DNA of 40,484 bases from a virus, in IMG/VR virus record IMGVR_UViG_3300043444_000151, positions 1 to 40,484 of that record, one strand, 5' to 3'. The translations under genes were made by a program, and so were the position numbers. Of this stretch, positions 1 through 40,484 are shown one piece after another. The number at the start of each line of letters is the position of its first letter. Within the stretch, counting starts at the first letter, position 1. The notes under the pieces were generated by a model that had not been told where the DNA came from, did no database searches, and saw only the letters and a program-made list of their open reading frames with translations.

Positions 1-144
1 GTTCGTAAGCATAAGGGCGAAGAGCATGATTGGTATGCTTGTCGTGAGTGTGGGAAGAAGTGGCGATCGGATTCTAAGAAGATTGGTCACACTACCCTGG
101 CTTGTAAGCGGTATCAAAAAGCGGTATACGGATTTGTAGTATAA
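1..144 (+). CDS. 3' end of a small zinc-finger-like protein (partial)
   Basis: An open frame runs from the first base to TAA at 142-144, so the start lies outside the window. The 47 visible residues are basic and contain a CxxC pair (ACREC) followed by a His and a later Cys, which suggests a small zinc-binding module. Function is unknown. It precedes a run of tiny rightward genes. Confidence 0.5.
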   Translation, partial: VRKHKGEEHDWYACRECGKKWRSDSKKIGHTTLACKRYQKAVYGFVV

Positions 145-167
145 ATGTCAGAGGGTAGGAGTATAGT

Positions 168-320
168 ATGACTATGAAAAGATACAGAGTAGACTACACC
201 GCAAGTTATTGGGTGGAAGCATTAGATGAAGACGAGGCTATTGACTTAGCCATTGAGGAACACAGCAAACTGCCTGACGGCGATTGGGAAGCAATAGAGA
301 TTGTGGAAGGAAGTAACTAA
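168..320 (+). CDS. Small hypothetical protein, 50 aa
   Basis: ATG at 168 follows a GTAGGAG Shine-Dalgarno about seven bases upstream. The protein is acidic; its pattern (RYRVDYTASYWVEA, then DEDEAIDLA) resembles small phage proteins with a beta-strand followed by a helix. Its stop codon shares one base with the next start (TAATG), so the two genes are probably translationally coupled. No function can be assigned. Confidence 0.6.
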   Translation: MTMKRYRVDYTASYWVEALDEDEAIDLAIEEHSKLPDGDWEAIEIVEGSN

Positions 321-433
321 TGGCAACTGAGGCACAAGAGCGTATCTGGGAAATCGTAAAGACTTGGGATGTAGACACATTCCTACGGGCGAAGGAACTA
401 TTTGCCCCAATTGATGAGGATGAGGACTACTGA
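320..433 (+). CDS. Small acidic hypothetical protein, 37 aa
   Basis: It starts inside the TAATG junction with the upstream gene and ends in a TGATG junction with the next, so it sits in a tightly packed operon. The protein is mostly helical and ends in an acidic DEDEDY tail. No family recognised; the evidence is gene packing and the open frame. Confidence 0.5.
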   Translation: MATEAQERIWEIVKTWDVDTFLRAKELFAPIDEDEDY

Positions 434-606
434 TGGCTGTATCAGAACTAGAACAGATTGGCTATGAGCAGGGTATGGCTGATATGAAAGACTATGTCGA
501 GAAGATGATTCGCAATGCTATTAACAATCCTGCTTTAGATGTAATCCCTGCTAGGATGACACTACAAGTACTGTTAGCCTCTCTGGCATACAACGAAGAG
601 GATTAG
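433..606 (+). CDS. Small hypothetical protein, 57 aa
   Basis: ATG at 433 overlaps the preceding TGA by one base. The predicted product is a mixed-charge helical protein (LEQIGYEQGMADMKDYVEKM). It is the last gene of this mini-operon; 112 bases with a promoter follow. Function unknown. Confidence 0.6.
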   Translation: MAVSELEQIGYEQGMADMKDYVEKMIRNAINNPALDVIPARMTLQVLLASLAYNEED

Positions 607-665
607 CCAGGGCCCCCCAAATCTTATGTAAGGTAGTTAGTCTTAAAAATATCTTTACGAAGCTA

Positions 666-694
666 TTGACTTTTTTCCCAGTTTTTGAGATAAT
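666..694 (+). promoter_or_regulatory. Sigma-A-type promoter TTGACT-17-GATAAT
   Basis: TTGACT at 666-671 and GATAAT at 689-694 are separated by 17 bases. The start site would fall near 701, just before the AGGAAAG ribosome site, so the leader is only about 18 bases long. It should drive the operon beginning at 719. Confidence 0.75.
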
Positions 695-718
695 TGAGTA
701 TCAGGAAAGTAGGACTTC

Positions 719-949
719 ATGACACAAATATATGTAGATAAGAAACCATCTGTCTCATCCACTACATGGACCAGGATCTTCCATAATGGTGGTGTAGACG
801 TATATGAATCAGATAAGTATTACGACTTCTATAAAGTTTCCCCCAAGTCTGGCAAGCCTAAGTATTTCTTTGGTGAGACTGCTTGGATGGACACGCAGCG
901 GTTTGCTGTTGACAATTCAGACTTTTCAGCTTATAATATATTTAACTAA
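719..949 (+). CDS. Hypothetical protein, 76 aa
   Basis: First gene after the 666-694 promoter. The GAAAGTAG ribosome site lies exactly six bases before the ATG, as in the next three genes. The protein is rich in aromatic and charged residues (YESDKYYDFYKVSPKSGKPKYFFG) and looks like a compact beta-rich cytoplasmic protein. No signal peptide or membrane segment; function unknown. Confidence 0.7.
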   Translation: MTQIYVDKKPSVSSTTWTRIFHNGGVDVYESDKYYDFYKVSPKSGKPKYFFGETAWMDTQRFAVDNSDFSAYNIFN

Positions 950-971
950 CCCCAATAGAAAGTAGATAACC

Positions 972-1526
972 ATGGGAACTCGTGGACTAACTAAAGTAAT
1001 TGACAAAGACAACGTAACACGTATTGCACAATATGGACAATGGGACCACTATCCAGAGGGTCAGGGTGTAAAGATTCTATCTATCCTTACTACTGACCGT
1101 TATGCTGTAGAAGAGTTAGAGTTAGCATTGGATAAGTGTTACTTTACTACCGAGGCAGAGCGTGAGTCTATTTATTCTGACTACAATTCTAAGTACCCCG
1201 AAACTACGCACATGAAGAAGTTTAGTTCAATGGTTCCTAGTCTTAGTAGAGATACCTGTGGCGACATTCTAAATGTAGTTCGTTGGTCTGCTGGACCTAT
1301 CCCCCTCATGGATGAATCAGAGTTTGAGAGTGACGACCTATTCTGTGAGGGTGTTTACGAAATCAACTACAACACTAATAAGTTTATTAGTAAGCATGGT
1401 GGGGTAACTGTAGAGTTCCCACTAGACAAACTACCCACCCATGAGGAATACCTACAGGGGTTTATCCGAGCAAGATTAGATCTGGATTTGCGTGAGGTAG
1501 TTGACAACGCAAACGTTTTGTTCTAA
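972..1526 (+). CDS. Conserved phage protein (MGTRG...QYGQWD family), 184 aa
   Basis: The N-terminus MGTRGLTKVIDKDNVTRIA followed by QYGQWDHYPEGQG is a signature I recognise from a widespread uncharacterised family in phages and some bacteria. Residues 1-40 carry the conserved part; the rest is acidic and variable. GAAAGTAG lies six bases before the start. Biochemical role unknown. Confidence 0.8.
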   Translation: MGTRGLTKVIDKDNVTRIAQYGQWDHYPEGQGVKILSILTTDRYAVEELELALDKCYFTTEAERESIYSDYNSKYPETTHMKKFSSMVPSLSRDTCGDILNVVRWSAGPIPLMDESEFESDDLFCEGVYEINYNTNKFISKHGGVTVEFPLDKLPTHEEYLQGFIRARLDLDLREVVDNANVLF

Positions 1527-1557
1527 AATAGTATTACCCTAAAGAAAGTAGACCCTA

Positions 1558-2085
1558 ATGCATGTATTGCAATGGATAGCCGTTCAAGCAGACGACAAAG
1601 ACCAAGCCTTCCGTTCAGTCAAAGATTATCTTGAGACTGCTATGGGAAGCGAATACAGTTATGCTTCATGGTATGACTGGTTTGTGACTGGTGGCGGTAG
1701 GTGGAACCCTAACCCTGATAGTCAGTATAACGATGATGACCAATCAATGGTTATATCATTTGAGACAGACCCTGACCTATTTGAAGAGCAGGTTCTAAAG
1801 TCTTTGGAGAACCGTAAGGCAGAGTTTGACAGTTACGCTAAGGATATCAATCCAGATATTCTTACTAAGATTATCTCTGATTACAATCCACGTGATAAGA
1901 TGTTTGCTGCATTCTCAGAGATGTATCCTATCAAGAAGATTATTGATATGGCATATGGTGAGTGGGACTATAACTCATATTTCTTTGACTGCCACCACGA
2001 TAGCACTACCCCAGCATATATGTTCGAGAGTATTGACAACGGAACTAAAAACTGGTATATTGTTCCTGTAGACTTCCATTTCTAA
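1558..2085 (+). CDS. Conserved hypothetical protein with WYDWFVTGGGRW motif, 175 aa
   Basis: Residues around 38-50 (WYDWFVTGGGRWN) resemble a motif in small phage proteins of unknown role. The N-terminal VLQWIAVQADDKDQAFRSV pattern is a beta-strand/helix of the kind seen in ferredoxin-like folds. GAAAGTAG is six bases before the start. It sits in the same operon as the MGTRG-family gene, so the two may act together. Confidence 0.7.
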   Translation: MHVLQWIAVQADDKDQAFRSVKDYLETAMGSEYSYASWYDWFVTGGGRWNPNPDSQYNDDDQSMVISFETDPDLFEEQVLKSLENRKAEFDSYAKDINPDILTKIISDYNPRDKMFAAFSEMYPIKKIIDMAYGEWDYNSYFFDCHHDSTTPAYMFESIDNGTKNWYIVPVDFHF

Positions 2086-2099
2086 GAAAGTAGGCAATG

Positions 2100-2537
2100 A
2101 TGAGCAAGTTTTACACATATGACGCTTGGGTAAATACCTTCAAGCCAATCAAAAATCATCTTGTTAAGTATGACCAACTAACCTTCGAGACCTATGGCGA
2201 AGAGGTAGAGTTTGTTACTAAGGCTGACAACAAGTATATCTGGACTGAGGTAGATGGCGACAGTGGTTGCTACATTATCGCAGGGTATCACTATGTGAAC
2301 CGTATCCACTACTACATTACCGAGAACCCTTGGGAAGACGAGTACACTGAAGTTCCTACTTGGGTATACCGCACCTGTGACTGTCAAGATGAAGAGACTG
2401 ACGGTGTCCTTACTTGGAATGGTGACCCTAACCCTGATTGCGAAGAGTGTGACGGCGACGGTACTATTGACATCCCATGCGATACCGTGGTAGACTTGAA
2501 AAACATCTATGGACAGGAGACAGACATTGTTGCGTAA
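2100..2537 (+). CDS. Protein with DnaJ-like zinc-finger cysteines, about 145 aa
   Basis: The C-terminal half has CDC, then CEECDGDGT, then a final Cys, like half of a DnaJ central zinc finger (CxxCxGxG). The N-terminal 90 residues are Trp/Tyr-rich and unrecognised. ATG codons occur at 2097 and 2100. I chose 2100 because it gives the same six-base spacing from GAAAGTAG as the three upstream genes. Confidence 0.7.
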   Translation: MSKFYTYDAWVNTFKPIKNHLVKYDQLTFETYGEEVEFVTKADNKYIWTEVDGDSGCYIIAGYHYVNRIHYYITENPWEDEYTEVPTWVYRTCDCQDEETDGVLTWNGDPNPDCEECDGDGTIDIPCDTVVDLKNIYGQETDIVA

Positions 2538-2859
2538 CAAGAATGCAGGACGAGAGCTGGTCGACTATGACCTCAATATCTTTATGGATGAGATTGAAGA
2601 CCGCAATGGTGACTGGCACTATGACCCTACGTCGTGGAAGATTCACGTATACAAGTACGAGGCTGGAGGTCACCAGGAGGTGGACCAGCCATACGAGCTA
2701 GCACCTGAAGAGATACGAGCTTTAGGACTCAACAGTGATGAGTACTTCGAAGGTGGAGATGCATGGTACGGCATGCAGGGGTACCTACAGGACTACTGGG
2801 AGATTATTCCAGATACCATCAAAGCTTATCTTGAGTCATTCCCCAAGTACAAAGACTAA
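2527..2859 (+). CDS. Acidic hypothetical protein, about 110 aa
   Basis: The frame is open from an ATG at 2509, but that codon has no ribosome site. AGGAG at 2515-2519 places TTG codons at 2527 or 2530 at normal distance, so a TTG start overlapping the upstream gene by about 10 bases is more likely. The protein is acidic and rich in Tyr and Trp (YFEGGDAWYGMQGYLQDYWE). Last gene of the operon; function unknown. Confidence 0.65.
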   Translation: MLRNKNAGRELVDYDLNIFMDEIEDRNGDWHYDPTSWKIHVYKYEAGGHQEVDQPYELAPEEIRALGLNSDEYFEGGDAWYGMQGYLQDYWEIIPDTIKAYLESFPKYKD

Positions 2860-2870
2860 TTAAATAAACT

Positions 2871-2986
2871 TCCTACGTCGAGCCTAGCTCCGTAGGACGT
2901 GTAACACAAACCTAGTTAGGGGTAGCTGGGATGTTACACGAGGGGGTGTTGAGAGAACTTTCCTACTTTCACTCTTGACACCCCCT
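2871..2986 (+). other. Three consecutive hairpins between operons
   Basis: Three inverted repeats follow each other: TCCTACG 2871-2877 with CGTAGGA 2891-2897; CGTGTAACA 2898-2906 with TGTTACACG 2932-2940; AGGGGGTGT 2941-2949 with ACACCCCCT 2978-2986. None ends in a clear T-run. The last arm overlaps the -35 box of the next promoter. They could terminate the upstream operon, form operators, or be a structured RNA. Confidence 0.6.
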
Positions 2987-3003
2987 ACTAACTTTGATAC
3001 AAT
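2975..3003 (+). promoter_or_regulatory. Strong promoter TTGACA-17-TACAAT
   Basis: Consensus -35 TTGACA at 2975-2980 and TACAAT at 2998-3003 with an ideal 17-base spacer. The predicted start near 3010 falls inside the ribosome site (AAGGGAG 3007-3013) of the gene at 3019, giving a nearly leaderless message. The -35 overlaps a hairpin arm. Confidence 0.8.
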
Positions 3004-3018
3004 GACAAGGGAGAACAA

Positions 3019-3228
3019 ATGAGAATACGACAGACAAAGGAACTGCGAGTTGCTAACAAGATTTCAGACCTAGTGAATGACCTAACGCTAGACCTAGACC
3101 AAGTCGGGGTATACCTAGCGACAAACAACCCAATCACATACAGACGAATTCAAGAGATAGCAGAAGCAGCACTCTGGGAAAAAGAAGAAAGATACAACGA
3201 GGTTACTGATGACAACTACCTTTTCTGA
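3019..3228 (+). CDS. Small hypothetical helical protein, 69 aa
   Basis: ATG at 3019 follows a GGGAG site. The sequence is a charged helical protein (ELRVANKISDLVNDL, then RRIQEIAEAALWEKEERY), possibly a small DNA-binding or adaptor protein, but no motif is diagnostic. It overlaps the next gene by 20 bases. Confidence 0.65.
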   Translation: MRIRQTKELRVANKISDLVNDLTLDLDQVGVYLATNNPITYRRIQEIAEAALWEKEERYNEVTDDNYLF

Positions 3229-3481
3229 TAAGGCAAACATTCTGGCAGACCTATGGCTAAATTATCGTGATGACGAGGAGTTTCAGGACTTCATCACATA
3301 CAACGATTTGGGACTGCCACTAGCCTATGCTTATGCTAACGGAATTCTGGATAACGCAACACTAATGCTTGAACAGTTTATCAATGAAACATTTGATTTG
3401 TTGTTGAAGGGTTTGGGTATTCAGGAAGATGTTGGGTTTGAAACCCTAGAGGGTGTTCTAAGGTTCAACGATAGCGAATAG
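3209..3481 (+). CDS. Small acidic hypothetical protein, 90 aa
   Basis: Starts inside the preceding gene with GAGG six bases before the ATG. Mostly alpha-helical and acidic (ILADLWLNYRDDEEFQDFI). No recognised domain. It is the last rightward gene before the repeat-rich non-coding region. Confidence 0.65.
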   Translation: MTTTFSDKANILADLWLNYRDDEEFQDFITYNDLGLPLAYAYANGILDNATLMLEQFINETFDLLLKGLGIQEDVGFETLEGVLRFNDSE

Positions 3482-3519
3482 GTAAGCACCTCCGATCCCT
3501 GGTTTAGGCTGGGGATTGG

Positions 3520-3544
3520 GGGGCCCCTAAATAAGTAGGGCCCC
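3520..3544 (+). terminator. GC-rich hairpin after the rightward operon
   Basis: GGGGCCC (3520-3526) pairs with GGGCCCC (3538-3544) around an AT-rich loop, 40 bases after the last rightward stop codon. A weaker hairpin (ATCCC...GGGAT, 3495-3515) precedes it. No T-run follows, so classical termination is not certain. Confidence 0.45.
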
Positions 3545-4302
3545 ATATCAAACCACATATGTCAATATCCCCAAAATAACAAATTGATTACGATCTCCAA
3601 ACCTTTTTCCCCGAAATAGACATTACGAACGCTTCTCAAAAAATCGCTGAAAGTTATTACGATCCCAAACCTTATATCCCCAAACCTTCCTATCTCCAAA
3701 CCAGGCTATCTCCAATCAGGTATTACGATCCCTATAGTATTTCTCCTATATAGGTTTTTGTATATGAGGTTTGGTTATTGTGTACCCCCGATTTTTGAGG
3801 GGGGCACAAATCGAGGGTATCCAAACCATACCACCTGATAAGCATTTCCCCCTATATAATATACATTACGATCCCTATATAAATATCCCCAGATTATCAA
3901 ACCTTTATATAAAGTTTTAATAAAAAACCTATATATTTCTTGACAAATCAGGATATTTATGATAGGGGTTTATAGGGGTTTGGGCAGGTAATTATATCAA
4001 GGATATGAAGGTTTGTCAAGGTTTGGCTATGGGGGTTTGGGGATATGGGGATACAGGGTTTGGAGGTTTGGGGATACTAGATATGGGGTTTGGCATTACG
4101 ATCGCCCCTATATATGGGCTCAATTACCCAAACCACTTCTCTCCACTTTGCTCCACAATCCAAACAAACATAATCAGTAAGATATTTTTACCAAACCACA
4201 CCATCAGAAAGGTATCAAAACAGCCTTCTAAGGGGTCATAGAGACACTTTTATCTATCTCTGACATAAGATTTCGAGGGTATTTACAAGCTATGATATCG
4301 GG
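3545..4302. repeat. Non-coding region with CCAAACC/GGTTTGG and ATTACGATC repeats
   Basis: No credible gene is seen. CCAAACC occurs at 3597, 3665, 3680, 3696, 3821, 4128 and 4191. Its complement GGTTTGG occurs at 3768, 3977, 4020, 4034, 4057, 4065 and 4087, so the strand bias flips near 3950. ATTACGATC is at 3587, 3656, 3722, 3865 and 4095 (variant at 3622). An imperfect hairpin (3783-3794 with 3808-3819) and many CTATATA stretches are present. The region lies between converging transcription units and could be a replication origin, terminator zone or protein-binding array. Confidence 0.75.
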
Positions 4303-4374
4303 TTATCGGGATAGCCAGCTACCAAGAAAAGCTCCTATAAACACTATCAAACCTAACAGTATCAGGTCTATCAC
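4303..4374 (-). CDS. Tiny membrane peptide, 23 aa
   Basis: Starts with GTG at 4374-4372, overlapping the TGA of the upstream peptide gene (GTGA), and ends at TAA 4305-4303. The peptide is one hydrophobic helix (IDLILLGLIVFIGAF) with a basic end (WLSR). Same length and layout as its neighbour, suggesting a pair made by coupled translation. Function unknown; phage membrane micropeptides can act in lysis or exclusion, but that is conjecture. Confidence 0.45.
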   Translation of the reverse strand: MIDLILLGLIVFIGAFLGSWLSR

Positions 4375-4442
4375 TTGTCTGTCCACCAAGCAATAATAAG
4401 TGTTATACCTAGTAGTATTACAATAAGAATTGTTTCTTGCAT
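4371..4442 (-). CDS. Tiny membrane peptide, 23 aa
   Basis: ATG at 4442 follows AGAAAGA about nine bases upstream, which matches the end of the anti-Shine-Dalgarno. The peptide is almost entirely one transmembrane helix (ETILIVILLGITLIIAWW) with a charged TDK end. It lies 56 bases downstream of the gene ending at 4498 and overlaps the next micropeptide by four bases. Confidence 0.5.
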   Translation of the reverse strand: MQETILIVILLGITLIIAWWTDK

Positions 4443-4497
4443 ATAGGGTTCTTTCTTATATAGGTTGGGATGGTGTCCTTATGGATACCCCCGAAAG

Positions 4498-4971
4498 TTA
4501 CAGATAATCTTGGATATGCTCTATAGACTTTAGATCAGATTGTGGTACCCACCATGCATCTGGTCTTCCGTTACCTGGGTTGCTATAGTATTTATCTTGC
4601 TTAGCTATCTTACCAGGAATGAAACCTTTGATATCATACTCTGGTGCTTCTCCAGTTACTAAGACATACACATGCTCAGAGTTGTCTGGACCTCTTACGA
4701 TAAGTCTATAGTTATCTTGACTAGCCCATCTAACCTGAACCTTGTCAGCTACATCTGCACCTTTAAATCCTTTACCTGCTCCTGCACTATAGTATATGTT
4801 TAATACTTTGGATACTGCTAGTTCAGCTCCGTACCCCTCGATATTCTCAGTCCAGCCATTACCAATAAACCCATGCTGGTTTTTACGATTATGAACGATA
4901 GCATCAATTCCTCTATGGACAGCAACTGAGGCTGCCATAGCAATTTCTTCAGGAGATAGCTTTACTTTCAT
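4498..4971 (-). CDS. Conserved phage protein, possible PD-(D/E)XK fold, 157 aa
   Basis: The central part has a Gly-x-Glu (GYGAELAVSK), an Asp (GADVAD) and a VQVRW strand in the order expected for a restriction-endonuclease-like fold, followed by YVLVTGEAPEYDIKGFI. I recall similar phage proteins of unknown function, and the catalytic Lys is not clear. It overlaps the upstream gene by four bases (ATGA). A nuclease role is only a possibility. Confidence 0.65.
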   Translation of the reverse strand: MKVKLSPEEIAMAASVAVHRGIDAIVHNRKNQHGFIGNGWTENIEGYGAELAVSKVLNIYYSAGAGKGFKGADVADKVQVRWASQDNYRLIVRGPDNSEHVYVLVTGEAPEYDIKGFIPGKIAKQDKYYSNPGNGRPDAWWVPQSDLKSIEHIQDYL

Positions 4972-5174
4972 GGTCTTTTAATATACTCCCAGATAGCATC
5001 TGAGTTCTTCTTTAGCTCTTCGGCTAACTCAACAGAAATGTGAATATCAGTATAGTGACTTATCTTACCAACTGGTCCATGGTTATTATTTACACAGGTG
5101 TACACCATCTGCTCACCTTCAAGACTATACATCATCAGAAAGCCACAGACAGAACAGTATTGCTTACTAACCAT
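4968..5174 (-). CDS. Small zinc-ribbon-like protein, 68 aa
   Basis: CSVC near residue 7 and a later Cys followed by NNNHG could form a zinc site; the second half is a charged helix (VELAEELKKNSDAIWEYI). It overlaps both neighbours by a few bases, so it belongs to the 5499-4303 operon. Function unknown. Confidence 0.65.
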   Translation of the reverse strand: MVSKQYCSVCGFLMMYSLEGEQMVYTCVNNNHGPVGKISHYTDIHISVELAEELKKNSDAIWEYIKRP

Positions 5175-5499
5175 TCAGCCACTCCATCAACTCAGGATTA
5201 TCTTTCATTAGCATTAGAAAAGCGTTCTCATATACTCCAATAAAGAAGTGCTCCCACTCTTCAAAGTCAGCTTTCTTCTTTGGCATGCCGTTCTCAAATA
5301 TCATACGCATAGAATGTAGAATCTCATGCATCAGAGTTACCTGCTGTTTGCTAAGGCTAAGATTGTTTGCTATTACGATTAGGTTGCCAATGTCTAGAGT
5401 GTAGCCATAGTTATTGTCATTTAGCATACCGTCTGACTGCGGATCTCTAAACTCAATCCTAAACACTTGTGGACCTATCTTTACTTGCTTTGGTCTCAT
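5167..5499 (-). CDS. HExxH zinc-metallopeptidase-like protein, 110 aa
   Basis: LMHEILHSM at residues 57-64 contains the zincin motif HExxH (H58, E59, H62), preceded by beta-strands (FRIEFRD, GNLIVIANNLSLSKQQ) as in small phage metallopeptidases and SprT/ImmA-like domains. A third ligand is likely a downstream Glu but cannot be fixed. First gene of a leftward operon with a full consensus promoter at 5558-5530. Peptidase activity is inferred from the motif alone. Confidence 0.75.
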   Translation of the reverse strand: MRPKQVKIGPQVFRIEFRDPQSDGMLNDNNYGYTLDIGNLIVIANNLSLSKQQVTLMHEILHSMRMIFENGMPKKKADFEEWEHFFIGVYENAFLMLMKDNPELMEWLNG

Positions 5500-5529
5500 A
5501 GATTACGCTTTCTGTTTGACTTTTACTTT

Positions 5530-5558
5530 ATTATAAGACATTACGATCTGCTTGTCAA
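5530..5558 (-). promoter_or_regulatory. Consensus promoter TTGACA-17-TATAAT (leftward)
   Basis: Read on the minus strand, TTGACA (5558-5553), a 17-base spacer and TATAAT (5535-5530) match the sigma-A consensus. It drives the HExxH operon at 5499. The spacer contains one ATTACGATC repeat (5540-5548), the element otherwise found in the non-coding region. Its -35 overlaps the -35 of the rightward promoter. Confidence 0.85.
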
Positions 5559-5580
5559 TACCCCTGGATTTTGCTATACT
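5552..5580 (+). promoter_or_regulatory. Promoter TTGTCA-17-TATACT giving a leaderless mRNA
   Basis: TTGTCA 5552-5557 and TATACT 5575-5580, 17 bases apart. The ATG at 5587 is six bases after the -10 box, so transcription should start at or next to the start codon. It shares five -35 bases with the divergent promoter. Confidence 0.75.
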
Positions 5581-5586
5581 TTATAG

Positions 5587-5748
5587 ATGAATAGAAAACC
5601 ACACCAGTTCAAAGAATTCCCTAAGCCCATCACTCTGATTGTTTACACAAAGACACCGTCCAAGTGGCTACTTGTTGACAGAGAGACAGGTGCTACCTAT
5701 GAGGGAAACCCTAGAGGAAACTGGGACAAGATCGAACCTAAGAAGTAG
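5587..5748 (+). CDS. Small basic hypothetical protein, 53 aa
   Basis: A short rightward gene inside an otherwise leftward block, read from a predicted leaderless transcript. The protein is basic with a central beta-hairpin-like stretch (PITLIVYTKTPSKWLLVDRETG). Its end overlaps the end of the leftward gene at 5738 by 11 bases. Function unknown; the strong promoter argues that it is real. Confidence 0.6.
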   Translation: MNRKPHQFKEFPKPITLIVYTKTPSKWLLVDRETGATYEGNPRGNWDKIEPKK

Positions 5749-5929
5749 TCTTGTAGACTCCGTCTATAATATCCTTTACGATCTCAAATAGTTTATCTTG
5801 AAATAGCGGTGTTCTAGTTCTATTTGATAGCTCTTCTACCTCATAGACTTCTGCCATAATTCTTTGGCGTTCTAGGATTCTTCCCTTTTGTACCCAGGAT
5901 TCAATCCCTAGCTCAGGGTCATCATGCAT
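5738..5929 (-). CDS. Small helical hypothetical protein, 63 aa
   Basis: AAGGAG lies four bases before ATG 5929. The product is a charged helical protein (GRILERQRIMAEVYEVEELSNRTR). It overlaps the DenV-like gene by eight bases and is co-transcribed with it. No domain recognised. Confidence 0.65.
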   Translation of the reverse strand: MHDDPELGIESWVQKGRILERQRIMAEVYEVEELSNRTRTPLFQDKLFEIVKDIIDGVYKTTS

Positions 5930-6407
5930 GCTGCTCCTTGTGGGTTACCCAGTAGTATTGGCAACGGTCACAGCAAGGTTCATTGTCTTGGCTAATGACT
6001 GCTTCCTTAAATCCATAATAATATACATCATCTTTACGGTACAGGTTAGCCTTGTGCGTGGTGGTTATCTTACGCATAATGGCTTTGTCGTTGTACCAGC
6101 TTGGAAGTCCGTTACCCCATCGATCAATTGTACGTACACGAAGGTTAATCAGGTTCTCTTCGTTCTTGTCAGTCTTAATGCCACGACGTTTGGCTTCCCG
6201 AACCATGGCTAGGATATAGTCGAATAGAGAGTTTTCAAAGCCACGCCACATCTTAACAGCTGGGTGGTTACGCCACCCTGCACGAGGGTCATCGTTCATA
6301 AGAACGTTCATAATCTGGTAGCCTTCTAGGATTTGTTTGTTAAGACGCTTAGAGTCCAAGGCATGTGCAGATTTGTCAAAGTCTTTGTATGGTAGGAAGG
6401 TTTGCAT
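5922..6407 (-). CDS. MSMEG_6728 / T4 endonuclease V-like protein, 161 aa
   Basis: The N-terminus MQTFLPYKDFDKSAHALDSKRLNKQ followed by GWRNHPAVKMWRGFE matches, from memory, the actinobacterial MSMEG_6728 family, related to the pyrimidine-dimer glycosylase DenV. A role in repair of UV damage is therefore plausible. The C-terminus adds a Cys cluster (CCDRC) and a His-rich tail. AAGGAAA precedes the start, and a consensus promoter lies at 6473-6445. Confidence 0.75.
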   Translation of the reverse strand: MQTFLPYKDFDKSAHALDSKRLNKQILEGYQIMNVLMNDDPRAGWRNHPAVKMWRGFENSLFDYILAMVREAKRRGIKTDKNEENLINLRVRTIDRWGNGLPSWYNDKAIMRKITTTHKANLYRKDDVYYYGFKEAVISQDNEPCCDRCQYYWVTHKEQHA

Positions 6408-6444
6408 GGTTTCCTTAAATGAATGTTATTGTTCTCTTAATGAA

Positions 6445-6473
6445 AGTATACAGGGGATGGTAGAGAATGTCAA
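6445..6473 (-). promoter_or_regulatory. Promoter TTGACA-17-TATACT (leftward) with overlapping palindrome
   Basis: TTGACA (6473-6468) and TATACT (6450-6445) with a 17-base spacer on the minus strand, upstream of the gene at 6407. The palindrome CAAGCC-TTT-GGCTTG (6471-6485) overlaps the -35 and could be an operator or the terminator of the upstream gene. Two copies of TTTACCGCC (6498 and 6512) lie just upstream. Confidence 0.8.
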
Positions 6474-6525
6474 GCCTTTGGCTTGTACTACCTCTTATTT
6501 ACCGCCGAGCTTTTACCGCCCGAAC

Positions 6526-6819
6526 TTACTCTCCATTACCAATATCTCTAAATGATATAGGTGGGTGCTGTCTCTCATATGGCTGGATCTCAATATGCAA
6601 ATCAGGATAATCTTTAATAATCCTATTACGAGCATTGCCAATATCGTGCCCAGCTTTTTCATGCCTCTCTAAATGCTGGAGTGCTTCATATGGACTTGCC
6701 ATCCTAGGGAATGGATCATCGCTATTCCAGTCAACAAACAGACATCCGCAGCACTCAATAAATCCACCTACATGCTCAAACATATAGATGTCTGATGTGC
6801 TAAACCTTTCAAAGCTCAT
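6526..6819 (-). CDS. Conserved phage protein with GGFIECCGC motif, 97 aa
   Basis: The stretch YMFEHVGGFIECCGCLFVD, then SPYEALQHLERHEKAGHDIG, is a signature I recognise from small actinophage proteins. The paired cysteines and later histidines suggest a metal-binding fold. It overlaps the upstream gene by one base. Function not established. Confidence 0.7.
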   Translation of the reverse strand: MSFERFSTSDIYMFEHVGGFIECCGCLFVDWNSDDPFPRMASPYEALQHLERHEKAGHDIGNARNRIIKDYPDLHIEIQPYERQHPPISFRDIGNGE

Positions 6820-7187
6820 TACGCCTCATTCAATATATCTATCATACGCTGATACTCTTCTACGCTACCCATAAAGTAAAACTCATCATCTGGACTAATG
6901 CTCTTTGCTTCCTCTAGATTACGAGATACCCACTTCTTTGCCTTGTGGATTTGAAACCTAATAGCATTAAGAAGCTCTTCTTCTGCTTCTTCCAGGGTAA
7001 CGCACTTGCTGCCCTCAAAGTCATCGCCAATGTAACCGTGGTGCCATGCTATATAGTATGGCTTCTCTCCATAAGAGTAATACTTTTGGATATACCAGTG
7101 ACAGTCACGATCTTTGTGATGGTCTACCCCCACAAAACGCATCCAGATGCTAGATAGTCTAACTATCTCTTGCTGTATCTCATTCAT
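6819..7187 (-). CDS. Hypothetical protein, 122 aa
   Basis: The frame opens at a TTG (7199), but ATG 7187 follows GGAAGAG and overlaps the upstream stop, so it is preferred. The protein has an aromatic N-terminal half (HWYIQKYYSYGEKPYYIAWHHG) and a helical C-terminal half. It belongs to the overlapping leftward gene string. Function unknown. Confidence 0.65.
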   Translation of the reverse strand: MNEIQQEIVRLSSIWMRFVGVDHHKDRDCHWYIQKYYSYGEKPYYIAWHHGYIGDDFEGSKCVTLEEAEEELLNAIRFQIHKAKKWVSRNLEEAKSISPDDEFYFMGSVEEYQRMIDILNEA

Positions 7188-7615
7188 TGCTCTTCCCAAT
7201 TATTCTTATCAAAAATGTTTACAAACTCTGCCTTTGGTGGTCCTGGGCGGTACTTTACATAAATCTCAAATCCAGTACCATAGTATCCATTGCCGTCGTC
7301 ACCTTTAATATCAGCTACTGATGTTGAGATACCCCCAGAGTATACAAATAGTTGATAGGTATAACCAGACTCCCATTCGCTATCAGAATATGGAACAGCC
7401 TTAATCTCAACATCTGTAATAACGTTGTCAAACTTATTAAGATTGTCCAAGTAGTAGTCACCAGCACCACAGCTACATCCACCATCATTAGGGATTACCT
7501 GCAAAACAGTGCCATCGTCCAAGGTAAGGTCAGAACCCTCAGCCTTTACAACTTTCCTACCAATAAAAAGACTCTTGATCTTGTCTTCCTGGTAGTGTCC
7601 AATCATCTCAGTCAT
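7184..7615 (-). CDS. DUF7448-like conserved actinophage protein, 143 aa
   Basis: IGRKVVKAEGSDLTLDDGTVL followed by NDGGCSCGAGDYYLDNL is the pattern I associate with DUF7448, common in actinobacteriophages. The CSCGAG motif may bind metal. Its start overlaps the stop of the tiny gene upstream (ATGA). Biochemical role unknown. Confidence 0.75.
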   Translation of the reverse strand: MTEMIGHYQEDKIKSLFIGRKVVKAEGSDLTLDDGTVLQVIPNDGGCSCGAGDYYLDNLNKFDNVITDVEIKAVPYSDSEWESGYTYQLFVYSGGISTSVADIKGDDGNGYYGTGFEIYVKYRPGPPKAEFVNIFDKNNWEEQ

Positions 7616-7704
7616 TTTTGCCTTTTGCTAAGTATATAAATATTTACTGCAAGCAATACTATCATGGCACTCTGCATGATGTCAAGGATATTTTGTAGGC
7701 TCAT
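7612..7704 (-). CDS. Tiny membrane protein, 30 aa
   Basis: ATG 7704 follows CGGAGATCGGAA, and the TGA overlaps the next ATG. The peptide is a single hydrophobic helix (SAMIVLLAVNIYIL) with a basic SKRQK tail, consistent with an inner-membrane micropeptide. It overlaps both neighbours by four bases, supporting coupled translation. Confidence 0.55.
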   Translation of the reverse strand: MSLQNILDIMQSAMIVLLAVNIYILSKRQK

Positions 7705-7850
7705 TTCCGATCTCCGTCTAGCTCATCTAGCAGGTGTAGATGAATACCAGTTCCAGCCCTACCGATAGGAACTTCTTCATACATTACTTCATACCCTGCA
7801 TTTACCAGCATTCTGATAGCATCAGCTACTGCCTTGTCTTTATCACTCAC
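7701..7850 (-). CDS. Small hypothetical protein, 49 aa (GTG start)
   Basis: AAGGAG lies seven bases before GTG 7850, which overlaps the upstream stop (GTGA). The product has a helix then a strand-rich end (GTGIHLHLLDELDGD). Compact overlaps on both sides support it as a gene. Function unknown. Confidence 0.6.
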   Translation of the reverse strand: MSDKDKAVADAIRMLVNAGYEVMYEEVPIGRAGTGIHLHLLDELDGDRK

Positions 7851-8104
7851 TTCTGCTCTCCTTTTATTAACTCGTATGTTTGCTCAAAGATATCAGGCTT
7901 ACAAGGATAAAACTCACCCTGAATACCTTTAATTATAAAGTCGCCTACATCAGCAAGCATCTTTCCTTCTAGCGTGGAAATCACAAACTGATTGTACTCA
8001 TTGCGGTCTGCGTAGCCTACGAATAGGCCAACATCTGCACCATTATTTCCTGTATATTGTATAGCCTCAACAACTATTGGCTTCTTGCGGTAAAACTCAG
8101 TCAT
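7847..8104 (-). CDS. Conserved phage protein with GEFYPCKPDIFE motif, 85 aa
   Basis: YRKKPIVVEAIQYTG at the start and GDFIIKGIQGEFYPCKPDIF at the end form a well-known phage family pattern. The fold appears all-beta and the role is unknown. It overlaps the upstream acidic gene by four bases. Confidence 0.8.
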   Translation of the reverse strand: MTEFYRKKPIVVEAIQYTGNNGADVGLFVGYADRNEYNQFVISTLEGKMLADVGDFIIKGIQGEFYPCKPDIFEQTYELIKGEQK

Positions 8105-8328
8105 TCCTGCTCTTCCTCTTCCTCATCATCCCAGACATCATCTTCATACCAGTCTTCTTTGCAAAGACCAGTTAGCACAAAGCCACGGTCATCAAAATCA
8201 TATACATGGTTGTAGTGTGTACCCATGAATTCGCTATCCCAAGACGAATGAATTAGTTTAGCATCCTGGGGTAGTTGCTTAAGTCTCTCAATAGCTTCTG
8301 CTACTGTCATAGGTGTCTTGTAATTCAT
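8101..8328 (-). CDS. Small protein with acidic C-terminus, 75 aa
   Basis: The N-terminal half (TVAEAIERLKQLPQDAKLIHSS) resembles small phage proteins with a helix-strand core. The last 15 residues are almost all Asp/Glu. It starts in a TAATG overlap with the gene at 8474. An acidic tail can mimic DNA or bind basic partners, but nothing here proves that. Confidence 0.65.
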   Translation of the reverse strand: MNYKTPMTVAEAIERLKQLPQDAKLIHSSWDSEFMGTHYNHVYDFDDRGFVLTGLCKEDWYEDDVWDDEEEEEQE

Positions 8329-8474
8329 TACTTCTTATACCCCTTCCAAAATACAAATACATGTCTACCAAAATAAATATCTATGCCCTTATACTTTGGA
8401 TGCAGGTCAATGCAGAATCCATAGAATTTGCTAGACTCAAATCTGTTTGGTCCATAGTGTCTATACTTAATCAT
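8328..8474 (-). CDS. Small hypothetical protein, 48 aa
   Basis: ATG 8474 lies within the end of the upstream gene, and the TAA overlaps the next ATG by one base. The end of the protein (GIDIYFGRHVFVFW) resembles that of its upstream neighbour (FEIFNLYFGVEVWH), so the two may be diverged paralogues. Beta-rich; function unknown. Confidence 0.55.
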   Translation of the reverse strand: MIKYRHYGPNRFESSKFYGFCIDLHPKYKGIDIYFGRHVFVFWKGYKK

Positions 8475-8664
8475 TGCTGTGCCAAACCTCTACTCCAAAA
8501 TATAAGTTAAAAATTTCAAAAGTAATAGACCTATCATAAAAGTTAACATTAAACCCAATGCCCCAGTGATCAGACATTCCAGCATAAATATTAATCTTAT
8601 TGCGGATTATTACATGACCACCTATGCCCAACCAAGCTTTTTCAAACTTAATCCAGTTTGCCAT
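8467..8664 (-). CDS. Small beta-rich hypothetical protein, 65 aa
   Basis: Overlaps its neighbours on both sides (17 and 8 bases). The sequence alternates hydrophobic and polar residues (GGHVIIRNKINIYAGMSDHWGIGFNVNFYD), consistent with beta-strands. No known motif. Confidence 0.6.
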   Translation of the reverse strand: MANWIKFEKAWLGIGGHVIIRNKINIYAGMSDHWGIGFNVNFYDRSITFEIFNLYFGVEVWHSND

Positions 8665-8887
8665 ACAATGCCTCCATTGCTTTCATTACACAAACCTCAG
8701 CACCATCTCCGTAGCGATGCTTAAATGGAATACCATCAACACTCCAGTCTGACATTGATCTAGGAAGCTCTCCTTCAACAACAAGATAGTCATTGATGTC
8801 TTCTGGGTCTTCTCCACCAGATACCCTGCCAATATGCAGCTGATTGATGAAATAGTTATTAGCTCTGATGTCTACATGTAGTGGCAT
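8648..8887 (-). CDS. Conserved hypothetical protein, 79 aa
   Basis: AAGGAG is five bases before ATG 8887, with a TATAAA-like box just upstream, so this is the first gene of the 8887-6526 string. The strand-rich N-terminus (LHVDIRANNYFINQLHIGRV) and GIPFKHRYGDGAEVCVMKAMEALYG end resemble a phage family of unknown role. Confidence 0.65.
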   Translation of the reverse strand: MPLHVDIRANNYFINQLHIGRVSGGEDPEDINDYLVVEGELPRSMSDWSVDGIPFKHRYGDGAEVCVMKAMEALYGKLD

Positions 8888-8945
8888 GCTGTCTCCTTAC
8901 TTTTATAATTAAGGCTAACACTTTTAGGTTTGGAAGTCAAGTCTA

Positions 8946-8954
8946 TGTTATAAT
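8946..8954 (+). promoter_or_regulatory. Extended -10 promoter TGTTATAAT
   Basis: TGTTATAAT at 8946-8954 is an extended -10 element (TGn before TATAAT), ending six bases before the ATG at 8961; no good -35 is visible. The message should be leaderless. The same nine bases recur before the gene at 10457. Confidence 0.65.
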
Positions 8955-8960
8955 AATGTT

Positions 8961-9080
8961 ATGGCAGCTAAAAAGGGCAAGGGTTCTGGAGTTAGAAACT
9001 CAGACCGTCAAAACGGAAAAGCAAACAAGAAGCGTCCAAAGGTGTTTGATGCATCTAAGCGTCGTCTCGTGAACGCTTAG
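8961..9080 (+). CDS. Very basic peptide, 39 aa
   Basis: The peptide is rich in Lys, Arg and Asn (MAAKKGKGSG, then KANKKRPKVFDASKRRLV), suggesting nucleic-acid binding. It is read from a predicted leaderless transcript and its end overlaps the opposing gene at 9055 by 26 bases. Function unknown. Confidence 0.55.
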   Translation: MAAKKGKGSGVRNSDRQNGKANKKRPKVFDASKRRLVNA

Positions 9081-9207
9081 TTTTCTTTTCTACGTGACAT
9101 TCGCAGGTACACTTAGTATCTGGAAAGCTTGGTAATTCTTTTATACATTCTTTGTGATGTCCCGTCATACACCAGCCGAACTTTGAACATCCAGTAATTT
9201 TTGCCAT
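9055..9207 (-). CDS. Cys/His-rich small zinc-binding-like protein, 50 aa
   Basis: Six Cys and several His in 50 residues (GCSKFGWCMTGHHKEC, then KCTCECHVEKK) strongly suggest metal binding; similar small proteins occur in actinophages. ATG 9207 is six bases after a minus-strand TATAAT. It is convergent with, and overlaps, the basic peptide gene. The basic tail could contact nucleic acid. Confidence 0.6.
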   Translation of the reverse strand: MAKITGCSKFGWCMTGHHKECIKELPSFPDTKCTCECHVEKKTKRSRDDA

Positions 9208-9213
9208 TGTTTA

Positions 9214-9241
9214 ATTATATACTTGACAAACTAAAAGTCAA
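9214..9241 (-). promoter_or_regulatory. Promoter TTGACT-16-TATAAT (leftward, leaderless)
   Basis: On the minus strand TTGACT (9241-9236) and TATAAT (9219-9214) precede ATG 9207 by six bases. It is interleaved with the rightward promoter at 9223-9251: each -35 lies inside the other's spacer. Confidence 0.7.
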
Positions 9242-9251
9242 CCCCCATAAT
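9223..9251 (+). promoter_or_regulatory. Promoter TTGACA-17-CATAAT (rightward, leaderless)
   Basis: TTGACA 9223-9228 and CATAAT 9246-9251 with 17 bases between; ATG 9259 is seven bases downstream, so a leaderless mRNA is expected. Overlaps the divergent promoter, so polymerase probably cannot occupy both. Confidence 0.75.
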
Positions 9252-9258
9252 ATCTTTC

Positions 9259-9438
9259 ATGGATAGAACAACTAAACGTAAACTTAATGCAGAAACGGCA
9301 TCGATTGTTAGCAAGGCCAAGAAGGATATGGAAAAGTGGATGTCTTCACTAGATTATATTCCATCTACAAAAGAGATTAAGTCTTGGCAGGCTGGCTATA
9401 TTGCAGGAATCAACAGAGGATCAAATGTTCCAAAGTGA
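9259..9438 (+). CDS. Small helical protein, 59 aa
   Basis: Basic, helical protein (TTKRKLNAETASIVSKAKKDMEKWM, then QAGYIAGINRGS). It overlaps the next gene by 14 bases, so it is co-transcribed with a nuclease-like gene and may assist it. No domain recognised. Confidence 0.6.
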   Translation: MDRTTKRKLNAETASIVSKAKKDMEKWMSSLDYIPSTKEIKSWQAGYIAGINRGSNVPK

Positions 9439-9823
9439 GAGCAAGAAGTCTGGGGACAAGTTTGAAGACTTGGTTCAGACAGACCTTAAGCGTATGGGTC
9501 ATAAGCGGATTCGAAAGCATGTCATTTTAACTGACATTGGTGTTGAAGCTGACTTTGCCCATAGAGATTACGATGGTACTCAGGTGTACGTCGAAGCCAA
9601 GGGTGGTGAGCAGGGTGCAAAAAAGAGACCAGGTGCCAAGAGAACAGATAGCGTAAAGAAGGCTATTGCAAACGGTGCACTAATTAAGAGTGCTTTCCCA
9701 GACGTACGCTTTGTGGTCTATTTTTCTGACCTACCCAAAAAGAATTCAAGCTCTGATAAAATGATTAAGGAAGCCATTAAGGCTAACTATATAGACACTG
9801 TTCGCTATTTGATAGAGGTATAA
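9425..9823 (+). CDS. PD-(D/E)XK nuclease-like protein, 132 aa
   Basis: GDKFEDLVQTDLKRMG, then EADFAHRDYDG, then VYVEAKGG gives the Glu ... Asp ... Glu-x-Lys arrangement of the PD-(D/E)XK superfamily (Holliday-junction resolvase or restriction-endonuclease-like fold). An upstream TTG at 9401 is also in frame, but ATG 9425 has GAGG five bases before it. Probable DNA-processing role; the exact substrate cannot be told. Confidence 0.7.
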   Translation: MFQSESKKSGDKFEDLVQTDLKRMGHKRIRKHVILTDIGVEADFAHRDYDGTQVYVEAKGGEQGAKKRPGAKRTDSVKKAIANGALIKSAFPDVRFVVYFSDLPKKNSSSDKMIKEAIKANYIDTVRYLIEV

Positions 9824-9824
9824 T

Positions 9825-10043
9825 ATGAACGACAAAATAAGCACAACTCCAGCTCAGGCAAAGATCCACACAGCTTGGAAGAATAGAATTAAGAACAATA
9901 AGCCAGTTGAGGGTGACTACAACTTTGTCATTTGGAAAAAGGGTGGCGAGGTTATTTACCAGCCACCTGCCGATGGTGCCAAGCCTTCAGTGTTTATGAA
10001 TGGTGAGTGGATAGCTTTGAATATTCCAGGAATGGAAGATTAA
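9825..10043 (+). CDS. Small hypothetical protein, 72 aa
   Basis: Starts one base after the nuclease-like gene's stop and overlaps the convergent zinc-ribbon gene by four bases. N-terminal basic helix (QAKIHTAWKNRIKNNK), then a small beta domain (YNFVIWKKGGEVIYQPPADG). Function unknown. Confidence 0.6.
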   Translation: MNDKISTTPAQAKIHTAWKNRIKNNKPVEGDYNFVIWKKGGEVIYQPPADGAKPSVFMNGEWIALNIPGMED

Positions 10044-10228
10044 GCTTCGTACTCTACTTCGATGAATGGGTATGTCTCTTGACACTTGTGGCAGTAGTGA
10101 GTATACTCTTTAATTGTGGTGCCGCCAAGAACAACCTGATCTAGCTTCGATAGATTAATAAGGTCTGGCGTTGGGTAGCCATAAATAATTGGTGCCATTT
10201 CTTGTTCATTGCAAAGAGGACATATCAT
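10040..10228 (-). CDS. Zinc-ribbon protein, 62 aa
   Basis: CPLC at the N-terminus and CHKC near residue 46 form a two-CxxC zinc ribbon around a GYPTPD...LGG core, like small bacterial and phage zinc-ribbon proteins. Its start shares one base with the stop of a second zinc-ribbon gene (TAATG). The two are likely paralogues. Confidence 0.7.
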   Translation of the reverse strand: MICPLCNEQEMAPIIYGYPTPDLINLSKLDQVVLGGTTIKEYTHYCHKCQETYPFIEVEYEA

Positions 10229-10413
10229 TACTCTATGATACCATATCTTATCTTTGTTTTGCAGTTTTTGCAGTAAAAGTTTTCTAGTCCGTATTTGTCT
10301 GCAATGTAGATAAAACCAAGGATAACTTTTTCAATTATTGCATGGTCTACATAGTCGTAGTATATTGGTATGGTCTTTTCCCCACATGAATCGCAGTCTG
10401 GACTTGGATACAT
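10228..10413 (-). CDS. Zinc-ribbon protein, 61 aa
   Basis: CDSC and CKNC knuckles about 40 residues apart enclose an ILGFIYIADKYG segment. ATG 10413 lies five bases after a minus-strand TATAAT (10424-10419), so a leaderless message is likely. Divergently arranged to the 10457 leader. Confidence 0.65.
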   Translation of the reverse strand: MYPSPDCDSCGEKTIPIYYDYVDHAIIEKVILGFIYIADKYGLENFYCKNCKTKIRYGIIE

Positions 10414-10418
10414 ACTTT

Positions 10419-10424
10419 ATTATA
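10419..10424 (-). promoter_or_regulatory. -10 box TATAAT, five bases before ATG 10413
   Basis: Minus-strand TATAAT at 10424-10419 followed by AAAGT and the start codon. No convincing -35 is visible. It is part of the leaderless pattern seen throughout 5.5-15.5 kb. Confidence 0.55.
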
Positions 10425-10445
10425 ACCTTTTATTTTGTTAAATAA

Positions 10446-10454
10446 TGTTATAAT
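10446..10454 (+). promoter_or_regulatory. Extended -10 promoter TGTTATAAT
   Basis: Same nine bases as at 8946-8954. Transcription would begin near 10461, producing an 80-base leader before the exonuclease gene. No clear -35. Confidence 0.6.
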
Positions 10455-10456
10455 AT

Positions 10457-10540
10457 ATGGATAGGGTAGAGGCAAGGACAGTTATTGCTCAGGCAACAGG
10501 CTGTAACTCTCTGCCCTTTTTTATTAGAAAGTTTAGTTAA
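10457..10540 (+). CDS. Possible 27-aa leader peptide
   Basis: An ATG two bases after the -10 box opens a 27-codon frame (MDRVEARTVIAQATG...) that spans the hairpin at 10464-10516 and ends in TAATG with the exonuclease gene. It may be a leader peptide controlling readthrough, or merely an open frame in an untranslated leader; the predicted start site at about 10461 argues for caution. Confidence 0.3.
   Translation: MDRVEARTVIAQATGCNSLPFFIRKFS
10464..10522 (+). terminator. Terminator/attenuator-like hairpin in the exonuclease leader
   Basis: GGGTAGAG (10464-10471) pairs with CTCTGCCC (10509-10516, one G-U pair) and is followed at once by six T. Inner pairs ACAG/CTGT and TTGC/GCAA could compete. 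It lies between a promoter and the gene at 10540, the geometry of transcription attenuation. Confidence 0.6.
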
Positions 10541-11106
10541 TGATAACGTACATCGGCCTTGACGGAGAAATGTCAAGCTCAGATATCCACGCTGGTGCCA
10601 AGCTCATTCAGATTGGTTTGGCTAAGTTTGTTGGTGACGAAGTTGAATCCGTAGGTATCCTTCTTAACCCTGGTAAGGAAATGCACTGGACTGCAGAAGC
10701 TCAGTCTGTACACCAATTTACAAGAGAAGACCTATGGTCTAAGGGACTGATGCCTGACTCGGTAGACAGTGACCTTGCTAACTGGGCTAACCCAGGACGT
10801 ATGAGAAGAGACACTGTTGCTGTTGGGTTTAACGTTGGTGCTTTTGATATGCCATTCGTAGAACAGTCCCTGCCATTCCTAAGATCTAAGCTATCTCGAA
10901 GGACCGTAGACCTCAACTCAATTATCTTTGCTATGGCAGATACAGATAAGCAAGTTCAGAAAATTAAGGCTGCTGCAAAAGACTATGCACGTCAGAAGAT
11001 GGAAGGCATGTTTAGTGGCTTTAAGAACCGTGAACACGATGCAGAGTACGACGCTGTAATGGCACTGTATTGCTTTGAATATCTAAGATCTGTTATCAAA
11101 AAGTAA
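10540..11106 (+). CDS. DnaQ-like DEDDh 3'-5' exonuclease, 188 aa
   Basis: LDGEMS (D8, E10), FNVGAFD (D103) and HDAEYD (H166, D171) give the four acidic residues and His of the DEDDh exonuclease family. Length equals a bare exonuclease domain without a polymerase. Such proteins proofread or trim single-stranded ends in phage replication. Preceded by an attenuator-like leader and followed by nrdH. Confidence 0.85.
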   Translation: MITYIGLDGEMSSSDIHAGAKLIQIGLAKFVGDEVESVGILLNPGKEMHWTAEAQSVHQFTREDLWSKGLMPDSVDSDLANWANPGRMRRDTVAVGFNVGAFDMPFVEQSLPFLRSKLSRRTVDLNSIIFAMADTDKQVQKIKAAAKDYARQKMEGMFSGFKNREHDAEYDAVMALYCFEYLRSVIKK

Positions 11107-11114
11107 TACTTTCC

Positions 11115-11144
11115 TTGACTTTTAGTCAAACACTTCCGTATAAT
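11115..11144 (+). promoter_or_regulatory. Promoter TTGACT-18-TATAAT
   Basis: TTGACT 11115-11120 and TATAAT 11139-11144 lie upstream of nrdH. The transcript would have a normal leader of about 24 bases with AAGGAG at 11161, so this gene is not leaderless. Confidence 0.75.
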
Positions 11145-11174
11145 TAATACATTAACCCATAAGGAGAACAACTA

Positions 11175-11396
11175 ATGACAACCGTCTATACTAAACCATC
11201 TTGTGTCCAATGCGACATGACAAAGAAAATGCTAGATAAGAATGGTGTTGAGTATAACACGGTAGATATTACTCAAGACCCAGCTGCTTACGAAATGATT
11301 GTTGGCATGGGATTTATGGCTGCCCCAGTTGTTATCACAGACAATGATGCCTGGGCTGGATTCAATCCAGAAAAGATTAACGCTATCGCTGCTTGA
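11175..11396 (+). CDS. nrdH: NrdH-type glutaredoxin-like protein, 73 aa
   Basis: VYTKPSCVQCDMTKKML carries the CVQC active site (C10, C13) typical of NrdH, and MAAPVVITDNDAW is the conserved cis-Pro region. NrdH supplies electrons to class Ib ribonucleotide reductase, whose subunits are encoded at 29.9-33.3 kb on the other strand. AAGGAG precedes the start. A perfect promoter for the next gene overlaps its stop codon. Confidence 0.9.
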   Translation: MTTVYTKPSCVQCDMTKKMLDKNGVEYNTVDITQDPAAYEMIVGMGFMAAPVVITDNDAWAGFNPEKINAIAA

Positions 11397-11421
11397 CATA
11401 GCAGCCTGAAAGACGTATAAT
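11393..11421 (+). promoter_or_regulatory. Perfect consensus promoter TTGACA-17-TATAAT
   Basis: TTGACA 11393-11398 contains the nrdH stop codon; TATAAT is at 11416-11421. The next ATG (11426) is only four bases beyond the -10, so translation is probably leaderless or starts at the transcript end. Confidence 0.85.
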
Positions 11422-11425
11422 TTAT

Positions 11426-11611
11426 ATGAGCATACCAGATATCGATTACATATTAGGACTAGACATGGGACAGTTTGAGTATCAAGTACCGCTGTCTCCA
11501 GTTAAGCCTGAAGACATTGAGCGTGTTGCTAAAGAATACCTTGCAAAAAAACAACAAGAACTAGAAGGAAATGATGAGAGACATATTTCTGACAGCCCAA
11601 GGACAGATTGA
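11426..11611 (+). CDS. Small hypothetical protein, 61 aa
   Basis: Acidic N-terminus (SIPDIDYILGLDMGQFEYQ) then a charged helix (VKPEDIERVAKEYLAKKQQELEG). First gene of the groES-thyX operon and placed directly at a consensus promoter. It overlaps the next gene by 38 bases. Function unknown. Confidence 0.65.
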   Translation: MSIPDIDYILGLDMGQFEYQVPLSPVKPEDIERVAKEYLAKKQQELEGNDERHISDSPRTD

Positions 11612-11822
11612 AGATCACGTTGACGAGCATCAGCACGGAACAGTTGGTCTAGATTCCCTTTTTGAAGTAATGTTTGGCATTGAGCATATAATTGCTGAGT
11701 TTTTTTGGAATGCTGTGTTTTTGCTAATTGGGTTTGCCTTTTCTAAAGCTATAGCACTTAGAAAGATTCACAAATATATTGATGATAAGCATGGTGTCAA
11801 GCACCAGAAAGAAGACTATTAA
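11574..11822 (+). CDS. Single-pass membrane protein, 82 aa
   Basis: An N-terminal soluble part (FLTAQGQIEDHVDEHQHG) leads to a membrane helix (FFWNAVFLLIGFAFSKAIAL) and a basic tail. Adjacent ATGs at 11571 and 11574; the second gives better spacing from AGAAGG. The membrane segment resembles that of the gene at 12112, so groES is flanked by two related small membrane proteins. Confidence 0.65.
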   Translation: MRDIFLTAQGQIEDHVDEHQHGTVGLDSLFEVMFGIEHIIAEFFWNAVFLLIGFAFSKAIALRKIHKYIDDKHGVKHQKEDY

Positions 11823-12112
11823 TGATTAAGCCACTAGAAGACAAGGTAGTTGTCAAGCCTATTGTGGAAAAAGAAAAGACCAGTGCATCTGGTTTGATTA
11901 TCCAGAGTCACACTGAAGAGAAACCGTCTGAGGGAATTGTTGTTGCGGTTGGTCCAGGCATCGTCTTTGCTAATGGTACACGCCTAGACATTGACCTAAA
12001 GGTTGGGGACAAGGTCGCATACTCAAAGTTTAGTGGTACTGAGTTTGAGGGACACCTAATCCTGCCATACAAAGATATCTTTGCGGTCATTGAAGAGGCC
12101 GTTGATGGCTAA
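11822..12112 (+). CDS. groES: GroES co-chaperonin, 96 aa
   Basis: IKPLEDKVVVKPIVEKEKTSASGLIIQ and EGIVVAVGPGI, DLKVGDKVAYSKFSGTEF are the GroES family blocks in order, at full normal length and including the mobile loop that docks on GroEL. No GroEL gene is in the window, so it probably works with the host chaperonin to fold phage proteins. Its start and stop each share one base with the flanking genes. Confidence 0.9.
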   Translation: MIKPLEDKVVVKPIVEKEKTSASGLIIQSHTEEKPSEGIVVAVGPGIVFANGTRLDIDLKVGDKVAYSKFSGTEFEGHLILPYKDIFAVIEEAVDG

Positions 12113-12273
12113 TGGATTGGCCACTCATTCTGTCGATGCTGACAGACATAAACCATGTTATTGTTGACTTCTTTTGGAATACCATTTATGAGTTGACAGT
12201 TGCGGTTATTTCGTATAAAGTTATTGTAAAGAAACTAGAAAAGAGATTTAAGAAACATGACGATGATAATTAA
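12112..12273 (+). CDS. Small membrane protein, 53 aa
   Basis: Starts in a TAATG overlap with groES and overlaps thyX by 17 bases. One hydrophobic segment (FFWNTIYELTVAVISYKVIV) is followed by a strongly basic tail (KKLEKRFKKHDDDN). The FFWN start of the helix is shared with the membrane protein upstream of groES, suggesting a duplication. Confidence 0.6.
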   Translation: MDWPLILSMLTDINHVIVDFFWNTIYELTVAVISYKVIVKKLEKRFKKHDDDN

Positions 12274-12973
12274 GGATTTTCCAGATCCTGTTAAAGTATT
12301 GGATGAAGGATATGTACGTTTGGTTGATACCCTTGGGGATGACCTATCTATTGTTAACGCTGCACGTGTATCGTACGATAAAGAGTCTACAAGCTTTGAG
12401 TCCAGGGATGAGAAGCTTATTAGTTTCCTCATTCGTGAAGGGCACACGTCGCCATTCCGCCATGCTGCACTCACGTTCGAGGTATACGCACCGCTATTCG
12501 TTGCACGACAATGGTGGAAGTATGCAGTAGCATCTACCCACGTAGACGACCAGAATGGTTGGAACGAGTCAAGTCGTCGTTACATCACAGAGCATGAGCA
12601 ATTCTATGTACCGTTGCCAGATAAGTGGCGTAGCAAGCCTGAGAACAGCAAGCAGGGTAGTGGTGAGCCAATCGATCCAGAGGTTGGTTATATGCACTTT
12701 GAGCGTCTAATCAAGACAATCGAAGCTGGTACACGAATGTATCACGATGCTATGAATGATGGTGTTGCACCAGAGCTAGCACGTCTATTCCTGCCTGCAT
12801 ATGGAATGTATGTTCGCTGGCGTTGGACTGTATCGCTACAAGGCGTTATGACATTTCTTGACCAGCGACTAGAGCATGATGCACAGTGGGAGATTCAGGA
12901 GTATGCCAAGGCTGTTAGAGATCTGTCACAGCAGGCATTTCCAGAGACATTCCGAGTGGTAGGTTCTCTATAA
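12257..12973 (+). CDS. thyX: ThyX flavin-dependent thymidylate synthase, 238 aa
   Basis: Residues 60-110 (REGHTSPFRHAALTFEVYAP, then NESSRRYI) and the C-terminal WRWTVSLQGVMTFLDQRL match ThyX, which makes dTMP from dUMP using FAD and folate. The canonical RHR of the RHRx7S signature is replaced by KYA within QWWKYA (85-90), and about seven extra residues precede NESSRRY (103-109). Likely still ThyX, but the altered motif may affect dUMP binding. In an operon with groES and a dNMP kinase-like gene. Confidence 0.85.
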   Translation: MTMIIKDFPDPVKVLDEGYVRLVDTLGDDLSIVNAARVSYDKESTSFESRDEKLISFLIREGHTSPFRHAALTFEVYAPLFVARQWWKYAVASTHVDDQNGWNESSRRYITEHEQFYVPLPDKWRSKPENSKQGSGEPIDPEVGYMHFERLIKTIEAGTRMYHDAMNDGVAPELARLFLPAYGMYVRWRWTVSLQGVMTFLDQRLEHDAQWEIQEYAKAVRDLSQQAFPETFRVVGSL

Positions 12974-13512
12974 TGATTATTGGTCTTAGTGGATATGCTC
13001 AGGTAGGCAAAGATACGATTGCTAACTATCTTGTTGAGCAGTACGGATATCGCAGAGTAGCCTTTGCAGATCCAATTCGTCAGGCATTGTACAAGCTTAA
13101 TCCTAAGATTGACATTGCTGACATGATTGGTGTTCCAATTGCTACCGCTGTAGATGGCCTTGGATGGGAAAGCGTCAAGGTTGATAGCGAGGATGCAAGA
13201 CAGCTATTACAGCGAATGGGTACTGAGGTTGGCAGAAACATTTTTGGTTCTGACTTCTGGGTATACCAGGCATTCAATGGCGTGTCTGCTGACGACAAGG
13301 TAGTCTTTACAGACGTTAGGTTCCAGAATGAGGCTGACCACATCAAGTCATACTATGGGCAGGTGTGGAGAGTAAACAAACTAAATCATGGACCAGTTAA
13401 CGGACATGCTTCTGAGACTGCCTTAGATAGCTATAACTTTGATTGGAGCATTCCAAACTATGGGACAAAGGAAGACCTATTCTCAATCATCGACTCTATA
13501 ATGGCTAGCTAG
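12973..13512 (+). CDS. Deoxynucleoside monophosphate kinase-like P-loop protein, 179 aa
   Basis: GLSGYAQVGKDT (residues 4-15) is a Walker A loop, and FADPIRQALYKLNP plus RQLLQRMGTEVGRNIFGSDFWV are typical of phage dNMP kinases (T4 gp1-like). It would convert dNMPs, including ThyX-made dTMP, to dNDPs. Its start shares one base with the thyX stop. Confidence 0.8.
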   Translation: MIIGLSGYAQVGKDTIANYLVEQYGYRRVAFADPIRQALYKLNPKIDIADMIGVPIATAVDGLGWESVKVDSEDARQLLQRMGTEVGRNIFGSDFWVYQAFNGVSADDKVVFTDVRFQNEADHIKSYYGQVWRVNKLNHGPVNGHASETALDSYNFDWSIPNYGTKEDLFSIIDSIMAS

Positions 13513-13517
13513 TCATT

Positions 13518-13594
13518 GGGGTGATAGCTCAGCAGGTTAGAGCAGCGGACTCATAATCCGTCGGTCCTGGGTTCAAGTCCCAGTCACCCCACCA
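13518..13594 (+). tRNA. tRNA-Met (CAT), CCA encoded
   Basis: Seven-pair acceptor GGGGTGA/TCACCCC, D-arm, anticodon loop CTCATAA and T-loop GTTCAAG are all present, with A-CCA encoded at 13591-13594. The CAT anticodon fits elongator Met; a lysidine-modified Ile2 tRNA cannot be excluded from sequence alone. Confidence 0.85.
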
Positions 13595-13595
13595 A

Positions 13596-13671
13596 CCCTC
13601 CATAGCTCAGTGGATAGAGCAAGAGCCTTCTAATCTCTTGGTCGTAGGTTCGATTCCTACTGGGGGGACCA
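13596..13671 (+). tRNA. tRNA-Arg (TCT), CCA encoded
   Basis: Acceptor CCCTCCA/TGGGGGG, anticodon loop CTTCTAA (TCT, reads AGA) and T-loop GTTCGAT, with encoded ACCA at the end. One anticodon-stem pair next to the loop is mismatched. It sits one base after the Met tRNA. AGA is rare in GC-rich actinobacteria but useful to an AT-rich phage. Confidence 0.85.
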
Positions 13672-13672
13672 C

Positions 13673-13873
13673 TTACTCGGCAAGCTTTTCGTATGCCCAA
13701 CCCAAAACAGAAGACGCTATCTGATCGTTGTCAGCATCCTTTTCTATAATAAGATTACGAAGCTTAGTAAATATCCTTATTCTTTCTTGTGCCTGGATTA
13801 TTTCTATAGTATCACTACCAATATAGTCAGATAGTAGCGATACTGCTTTGTCTATTTCTTCGGGGTACTCCAT
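13673..13873 (-). CDS. Small acidic helical protein, 66 aa
   Basis: All-helical, acidic (EEIDKAVSLLSDYIGSD, then IRIFTKLRNLIIEKDADND). ATG 13873 is six bases after a minus-strand TATAAT, predicting a leaderless transcript, and its stop lies two bases from the Arg tRNA. Function unknown. Confidence 0.65.
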   Translation of the reverse strand: MEYPEEIDKAVSLLSDYIGSDTIEIIQAQERIRIFTKLRNLIIEKDADNDQIASSVLGWAYEKLAE

Positions 13874-13879
13874 TGTTTA

Positions 13880-13885
13880 ATTATA
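13880..13885 (-). promoter_or_regulatory. -10 box TATAAT before ATG 13873
   Basis: Minus-strand TATAAT (13885-13880), then TAAACA and ATG. The 15 bases TATAATTAAACAATG are identical at the leftward gene starting at 9207. No strong -35 is visible. Confidence 0.6.
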
Positions 13886-13904
13886 ATGGACATTAATAAC
13901 CAGT

Positions 13905-13910
13905 TATAAT
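13905..13910 (+). promoter_or_regulatory. -10 box TATAAT before the HNH gene
   Basis: TATAAT 13905-13910 lies eight bases before ATG 13919, so a leaderless or near-leaderless HNH transcript is predicted. It faces away from the divergent -10 at 13880-13885. Confidence 0.55.
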
Positions 13911-13918
13911 AGTTGTAT

Positions 13919-14194
13919 ATGGTGAAATCAGCAAAGCACCGTAAAGCTATGGCTGCGGTACTAGAAGAGCTACATCTCTATAAAGAGAAGAAAGGCTGTG
14001 CTGACTGCCGTCAACATTTTCCACACTACGTCCTAGAGTTTGACCACATGCCTGGATTCCAAAAGATTGACGTTGTCTATCGTGTTCTAAGAAACTACGG
14101 AGAAGAGATGGCTTGGAAAGAAGTTGCTAAGTGCGAAGTGGTCTGCTCCAACTGTCACAAGATCAGAACTTATGAAAGAGAACAGTACGAATAG
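13919..14194 (+). CDS. HNH endonuclease-like protein, 91 aa
   Basis: GCADC, LEFDHMPGFQK and CEVVCSNCHKIRTYER form an HNH nuclease fold with two CxxC zinc knuckles and the DH active-site pair. Such free-standing HNH proteins can be homing or packaging nucleases. ATG 13919 is chosen because it lies just after the -10; an in-frame TTG at 13913 is also possible. Confidence 0.8.
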   Translation: MVKSAKHRKAMAAVLEELHLYKEKKGCADCRQHFPHYVLEFDHMPGFQKIDVVYRVLRNYGEEMAWKEVAKCEVVCSNCHKIRTYEREQYE

Positions 14195-14336
14195 CCTAGA
14201 GGATCAAATACGAGAGGTATTGTTTGATCTTGGTAAAGACATTAAGATTCATAAAGTTGATAATGTCAATATGATTATAGAAATTGATTACGAGAAATAC
14301 GTTGAAAAGCTTAAATCAATTCTAGGGGGGGTATAA
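14172..14336 (+). CDS. Small hypothetical protein, 54 aa
   Basis: Begins inside the end of the HNH gene (23-base overlap). Helix then strand layout (LEDQIREVLFDLGKDIKIHKVDNVNMIIEIDYE). No strong ribosome site, so coupling to HNH translation is likely. Function unknown; it ends at a bidirectional hairpin. Confidence 0.5.
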   Translation: MKENSTNSLEDQIREVLFDLGKDIKIHKVDNVNMIIEIDYEKYVEKLKSILGGV

Positions 14337-14345
14337 TGATACCCC
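14328..14345. terminator. Bidirectional hairpin between convergent genes
   Basis: GGGGTAT (14328-14334) and ATACCCC (14339-14345) with an AATG loop lie exactly between the rightward gene ending at 14336 and the leftward gene ending at 14354. A related GATACCCCCGAAAGTTA sequence follows the leftward gene ending at 4498. Confidence 0.6.
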
Positions 14346-14353
14346 TGAAAGTT

Positions 14354-15472
14354 TTACTTCCCTCTAAGCGTCTTCAGCTTGTGTGCAACAACGGTATCTG
14401 TGGGCTTTCCATCACGATATAGACGGATAACTGCAGCTGGATCTTCTGGTGTTCCAGTTACCGTAACTTCTGTTCCTGGTACTTTATAGCTACCATCACG
14501 AATAATCCTAGTAATCTTACCTTCAGCTCTACCGCCAGACGAATTCCAAGATACCATAGAGCCAACGCCAACAGACTTAAAGATGTCTACTGGCTGAGCT
14601 TTTGTCCAGTCTTTACCAAAATCAGCAAACAATGCCTTGTCCTTCATTCTGTTAACAATAGCACGAGACCAGGAGAATCCTGCATCTCCACCCCAAGCAT
14701 CCCACATGATTCTACCATTTGATGGGTTGCTTGTGTTATAAAAATCTTTACCCTTTTTGTCTACTTCATGGCGAGAAAAGAATGAGTACATACGCTTAAC
14801 AGTGCTTAGAGACATAGATCTTCCAGCTACGATATCCGTTGCTCTACCCCAGCCAACTGCCGTGCCAGCACCAGTAGCCTTGCCTTCTTCTTTCCACTTC
14901 AAAGCACGACGTGCTGCAGCCTTCATGCCAGAGGTTGGAGTGTAGCTGTCAGCTTTAAGCATCATCTCCATGCTATCATCCGCATCGTTCTCGATAGAAA
15001 TGTTTGGTCGATCGATAGGTTTGACATCAGACATAAGAGCACCAATAGAATAAGGTGTGTAATAGTACACTCCATCATCCTCTTCAAGAAGTCTTAGGGC
15101 TACCGCTGGATTCTCTGGTGTAGAGTTTACTGAATAAGGGTTGCCTGGTTCTCCATAAGTGCCACCTTCACGCATAACGTGCTCCACCTGACCAACAACG
15201 GCACCTTCAGATGTCATTGCAATAACAAAATCACCTTCAGTTATCTCTCTCTTGCTCACCTTTGGCCATTCTTCTGGATTTTTGATGCCAACACCACCAC
15301 CAGAGGTAACCATGTCTTTTTCATCGATGTTACCTTCCGACTGGTTGATAGCATAAATCTGGTTAGCAGCTTCTTCAGCTGTATTGTGGCAACCCATTAC
15401 GGTTCCATCATCTTTTACCGCAGGGTAGCCTGAGCAACCGTATGATCCTTTTTCTCCGACGTGATATGGCAT
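14354..15472 (-). CDS. Phage protein with two Tudor-like repeats around an SFFxRHE domain, 372 aa
   Basis: Residues 1-40 (MPYHVGEKGSYGCSGYPAVK, MGCHNTAEEA) match an N-terminal module seen in phage proteins. Two related beta domains (GDFVIAMTSEGAVVGQVEHV..., and GSMVSWNSSGGRAEGKITRI...), both with a TPE(N/D)PA(V/A) motif, resemble DUF2945/Tudor domains. Between them is a helical domain with RMYSFFSRHEVD and MWDAWGGDAGFSW, often found in capsid or maturation-protease polypeptides. The frame opens at 15502, but ATG 15472 is six bases after TATAAT and fits the family start. Function unknown, possibly virion-related. Confidence 0.7.
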   Translation of the reverse strand: MPYHVGEKGSYGCSGYPAVKDDGTVMGCHNTAEEAANQIYAINQSEGNIDEKDMVTSGGGVGIKNPEEWPKVSKREITEGDFVIAMTSEGAVVGQVEHVMREGGTYGEPGNPYSVNSTPENPAVALRLLEEDDGVYYYTPYSIGALMSDVKPIDRPNISIENDADDSMEMMLKADSYTPTSGMKAAARRALKWKEEGKATGAGTAVGWGRATDIVAGRSMSLSTVKRMYSFFSRHEVDKKGKDFYNTSNPSNGRIMWDAWGGDAGFSWSRAIVNRMKDKALFADFGKDWTKAQPVDIFKSVGVGSMVSWNSSGGRAEGKITRIIRDGSYKVPGTEVTVTGTPEDPAAVIRLYRDGKPTDTVVAHKLKTLRGK

Positions 15473-15478
15473 ACATAC

Positions 15479-15487
15479 ATTATAGCA
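15479..15487 (-). promoter_or_regulatory. Extended -10 promoter TGCTATAAT (leaderless)
   Basis: Minus-strand TGCTATAAT (15487-15479) ends six bases before ATG 15472 and sets that start. It is eight bases downstream, in reading direction, of a long hairpin. Confidence 0.65.
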
Positions 15488-15494
15488 TGAGAAA

Positions 15495-15582
15495 TCCCCC
15501 ACACAGCAACCATTGGCGTTGCCCAGCTAAAAATGGTAACTAATCATCCTAAGATAACGGCAACCTTGCCCTGTGTGGGGGA
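15495..15582 (-). ncRNA. 88-base structured element with a 12-bp closing stem
   Basis: TCCCCCACACAG pairs perfectly with CTGTGTGGGGGA at the two ends; inner repeats GTTGCC (15518-15523) and GGCAAC (15559-15564) can pair. It lies between hsp20 and the next gene. The lack of a T-run makes a simple terminator unlikely; a small RNA, processing site or riboregulator is possible. Confidence 0.45.
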
Positions 15583-15597
15583 CTATCTAATTATACA

Positions 15598-16020
15598 CTA
15601 ATTAATAGTGATTGTTTTTGGCTTCTTTTCTTCTGGTACCTTCTTGGTTAGACCAACTGACAGAATACCGTCTTCAATACCTGCCCAGTCTACCTCAAAG
15701 TATTCTGGTAGGGTAAAAGAACGGCTGAACTTTCGTGCAGCAATTCCCTTGTAGATATAGCCAGCACCGTCCTCAAACTGAGGATCTGGAGCCTGCCCTG
15801 TGATCTTGAGAACACCATTGTCAACAACAATGTCGATGCCCTCTTTCTTGAATCCAGCTACTGCAAACTGCAGGCTATACTCATTATCATTAAACTTGAT
15901 AAGGTTGTATGGTGGATAGTTAGCGGTGTGTGTTGTGGCAAATACCTTCTCAAATTCCTGAGCAAGGTTGCCGAATGGGAAGAGGTCTCTTCCCTGATGT
16001 GGTGTACGTGTGTATACCAT
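15598..16020 (-). CDS. Hsp20-family small heat-shock protein, 140 aa
   Basis: After a short N-terminal arm (PFGNLAQEFEKVF), residues about 40-135 form an alpha-crystallin domain: YNLIKFNDNEYSLQFAVAGF, VVDNGVLKITGQ, GIAARKFSRSFTLPEYFEV, GILSVGLTKKVPEEKKPKTI. Hsp20 proteins hold unfolded proteins; phages carry them for virion assembly or stress. AAGGAG nine bases before ATG 16020 decides the start over an in-frame ATG at 16029. Confidence 0.9.
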   Translation of the reverse strand: MVYTRTPHQGRDLFPFGNLAQEFEKVFATTHTANYPPYNLIKFNDNEYSLQFAVAGFKKEGIDIVVDNGVLKITGQAPDPQFEDGAGYIYKGIAARKFSRSFTLPEYFEVDWAGIEDGILSVGLTKKVPEEKKPKTITIN

Positions 16021-16076
16021 GTATATCATCTCCTTATATTAAGCGAGTTAATTGCCCCCAAATGGCAGGCATATAT

Positions 16077-16105
16077 ATTATAGCAAAAGAAAAGACGGAC
16101 CGCAA
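16077..16105 (-). promoter_or_regulatory. Promoter TTGCGG-17-TATAAT for hsp20, overlapping a terminator
   Basis: Minus-strand TTGCGG (16105-16100) and TATAAT (16082-16077). The -35 lies in the 3' arm of the terminator hairpin of the upstream gene and the terminator's T-tract is the spacer. Confidence 0.6.
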
Positions 16106-16115
16106 CTGCGATCCG
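16094..16115 (-). terminator. Intrinsic terminator of the 16449 gene
   Basis: On the minus strand CGGATCGCA-GT-TGCGGTCCG forms a hairpin with one mismatch, followed by the T-rich TCTTTTCTTTT. It lies 17 bases after the stop codon. Confidence 0.7.
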
Positions 16116-16131
16116 CCTATTTCTGTTTAAC

Positions 16132-16449
16132 TTACTTTGTGCTCTTACGGGGAGGAGCCTTCTTTACTGCTGGCTTTGCAGCCTCTGCAGCTGCAGCCTC
16201 CTGGAGCTTCTTAGTAACACTGTTAGCTGCTACCTGTGCAATTAGACCAAAAGCTGGATCGCTCTTGTTTACGTATCTTAGCAGTGTTGGTACAGCTGAT
16301 GCCCACAGAGCATTAGCAACTAGCAACCACTCACCAGCTCCAAAGTCAATTGGAGATGCGATGCCTGAGCTTCCCATTACAATCGTAATGGCACCAAGTA
16401 CAGCTCCTAGCAGGTTTCTAAGATATGATTCAATCATTGCCTTATTCAT
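16132..16449 (-). CDS. Membrane protein with Ala/Lys-rich tail, holin-like, 105 aa
   Basis: Two hydrophobic segments (YLRNLLGAVLGAITIVMGSSGIA and WLLVANALWASAVPTLLRYV) are followed by an Ala-rich helix and a basic tail (KPAVKKAPPRKSTK). Size and layout fit a class II holin or accessory membrane protein, but a better holin candidate is at 27781. Directly downstream of the XapX-like gene. Confidence 0.65.
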   Translation of the reverse strand: MNKAMIESYLRNLLGAVLGAITIVMGSSGIASPIDFGAGEWLLVANALWASAVPTLLRYVNKSDPAFGLIAQVAANSVTKKLQEAAAAEAAKPAVKKAPPRKSTK

Positions 16450-16465
16450 ATTGTTTTCCTTCTGG

Positions 16466-16624
16466 CTAACCGAATAGCCTTGTTATCAAAGCGTAGCCAG
16501 CCCATAGACCGACTATGCCTGCAACACCAGCAAATACTGGTGGTGCTGGTACTGGGAGCTTTAGTAGTGCGAATAACACTCCTGCGACTCCTCCAGTTAA
16601 TACCGAAAGAATTGTCTCTCTCAT
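16466..16624 (-). CDS. XapX-domain small membrane protein, 52 aa
   Basis: GGVAGVLFALLKLPVPAPPVFAG and GIVGLWAGYAL fit the XapX (DUF1427) pattern: two membrane helices with a PxPAPP motif between them. ATG 16624 overlaps the upstream stop (ATGA), which supports it as a gene. Role unknown in any organism; here it sits in a cluster of membrane proteins. Confidence 0.75.
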   Translation of the reverse strand: MRETILSVLTGGVAGVLFALLKLPVPAPPVFAGVAGIVGLWAGYALITRLFG

Positions 16625-17004
16625 TTACCCTCGTCCTTCGGTAGATGGTCTAGCAATGCTTGGTAGGCTGCATCGATTTTTTCATCTATGCCTTCTTCCA
16701 TAGCAATGCTAAGATCTTTAATAGTCTCCTGTACGTCTTCAATGTACTTAAACGCCCAAGCTCTTGAGTCAGATAGGAACTTTACAAATCCATCAGACTC
16801 TTGTAGGTTTAGGTTCTCGTACTCCTGACTAAGCTTAGCAAGAGAGTCTTGCAGTATGACATTGTCAAGAGTTAGCTGGACAACGTTGGCAGCAATCTTT
16901 TTTGACCTGATTACCAACCTAACATTGAGAACAGCCAGAACTCCAACCAGCACAATGAGAGCAGATCCAATAATTACTTCTAATATAGATAGTGACTGAA
17001 TCAT
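16621..17004 (-). CDS. Membrane-anchored coiled-coil protein, 127 aa
   Basis: An N-terminal membrane helix (VIIGSALIVLVGVLAVLNVRLVI) is followed by a long amphipathic helix (NVVQLTLDNVILQDSLAKLSQEYENL) and an acidic C-terminus. The layout resembles i-spanin-like or other anchored phage accessory proteins, but no family is certain. Four-base overlaps on both sides. Confidence 0.65.
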   Translation of the reverse strand: MIQSLSILEVIIGSALIVLVGVLAVLNVRLVIRSKKIAANVVQLTLDNVILQDSLAKLSQEYENLNLQESDGFVKFLSDSRAWAFKYIEDVQETIKDLSIAMEEGIDEKIDAAYQALLDHLPKDEGK

Positions 17005-17243
17005 AATTCCTTGCCACCCTCTCGTACTAGGAGCACCATTGCACCATTGTCCTCTAGTGCCTTCTTAACACGAACCATATACTCCACAGCTCTCCTTTTG
17101 TCTTCATCGTATAGTCTCATGAACTCATGCTCACTTGCCTTTACTGTCAAAAAGTGCTCGTTATCGATAATGGTTAGGTTAAAGCCTTTTGGCCTGTGAC
17201 CATCCAAAGAGTGGAATGCCATTCTCATTGAGTCTGTATACAT
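17001..17243 (-). CDS. Small hypothetical protein, 80 aa
   Basis: Starts two bases after the WhiB-like gene's stop region and overlaps the next gene by four bases. Strand/helix pattern FNLTIIDNEHFLTVKASEHEFMRLYDEDKRRAVEYMVRVKKALED. Function unknown. Confidence 0.65.
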   Translation of the reverse strand: MYTDSMRMAFHSLDGHRPKGFNLTIIDNEHFLTVKASEHEFMRLYDEDKRRAVEYMVRVKKALEDNGAMVLLVREGGKEL

Positions 17244-17244
17244 A

Positions 17245-17565
17245 CTACTCCTTGTCCATCGTTAATAGTTTCCATGTTTCTGCCCAGTCCTTTTTAGACC
17301 TATGCCTGTTAAATTCTCTGGATATCTTGCCGTTTTCAATATAAACGCCACCCCAGACACCGTAGCCTTTCTGAGAAATACCAACAGCAAAGCATTGCCT
17401 TGCTACTGGACAGCCAGCACATAGATTGTCTATAGCTGGTCTTAAGTTTGGGTCTTCCTCATACTTGTCAAAAAATAAATCAACATCAAAGTCTTTACAG
17501 GAGGCAGAATCTTTCCATTCGTGCCTGTCCAAACTTACCTCACAAGCTTGTCTGGGATATCCCAT
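17245..17565 (-). CDS. WhiB-like iron-sulfur transcription factor, 106 aa
   Basis: Four cysteines (C23, C49, C52, C58; the CxxCx5C block is CAGCPVARQC) and the GVWGG turn (69-73) define the WhiB family, which is restricted to actinobacteria and their phages. WhiB proteins bind a 4Fe-4S cluster and the main sigma factor to change promoter use. This phage copy may redirect host transcription, for instance at the unusual phage promoters. Confidence 0.9.
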   Translation of the reverse strand: MGYPRQACEVSLDRHEWKDSASCKDFDVDLFFDKYEEDPNLRPAIDNLCAGCPVARQCFAVGISQKGYGVWGGVYIENGKISREFNRHRSKKDWAETWKLLTMDKE

Positions 17566-17744
17566 CCATTAGAGTTGATCTTAAACCTCTTTTGCGAGTA
17601 CCACTTACCTTTAACAAAGGCACCATTCTTCTGGCTCCAAGCAGTAGGGTTTGGGTAGGACTGGATTACGTCCCAGCCATCCCAGGATAGAGCCTTGTTA
17701 CGCTTAACAATTCGCTCCATTTGTTCTAGTGACTTTATGTTCAT
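17535..17744 (-). CDS. Conserved phage protein, 69 aa
   Basis: LEQMERIVKRNKALSWDGWDVI, SYPNPTAWSQKNGAFVKGKWY and SNGWDIPDKLVR form a pattern seen in actinophage proteins next to whiB. The frame opens at 17846, but AGGTG lies six bases before ATG 17744, making this the likely start. It overlaps whiB by 31 bases. Confidence 0.65.
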   Translation of the reverse strand: MNIKSLEQMERIVKRNKALSWDGWDVIQSYPNPTAWSQKNGAFVKGKWYSQKRFKINSNGWDIPDKLVR

Positions 17745-17792
17745 CATAATCACCTGTGTATTTACCTTTTGATTTGTTTTTATTTTGTTGTG

Positions 17793-17812
17793 ACTCTGCA
17801 TATCCGCAGAGT
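17793..17812. promoter_or_regulatory. Perfect hairpin in the whiB operon leader
   Basis: ACTCTGC-ATATCC-GCAGAGT, a perfect seven-base inverted repeat, lies between the promoter at 17865-17837 and ATG 17744. It may be an operator or mRNA stem; no T-run follows, so termination is unlikely. Confidence 0.5.
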
Positions 17813-17836
17813 GTGAGCTATATAAGCTCTGACTTA

Positions 17837-17865
17837 AATCTATCATATTAAATAGACTTTGTCAA
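17837..17865 (-). promoter_or_regulatory. Promoter TTGACA-17-TAGATT
   Basis: Perfect -35 TTGACA (17865-17860) and a four-of-six -10 TAGATT (17842-17837) on the minus strand. The leader would be about 90 bases, unusually long for this genome. Confidence 0.55.
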
Positions 17866-17868
17866 TAC

Positions 17869-18219
17869 TTAGTAACGATAAATTCCTACGTCGATACCCT
17901 TGGCATCAGCCAGGTCTACAAGATCAGACACAGGCTCTTTTGGCTTGCTAAAGTATGCAAAGTAATTGATTGTAGAGATGTTGTCCTTCACCCAAGTTGG
18001 TGGAATCTTAAACAGTCTAATTTTAATTCCACGCACTTTAAGGCTACGCTCAGAAATGTTTGCAAATTCTAGCCCCATAGAATTAATATTTGCAGGACCA
18101 GCTGCATAAATTAAAAACTCTTTATCGTCCGCAGGAAGATCTGACAGTGCTCTACCCATTGCTCTAAGGAAGATGTTATAGTCGTCAAAGTTTCGTGTCC
18201 CCTGAATTGCCACGATCAT
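17869..18219 (-). CDS. SLOG-like nucleotide-binding protein, 116 aa
   Basis: MIVAIQGTRNFDDYNIFLRAM followed by FLIYAAGPANINSMGLEFAN matches the Rossmann-like SLOG/YpsA-type phage proteins (GTRxF motif, then a Gly-rich loop). These bind nucleotides or their derivatives; partners are unknown. It overlaps the upstream membrane protein by 35 bases. Confidence 0.65.
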   Translation of the reverse strand: MIVAIQGTRNFDDYNIFLRAMGRALSDLPADDKEFLIYAAGPANINSMGLEFANISERSLKVRGIKIRLFKIPPTWVKDNISTINYFAYFSKPKEPVSDLVDLADAKGIDVGIYRY

Positions 18220-18625
18220 GGTTTTGCCCTTCTGTTAGTTTTTCTACAATAAAAGAAATGTTGTCTAGTTCTATTTGTGACATAGACATTGTGTCCACTG
18301 GCTTAGTAGTGTCCTGATCTATCATACCGTCAATCACGTCAGCTGTCAAGAACTTATTGTTCTGCATCCAGTATGCAACGTTATTGTGGATTACGACACG
18401 CACTGTTTGCTTTTCATTATGCTTGAATGCTTGCGTTTCTAGCTGCTCGTCTTGCTTGTTTATAATGTGCTGAAACTTGCTTAGCACTATTGAAAAAGAT
18501 CTGCTCTGTGTATATTGTGGCACAGGAATTTTAGCTGTCTTGTCCATATTAGAAATCATCCTGTTAGCAACAAAGATTGTTGCAACAGTGACCAGACATC
18601 CAATAATAAAATCCACCAGATACAC
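18185..18625 (-). CDS. Membrane-anchored hypothetical protein, 146 aa
   Basis: One N-terminal helix (LVDFIIGCLVTVATIFVANRMI) anchors a soluble, charged domain with no recognised motif (VRVVIHNNVAYWMQNNKFLTADVIDGMID). Function unknown. Confidence 0.6.
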   Translation of the reverse strand: MYLVDFIIGCLVTVATIFVANRMISNMDKTAKIPVPQYTQSRSFSIVLSKFQHIINKQDEQLETQAFKHNEKQTVRVVIHNNVAYWMQNNKFLTADVIDGMIDQDTTKPVDTMSMSQIELDNISFIVEKLTEGQNHDRGNSGDTKL

Positions 18626-18644
18626 CTCAACTATAAGTATACTA

Positions 18645-18965
18645 TTATTCTTTACGCATCATCTTCATCAGGAAGCTCAGAGTTTCTCTAGACTGTTCGC
18701 TTAGCTGATTGATTACTTCTTCGTCAAATGCCTTTTCTGTAATCCTTACTGTTGGATTTGGTGACGTAACATCCATAGATATAATTTGCTTTGTCCACAA
18801 AATCATCATCTGGTCATAGAAAAGCTTGTCCGCAGCTGCTGCCATTTCTGGTGCCACTTCACGAATCTTTGGAGTAAACGAATATAAAAAGTCTCCAGTA
18901 GCTGGATCAATAGAAGATACCTCTACAGCACCCGAAAGAATTAAAGAGTCAAAGAAGTCATCCAT
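18645..18965 (-). CDS. Helical hypothetical protein, 106 aa
   Basis: Residues 1-70 (FDSLILSGAVEVSSIDPATGDFLYSFTPKIREVAPEMAAAADKLFY) and a helical C-terminus (EVINQLSEQSRETLSFLMKMM) look like a small winged-helix-like or adaptor protein. It shares one base with the nuclease gene upstream. No family identified. Confidence 0.65.
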   Translation of the reverse strand: MDDFFDSLILSGAVEVSSIDPATGDFLYSFTPKIREVAPEMAAAADKLFYDQMMILWTKQIISMDVTSPNPTVRITEKAFDEEVINQLSEQSRETLSFLMKMMRKE

Positions 18966-19363
18966 TATTTTGATCGCTTTGCCAGAAGTGCATCAAAGTC
19001 CTTGACCTTTGTATCACCTAGGTAACCCCAGGCATAACCCTTTTGAATCATCTCATTGTTGATTGACTCTGACTCTCCGTCCAGATACAGCCAGCCAAGG
19101 ATACGACCATACTTCTCAGAACTGTCTAGCTTCTCAGTTCTAATAATTACATTCTTTGCAGCCTTGATTCGTTCTGCAAGATACTTCTTAGACTCTAGCC
19201 CAAGAGCCTTCTCACGCTTATCTGTGGTGCGTGACTCTGGGGTATCGATACCAGCCAGGCGTACACGTGACTCAAAAAGAATGCTAAACCCTAGGTCAAT
19301 CACAACGTCAATGGTGTCCCCATCAACAACATTCTTTACTTCTCTTACGTAATATTCGTACAT
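18965..19363 (-). CDS. Thermonuclease (SNase-like), 132 aa
   Basis: VVDGDTIDVVIDLG, RVRLAGIDTPESR and KYGRILGWLYLDG are the three conserved blocks of staphylococcal-type nucleases, including the catalytic Arg and Glu. No signal peptide, so it acts inside the cell or virion, possibly degrading host DNA or RNA for nucleotide recycling. Shares one base with each neighbour. Confidence 0.9.
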   Translation of the reverse strand: MYEYYVREVKNVVDGDTIDVVIDLGFSILFESRVRLAGIDTPESRTTDKREKALGLESKKYLAERIKAAKNVIIRTEKLDSSEKYGRILGWLYLDGESESINNEMIQKGYAWGYLGDTKVKDFDALLAKRSK

Positions 19364-19608
19364 TAGTTTTCGCTTCCAATCAGCCTATTTTCAATTAGGC
19401 GTTCTCTTTCATCAATAACATTATAGGCAAACTTTTCCATTGCGTCATAGCCTACGGCATTATTAACAATCTTATTCCAGTGGTGGGAGCAAAACAGTAG
19501 CTCACCAGACACGCCAATAGCCTTTACATATGCTTGTGCAGAGCACTCAGCATCGCAACGGTCTTGTGCGGTTAAAGTCCATTCGTCAGTCTTTGGTTGT
19601 ACAATCAT
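19363..19608 (-). CDS. DUF7455-like zinc-binding protein, 81 aa
   Basis: DRCDAECSAQAYVKA and ELLFCSHHWNK give the Cys-Cys-Cys-His-His pattern of DUF7455 proteins of actinobacteria and their phages. Probably a small zinc domain; function unknown. Confidence 0.75.
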   Translation of the reverse strand: MIVQPKTDEWTLTAQDRCDAECSAQAYVKAIGVSGELLFCSHHWNKIVNNAVGYDAMEKFAYNVIDERERLIENRLIGSEN

Positions 19609-19784
19609 TACTTATCCTTAGAGTAAAATCCACTGCCATTAAACTGAATGCCACTTAGGTGATATACCTTGCCCATTTGAGTGTCACATTTGCTACATTT
19701 ATACCCTGGGTCAGACTCAGTAATTGATCTGACAACAGACATTGTATTTTGACAAGCAGGACACTTGTATTCGTATGTTGGCAT
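19608..19784 (-). CDS. FmdB-like zinc-ribbon protein, 58 aa
   Basis: MPTYEYKCPACQNTMSVVRSI, then YKCSKCDTQMGKVYH and GSGFYSKD, is the typical FmdB/regulatory zinc-ribbon pattern with two CxxC knuckles. Its stop shares one base with the next start (TAATG). Often linked to small regulatory or virion-associated proteins. Confidence 0.8.
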   Translation of the reverse strand: MPTYEYKCPACQNTMSVVRSITESDPGYKCSKCDTQMGKVYHLSGIQFNGSGFYSKDK

Positions 19785-19806
19785 ACTTCTCCTATCGGTT
19801 AATTAA

Positions 19807-20226
19807 TTATACCAAATAGTCGGAACAAAGTCCATAGCAGTCATACTCAGTTTTTCCCTCTAAGTCAACAATGACTGACCACTTACCAACCTGTTTACCA
19901 GGGTAAGTCCAAATAAAGTCTTGACTCGTTATTGTAAAATCGTCCTCTTGATGCCAAAAGTGGTTATAAGAGCTTCCCATTTCTGTAAAGTATTCTAGTG
20001 CCTCAAAGTTTTTGCAATGTATCCAAAGATAGTTTTGATTCTGCAACAAGAATTCTTCATTGATTAAATACTGTGCCGAATCATGACCAGCCCATAGTTT
20101 ACCACGAACCATCCACACATCTATCTCAGCATCAAACCCTGCGTCAATAGCCTTCTGGACATACCATAACTGGTTTTCGTGAATGCTTGGTCCTGAAGTG
20201 TTTCCTCTATGTGCAATCTTACGCAT
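19807..20226 (-). CDS. Glycerophosphodiester phosphodiesterase-like protein, 139 aa
   Basis: IAHRGNTSG (H6, R7), HEN (E17, N18), AEIDVW (E34, D36) and GHD (H48, D49) are the metal and active-site residues of GDPD TIM barrels. At 139 residues it is much shorter than a full GDPD (about 240), so it is a minimal or truncated form. It overlaps the HAD-nucleotidyltransferase gene by eight bases and is likely part of the same sugar or phosphoglycerol pathway. Confidence 0.7.
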   Translation of the reverse strand: MRKIAHRGNTSGPSIHENQLWYVQKAIDAGFDAEIDVWMVRGKLWAGHDSAQYLINEEFLLQNQNYLWIHCKNFEALEYFTEMGSSYNHFWHQEDDFTITSQDFIWTYPGKQVGKWSVIVDLEGKTEYDCYGLCSDYLV

Positions 20227-21562
20227 TCCGTTTTCCCTCTAGGTATTGGTTTAGATCTTCTGGAGTTCCTACACCATACATCTTGTCAATGAAGACAGGT
20301 AGAATTTTGTGCCCATCTTCGATTGCCTCGTTATATACTGGACAGATATAGAACTCATTGTTAGTTCTAATATTCTTATCAATCATTTGCTGAGCATACC
20401 TTACGTAGTCATGTCCAGATTTCCAACCATAGATGCCTACGCTTGCGTTATTGCTAATTACGACCTTCTCCGCTACCCTGGCAACTCTATCGTCTACAAT
20501 TTCTGCATAAGACCACTTTGGGTGGTCAGCAGTAAACAGTGCAATGGCACCACTAGCTAGCTGATCGCATGTTGCGTTAACAAATGCATCCGCATCCCAC
20601 TCAATAATTTGATCTGAGTTAGCAATTATTAGTGGTGCGTCATTATCAATGTGGTCCCTAGCTGCTAGCGTAGTCCTTGCAGCACCATCTGTAAGCCCAT
20701 CAATTGCGACTATCTTACATCCAGGAGCTATCCTGTTCAAAGTCTTGTCTAGTGAGTATGTAGATAGGTGTGACTGCTGAACTATAAATACATAGTTGGC
20801 AGCAATGCCTAGGCTCTCCACTACCCTCTCGATCATAGGCTTACCGTCTACATCAATGATTGGCTTAGGTAGCTGGTAGCCTTGGTCAGCAAATCTAGAC
20901 CCAAGTCCAGCCATTGGAATCAAGACTGTTGGTTTTATTTTTCTATTCAAGTAGCTCACTGCCTTTTCTATCGAATCTATATTTACGTCCGCCCTGCTCT
21001 TTACAGCAAACACCTTTGCACCAGAACCAATTGCTGCACGTAGTCCAATGTCGCTATCTTCAAAGATTACGGTCGAACCTTTGTCAGAGCCAAGTAGCTC
21101 CATAGCTTTCTGGTAAATTTCAGGACTAGGCTTTGGAGCATCCACATCCTCGTTGCTCAGAGATACGTCAACTAGTGATGAAATACCCAAAGAAAATAGG
21201 CAAGCATCTAGAGTCTTTCTAATGCTATTGCTTGCCACGCCTACACGAATACCGCTATCCTTAAGTCTTTTGATTGTATAGAATAGGTCACTATCTGGCG
21301 AGGTACTCTCAAACATAGCAGATGAGTACTCCTGCTTAGAGTGCCATACGGTGTCATGTAGGCTTACTGGAAGACCCTTGGTATTAGAAAGAATGCCAAG
21401 CTTGGTTCGAGTAGTTAGACCTTCATAGGTGGTCTCTTGCTCATGCTTTGTAATAATGTATTTTGGATCTATGTCTCTTAGTGCCAGATTCAAAGAGTTA
21501 AAATGTATCTCTTTACTATCAATAAGGACTCCATCCAAATCAAATATTACTGCTTTAGACAT
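20219..21562 (-). CDS. Fusion of HAD hydrolase and sugar nucleotidyltransferase, 447 aa
   Basis: Residues 5-205 form a HAD phosphatase/mutase (FDLDGVLIDS with D8 and D10; ASNS 110-113; K144; EDSDIG 168-173). Residues 211-440 form a nucleotidyltransferase (PMAGLGSRF 216-224, LPKP 231-234, IIANSDQI). One polypeptide may thus dephosphorylate or isomerise a sugar phosphate and activate a sugar-1-phosphate or polyol phosphate. It overlaps the glycosyltransferase gene by eight bases. The exact substrate cannot be read from sequence. Confidence 0.85.
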   Translation of the reverse strand: MSKAVIFDLDGVLIDSKEIHFNSLNLALRDIDPKYIITKHEQETTYEGLTTRTKLGILSNTKGLPVSLHDTVWHSKQEYSSAMFESTSPDSDLFYTIKRLKDSGIRVGVASNSIRKTLDACLFSLGISSLVDVSLSNEDVDAPKPSPEIYQKAMELLGSDKGSTVIFEDSDIGLRAAIGSGAKVFAVKSRADVNIDSIEKAVSYLNRKIKPTVLIPMAGLGSRFADQGYQLPKPIIDVDGKPMIERVVESLGIAANYVFIVQQSHLSTYSLDKTLNRIAPGCKIVAIDGLTDGAARTTLAARDHIDNDAPLIIANSDQIIEWDADAFVNATCDQLASGAIALFTADHPKWSYAEIVDDRVARVAEKVVISNNASVGIYGWKSGHDYVRYAQQMIDKNIRTNNEFYICPVYNEAIEDGHKILPVFIDKMYGVGTPEDLNQYLEGKRNA

Positions 21563-22634
21563 TCTTTAGATACTCTCTCAAGGCATTATCTTTTTCTAGC
21601 AAGTCTTTAAACTCTTGCAGCTTTCTGTCTGCATTCTGGATACCCATATAAGAGTGGTTCTGATAGAAGGCAATGTTCTTGTAGAAGTTGTGAACTTCTT
21701 GCGTGAACCAAGGCTTCGTAACATCCTTCTCCTGATGTGGTGGAGCAATTGCTACAACCAATGGCGTAACCAATTCAATCATGGTTCCTCCAGGTTGCAT
21801 AAAGGCTGCATTAGTTAGACCAGAGCCAGTCACTCCAGCAATGACCCTTGCCTGATAGAACAGCTCTAGCTGATCTTTAAAGGACGGAAGGTCTTCTGCA
21901 TAGACAACCTCAAAGCCAAGGTCTGCAAAGACTTCCTCTAGCCCCTCAGAGTCATCCATCCTGTGGTCATTTAGATATGACAATCCAGGAGCAATAACGT
22001 CTTCACGAACTGCCTGCAGCTTTCTGCTTACAAATATTTTTCTAGTTGGCTTAACGTCAAGAAGGTTTTGGTCAATCGTAGTCTTAAAGAAATCAAACAC
22101 GACATTAGTCTTTTGACCAGACTCGTAAGCAAAGTACACCAACTTAAAATGATCCATATACACAATGTCATAATCTTTAAACTTGACAAGCTTATAGTCG
22201 ATCTTATTCTGGTCTAGGGCTTCTAGGAAGTAGCTAAAATACCCTCGCTCAGAGGTGGTTTGGCCTAGCATATATGCAACGTCGCTAACGTCAATAATTA
22301 GCTGGTGGTCTGGGAAGAGGTGAAGAGCATAAAGGATTTCAGAGATATCGTCTAGCACTGAATGATAGAAGCTGTTACAGATTGAACGAACCAGTTTTTT
22401 CTTACCATTAATAAGATTAAGACTGTTAGCGTTCTTTGCTTCTATGTATCCATTCAGAGTGTTTCTTGGATCAATGTAAAAAAGATCATCGCTGGTTGGT
22501 GGGTTGATGTTCTTGATTGTCTTGATACCGCTATGCTCTGGCATCTGTACAAGGCCTTCGTACTCTGCAACATCTATTGTGATTACTCTTTCGGCCTTAC
22601 CTCTATTGAAGTAGTGATTTCTACTTAGTCCCAA
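21555..22634 (-). CDS. Family 61-like glycosyltransferase, 359 aa
   Basis: RKIFVSRKLQAVR, then GLEEVFADLGFEVVYAEDLPSFKDQLELF, then GVTGSGLTNAAFMQPGGTMIEL is the DUF563/GT61 signature. With the adjacent nucleotidyltransferase fusion it could transfer an activated sugar to a virion protein, DNA or the host surface. No membrane segment is evident, so a cytoplasmic enzyme. Confidence 0.8.
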   Translation of the reverse strand: MGLSRNHYFNRGKAERVITIDVAEYEGLVQMPEHSGIKTIKNINPPTSDDLFYIDPRNTLNGYIEAKNANSLNLINGKKKLVRSICNSFYHSVLDDISEILYALHLFPDHQLIIDVSDVAYMLGQTTSERGYFSYFLEALDQNKIDYKLVKFKDYDIVYMDHFKLVYFAYESGQKTNVVFDFFKTTIDQNLLDVKPTRKIFVSRKLQAVREDVIAPGLSYLNDHRMDDSEGLEEVFADLGFEVVYAEDLPSFKDQLELFYQARVIAGVTGSGLTNAAFMQPGGTMIELVTPLVVAIAPPHQEKDVTKPWFTQEVHNFYKNIAFYQNHSYMGIQNADRKLQEFKDLLEKDNALREYLKNV

Positions 22635-22661
22635 AATGAATTACCTTGCTTTCTTATCTTG

Positions 22662-23444
22662 TTAGTTTAGTTTGATAGTCTGACCAACGCTGATTTTGCT
22701 TGGGTCTTTAATCTTATTTAGCTTTACTAGAGCAGCTACAGTAGTCTTATTCTTAGAAGCAATACCGCTTAGAGTATCCCCAGACTTGACCTTATATGTC
22801 TTAGCTGCAGGCTTAGCTACAGGCTTGGCAGCAGGCTTAGCTGCTGGCTTGGCAACTGGAGTTGCGACTACTGGCTTTGCTACTGGCTTTTCTTCTTTAT
22901 AGACTGGTGCTGCAACAACTGGTGCATCTTCTGGAGTTGCCTCATTAGCAAATGCCTTTGCCTTCTCAGCAGCCATAAGAGCCTTCACAAAGCCTACTGG
23001 CTCAACAAAACCCTTGCCATCGGCAGTCCATCCGTGCTGCTTGCCCTTCCAAATCTCCCAGTGTAGGTGTACGCCAGTTGACATGCCAGATGTTCCCATC
23101 TTACCAAGTACTGTTCCAGCTGTAACCTTCTGTCCAACCTTTACCTGAATTGATCCAGGAACCATGTGTGCGTATAGAGATGTATACCACTCACCATCAA
23201 TCTTGTGCTGAACAACTACGTAGTGACCAAAGCCACCGCCAGGTGCAGTAGATGCTTGAGCCTTTAGGATCTTGCCATCTGCAAACGCTTCGATGTACCA
23301 AGGACCTTTTCCAAGACCACAAATGTCTGTTCCATTGTGGTGCTTCTTTTCTTTTTTAACTGGATGAATTCTCCAGCCCATCTTGCTGGTGATCTTCCAA
23401 GTTTTCCCCATGGCACCATCGATAGGATATTGATATTTAGACAT
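22662..23444 (-). CDS. M23 peptidase-LysM endolysin, 260 aa
   Basis: An M23 domain spans about 1-150 with the zinc motifs HNGTD (H36, D40) and HLHWE (H126, H128). A low-complexity Ala-Pro-Lys-Val linker follows (repeated KPVA/KPAA units), then a C-terminal LysM domain (about 215-260: [20 protein letters not shown]). It cuts peptide cross-links of peptidoglycan and binds it through LysM. No signal peptide, so it needs a holin to reach the wall. Confidence 0.9.
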
Positions 23445-23477
23445 AAAGTCTCCCTTCTAAATAATTATACCATGTTG

Positions 23478-23549
23478 CTCTCCCCCAAGGACTCGAACCT
23501 TGATAGCCAGGACCAAAACCTGGAGTCTTGCCAATTAGACGAAGGGAGA
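23478..23549 (-). tRNA. tRNA-Gln (TTG)
   Basis: Minus-strand cloverleaf: acceptor TCTCCCT/GGGGAGA, anticodon loop TTTTGGT, T-loop GTTCGAG. The 3' CCA is not encoded. First listed of a dense leftward tRNA cluster. Confidence 0.85.
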
Positions 23550-23550
23550 C

Positions 23551-23638
23551 TGGAGGAAGCAGTGAGATTCGAACTCACGGTACCTTGCGATACGCCACGT
23601 TAGCAGTGTGGTGCCTTAAGCCTCTCAGCCATGCTTCC
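23551..23638 (-). tRNA. tRNA-Ser (GCT), CCA encoded
   Basis: Acceptor GGAAGCA/TGCTTCC, anticodon loop CTGCTAA, long variable arm as expected for Ser, T-loop GTTCGAA, and an encoded TCCA end. It directly abuts the next Ser tRNA. Confidence 0.85.
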
Positions 23639-23726
23639 TGGAGGAAGGTATGGGATTCGAACCCATGAGGCTGTTACACCTGACAGTTTTCAAGACTGGT
23701 CCATTAGTCCACTCTGGCAACCTTCC
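23639..23726 (-). tRNA. tRNA-Ser (TGA), CCA encoded
   Basis: Acceptor GGAAGGT/ACCTTCC, anticodon loop CTTGAAA, long variable arm, T-loop GTTCGAA and TCCA end. Zero bases separate its CCA from the 5' end of the tRNA-Ser (GCT). Confidence 0.85.
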
Positions 23727-23727
23727 G

Positions 23728-23800
23728 TGGATCTTAGGAGAATCGAACTCCTAGCCTTCTGGATGCAAACCAGACGCTCTACCAATTGAGCTAAAGACCC
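23728..23800 (-). tRNA. tRNA-Ala (TGC)
   Basis: Acceptor GGGTCTT/AAGATCC (one G-U pair), anticodon loop TTTGCAT, T-loop GTTCGAT. CCA not encoded. Confidence 0.85.
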
Positions 23801-23801
23801 T

Positions 23802-23877
23802 TAGTCCCCCGTGTTGGAATCGAACCAACCATGCCGTAGGCGACGGTTTTACAGACCGCTTCCCCACCTTGGGGACT
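23802..23877 (-). tRNA. tRNA-Tyr (GTA)
   Basis: Acceptor AGTCCCC/GGGGACT, anticodon loop CTGTAAA, a variable arm and T-loop GTTCGAT. The exact 5' boundary is uncertain by a base because position 8 would be A. Confidence 0.75.
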
Positions 23878-23889
23878 ACGAGGGTAGAG

Positions 23890-23961
23890 TACCAATAAAA
23901 GGATTCGAACCTATAACCCCTTGCTTCGTAGGCAAGTGCTCTTCCGTTGAGCTATATTGGT
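23890..23961 (-). tRNA. tRNA-Arg (ACG)
   Basis: Acceptor ACCAATA/TATTGGT, anticodon loop CTACGAA (A34 is normally edited to inosine), T-loop GTTCGAA. No encoded CCA. Confidence 0.85.
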
Positions 23962-23962
23962 T

Positions 23963-24036
23963 TGGCACCACCTATAGGAGTTGAACCTATGCCTGCTGTT
24001 TTGGAGACAGCTGTGCTACCGTAACACTTAGGTGAT
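23963..24036 (-). tRNA. tRNA-Trp (CCA anticodon), 3' CCA encoded
   Basis: Acceptor ATCACCT/AGGTGGT, anticodon loop CTCCAAA, T-loop GTTCAAC, discriminator G and encoded CCA at 23965-23963. Confidence 0.8.
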
Positions 24037-24041
24037 AAGTT

Positions 24042-24205
24042 ATGGAGTTAACCACCTTGGTTTATTGCTTGATTGTTTTATTTAGATTAATCTATTTTTA
24101 GATAGAGCTAGATTAGATGCTCTGCTGGAGACTGGCTGACTGCCATGAGTACGCCAAACTAGATCGTTGATACGATTTGGCAATAGACTTCATAGTTAAC
24201 TCCAT
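24042..24205 (-). ncRNA. Candidate structured RNA closed by an 11-bp terminal stem
   Basis: ATGGAGTTAAC at one end (24205-24195, minus strand) is complementary to GTTAACTCCAT at the other (24052-24042). Inside are GCCAAA/TTTGGC and ATCGT/ACGAT pairs. An extended -10 (TGCTACAAT, 24220-24212) would start transcription about at the 5' end. The same bases also supply a Shine-Dalgarno (GGAG) for a 26-codon frame (24193-24113), which the stem would hide. tRNA-sized but not a cloverleaf. Confidence 0.4.
24113..24193 (-). CDS. Possible 26-aa peptide in the structured element
   Basis: ATG 24193 is six bases after GGAG. The peptide MKSIAKSYQRSSLAYSWQSA is Ser/Gln-rich with no motif. It is only credible if the surrounding RNA is an mRNA; it may be chance. 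Confidence 0.25.
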   Translation of the reverse strand: MKSIAKSYQRSSLAYSWQSASLQQSI

Positions 24206-24237
24206 TTGTATATTGTAGCATACCTTTTATGCTATCG

Positions 24238-24310
24238 CAGTCCGTACGGGATTCGAACCCGTGACCTCCTGAGTGAAAATCAGGTGGGATAACCGCTACC
24301 CTAACGGACC
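24238..24310 (-). tRNA. tRNA-Glu (TTC)
   Basis: Acceptor GGTCCGT/ACGGACT, anticodon loop TTTTCAC, T-loop GTTCGAA. No encoded CCA. Confidence 0.85.
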
Positions 24311-24314
24311 ATCG

Positions 24315-24388
24315 AGCCCCCTGTCAGGTTCGAACTGACGACCTATCGCTTACAAGGCGATTGCTCTGGCCAACTGAGCTAAGGAGGC
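24315..24388 (-). tRNA. tRNA-Thr (TGT)
   Basis: Acceptor GCCTCCT/AGGGGGC, anticodon loop CTTGTAA, T-loop GTTCGAA. The discriminator base appears to be T, unusual for Thr (normally A). Confidence 0.8.
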
Positions 24389-24582
24389 AAGTGTGAGCCA
24401 GAGTTAGCGACCTCTGCTCACCGACTAGTAATTTCGCTACCAGTAAAACGTCTCTACAAAGGTTCATAGAGCCAACGCTAAAACTTTTAGAATTCCAGTC
24501 TATTAGAATCTCGGTATGCTTAGTCAAACCGAATATACGTTTACGAAGGTATATCAGCCTCCTAGGGGTGCGACCCCTATTG
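24389..24582. other. 194-base non-coding spacer between Thr and Asp tRNAs
   Basis: No start codon with a usable ribosome site leads to a plausible gene. Hairpins are seen at 24393-24421 (GTGAGC/GCTCAC) and 24564-24578 (AGGGGT/ACCCCT). A minus-strand AGGAGG follows the second hairpin but no ATG is near. May be a remnant of lost tRNAs or a structured RNA. Confidence 0.5.
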
Positions 24583-24656
24583 CGACTCCGATGGGACTTG
24601 AACCCACGACCCCCACCGTGACAGGGTGGTGCTCTAACCAACTGAGCTACGAAGCC
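24583..24656 (-). tRNA. tRNA-Asp (GTC)
   Basis: Acceptor GGCTTCG/CGGAGTC with two G-U pairs, anticodon loop CTGTCAC, T-loop GTTCAAG, discriminator G. No encoded CCA. Confidence 0.85.
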
Positions 24657-24659
24657 ATG

Positions 24660-25000
24660 TAGGATATCCAGTGAATGGTTCTTATGGGTCATGCTAGGAT
24701 ATCCCTGGAGAGTTACAACCAGTTGTCAATGACAATAATCGTTCATGCCTCCAATTAAAAAGTTACGAATACCCCAGTTGCAATAACCGAAAGACGCATA
24801 CTTTTTAACTATAGTGTGAGTAGGTGGATTGCCTTTTACCACCAGTGCCTAGTCAATACGGCTCGTCAAGATCCGCTTTGAGCACACCCTCAGTTTAGCT
24901 TGCTAAGCTTGGACGCTAGTCCCCAAGTTGCCTTATTCCCCCCATTTGACTCTGGGAATTATTCGGCCATACTCCACAGAAACCGTCGTCTCTGTGTTTG
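24660..25000. other. 341-base non-coding stretch with direct repeat and small palindromes
   Basis: TAGGATATCC occurs twice (24660-24669, 24695-24704). Further on are TAGCTTGCTA and ACAGA/TCTGT inverted repeats. I found no T-loop, so no normal tRNA, and no gene longer than a few codons; a minus-strand GGAGG-C-ATG opens only a five-codon frame. It may be decayed tRNA DNA or an unknown RNA. Confidence 0.5.
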
Positions 25001-25069
25001 TGGATAGAGGGAGAGTCGAACTCCCAGTCTGGCTGATCAACGCCGTTTTGCCTATTAAACTACCTATCC
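25001..25069 (-). tRNA. tRNA-like gene with an abnormal anticodon arm
   Basis: Acceptor GGATAGG/TCTATCC, D-arm GTTT...AAAC and T-arm GGGAG-TTCGACT-CTCCC are good. The anticodon arm has only GGC/GCC around eight bases (GTTGATCA), about three bases short of normal. The anticodon is therefore uncertain (GAT for Ile or TGA for Ser are the nearest readings). Either a decaying tRNA or a deviant one. Confidence 0.6.
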
Positions 25070-25078
25070 ATTATTAAG

Positions 25079-25801
25079 TTATTTATTTATTATACCAAAC
25101 ATCAAACGCTTTATATGATTTTTGATGCTATATTTGTTGCCATATGAATCTGTTCCGTTGATATAAAACCTCTGAAACTTTCCATCTCTATTTGCAACAC
25201 TTCTATTATAAGAGTGATCCTCGAACTTGTCAAGCAATTCTGGGTTTTCTTTTATATTTTTTTCTTTTATTTTGAAGTTTTCTACTGTGTTTCTTTCTAC
25301 TGGAAAGAAGCAGAAGAGAGGTTCTCCTTTTTTAAAATGTACCGTGCCAATTTCCATAAACCTAAAGTTATAGGTAAATGTAAATGGTAGCCAATCTGTT
25401 TCTACAATCGCATCTAGCGGTCTCAGAATTCCATACTCTTTATTTGGAACACCACGAATGTAAAGCGAATAGTTTTCTGGAGTGGTCACAATAAAGTCAT
25501 GGTTGATAGTGAACACCCTATTAGCAAAATGAGAATTAAATGAATGACGATACTTATCAAAGTCAGGATCATCAGACTCTACTATAATATCTTCTTGACG
25601 CTCACCGCCATACCAGGATACAGAGAAGTCTACTGGGCTTAGTACCTGCCAACCATACTGATTAGCTATGCCAAGTGGTAGACACTTGTATGCAAACTTA
25701 TCGGTTGTTTTATGCATCCAAGATCTTTGCATGTTCATTGGCTCGATTTGAAATGCTGTGCCTGCATCATCAAGCCTATAAATAATAACGTCTTTTTGCA
25801 T
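25079..25801 (-). CDS. DUF6065-family protein, 240 aa
   Basis: KFAYKCLPLGIANQYGWQVLSPVDF, SHFANRVFTINHDFIVTTPENYSLYIRG and VETDWLPFTFTYNFRF plus FKKGEPLFCFFPV are the conserved blocks I associate with DUF6065, found in phages and various bacteria; activity unknown. It is embedded between two tRNA genes, in the same direction. Confidence 0.8.
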   Translation of the reverse strand: MQKDVIIYRLDDAGTAFQIEPMNMQRSWMHKTTDKFAYKCLPLGIANQYGWQVLSPVDFSVSWYGGERQEDIIVESDDPDFDKYRHSFNSHFANRVFTINHDFIVTTPENYSLYIRGVPNKEYGILRPLDAIVETDWLPFTFTYNFRFMEIGTVHFKKGEPLFCFFPVERNTVENFKIKEKNIKENPELLDKFEDHSYNRSVANRDGKFQRFYINGTDSYGNKYSIKNHIKRLMFGIINK

Positions 25802-25813
25802 TTAAACCTTTCG

Positions 25814-25885
25814 CTCCCCTCCCTGGATTCGAACCAGGAACCTTAGAGTTAACAGCTCTCTGCTCTGCCGTTGAGCTAAAGGGGA
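25814..25885 (-). tRNA. tRNA-Asn (GTT)
   Basis: Acceptor TCCCCTT/GAGGGGA, anticodon loop CTGTTAA, T-loop GTTCGAA, discriminator G. Separated from the main cluster by the DUF6065 gene. Confidence 0.85.
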
Positions 25886-25988
25886 AAGTTGGTAGGGACG
25901 ACAACGCCTACCTCGCCAGAGTAATTACCTCACACATCCTACAACAAGCCTTTCTGCAGTGGTCTTGTCAGTTATGCGGTCAATTTAT

Positions 25989-26765
25989 TTAATTCTTAGA
26001 AGCAATTATAGCAGTTGCTACTGATGTTGTCAAACCAACACGTAGCTTGTTGGGCAAACCAATTCCAAGAATGTTAGAGTCCTGAAGCGTCTTTAGTGAT
26101 GAGCTTAGGACATTACTGCCATAAGTCATTCCAGACACAGAAACATCAGACAATGCACGTGTAGTTGGATATAGGCTTGCACCGACAGAGACTACCTCTG
26201 GAATACATGCTGGATAATCCAAGTAGTTTTTACTTGCACCATTGTTTCCAGAAGCTGCAAACACAGTGGTTCCAACAGACAACAAAGACTTTACATCATT
26301 AACAATTTCAGAATGCATTGAGTTAACGTTCACTCCTGGCGAAGATGGAAGACACTTCTTGCCATCTCCAGCATTATACGAGAAGGATACGCTTTTAATA
26401 TTGTACGCTGCCTTGTTGGCCTGAATCCAGTCTAAAGCATTCTCGAATCCAATACCATTGACAGTTCCGACAGTGCTTTCTGCTGCACGAATCATAATAA
26501 TCTTTGCCTGTGGATTATTTGATCGCACAACGTCTGCCATGATGGTTCCGTGGTTATATGCCTGAAACTGTGCAGATGTCTTTGGCTTAGTGTCTACTGC
26601 ACAAGATGCAGTGCTGGCTACACATACAGACAGGGTGTCTCCAGAAACCAATGACGGAATGAAATTGGCATCTACAATAGCAATTGCACCTGGCTGCTCA
26701 GCCTGAGCTGGTACGCTAGAAACTAGTAGTGCTCCGACAGATAATGCAACAAATAGCTTTTTCAT
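25989..26765 (-). CDS. Secreted subtilisin-like serine protease (S8), 258 aa
   Basis: A signal peptide (MKKLFVALSVGALLVSSVPAQA) precedes a subtilase domain with Asp in IAIVDANF (D32), His in NHGTIMADV (H72), oxyanion Asn in AASGNNG (N174) and Ser in GLTTSVATA (S248, replacing the usual GTSxAxP). All triad residues are present, although the domain is small. Four cysteines could form disulfides outside the cell. Unusual in a phage; it may process surface proteins. AGAAAG precedes the start. Confidence 0.8.
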   Translation of the reverse strand: MKKLFVALSVGALLVSSVPAQAEQPGAIAIVDANFIPSLVSGDTLSVCVASTASCAVDTKPKTSAQFQAYNHGTIMADVVRSNNPQAKIIMIRAAESTVGTVNGIGFENALDWIQANKAAYNIKSVSFSYNAGDGKKCLPSSPGVNVNSMHSEIVNDVKSLLSVGTTVFAASGNNGASKNYLDYPACIPEVVSVGASLYPTTRALSDVSVSGMTYGSNVLSSSLKTLQDSNILGIGLPNKLRVGLTTSVATAIIASKN

Positions 26766-26777
26766 ATTAATCTTTCT

Positions 26778-26960
26778 TTAGTGGTCTAAGATTTTAATTA
26801 CTGGGGAGCAGGGGTCTCCGCCCTCTTCCCACTCTTTTTCTTCTTCTTCAGTCATGTACGGATCACCGTCATGTGTGTAGCAGAAAGGCTCTGAGACCCA
26901 TCCCTTATCTACACCGTAGCGTATCCAATCGTGGATATCTGTAATCGTGTTTTCGTTCAT
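26778..26960 (-). CDS. Conserved small actinophage protein, 60 aa
   Basis: WIRYGVDKGWVSEPFCYTHD followed by an acidic run and GGDPCSPVIKIL is a recurring small protein in actinophages. Role unknown; it lies upstream of the protease gene in the same direction. Confidence 0.7.
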   Translation of the reverse strand: MNENTITDIHDWIRYGVDKGWVSEPFCYTHDGDPYMTEEEEKEWEEGGDPCSPVIKILDH

Positions 26961-26991
26961 ATAAAAAGTATACAGATAGTATGGCTATCTG

Positions 26992-27462
26992 TCAAGCATT
27001 TTTTGCATATCGTCTATGCATTGCCTGTATAAATTCTGGATGCCCCAGCAGATATGGAGCACCTGCAACAGTCCACTCTATGTTCAGCTGCTTTCCAACC
27101 CCATAAGAAACAAACCAAGAAAGCATTTCTGTATTTATGTCTTCGCCAGCAAAAGCTGCAGCAAGATAGGGGATATTTTCTACAACTTGCTCAGTGACAA
27201 TAATGCCTGTAGCCAGTGGGCTAAACTTTTCGGGGATGTCGCTAGACGATCTCCACATGCACATAAACTGTTTGCATGGGTTGTCTGGCCTAGTTTCGTA
27301 TGCAGTACAACCTTTGCCCACCTCTACAAGATGGCATGGCTTACCTGGGTACATTCGTTCTCCATGAATGTCAGCAGCTAGCCAACCCTCACAGCACTTA
27401 GTGCAGCCATCGCATGACCTATTGTTTTTTACAGAAAGCTGAATGCTTGTTTTCTTAGACAT
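26992..27462 (-). CDS. YkgJ-like cysteine-cluster protein, 156 aa
   Basis: CDGCTKCCEGW, then PCHLVEVGKGCTAYETRPDNPC and QFMC give the YkgJ-family pattern of eight cysteines that bind zinc or iron. ATG 27462 is preferred over an in-frame ATG at 27480 because the promoter's predicted start site falls near 27477 and AAAGGGG is seven bases before it. Enzymatic role unknown. Confidence 0.75.
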   Translation of the reverse strand: MSKKTSIQLSVKNNRSCDGCTKCCEGWLAADIHGERMYPGKPCHLVEVGKGCTAYETRPDNPCKQFMCMWRSSSDIPEKFSPLATGIIVTEQVVENIPYLAAAFAGEDINTEMLSWFVSYGVGKQLNIEWTVAGAPYLLGHPEFIQAMHRRYAKNA

Positions 27463-27465
27463 AGA

Positions 27466-27508
27466 AAAACCCCTTTGCATATATTATACATTACACAAAG
27501 GGGGTTTT
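27466..27508 (-). terminator. Terminator hairpin after the holin gene
   Basis: Minus-strand AAAACCCCCTTTG (27508-27496) pairs with CAAAGGGGTTTT (27477-27466), ending in a T-run. Its loop contains the -10 of the next gene's promoter, so one element ends one transcript and starts the next. Confidence 0.7.
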
Positions 27509-27511
27509 CAA
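27483..27511 (-). promoter_or_regulatory. Promoter TTGAAA-17-TATAAT inside the terminator
   Basis: Minus-strand TTGAAA (27511-27506) and TATAAT (27488-27483) with 17 bases between; the -10 sits in the terminator loop. It drives the YkgJ-like gene. Confidence 0.7.
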
Positions 27512-27781
27512 CTACTTAGAGTTTTTGTCTACTTTCGAAAAAGCCTCATTGATTTCGTCCATGGTTAGCTTGCCATCGTCAAGGAAAGCACGAGCTAGCC
27601 TTTCGATTACCGTTGCCACACCTAGGATACCAGCCATAAAGACAGCTGACAATAGGTCAATTCCTACTACTGCACCTGCACCCAGGACACTTAGTCCTGA
27701 AGCTGCAAACACAGCTAGAATTCTCCACAAAACGTTTTTGAGAGTGTGCCACCCTCCAGTTACGCCTAGTTCTTCTTCCAT
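27512..27781 (-). CDS. Holin-like membrane protein, 89 aa
   Basis: Two membrane segments (VLWRILAVFAASGLSVLGAGAVVG and LLSAVFMAGILGVATVIERLARA) and a charged C-terminus with an EF-hand-like DDGKLTMDEINEAF stretch match actinophage holins from memory. It would form pores that release the M23-LysM endolysin. Upstream is another small membrane protein, a typical lysis pair. Confidence 0.75.
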   Translation of the reverse strand: MEEELGVTGGWHTLKNVLWRILAVFAASGLSVLGAGAVVGIDLLSAVFMAGILGVATVIERLARAFLDDGKLTMDEINEAFSKVDKNSK

Positions 27782-27786
27782 TTTTT

Positions 27787-27960
27787 TTATTCCTCACTTT
27801 CATCTTTTCTTAAGGGATATGTTATAGCCCATAGGCCAAGGGTGCCGAGAATACAATATCCTACAATTGTCTTTGCACTACCCTCTAGCACTACCCAGGC
27901 TACGAACATACCCAGAAGGGTCCATGCCTGGTCTAGCATGTCTTTGAAGAATTTCTTCAT
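27787..27960 (-). CDS. Small two-helix membrane protein, 57 aa
   Basis: WTLLGMFVAWVVLEG and VGYCILGTLGLWAITYPL are likely membrane helices, with a basic N-terminus and acidic tail. The start shares one base with the stop of the PA14 gene (TAATG). Probably a second holin or antiholin. A run of nine A separates it from the holin start. Confidence 0.65.
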   Translation of the reverse strand: MKKFFKDMLDQAWTLLGMFVAWVVLEGSAKTIVGYCILGTLGLWAITYPLRKDESEE

Positions 27961-29771
27961 TAGTTCCTCCTAGTTCCACCGCTTGATGCGGTTGATGCTG
28001 CAGCAGATGCAGCTGATGTAGCTGCCTGCACTGCTCCAATTGCTGCCTGAGCAGCGATTACTGATGCAATGATTGTCTTCTCAGCCTGTTCACGAGTCTG
28101 AGGTGCCATATCTGCACCAATATTTCCTACCACATTAAATACCTCTAATGCAGCTCCAGCTACATCACCAATGAGTGGTATAGCTGCTAATTCTTCTGGA
28201 AGCTCTAGGTCGTCTGCCTCAGCTGCAACAGCTAAAGCTTCCAGAGCCTGTTGATATTCTTGAGAGCCTGGCTCTGCAGTTTCAAATGTTTCGAGTGCTG
28301 CTTCAACAAGCTGCTCTACCTGTGCATCTGTAAGTTTTTCTGGCTCTACATTTAACAATTCTGAAACAATCTCTTCTGGCTCCTCTGGTAAACTAGATAC
28401 AGGAGGTTCTATTGAAGGCAAAGGTTTTGGTGTTTCTGAAGTTTCTGGCTTGGGTTCCAGTGTTGCTTCTGGCTCAGGTATCAATGTTGGCTCTGGTGTG
28501 GGCTGTGGCTCAGGTAGCGATAGCACCTCGCTAAGGTAGGCTTCAGCTGCAGATAGCTCGGAAGATGCAGAAGATAGCTCAGAGCTAGCAGTATCTAGTG
28601 ACTGCTGAGTCGATGATTGATGAGATAATGATTCAGATAAAGATGCTTCAGCAGAAGATATTGCTGGAAGCAATGACGGATCTTTGATTCTTGGGTGTTC
28701 TGCAGACTCGTCTGGCACTAATCGAATTCGTTCTTCATCTCTATAACGAGTTTCTTCTCTGTAGTAAACAACGTCTACCAGCACCTCGACATCATCGTAA
28801 ACCGTTTCTTCTGTATATGTCACAACCTCTCTTTCAATCTGAACTGTGTCATAAACAATCTCAGTCTGTGTCTGTTGACCGAATGCTGATGCTGGAACAA
28901 TTTCCCACGCCATGTTTGGCTTTGCCCAGTAAAGCCATACGTTAGCACCTCCACCATTTTCGTAATACCATACAGTAATAGAGTGCAATCCAGCTGACAA
29001 CTCAACCGTTACAGTAGACCCACCGCCACCCTTGTCATACCAGTCATTAATTATCTGAGTATTATCAATAATCACCTGTACGCCATCGTCACCTGGGGCA
29101 TAGAAGCCATAGGTTCCACTTTCGGGGATATAGATGTTACCTGTAAACTTAACGATAACGTCTTCATAAGGTCCAGAATCCATTACCCTGTTGCCACCCC
29201 AGTTAAAATTAATGTTAGCTACACTTGTTGTAAACATTAACCTATCATCAGTTGGCAAAGGTGGCGAACCATTATACCCCTGCATGTTGTATACACTAGC
29301 AGAAAGACCAGGCTCAGTAAGTGTCGTGACCTCTCTTGGCACCTGTATGGTTTCAGACACTGTCGTTGTGTGCGGTACCTGGACAGTTCTTGCTACCTGG
29401 CTTGTCGTAGTCTCCTGAACTGTATAAGGCACTTGAATGCTATAAGATACTGACTCAAAATATTTTTCTTCAACTAGTGGTCTTATCCAAGATGGATCTG
29501 GTATAGATGATTCGTTGTATGCCTTATTGGCAGAAGTAAGTCTATCCTGAGCTTGGGTTAGGGCTGAGACAGCTGCATCATTAGCTGCCTTTGCCTGATT
29601 ATACTTGTCTAGAGAAATTGAATAGTTTGACTTAGCTGTACTGAGTCTTGCATTGGCTTCCTCTAGTAGTACTGCCTTAGATGCGGTGGCTTGGGTAGCC
29701 CAAAGTAATGGCACAAAAGCCAAAAGGCAGGCCATCGAAAGTCTTACTATTTTCCTACGAATAGCAATCAC
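27960..29771 (-). CDS. Secreted PA14-domain protein, 603 aa
   Basis: Signal peptide (RRKIVRLSMACLLAFVPLLWATQATA), an N-terminal coiled coil, a Thr/Val-rich stretch (VPYTVQETTTSQVARTVQVP), a PA14-like beta domain at about 150-290 (GLSASVYNMQGYNGSPPLP, GTYGFYAPGDDGVQVIIDN, YYENGGGANVWLYW), a similar Val/Tyr/Glu-rich stretch, a Ser-rich coil, a Pro/Glu linker and an Ala-rich helical end. PA14 often binds glycans. It may decorate the cell or virion surface, or aid lysis with its neighbours. GTG 29771 overlaps its own AGGAG; ATG 29735 is the alternative start. Confidence 0.75.
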   Translation of the reverse strand: MIAIRRKIVRLSMACLLAFVPLLWATQATASKAVLLEEANARLSTAKSNYSISLDKYNQAKAANDAAVSALTQAQDRLTSANKAYNESSIPDPSWIRPLVEEKYFESVSYSIQVPYTVQETTTSQVARTVQVPHTTTVSETIQVPREVTTLTEPGLSASVYNMQGYNGSPPLPTDDRLMFTTSVANINFNWGGNRVMDSGPYEDVIVKFTGNIYIPESGTYGFYAPGDDGVQVIIDNTQIINDWYDKGGGGSTVTVELSAGLHSITVWYYENGGGANVWLYWAKPNMAWEIVPASAFGQQTQTEIVYDTVQIEREVVTYTEETVYDDVEVLVDVVYYREETRYRDEERIRLVPDESAEHPRIKDPSLLPAISSAEASLSESLSHQSSTQQSLDTASSELSSASSELSAAEAYLSEVLSLPEPQPTPEPTLIPEPEATLEPKPETSETPKPLPSIEPPVSSLPEEPEEIVSELLNVEPEKLTDAQVEQLVEAALETFETAEPGSQEYQQALEALAVAAEADDLELPEELAAIPLIGDVAGAALEVFNVVGNIGADMAPQTREQAEKTIIASVIAAQAAIGAVQAATSAASAAASTASSGGTRRN

Positions 29772-29834
29772 TCCTAGTTTGGGGTAGCTAGAATGTATCC
29801 TAGTACTATTATAAGTGATTATATAAATAAGAAA

Positions 29835-29860
29835 AGGGGCACAGCCTAAGCCATGCCCCT
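29835..29860 (-). terminator. Intrinsic terminator of nrdF
   Basis: Minus-strand AGGGGCA (29860-29854) and TGCCCCT (29841-29835) form a seven-base stem followed by TTTCTTATTT, 14 bases after the nrdF stop. Confidence 0.8.
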
Positions 29861-29873
29861 AGTCTATTGCTAA

Positions 29874-32924
<3,051 letters not shown>

Positions 32925-32932
<8 letters not shown>

Positions 32933-33329
32933 ACAGTAGTTTCAACCTCTCCTCGATTTTTATAATGTCCTCATCAGTGCCAAATATTTCTACCCTGGCA
33001 ATAATGGGTACTCCTGTTTTGTTTGAGATCATGTCTGCTGCTTTGCAGAAATGCTCTCCAAAATTAGTGTTTCCAGTTCCTATCACACCACGCAATAGGT
33101 CCCTGTTTTGTTCAATGTTTAAAAAATGTCGAACCTGTCTGGGGATCGCAGGCTTTTCGCTACCCCCACCATAAGTAGGTACAACAAGAACATACTCGTT
33201 AGAAACAATGGTAGGGCTAGAGCTATTCCAATCAATAGGAATACGAGTATTACTATGTCCATTAAGCCTCTCTACAAATCTCTTAGTGTTTCCAGAGTAA
33301 TTCGAAAAATACACAATGTGTATGGACAT
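32925..33329 (-). CDS. nrdI: NrdI flavodoxin-like RNR accessory protein, 134 aa
   Basis: [17 protein letters not shown] binds FMN phosphate, and [22 protein letters not shown] plus [15 protein letters not shown] are NrdI blocks. NrdI generates the oxidant that assembles the Mn-tyrosyl radical in NrdF. AAGGAG is eight bases before the start; first gene of the nrdI-nrdE-nrdF operon. Confidence 0.95.
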
Positions 33330-33363
33330 CTATTATACTCCTTTTTATATTGGTGATAAGTAA

Positions 33364-33389
33364 AGGGAGAGAGCCGAAACCCTCTCCCT
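33364..33389 (-). terminator. Hairpin after the surface-protein gene
   Basis: AGGGAGAG (33364-33371) and CTCTCCCT (33382-33389) form an eight-base stem; on the minus strand TTTACTTAT follows. It terminates the gene ending at 33407. Confidence 0.75.
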
Positions 33390-33406
33390 ATACAATTTTA
33401 TCACGA

Positions 33407-34336
33407 TTACTTTAGAAGAGCAACCTTGTTCTTAGGGAACTTCTTGTTCCACTTAGCAGCAAGTGCGTTGTACTTCTTAACGTTACCAGCCAGCTTAGCC
33501 TCAGCAAGTGCTAGCTTTGCAGTTAGGTCAGCTACCTGAGCCTTGGCAATTGAAAGCTCTGCATCTTTCTCTGCTACTAGAGCAGACAGATCTACAACCT
33601 TCAATGTGCCACGAACAAAGCCAGTAGGAGCAGTTAGACCAGTTACAGCAGTTGCTACAGTAGCAGTTGCAATAAGGTCATACGATCCAACAGCCAATCC
33701 AGCTAGCTCCTTGACAGCAGTACCATCAGCAGCGGTAGTGATTGCGTGAGTAACAGTCGAAGTTGTCGAAACAACTTGTAGTGCTACAGCAGAACCAGAA
33801 ACAGCATTACCAAATACGTCGGTACCAGTAACTGTTACCTTAGCAGTGGTGCCAAGACCAGCAGTTGGTGCGTCCACCTTAATTGTGTTAAGAGCACCAG
33901 CAGTACCCTTGACATAGTAAGTAGTAGTTACGCCATCTGCGGTAACAGCAACCGAGCCAGTCTTAGTAGTCTTGGTGAATACAAAGATGTCTGCGGTAGT
34001 ACCAGTACCAGTTGCAATGGTTACAGAAGCTGAACCAGAAGCAGCAGTTGCACCAGTCAGGCTTGTGAGTAGCAATGCATCAGTAGCTGTTGCTACTACG
34101 CTGCTACCAGTGGTAACGCCAGCAAGAGAAATCTTGAGGGCATCAGTGGCATCTACAGAGTTATCTGCAGGCACAGGAAGGGCTACAGCATTTGCTGCTG
34201 TAGTTGGTGCTGTCGAAACAGCGGTGTTGTTTACTGCCAAGGTGGCTGTAGCAGCACTAGCTGGTGCTACAAAAGTAGTAGCAGCAAGAGCTACGGCAGC
34301 AGCAATGGCAATAAAAGGCTTCTTAATAGAAGTCAT
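33407..34336 (-). CDS. Secreted Ala/Thr-rich Ig-like surface protein, 309 aa
   Basis: A clear signal peptide (KKPFIAIAAAVALAATTFVAPASA), then about 220 residues of Ala/Thr/Val-rich beta-repeat sequence with an Ig-like part (KVTVTGTDVFGNAVSGSAVALQV), then a coiled coil (AEKDAELSIAKAQVADLTAKLALAEAKL) and a basic end (KWNKKFPKNKVALLK). It looks like cellular surface proteins of freshwater actinobacteria, so it may be host-derived. AAGGAG precedes the ATG. It sits between nrdI and terL, with its own terminator. Confidence 0.75.
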   Translation of the reverse strand: MTSIKKPFIAIAAAVALAATTFVAPASAATATLAVNNTAVSTAPTTAANAVALPVPADNSVDATDALKISLAGVTTGSSVVATATDALLLTSLTGATAASGSASVTIATGTGTTADIFVFTKTTKTGSVAVTADGVTTTYYVKGTAGALNTIKVDAPTAGLGTTAKVTVTGTDVFGNAVSGSAVALQVVSTTSTVTHAITTAADGTAVKELAGLAVGSYDLIATATVATAVTGLTAPTGFVRGTLKVVDLSALVAEKDAELSIAKAQVADLTAKLALAEAKLAGNVKKYNALAAKWNKKFPKNKVALLK

Positions 34337-34352
34337 TGTTCTCCTTAATTGA

Positions 34353-36128
34353 TTAGATTAGATTAAATCTATCCAGGTATTCTTTTACATCTTCTGGAAT
34401 AGACTTATACTTTATCACGTTATTGGTGTTGTTGTCAACTACCTCTTTTGGCCTGTCCCTAAATGTATGAATCTCTACCTCAAGATTTTGGTCTCGGAGG
34501 CTGTGAGAGATAGCTCCAAAGATAGCTCCACAGACAGCGTCTGCAAGGTCCTTGGACTTCTTTCTAGGGTGGTCAACCTTGTTATTGTTCATAATCTTCA
34601 ACTCTGAAAGTTCTTCAAACAATAAGTCAATCATGGGCATAGCAAGTCTCTCTTCATAGATCAACATCGCCATATCCTCATAGTGTTTCTTTGCTACAGA
34701 TACGGTTTCAGTTCTCATACCCACAGCTTTTAGCTCATTCTGAATATCAAACGACTGCCAGCGGTCAAAGGAAACCATGCCTATGTTAAATCCAAGTCTA
34801 CGCAGGTTTTGGATCCACTGCTTAACCTCTGAAAGGTCTACTGGACCCTCTACCCTTGGCTCCCACCAGGCGACGGCATCGACCACAACTACTGGAGCAA
34901 TCTGCTGATAGTCTTTAATAATCTGAATATTGACCCACTTGTCTACGTGAGCAATCGCTACAGCACACTTGTCATGCTTCTGTGCAAGGTCAGCGTGGAT
35001 AAAATATGTTTTATTTGGATCTGGAACAAAGCCAGCATCAAACCTACGACTATTATCGAGTGGGTTCCTCAAGGTCATAGCTGCCTTGACCTTCTCGGTT
35101 TGCTTGAAAAATCTGTCTGATGCAAAGGTTGGAACGCATGCAAAACGCTGCATAGCATCTCCCATGTCAGTAAAGAAGGCAAGCTTGAAGTCGTCAATCT
35201 TACGAGTAGGGTTTACTACCCAGGTTGGACGCTTAAGTGCAAACATGCCTGGATACTTATAGGAAACAATAGTGTCTTCGTCCCATTCAATATCTAGATA
35301 ATTACCCTCTTGGTCTGCAGGAAGATCTGGATTCATAACAAACCTGTGAGTCTTGGTTACAATCTCTTTCTCTGCAATTACTGCCTCATATCGAGTAGAG
35401 ATAAAGTCTCCTGGAAAGCGTGGGAATGATAGCAGTGCTACTTTGCCAAGGTCTGGAAAACGTGAATCAACTGATGCACGAAAGGCTTTATAAATATTGT
35501 CAGCCGTCTTACCCTGGTCATTTCCTGTTCCAATTTCAGTAGCAAATCCAGAGATCTCATCAAGTACCGCCAAGATAAGGTTAAGCCCCTCGTGTGACTC
35601 TCTTTCCGAGTGTCCAGAATATACTGTGATAGATTTGTCAAACTCAATGGACTCAGCCTTGGCGTAAAACTTTCCAGCGAACCAAGGGGACTTCTCAATC
35701 TTTGTCTTAAAGCCTTTAAAGAATACGTTTTTCGCCTGCTGTGCGTTAATCGCAACGTTGATGATATCAATGGCATCACCGCTAGGCTTACCAAAATATC
35801 GTGCTGGATCTTTAAGGCATAGAAGCTTATATACAATGTACGCACAAGCCACCGTAGACGTAAAATCTTTACCTGAACCCTTGCCAAGCTGCAGAATAAC
35901 TTCATTTTTCGTATACTTTGCATAATACCTGCGTCCTTCAGTATCCCCCATTAGGTCAATGAGATCTTCTAGCTTATAGATTTGACTCATAGCCTCTACA
36001 ATGTCATACTGCACCTGAGATAGAGGTGGCTGTGCCAAGTAGTCTTGACCCTCAACAAACGTACGTACATCTACAGGACGCTCGTCAAAGTTATCTGCCT
36101 TGAGTGCTTCTATAAAATCATCAAACAT
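34353..36128 (-). CDS. terL: Terminase large subunit, 591 aa
   Basis: The ATPase domain has Walker A GKGSGKD (82-88) and Walker B LILAVLDE (D190, E191). The nuclease domain shows FIHADLAQKHDKCAVAIAH, VSFDRWQS and KDLADAVCGAI with the expected acidic residues. It packages DNA into the prohead and cuts it. It overlaps the small subunit by eight bases. Confidence 0.95.
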   Translation of the reverse strand: MFDDFIEALKADNFDERPVDVRTFVEGQDYLAQPPLSQVQYDIVEAMSQIYKLEDLIDLMGDTEGRRYYAKYTKNEVILQLGKGSGKDFTSTVACAYIVYKLLCLKDPARYFGKPSGDAIDIINVAINAQQAKNVFFKGFKTKIEKSPWFAGKFYAKAESIEFDKSITVYSGHSERESHEGLNLILAVLDEISGFATEIGTGNDQGKTADNIYKAFRASVDSRFPDLGKVALLSFPRFPGDFISTRYEAVIAEKEIVTKTHRFVMNPDLPADQEGNYLDIEWDEDTIVSYKYPGMFALKRPTWVVNPTRKIDDFKLAFFTDMGDAMQRFACVPTFASDRFFKQTEKVKAAMTLRNPLDNSRRFDAGFVPDPNKTYFIHADLAQKHDKCAVAIAHVDKWVNIQIIKDYQQIAPVVVVDAVAWWEPRVEGPVDLSEVKQWIQNLRRLGFNIGMVSFDRWQSFDIQNELKAVGMRTETVSVAKKHYEDMAMLIYEERLAMPMIDLLFEELSELKIMNNNKVDHPRKKSKDLADAVCGAIFGAISHSLRDQNLEVEIHTFRDRPKEVVDNNTNNVIKYKSIPEDVKEYLDRFNLI

Positions 36129-36657
36129 CGTTATGAATCACCGTAATAACTTCTCGTTCTTTCGCAACGTCTGAAAGCCTACGCATAATCTTGTCACGAA
36201 TCTCTGGATGCTCAGATGCGATGTCTTTCAAGATTGATACCAATAGCTCTTGCTTACGCTCAATCTCAATCATCTCTTCTGCAAGCTCCTTGTTTTCAAG
36301 CAGACCAGCCTTTTGTAGCATATCGATACGCTTGGACTCAAGATCCATGACTAGCTTGATGCCTGCTGTTTTAGCATTGAGGTTTGCAGTAGTTGTAGCA
36401 TCGTCTATAACCTCATAAGCTTTCTGGATAAGCTTTGTATAGTGGGTGTCAGCACCAACTAGTGCTTCTTTAGCACGGGCACGAATTGCAGCGTTATCTG
36501 CTGCCATGGCTCTCCACTCATTGATGTATGCAACAACCTTTTGTCGTGGCATTGCCAACTCTTTAGAGATTTGGGTAGGCTCGTTGCCTGCCAGATATTT
36601 TTCTACAACCTTGTTTACTTCGTCAAGGTGCTCAATGGTCAAGTCTTCAAATGACAC
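36121..36657 (-). CDS. terS: Terminase small subunit, 178 aa
   Basis: Position directly upstream of terL, an N-terminal helix-turn-helix-like segment (NEPTQISKELAMPRQKVVAYINEW) and a long helical core (TAGIKLVMDLESKRIDMLQKAGLLENKELAEEMIEIERKQE, seen in pieces) fit a DNA-recognising TerS. Confidence 0.85.
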   Translation of the reverse strand: MSFEDLTIEHLDEVNKVVEKYLAGNEPTQISKELAMPRQKVVAYINEWRAMAADNAAIRARAKEALVGADTHYTKLIQKAYEVIDDATTTANLNAKTAGIKLVMDLESKRIDMLQKAGLLENKELAEEMIEIERKQELLVSILKDIASEHPEIRDKIMRRLSDVAKEREVITVIHNDV

Positions 36658-36937
36658 GCTTGGCCCTCTTTCCCCTCTTTGGAATACGCTTTACTCGATC
36701 CTGCTTAAAGGATCTAAACACTGATGGCACCGTGCCAATAATCTGAAAGCAGTCTACCCAAGTTGCACCAGTTAGAGTGTTTTCTGTTACACCAACAAAC
36801 TTAAACTTTGATCCGTACTCGCCCTGAATCTTAATAATGTCACCCTTCTCAATTGGAAAGCCATTTACTTCCATGTATGGAGTGGTTACAAAGTTAGATG
36901 GGGTGGTCTGAGCTTCAATCTTTTTACGCCTGGCCAT
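36647..36937 (-). CDS. SH3-like conserved phage protein (DUF7246-like), 96 aa
   Basis: GDIIKIQGEYGSKFKFVGV, TGATWVDCFQI and FRSFKQDRVKRIPKRGKR resemble a small beta-barrel family seen near actinophage terminase genes, which I recall as DUF7246. Its basic ends suggest nucleic-acid contact. It overlaps terS by 11 bases. Confidence 0.7.
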   Translation of the reverse strand: MARRKKIEAQTTPSNFVTTPYMEVNGFPIEKGDIIKIQGEYGSKFKFVGVTENTLTGATWVDCFQIIGTVPSVFRSFKQDRVKRIPKRGKRAKRVI

Positions 36938-37100
36938 TGTCTTCCGTTCTTACGATAGCTAGTCTCTTTCCGCAGCGGTTACAGGTAGTATAGGTATACA
37001 TTGTAACAGGGCAAGAGGCTGTTCGAGTGTTTGAGTGATCACAGAATAGCATAAGCACTAGTCCCTTGGCAACCCAAGCAAAGTGTTTTAGTATTCTCAT
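36924..37100 (-). CDS. Small Cys-rich protein, 58 aa
   Basis: A hydrophobic start (ILKHFAWVAKGLVLMLFCDHS) and then CPV ... TCNRCGKRLAIVRT, a likely zinc knuckle. ATG 37100 overlaps the upstream stop (ATGA), and it overlaps the next gene by 14 bases. Function unknown. Confidence 0.6.
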   Translation of the reverse strand: MRILKHFAWVAKGLVLMLFCDHSNTRTASCPVTMYTYTTCNRCGKRLAIVRTEDNGQA

Positions 37101-37252
37101 CTTTTTGACTTTCTTAATCCAAACTTTGCTAAGTAAACATAAATGGTTTCAACACTTACGCCACACTCCTTTGCAATCTGCTCAGGAGTACGCTTATCCA
37201 TGTGGTACCGCTTACGTAGCCATAGTTCGCTTGTATATAGTTTACCAGACAT
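37097..37252 (-). CDS. Small helix-turn-helix protein, 51 aa
   Basis: LWLRKRYHMDKRTPEQIAKECGVSVETIYVYLAKFGLRK is a clear helix-turn-helix (resolvase/sigma-like type) and fills almost the whole protein. It may be a DNA-binding regulator or a remnant of a homing-nuclease DNA-binding domain. It starts three bases after the RuvC-like stop. Confidence 0.7.
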   Translation of the reverse strand: MSGKLYTSELWLRKRYHMDKRTPEQIAKECGVSVETIYVYLAKFGLRKSKR

Positions 37253-37255
37253 AGC

Positions 37256-37831
37256 CTACCTTGTCAACCTATCCCAGTTGTTTATTGCATAATGGCCGAT
37301 GCCAATTGCATCAGCGACATCGTTGTCACTAACCAACCTATCATATTGAATATCAATATAATTAATAGTTTTATTCTTTCTTTCTTGTCTTTCATAATTC
37401 TTGTACCAGGATTCCGATTTTCCAGGATAGTCCTGTCTAACCTTTAGCTTTTCCTCTTTAGAAAACTTTTTATTGCCTATAAAGTTTTGCCATGTAATTG
37501 GTGCTACTGACCTAACATGGTTTACTCCAGATACCCCTGCAGCACCCAACAACGATCCTTGAACCAACGCAAGGTCTGCAGCAGTCTTAGGGCTGTTCAT
37601 AAATACTGTATGCTCAATAACAATAGCATCTACCTGATAGTGCTTCATGAATGCAGCAGTCTTCTTGCAGGCATCAATGACCTTATCATATGTAGTTGCC
37701 CCAACAAAGTTAATCTTTCCAAATCTGTGTAGCTTTTCGTCAACAAATATTGCAAATGCAAGGCTATTTGTGCTGGCATCAATTGCCATGATTGACTTTG
37801 GACCAGTATAAAGATTAACTATCTTTTTCAT
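37256..37831 (-). CDS. RuvC-like Holliday-junction resolvase, 191 aa
   Basis: SIMAIDASTNSLAFAIF (D18), AIVIEHT (E73) and SDNDVADAIGIGHYAI (D171, D174) are the acidic RNase H-fold residues of RuvC-type resolvases. It likely resolves branched DNA before packaging; it lies in the terminase-recombination block. It overlaps the zinc-finger gene upstream by 17 bases. Confidence 0.8.
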   Translation of the reverse strand: MKKIVNLYTGPKSIMAIDASTNSLAFAIFVDEKLHRFGKINFVGATTYDKVIDACKKTAAFMKHYQVDAIVIEHTVFMNSPKTAADLALVQGSLLGAAGVSGVNHVRSVAPITWQNFIGNKKFSKEEKLKVRQDYPGKSESWYKNYERQERKNKTINYIDIQYDRLVSDNDVADAIGIGHYAINNWDRLTR

Positions 37832-38108
37832 TAAGAATATCCTTGATTTCTTTCAGTGCCTTCTTGACATCTTTAGGATTAATAACGCATGACTGACATA
37901 GCTCTTCGTCATTATAGACAGAGAGCTTGCTACCGCAAGCCTTGCAGGTTCTATTCTTTTTAGATAGACGAGATCTACGTGCAATCGCATATCTCTCTGC
38001 AATCTTCTCTTTAGTAGCAAGCTCTCTACATCCTACAGAACAATATATCTGATAAGATACTTTAGCTATAAATTGAGTGTCACACCACTCACAGTGCTTG
38101 TGCTTCAT
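37815..38108 (-). CDS. Two-zinc-finger protein, 97 aa
   Basis: CEWCDTQF...YCSVGC and CKACGSKL...LCQSC form two four-Cys zinc modules joined by a basic helix (IAERYAIARRSRLSKKN). Probable nucleic-acid binding. It overlaps the Cas4-like gene by 20 bases. Confidence 0.7.
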   Translation of the reverse strand: MKHKHCEWCDTQFIAKVSYQIYCSVGCRELATKEKIAERYAIARRSRLSKKNRTCKACGSKLSVYNDEELCQSCVINPKDVKKALKEIKDILNEKDS

Positions 38109-38889
38109 CTAATGGCTCCAGAGAATTAATTTTAATATCTCCCTTGCCAGCTTCAGCACATGTCTTACTTAGAGGACACGTCTTGCAAATCTTTGAATTA
38201 GAGCGGTAGTTCTTCTCAGGAAGCTTCTTCTCTTCCCAAGCCTTTCGTACCGAACGCATCCAATCGAATGTCTGGTTTACCCACCTGACTTTGTAATCAT
38301 TGATCTCTACTGGGATAATCAGTAGGTCGTGATTGTTCTTGTTTTCATAAATCAAGACTGCTTTTGTCTTGTTTAGAATCTTCATGTAAATGAGTAGCTG
38401 CACCAAGTGACCAAGCTTTGGCTTCCCACTTGCCTTGCGGTACTCAAAACCTTCGCTAGGCATTGTTTTAATTTCACCTAGTAGATCTTCTCCAGCCCAG
38501 TCCAAGATAACATCGCCATATCCAAAAATTGGAGGGTCGTTAGATACCACCTTGAACTCTGCATCCTTTAGGATGCCTGCATCTGCCATAGCCTGCTGAA
38601 TACGTTCGTGTGACTTGGTACCAGCTGTCATGTTAGCACCACCATAAGCATCAGCGTTATCCTCAAACATGGCACCATTAAATGCTAGGTACCAGTATCG
38701 TGGACACTCTCCATGAGAATATGCGATTGTACTTGGAGCAAATGTTTTCTTCTGTGCAAACTTGGTTTCTCGCTTAGCGATATATCCATAGTTAATCTTT
38801 TCGATTAGCTCTTTGGTGTCAATAAATGTTGGTGCCTTGTAGGACCCCTCACCTTTAAGCATAATCTGTTGTAGTAAGTTTTTAGCCAT
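38089..38889 (-). CDS. Cas4/RecB-like PD-(D/E)XK exonuclease with Fe-S cysteines, 266 aa
   Basis: Cysteines C62 (ECPRYW), C235, C238 and C244 (CKTCPLSKTC) match the 4Fe-4S site of Cas4/AddB-type nucleases. Catalytic residues H94 (GTKSHERI), D126 (GYGDVILD), E139-x-K141 (GEIKT) and the Q164xxxY168 motif are all present. It likely trims DNA ends for RecA-like recombination. No CRISPR array or other cas gene is seen. Confidence 0.85.
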   Translation of the reverse strand: MAKNLLQQIMLKGEGSYKAPTFIDTKELIEKINYGYIAKRETKFAQKKTFAPSTIAYSHGECPRYWYLAFNGAMFEDNADAYGGANMTAGTKSHERIQQAMADAGILKDAEFKVVSNDPPIFGYGDVILDWAGEDLLGEIKTMPSEGFEYRKASGKPKLGHLVQLLIYMKILNKTKAVLIYENKNNHDLLIIPVEINDYKVRWVNQTFDWMRSVRKAWEEKKLPEKNYRSNSKICKTCPLSKTCAEAGKGDIKINSLEPLDEAQAL

Positions 38890-38895
38890 AGTGTT

Positions 38896-39210
38896 TTATC
38901 GAACAATGTACTTTAGTGCAGATACCAAATCGGTGATAGCTTCATGTGCAGTAAAGTAAATATTCTTCTTCTCTCTGTTTCCCTTATCGACATTAACTAG
39001 CCAAGTAGCCTTAAAAGCCATCTTAGCTGCAATTGCCTGTAGTCTAACGATTTCTACTGTTGCTACCTGCAAAGGAATGTCTGGTTTAATAATTAGCTTA
39101 GCAATGGTTGTCAGTGCAGCAGTTAGCTCTTCATCGTCCATGAAGTCTGCAATTTCTGCTAGACCGTTAATCATCTCTAAGGTTGATTTGTCTTTTGTTT
39201 GTTCCACCAT
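38896..39210 (-). CDS. Helical hypothetical protein in the recombination block, 104 aa
   Basis: All-helical (STLEMINGLAEIADFMDDEELTAAL, then VEIVRLQAIAAKMAFKATWL). The frame opens at ATG 39225, but ATG 39210 is the likelier start, three bases after a TATAAT-like sequence. Placed between Cas4-like and a nuclease-like gene, it may be a recombination accessory, but no motif proves it. Confidence 0.65.
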   Translation of the reverse strand: MVEQTKDKSTLEMINGLAEIADFMDDEELTAALTTIAKLIIKPDIPLQVATVEIVRLQAIAAKMAFKATWLVNVDKGNREKKNIYFTAHEAITDLVSALKYIVR

Positions 39211-39214
39211 TATA

Positions 39215-39502
39215 TTATACACCATCGCCTAGTAATTGTTCAAGTAGACTTAGCTCTATTACTGCCAGCCTAGTCTTAATGCCACTGTCGCCAATCACGA
39301 CAACAATAGCAGGATCATTATTGTTTCTAATCGCATCAGTAGTAGCTTTTGCCCATACCTCACGATTAATAGTAAAGCTCTTGCCAACTTCCTTGAAGTC
39401 TACCGTGAAGTTTTCCCAGCTAGCATCGCCCTTGTGAGTACCTCTGCCAGAGTTCTTGTGCTGCTTAGCACCAAGACGCTTACTCTCGCTCTTCTCGCTC
39501 AT
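39215..39502 (-). CDS. Possible PD-(D/E)XK nuclease-like protein, 95 aa
   Basis: SGRGTHKGDASWENFTVDFKEVGKSFTINREVWAK fits a pattern of small phage nuclease-like proteins (Asp in GDA, then D-F-K), followed by PAIVVVIGD and TRLAVIELSLL strands. Probably DNA-processing; annotation by resemblance only. It overlaps the neighbour by 23 bases. Confidence 0.6.
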   Translation of the reverse strand: MSEKSESKRLGAKQHKNSGRGTHKGDASWENFTVDFKEVGKSFTINREVWAKATTDAIRNNNDPAIVVVIGDSGIKTRLAVIELSLLEQLLGDGV

Positions 39503-39665
39503 AATCTTTCTTGCTTTTCTTTGTATTAAGGCTTACCCTGCTAAGGTGCTTGTCTGAACACATCCAGGTTAGCTCCTTAGTTTCTGGATAAGACCTCAAA
39601 CTTGTGACCATCTTTTTACAAGTATGGCAAGGAAACTGCCCACTATAAATAGAATACTTAGACAT
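39480..39665 (-). CDS. Small zinc-binding actinophage protein, 61 aa
   Basis: SIYSGQFPCHTCKKMVTSLR and ELTWMCSDKHLSRVSLNTKKSKKDY form a pattern I recall from actinophages: CxxC plus a Cys and His site. Overlaps the RecA-like gene by eight bases. Function unknown. Confidence 0.7.
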   Translation of the reverse strand: MSKYSIYSGQFPCHTCKKMVTSLRSYPETKELTWMCSDKHLSRVSLNTKKSKKDYEREERE

Positions 39666-40484
39666 CTGCCAACTTATCCTTCAGGGTGTTCTGCAGCTCC
39701 AGGTCTTCTTTTACCTTCACAATGAAAGCATCACGACCCTGGACCTTTGAGCCATCTGGAAGAATGTACCAGGCACCAGTCCTAGTTACAAATCCAAGCA
39801 TCTCTGCAGTATCAACAAGATCAGCAATAGTGTCTACACCAATCATGTCGCCCTTGTAGTAAAAGTCATACTCTGCGGAGTCACCAGGAGCTGATGTCTT
39901 AGAGTTGGTAACTTCCCAACGAACCTTGCGACCAATCTTCTGCTCGATAAGCTTATCTCCAACAGGAATCTTTGCCTTGATAGCGTTAGCATCTGATGGT
40001 GACGAGAACAGCTTGACAATGGTTGAAGACATGTACTGAGTAGTTAGACCACCCGTAGGTACTGACTGAGTATACATTGCTCCAATGTTATTTCTTGCCT
40101 GAGAGATTGCAATAATTAATGCAGGCTTCTCACGGTTATTTGCATAGTTAAGCATTAGCCATGCATGTTTTAGGTCTTTAGACTCTGCACCAATCTGCTT
40201 AGTCTGGTCTAGTGCCTTAAGTTCATCAGAGTCTTTTTCAAAGTATACCGCTGGAAGAAGTGAGCTAATACTGTCAATGACAATCAGGTCCACACCTGCG
40301 TTTAGTAGTGCCACACCAACATCAACCATGTCGTTGATACTTCTTGCCTCTGAATAAATTAGCTGCTCAGTATCTACACCAAGTCGTCTAGCCCACTCTT
40401 CATCATAAGACATCTCAGCATCAATCCAAGCACAGAGCTTGCCCTCTTTCTGAGCCATGCCAATTGTTTGCAAGCAAAGAGAAG
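39658..40484 (-). CDS. RecA-like recombinase (5' end cut by window)
   Basis: CAWIDAEMSYDEEWARRLGVD, VDLIVIDSISSLLP (Walker B), AIISQARNNIG-like motif and TGGLTTQYMSS are RecA-family blocks. The frame stays open to the window edge with codons reading S-L-C-L-Q-T-I-G-M, as after a Walker A loop, so the ATP-binding loop and start lie beyond 40484. The C-terminal region is charged and helical. Central recombinase of the neighbouring nuclease genes. Confidence 0.9.
   Translation of the reverse strand, partial: SLCLQTIGMAQKEGKLCAWIDAEMSYDEEWARRLGVDTEQLIYSEARSINDMVDVGVALLNAGVDLIVIDSISSLLPAVYFEKDSDELKALDQTKQIGAESKDLKHAWLMLNYANNREKPALIIAISQARNNIGAMYTQSVPTGGLTTQYMSSTIVKLFSSPSDANAIKAKIPVGDKLIEQKIGRKVRWEVTNSKTSAPGDSAEYDFYYKGDMIGVDTIADLVDTAEMLGFVTRTGAWYILPDGSKVQGRDAFIVKVKEDLELQNTLKDKLADV

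Follow-up and report, generated by a model that had tools for sequence, protein, structure and literature searches.

Promoter boxes placed for predicted leaderless expression in a WhiB-encoding phage and its relatives

The stretch of DNA analysed here, referred to as the window, comprises the 40,484 nucleotides of the IMG/VR virus record IMGVR_UViG_3300043444_000151 and has a GC content of 42%. Between positions 5,530 and 15,487 a first-pass annotation had pointed out about ten start codons preceded almost immediately by a −10-like box, and all ten boxes are present exactly as it listed them, with gaps (the number of bases between the box and the ATG) of 6, 6, 6, 7, 5, 2, 4, 6, 8 and 6. These are given below, together with a structured RNA that follows one of the boxes and an eleventh site outside this range.

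5575..5580, plus strand: TATACT with an extended TGc and TTGTCA (5552-5557) at a spacing of 17; gap 6 to the ATG at 5587 (gene 5587-5748)
8949..8954, plus strand: TATAAT with an extended TGn; gap 6 to the ATG at 8961 (gene 8961-9080, 39 aa, basic)
9214..9219, minus strand: TATAAT with TTGACT (9236-9241) at a spacing of 16; gap 6 to the ATG at 9207
9246..9251, plus strand: CATAAT, a −10-like box, with TTGACA (9223-9228) at a spacing of 17; gap 7 to the ATG at 9259
10419..10424, minus strand: TATAAT; gap 5 to the ATG at 10413 (gene 10228-10413)
10449..10454, plus strand: TATAAT; gap 2 to the ATG at 10457
10463..10522, plus strand: candidate structured leader RNA with a 10-bp stem, an inner hairpin and a U-tract, upstream of an exonuclease gene (10540-11106)
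11393..11421, plus strand: TTGACA and TATAAT at a spacing of 17, the −35 overlapping the upstream gene's stop codon; gap 4 to the ATG at 11426
13880..13885, minus strand: TATAAT; gap 6 to the ATG at 13873 (gene 13673-13873)
13905..13910, plus strand: TATAAT; gap 8 to the ATG at 13919 (HNH endonuclease-like gene 13919-14194)
15479..15484, minus strand: TATAAT with an extended TGc; gap 6 to the ATG at 15472 (gene 14354-15472)
26967..26972, minus strand: TATACT with TTGACA upstream at a spacing of 17; gap 6 to the ATG at 26960

Judging by its protein similarities, the phage, which encodes WhiB, is related to the Streptomyces Stanwilliamsviridae: identity to the proteins of Streptomyces phages of this family is 54% for TerL and reaches 68% for ThyX, and a WhiB-family protein, an actinophage marker, is encoded at 17344-17517 on the minus strand (E 1.6e-13). 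WhiB was found in 21 of 21 records tested and, among the control genomes, only in Corynebacterium. Together with the TerL and ThyX affinity it points indirectly to an actinobacterial translation context. Megablast returned no close annotated phage, and a search of genome contigs with ThyX yielded three MAG contigs, labelled as cyanobacterium, Bacteroidales and Bacillota, which are probably binned phage contigs. The low GC content and the kind of relatives suggest a freshwater origin. Elsewhere in the window, a manA RNA (RF01745, 62.4 bits) lies beside a tRNA gene cluster at 24813-24993 on the minus strand, and at 972-2537 on the plus strand a shared GAAAGTAG-like string replaces the standard Shine-Dalgarno (SD) sequence before several genes, for example those at 972, 1558 and 2097.

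Gene starts were taken from a simple coding-score caller, and for this reason most weight was placed on a gene-free count, in which the sequence after every distinct TATA[AC]T was searched for an ATG at each distance. A ThyX query provided 80 related viral loci, and for six large relatives (80-112 kb) nearly the full sequence was read; sequences of relatives are not independent of one another, and identical upstream regions were removed and protein families counted. Across the whole window the gene-free count gave eight ATGs at gap 6 compared with 1.5 per other gap, and in the relatives 372 compared with 60.5 ± 15.4, with a further 120 at gap 7. Among the called genes of the window, where a box had to match at least 5 of 6 positions with A2 and T6 required, 5 of 64 ATG genes carried a box at gap 6, as against 0.6 with shuffled upstream regions (P = 0.0012). 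Counted by family in the relatives, 86 of 508 protein families had a gap-6 box compared with about 18 per other gap. The count of −10-to-ATG distances that had been proposed earlier thus shows an excess at gap 6 in the window, against shuffled controls as well as other gaps, and in the relatives, against other gaps. The range of 2 to 8 bases claimed by the first-pass annotation proved too wide, however: enrichment is found at 6 to 7, while gaps 2 and 4 showed no excess in the relatives by the gene-free count (67 and 59).

Genomes of this composition could in principle produce such a pattern by chance, AT-rich intergenic DNA yielding TATAAT-like strings near ATG codons from which a reader picks the best, and the first 20 kb of the window contain 64 promoter-like matches compared with 50.4 ± 7 in shuffles, which would be compatible with this. 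The spacing counts refute chance, and we give it next to no probability, since the peak at 6 to 7 is sharp and confined to ATG and the boxes are conserved in diverged orthologues. In the gene-free count of the relatives, GTG, TTG and CTG showed no peak at gap 6 (GTG 28 vs 27.8; TTG 51 vs 54.5), and cyanophage-type phages of equal GC showed no excess of ATG at this distance (15 vs 18.1). A control population of 80 cyanophage-type loci had a gap-6 box at 0.4% of genes (GC 0.402 vs 0.411), and T4, KVP40, S-PM2, SPO1 and DC31 at 0-0.7%; P23-45, at 58% GC and with a single such gene, was uninformative. The six large relatives, by comparison, carried the box at 7.7-13.9% of ATG genes per genome. Leaderless-type genes are present both near ThyX and near TerL, gap-6 genes making up 14.3% in ThyX-centred and 4.1% in TerL-centred relatives. 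ATG at gap 6 is also enriched in the Streptomyces Stanwilliamsviridae phages LukeCage and Samisti12 (13 vs 2.1), which have gap-6 boxes at 4.0% and 2.7% of genes, respectively, and the same pipeline found them at 7.2% of genes in the Thermus phage phiYS40.

Conservation at the individual sites is uneven. Of 19 upstream regions of 8961 orthologues, 11 have the box at gap 6, one at gap 7 and one at gap 5, and 24 of 29 members of the 13873 family are of leaderless type. The product of 13919 matches phrog_3106 (HNH-like endonuclease, E 2.6e-20), and its orthologues keep the wider gap, at 8 in 11 of 16 and at 7 in 2 of 16, which makes it a predicted conserved near-leaderless case with a leader of 2 nt in the window and of one or two bases in orthologues. 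The 15472 product has a C-terminal Hva1_TUDOR domain and an N-terminal piece that weakly matches head maturation proteases (phrog_80); 13 of its 26 orthologue upstream regions have a box at gap 6 and the other 13 have none nearby, which indicates that the start type switches between phages. Boxes are thus conserved in related phages at 8961, 13873, 13919 and 15472, whereas orthologues of 9207 are mostly not leaderless and 21 of 23 orthologues of 9259 lack a near box, both sites remaining plausible in the window. No orthologue of 5587 or 10413 was found in the relatives set. At 11426 all eight orthologues have gap 6, most with the same TTGACA, so that the gap of 4 in the window is aberrant and may stem from a short deletion or from a difference in assembly. 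The additional gene at 26960, outside the range of the first-pass annotation, belongs to a family that is leaderless-type in 7 of 11 members. The ribonucleotide reductase gene contains an exact TATAATN6ATG at 31751-31765 on the minus strand, the fifth such match and probably a chance one.

The box at 10449..10454 is best read as the promoter of a leadered transcript rather than of a leaderless gene. A gap of 2 places the ATG at 10457 upstream of the predicted start site, and a related locus (L006) lacks this ATG yet keeps both the box and the downstream RNA. The RNA at 10463-10522 folds with a dG of −24.2 (z −2.95), and L006 has the same shape at 53-112 (−20.5 kcal/mol, z about −3) with stems that differ in sequence. 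These are the only two members found, and no credible Rfam family matched the leader RNA; its modelled fold resembles that of a terminator or attenuator leader. In another relative (L023) a tRNA-like sequence takes the place of the leader RNA before the exonuclease orthologue, any link between the two being speculative. About six or seven sites in the window are well placed; of the ten originally proposed, 10457 is no gene and 11426 is aberrant.

In an alignment anchored on the ATG, gap-6 genes display a TATAAT, and T or C stands directly before the start codon; positions −35 to −30 hold a weak TTGACA. The extended −10 is visible as T (0.62) at −15 and G (0.72) at −14; TGn accompanies 0.56 of gap-6 boxes compared with 0.12 of control boxes, and a −35 at 16-18 bp is found in 0.34 compared with 0.12 at shifted spacing. 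The two elements are partly interchangeable, a −35 occurring in 0.24 of TGn promoters and 0.47 of those without TGn. At position 7 past the box, leadered promoters of the same phages favour A (0.62), with a YR step in 0.52. With a gap of 6, position 7 is the A of the ATG, so the start-site signal falls on the start codon, and a pyrimidine precedes it at −1 in 0.83 of gap-6 genes compared with 0.34 of other genes. Initiation can be helped by A/U-rich 5′ regions, and the box might on that account be a translation or operator element, such as an A/U-rich standby or a repressor site, with no promoter activity; given that TGn, the −35 and the −1 pyrimidine are promoter features, we consider this barely credible.

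An SD sequence (SD>=5) precedes only 0.3% of leaderless-type genes compared with 29.6%, and a divergent upstream neighbour is fivefold more frequent (33.8% vs 6.5%). About 31% of leaderless-type genes, on the other hand, lie at most 30 bp from an upstream gene on the same strand, and some may therefore also be read from longer transcripts. This leaves a further explanation, in which the promoters are real but translation proceeds mainly from longer mRNAs, either leadered or produced by read-through, and the leaderless start plays a secondary part. The close same-strand neighbours and the 15472 orthologues, half of which are without a near box, speak for it; the near absence of SD sequences speaks against it, as does the divergent arrangement of many of these genes, for which an upstream transcript is unlikely. 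On balance we regard this explanation as improbable.

The earlier proposal that small regulators and zinc proteins form a class of their own, marked by leaderless starts, does not hold. Leaderless-type proteins are slightly longer than those of other first-in-unit genes (median 129.5 vs 97 aa) and less frequently contain CxxC (7.3% vs 13.5%), and their families, assigned by N-terminal sequence alone, look functionally mixed (Dps-like, tail-like, glycosyltransferase-like and LmbE-like). A special regulon of such proteins, with control through the translation machinery of the kind proposed for phiYS40, finds some support in the precedent of that phage, where IF2 goes up and IF3 down (PMC3594737), and in the somewhat higher frequency of proteins with two CxxC motifs among the leaderless-type ones (6.4% vs 3.1%). 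Considering the longer proteins, the rarer CxxC, the mixed families and the failure to find an IF3_C domain in 11 records, we nevertheless judge such a regulon highly improbable.

We posit that these genes are very probably expressed as leaderless mRNAs from promoters of the host polymerase, with transcription starting at the A of the ATG. The phages would use the housekeeping RNA polymerase of their actinobacterial hosts at promoters whose −10 ends 6 and sometimes 7 bases before the ATG, often in the extended form TGnTATAAT and with a −35 in some cases; with its first base at the A of that ATG, the mRNA would have no leader, and actinobacterial ribosomes could translate it directly from the 5′-terminal AUG. 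About 8-14% of ATG-start genes in near-complete relatives would be of this type and are first in their transcription unit more often than other genes, whose starts are in many cases preceded by SD sequences. No sigma-70 region 2 was detected in the same 11 records, and since these yielded no IF3 domain either, reliance on the sigma factor and ribosomes of the host is the simplest reading. The actual 5′ ends, host sigma factor use and the translation route are what we infer from these patterns. Spacing, promoter anatomy, initiator position, SD absence and conservation over dozens of related phages strongly favour the systematic leaderless use first suspected.

Leaderless genes abound in actinobacteria and are known from a few phages, and the present finding therefore extends a known kind. 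Actinobacterial TA-led genes likewise have the −10 just before the start codon and no SD sequence, and medium-GC genomes resemble the phages in showing the full TAtaaT rather than TAnnnT (PMC3160421, PMC4633059). The genes described here differ in being found in phages and in their frequent extended TGn, and their share falls somewhat short of the 19.2% that actinobacteria average (Zheng et al. 2011, PMC3160421). Only ATG is enriched in the phages, whereas leaderless ATG and GTG perform about equally in mycobacterial reporters (Shell et al. 2015, PMC4633059). A systematically leaderless phage is not unprecedented, since phiYS40, most of whose middle and late transcripts are reported to be leaderless, came earlier (PMC3594737). 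It resembles the present phages in having many leaderless transcripts, which are here predicted from sequence, but its host belongs to another phylum, and SD genes outnumber leaderless ones in the phages studied here. LukeCage and Samisti12 are related and gap-6 enriched, with a lower share (2.7-4.0%) and a higher GC (0.48-0.49). Lambda and P2 have single leaderless genes (PMC4633059) and a leaderless start has been proposed for gene 90 of mycobacteriophage Adephagia (PMC11373665); these have the same gene architecture, confined to a single gene or a few where the present phages make it a genome-wide habit.

From the sequences alone, a large group of uncultured actinophages thus appears to share the leaderless habit of actinobacteria. 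This is useful for calling gene starts and finding short genes in these phages, and sets of orthologues in which some starts are leaderless and others leadered provide natural material for comparison. Beyond this we tentatively raise the possibility, which we hold to be rather unlikely, that a widespread freshwater actinophage clade relies on leaderless mRNAs, always beginning with AUG, to express roughly a tenth of its genes and that, with orthologues switching between leaderless and leadered starts, the leaderless genes could form an expression class tuned separately in infection. The finding would matter more if leaderless genes were separately controlled in this way.
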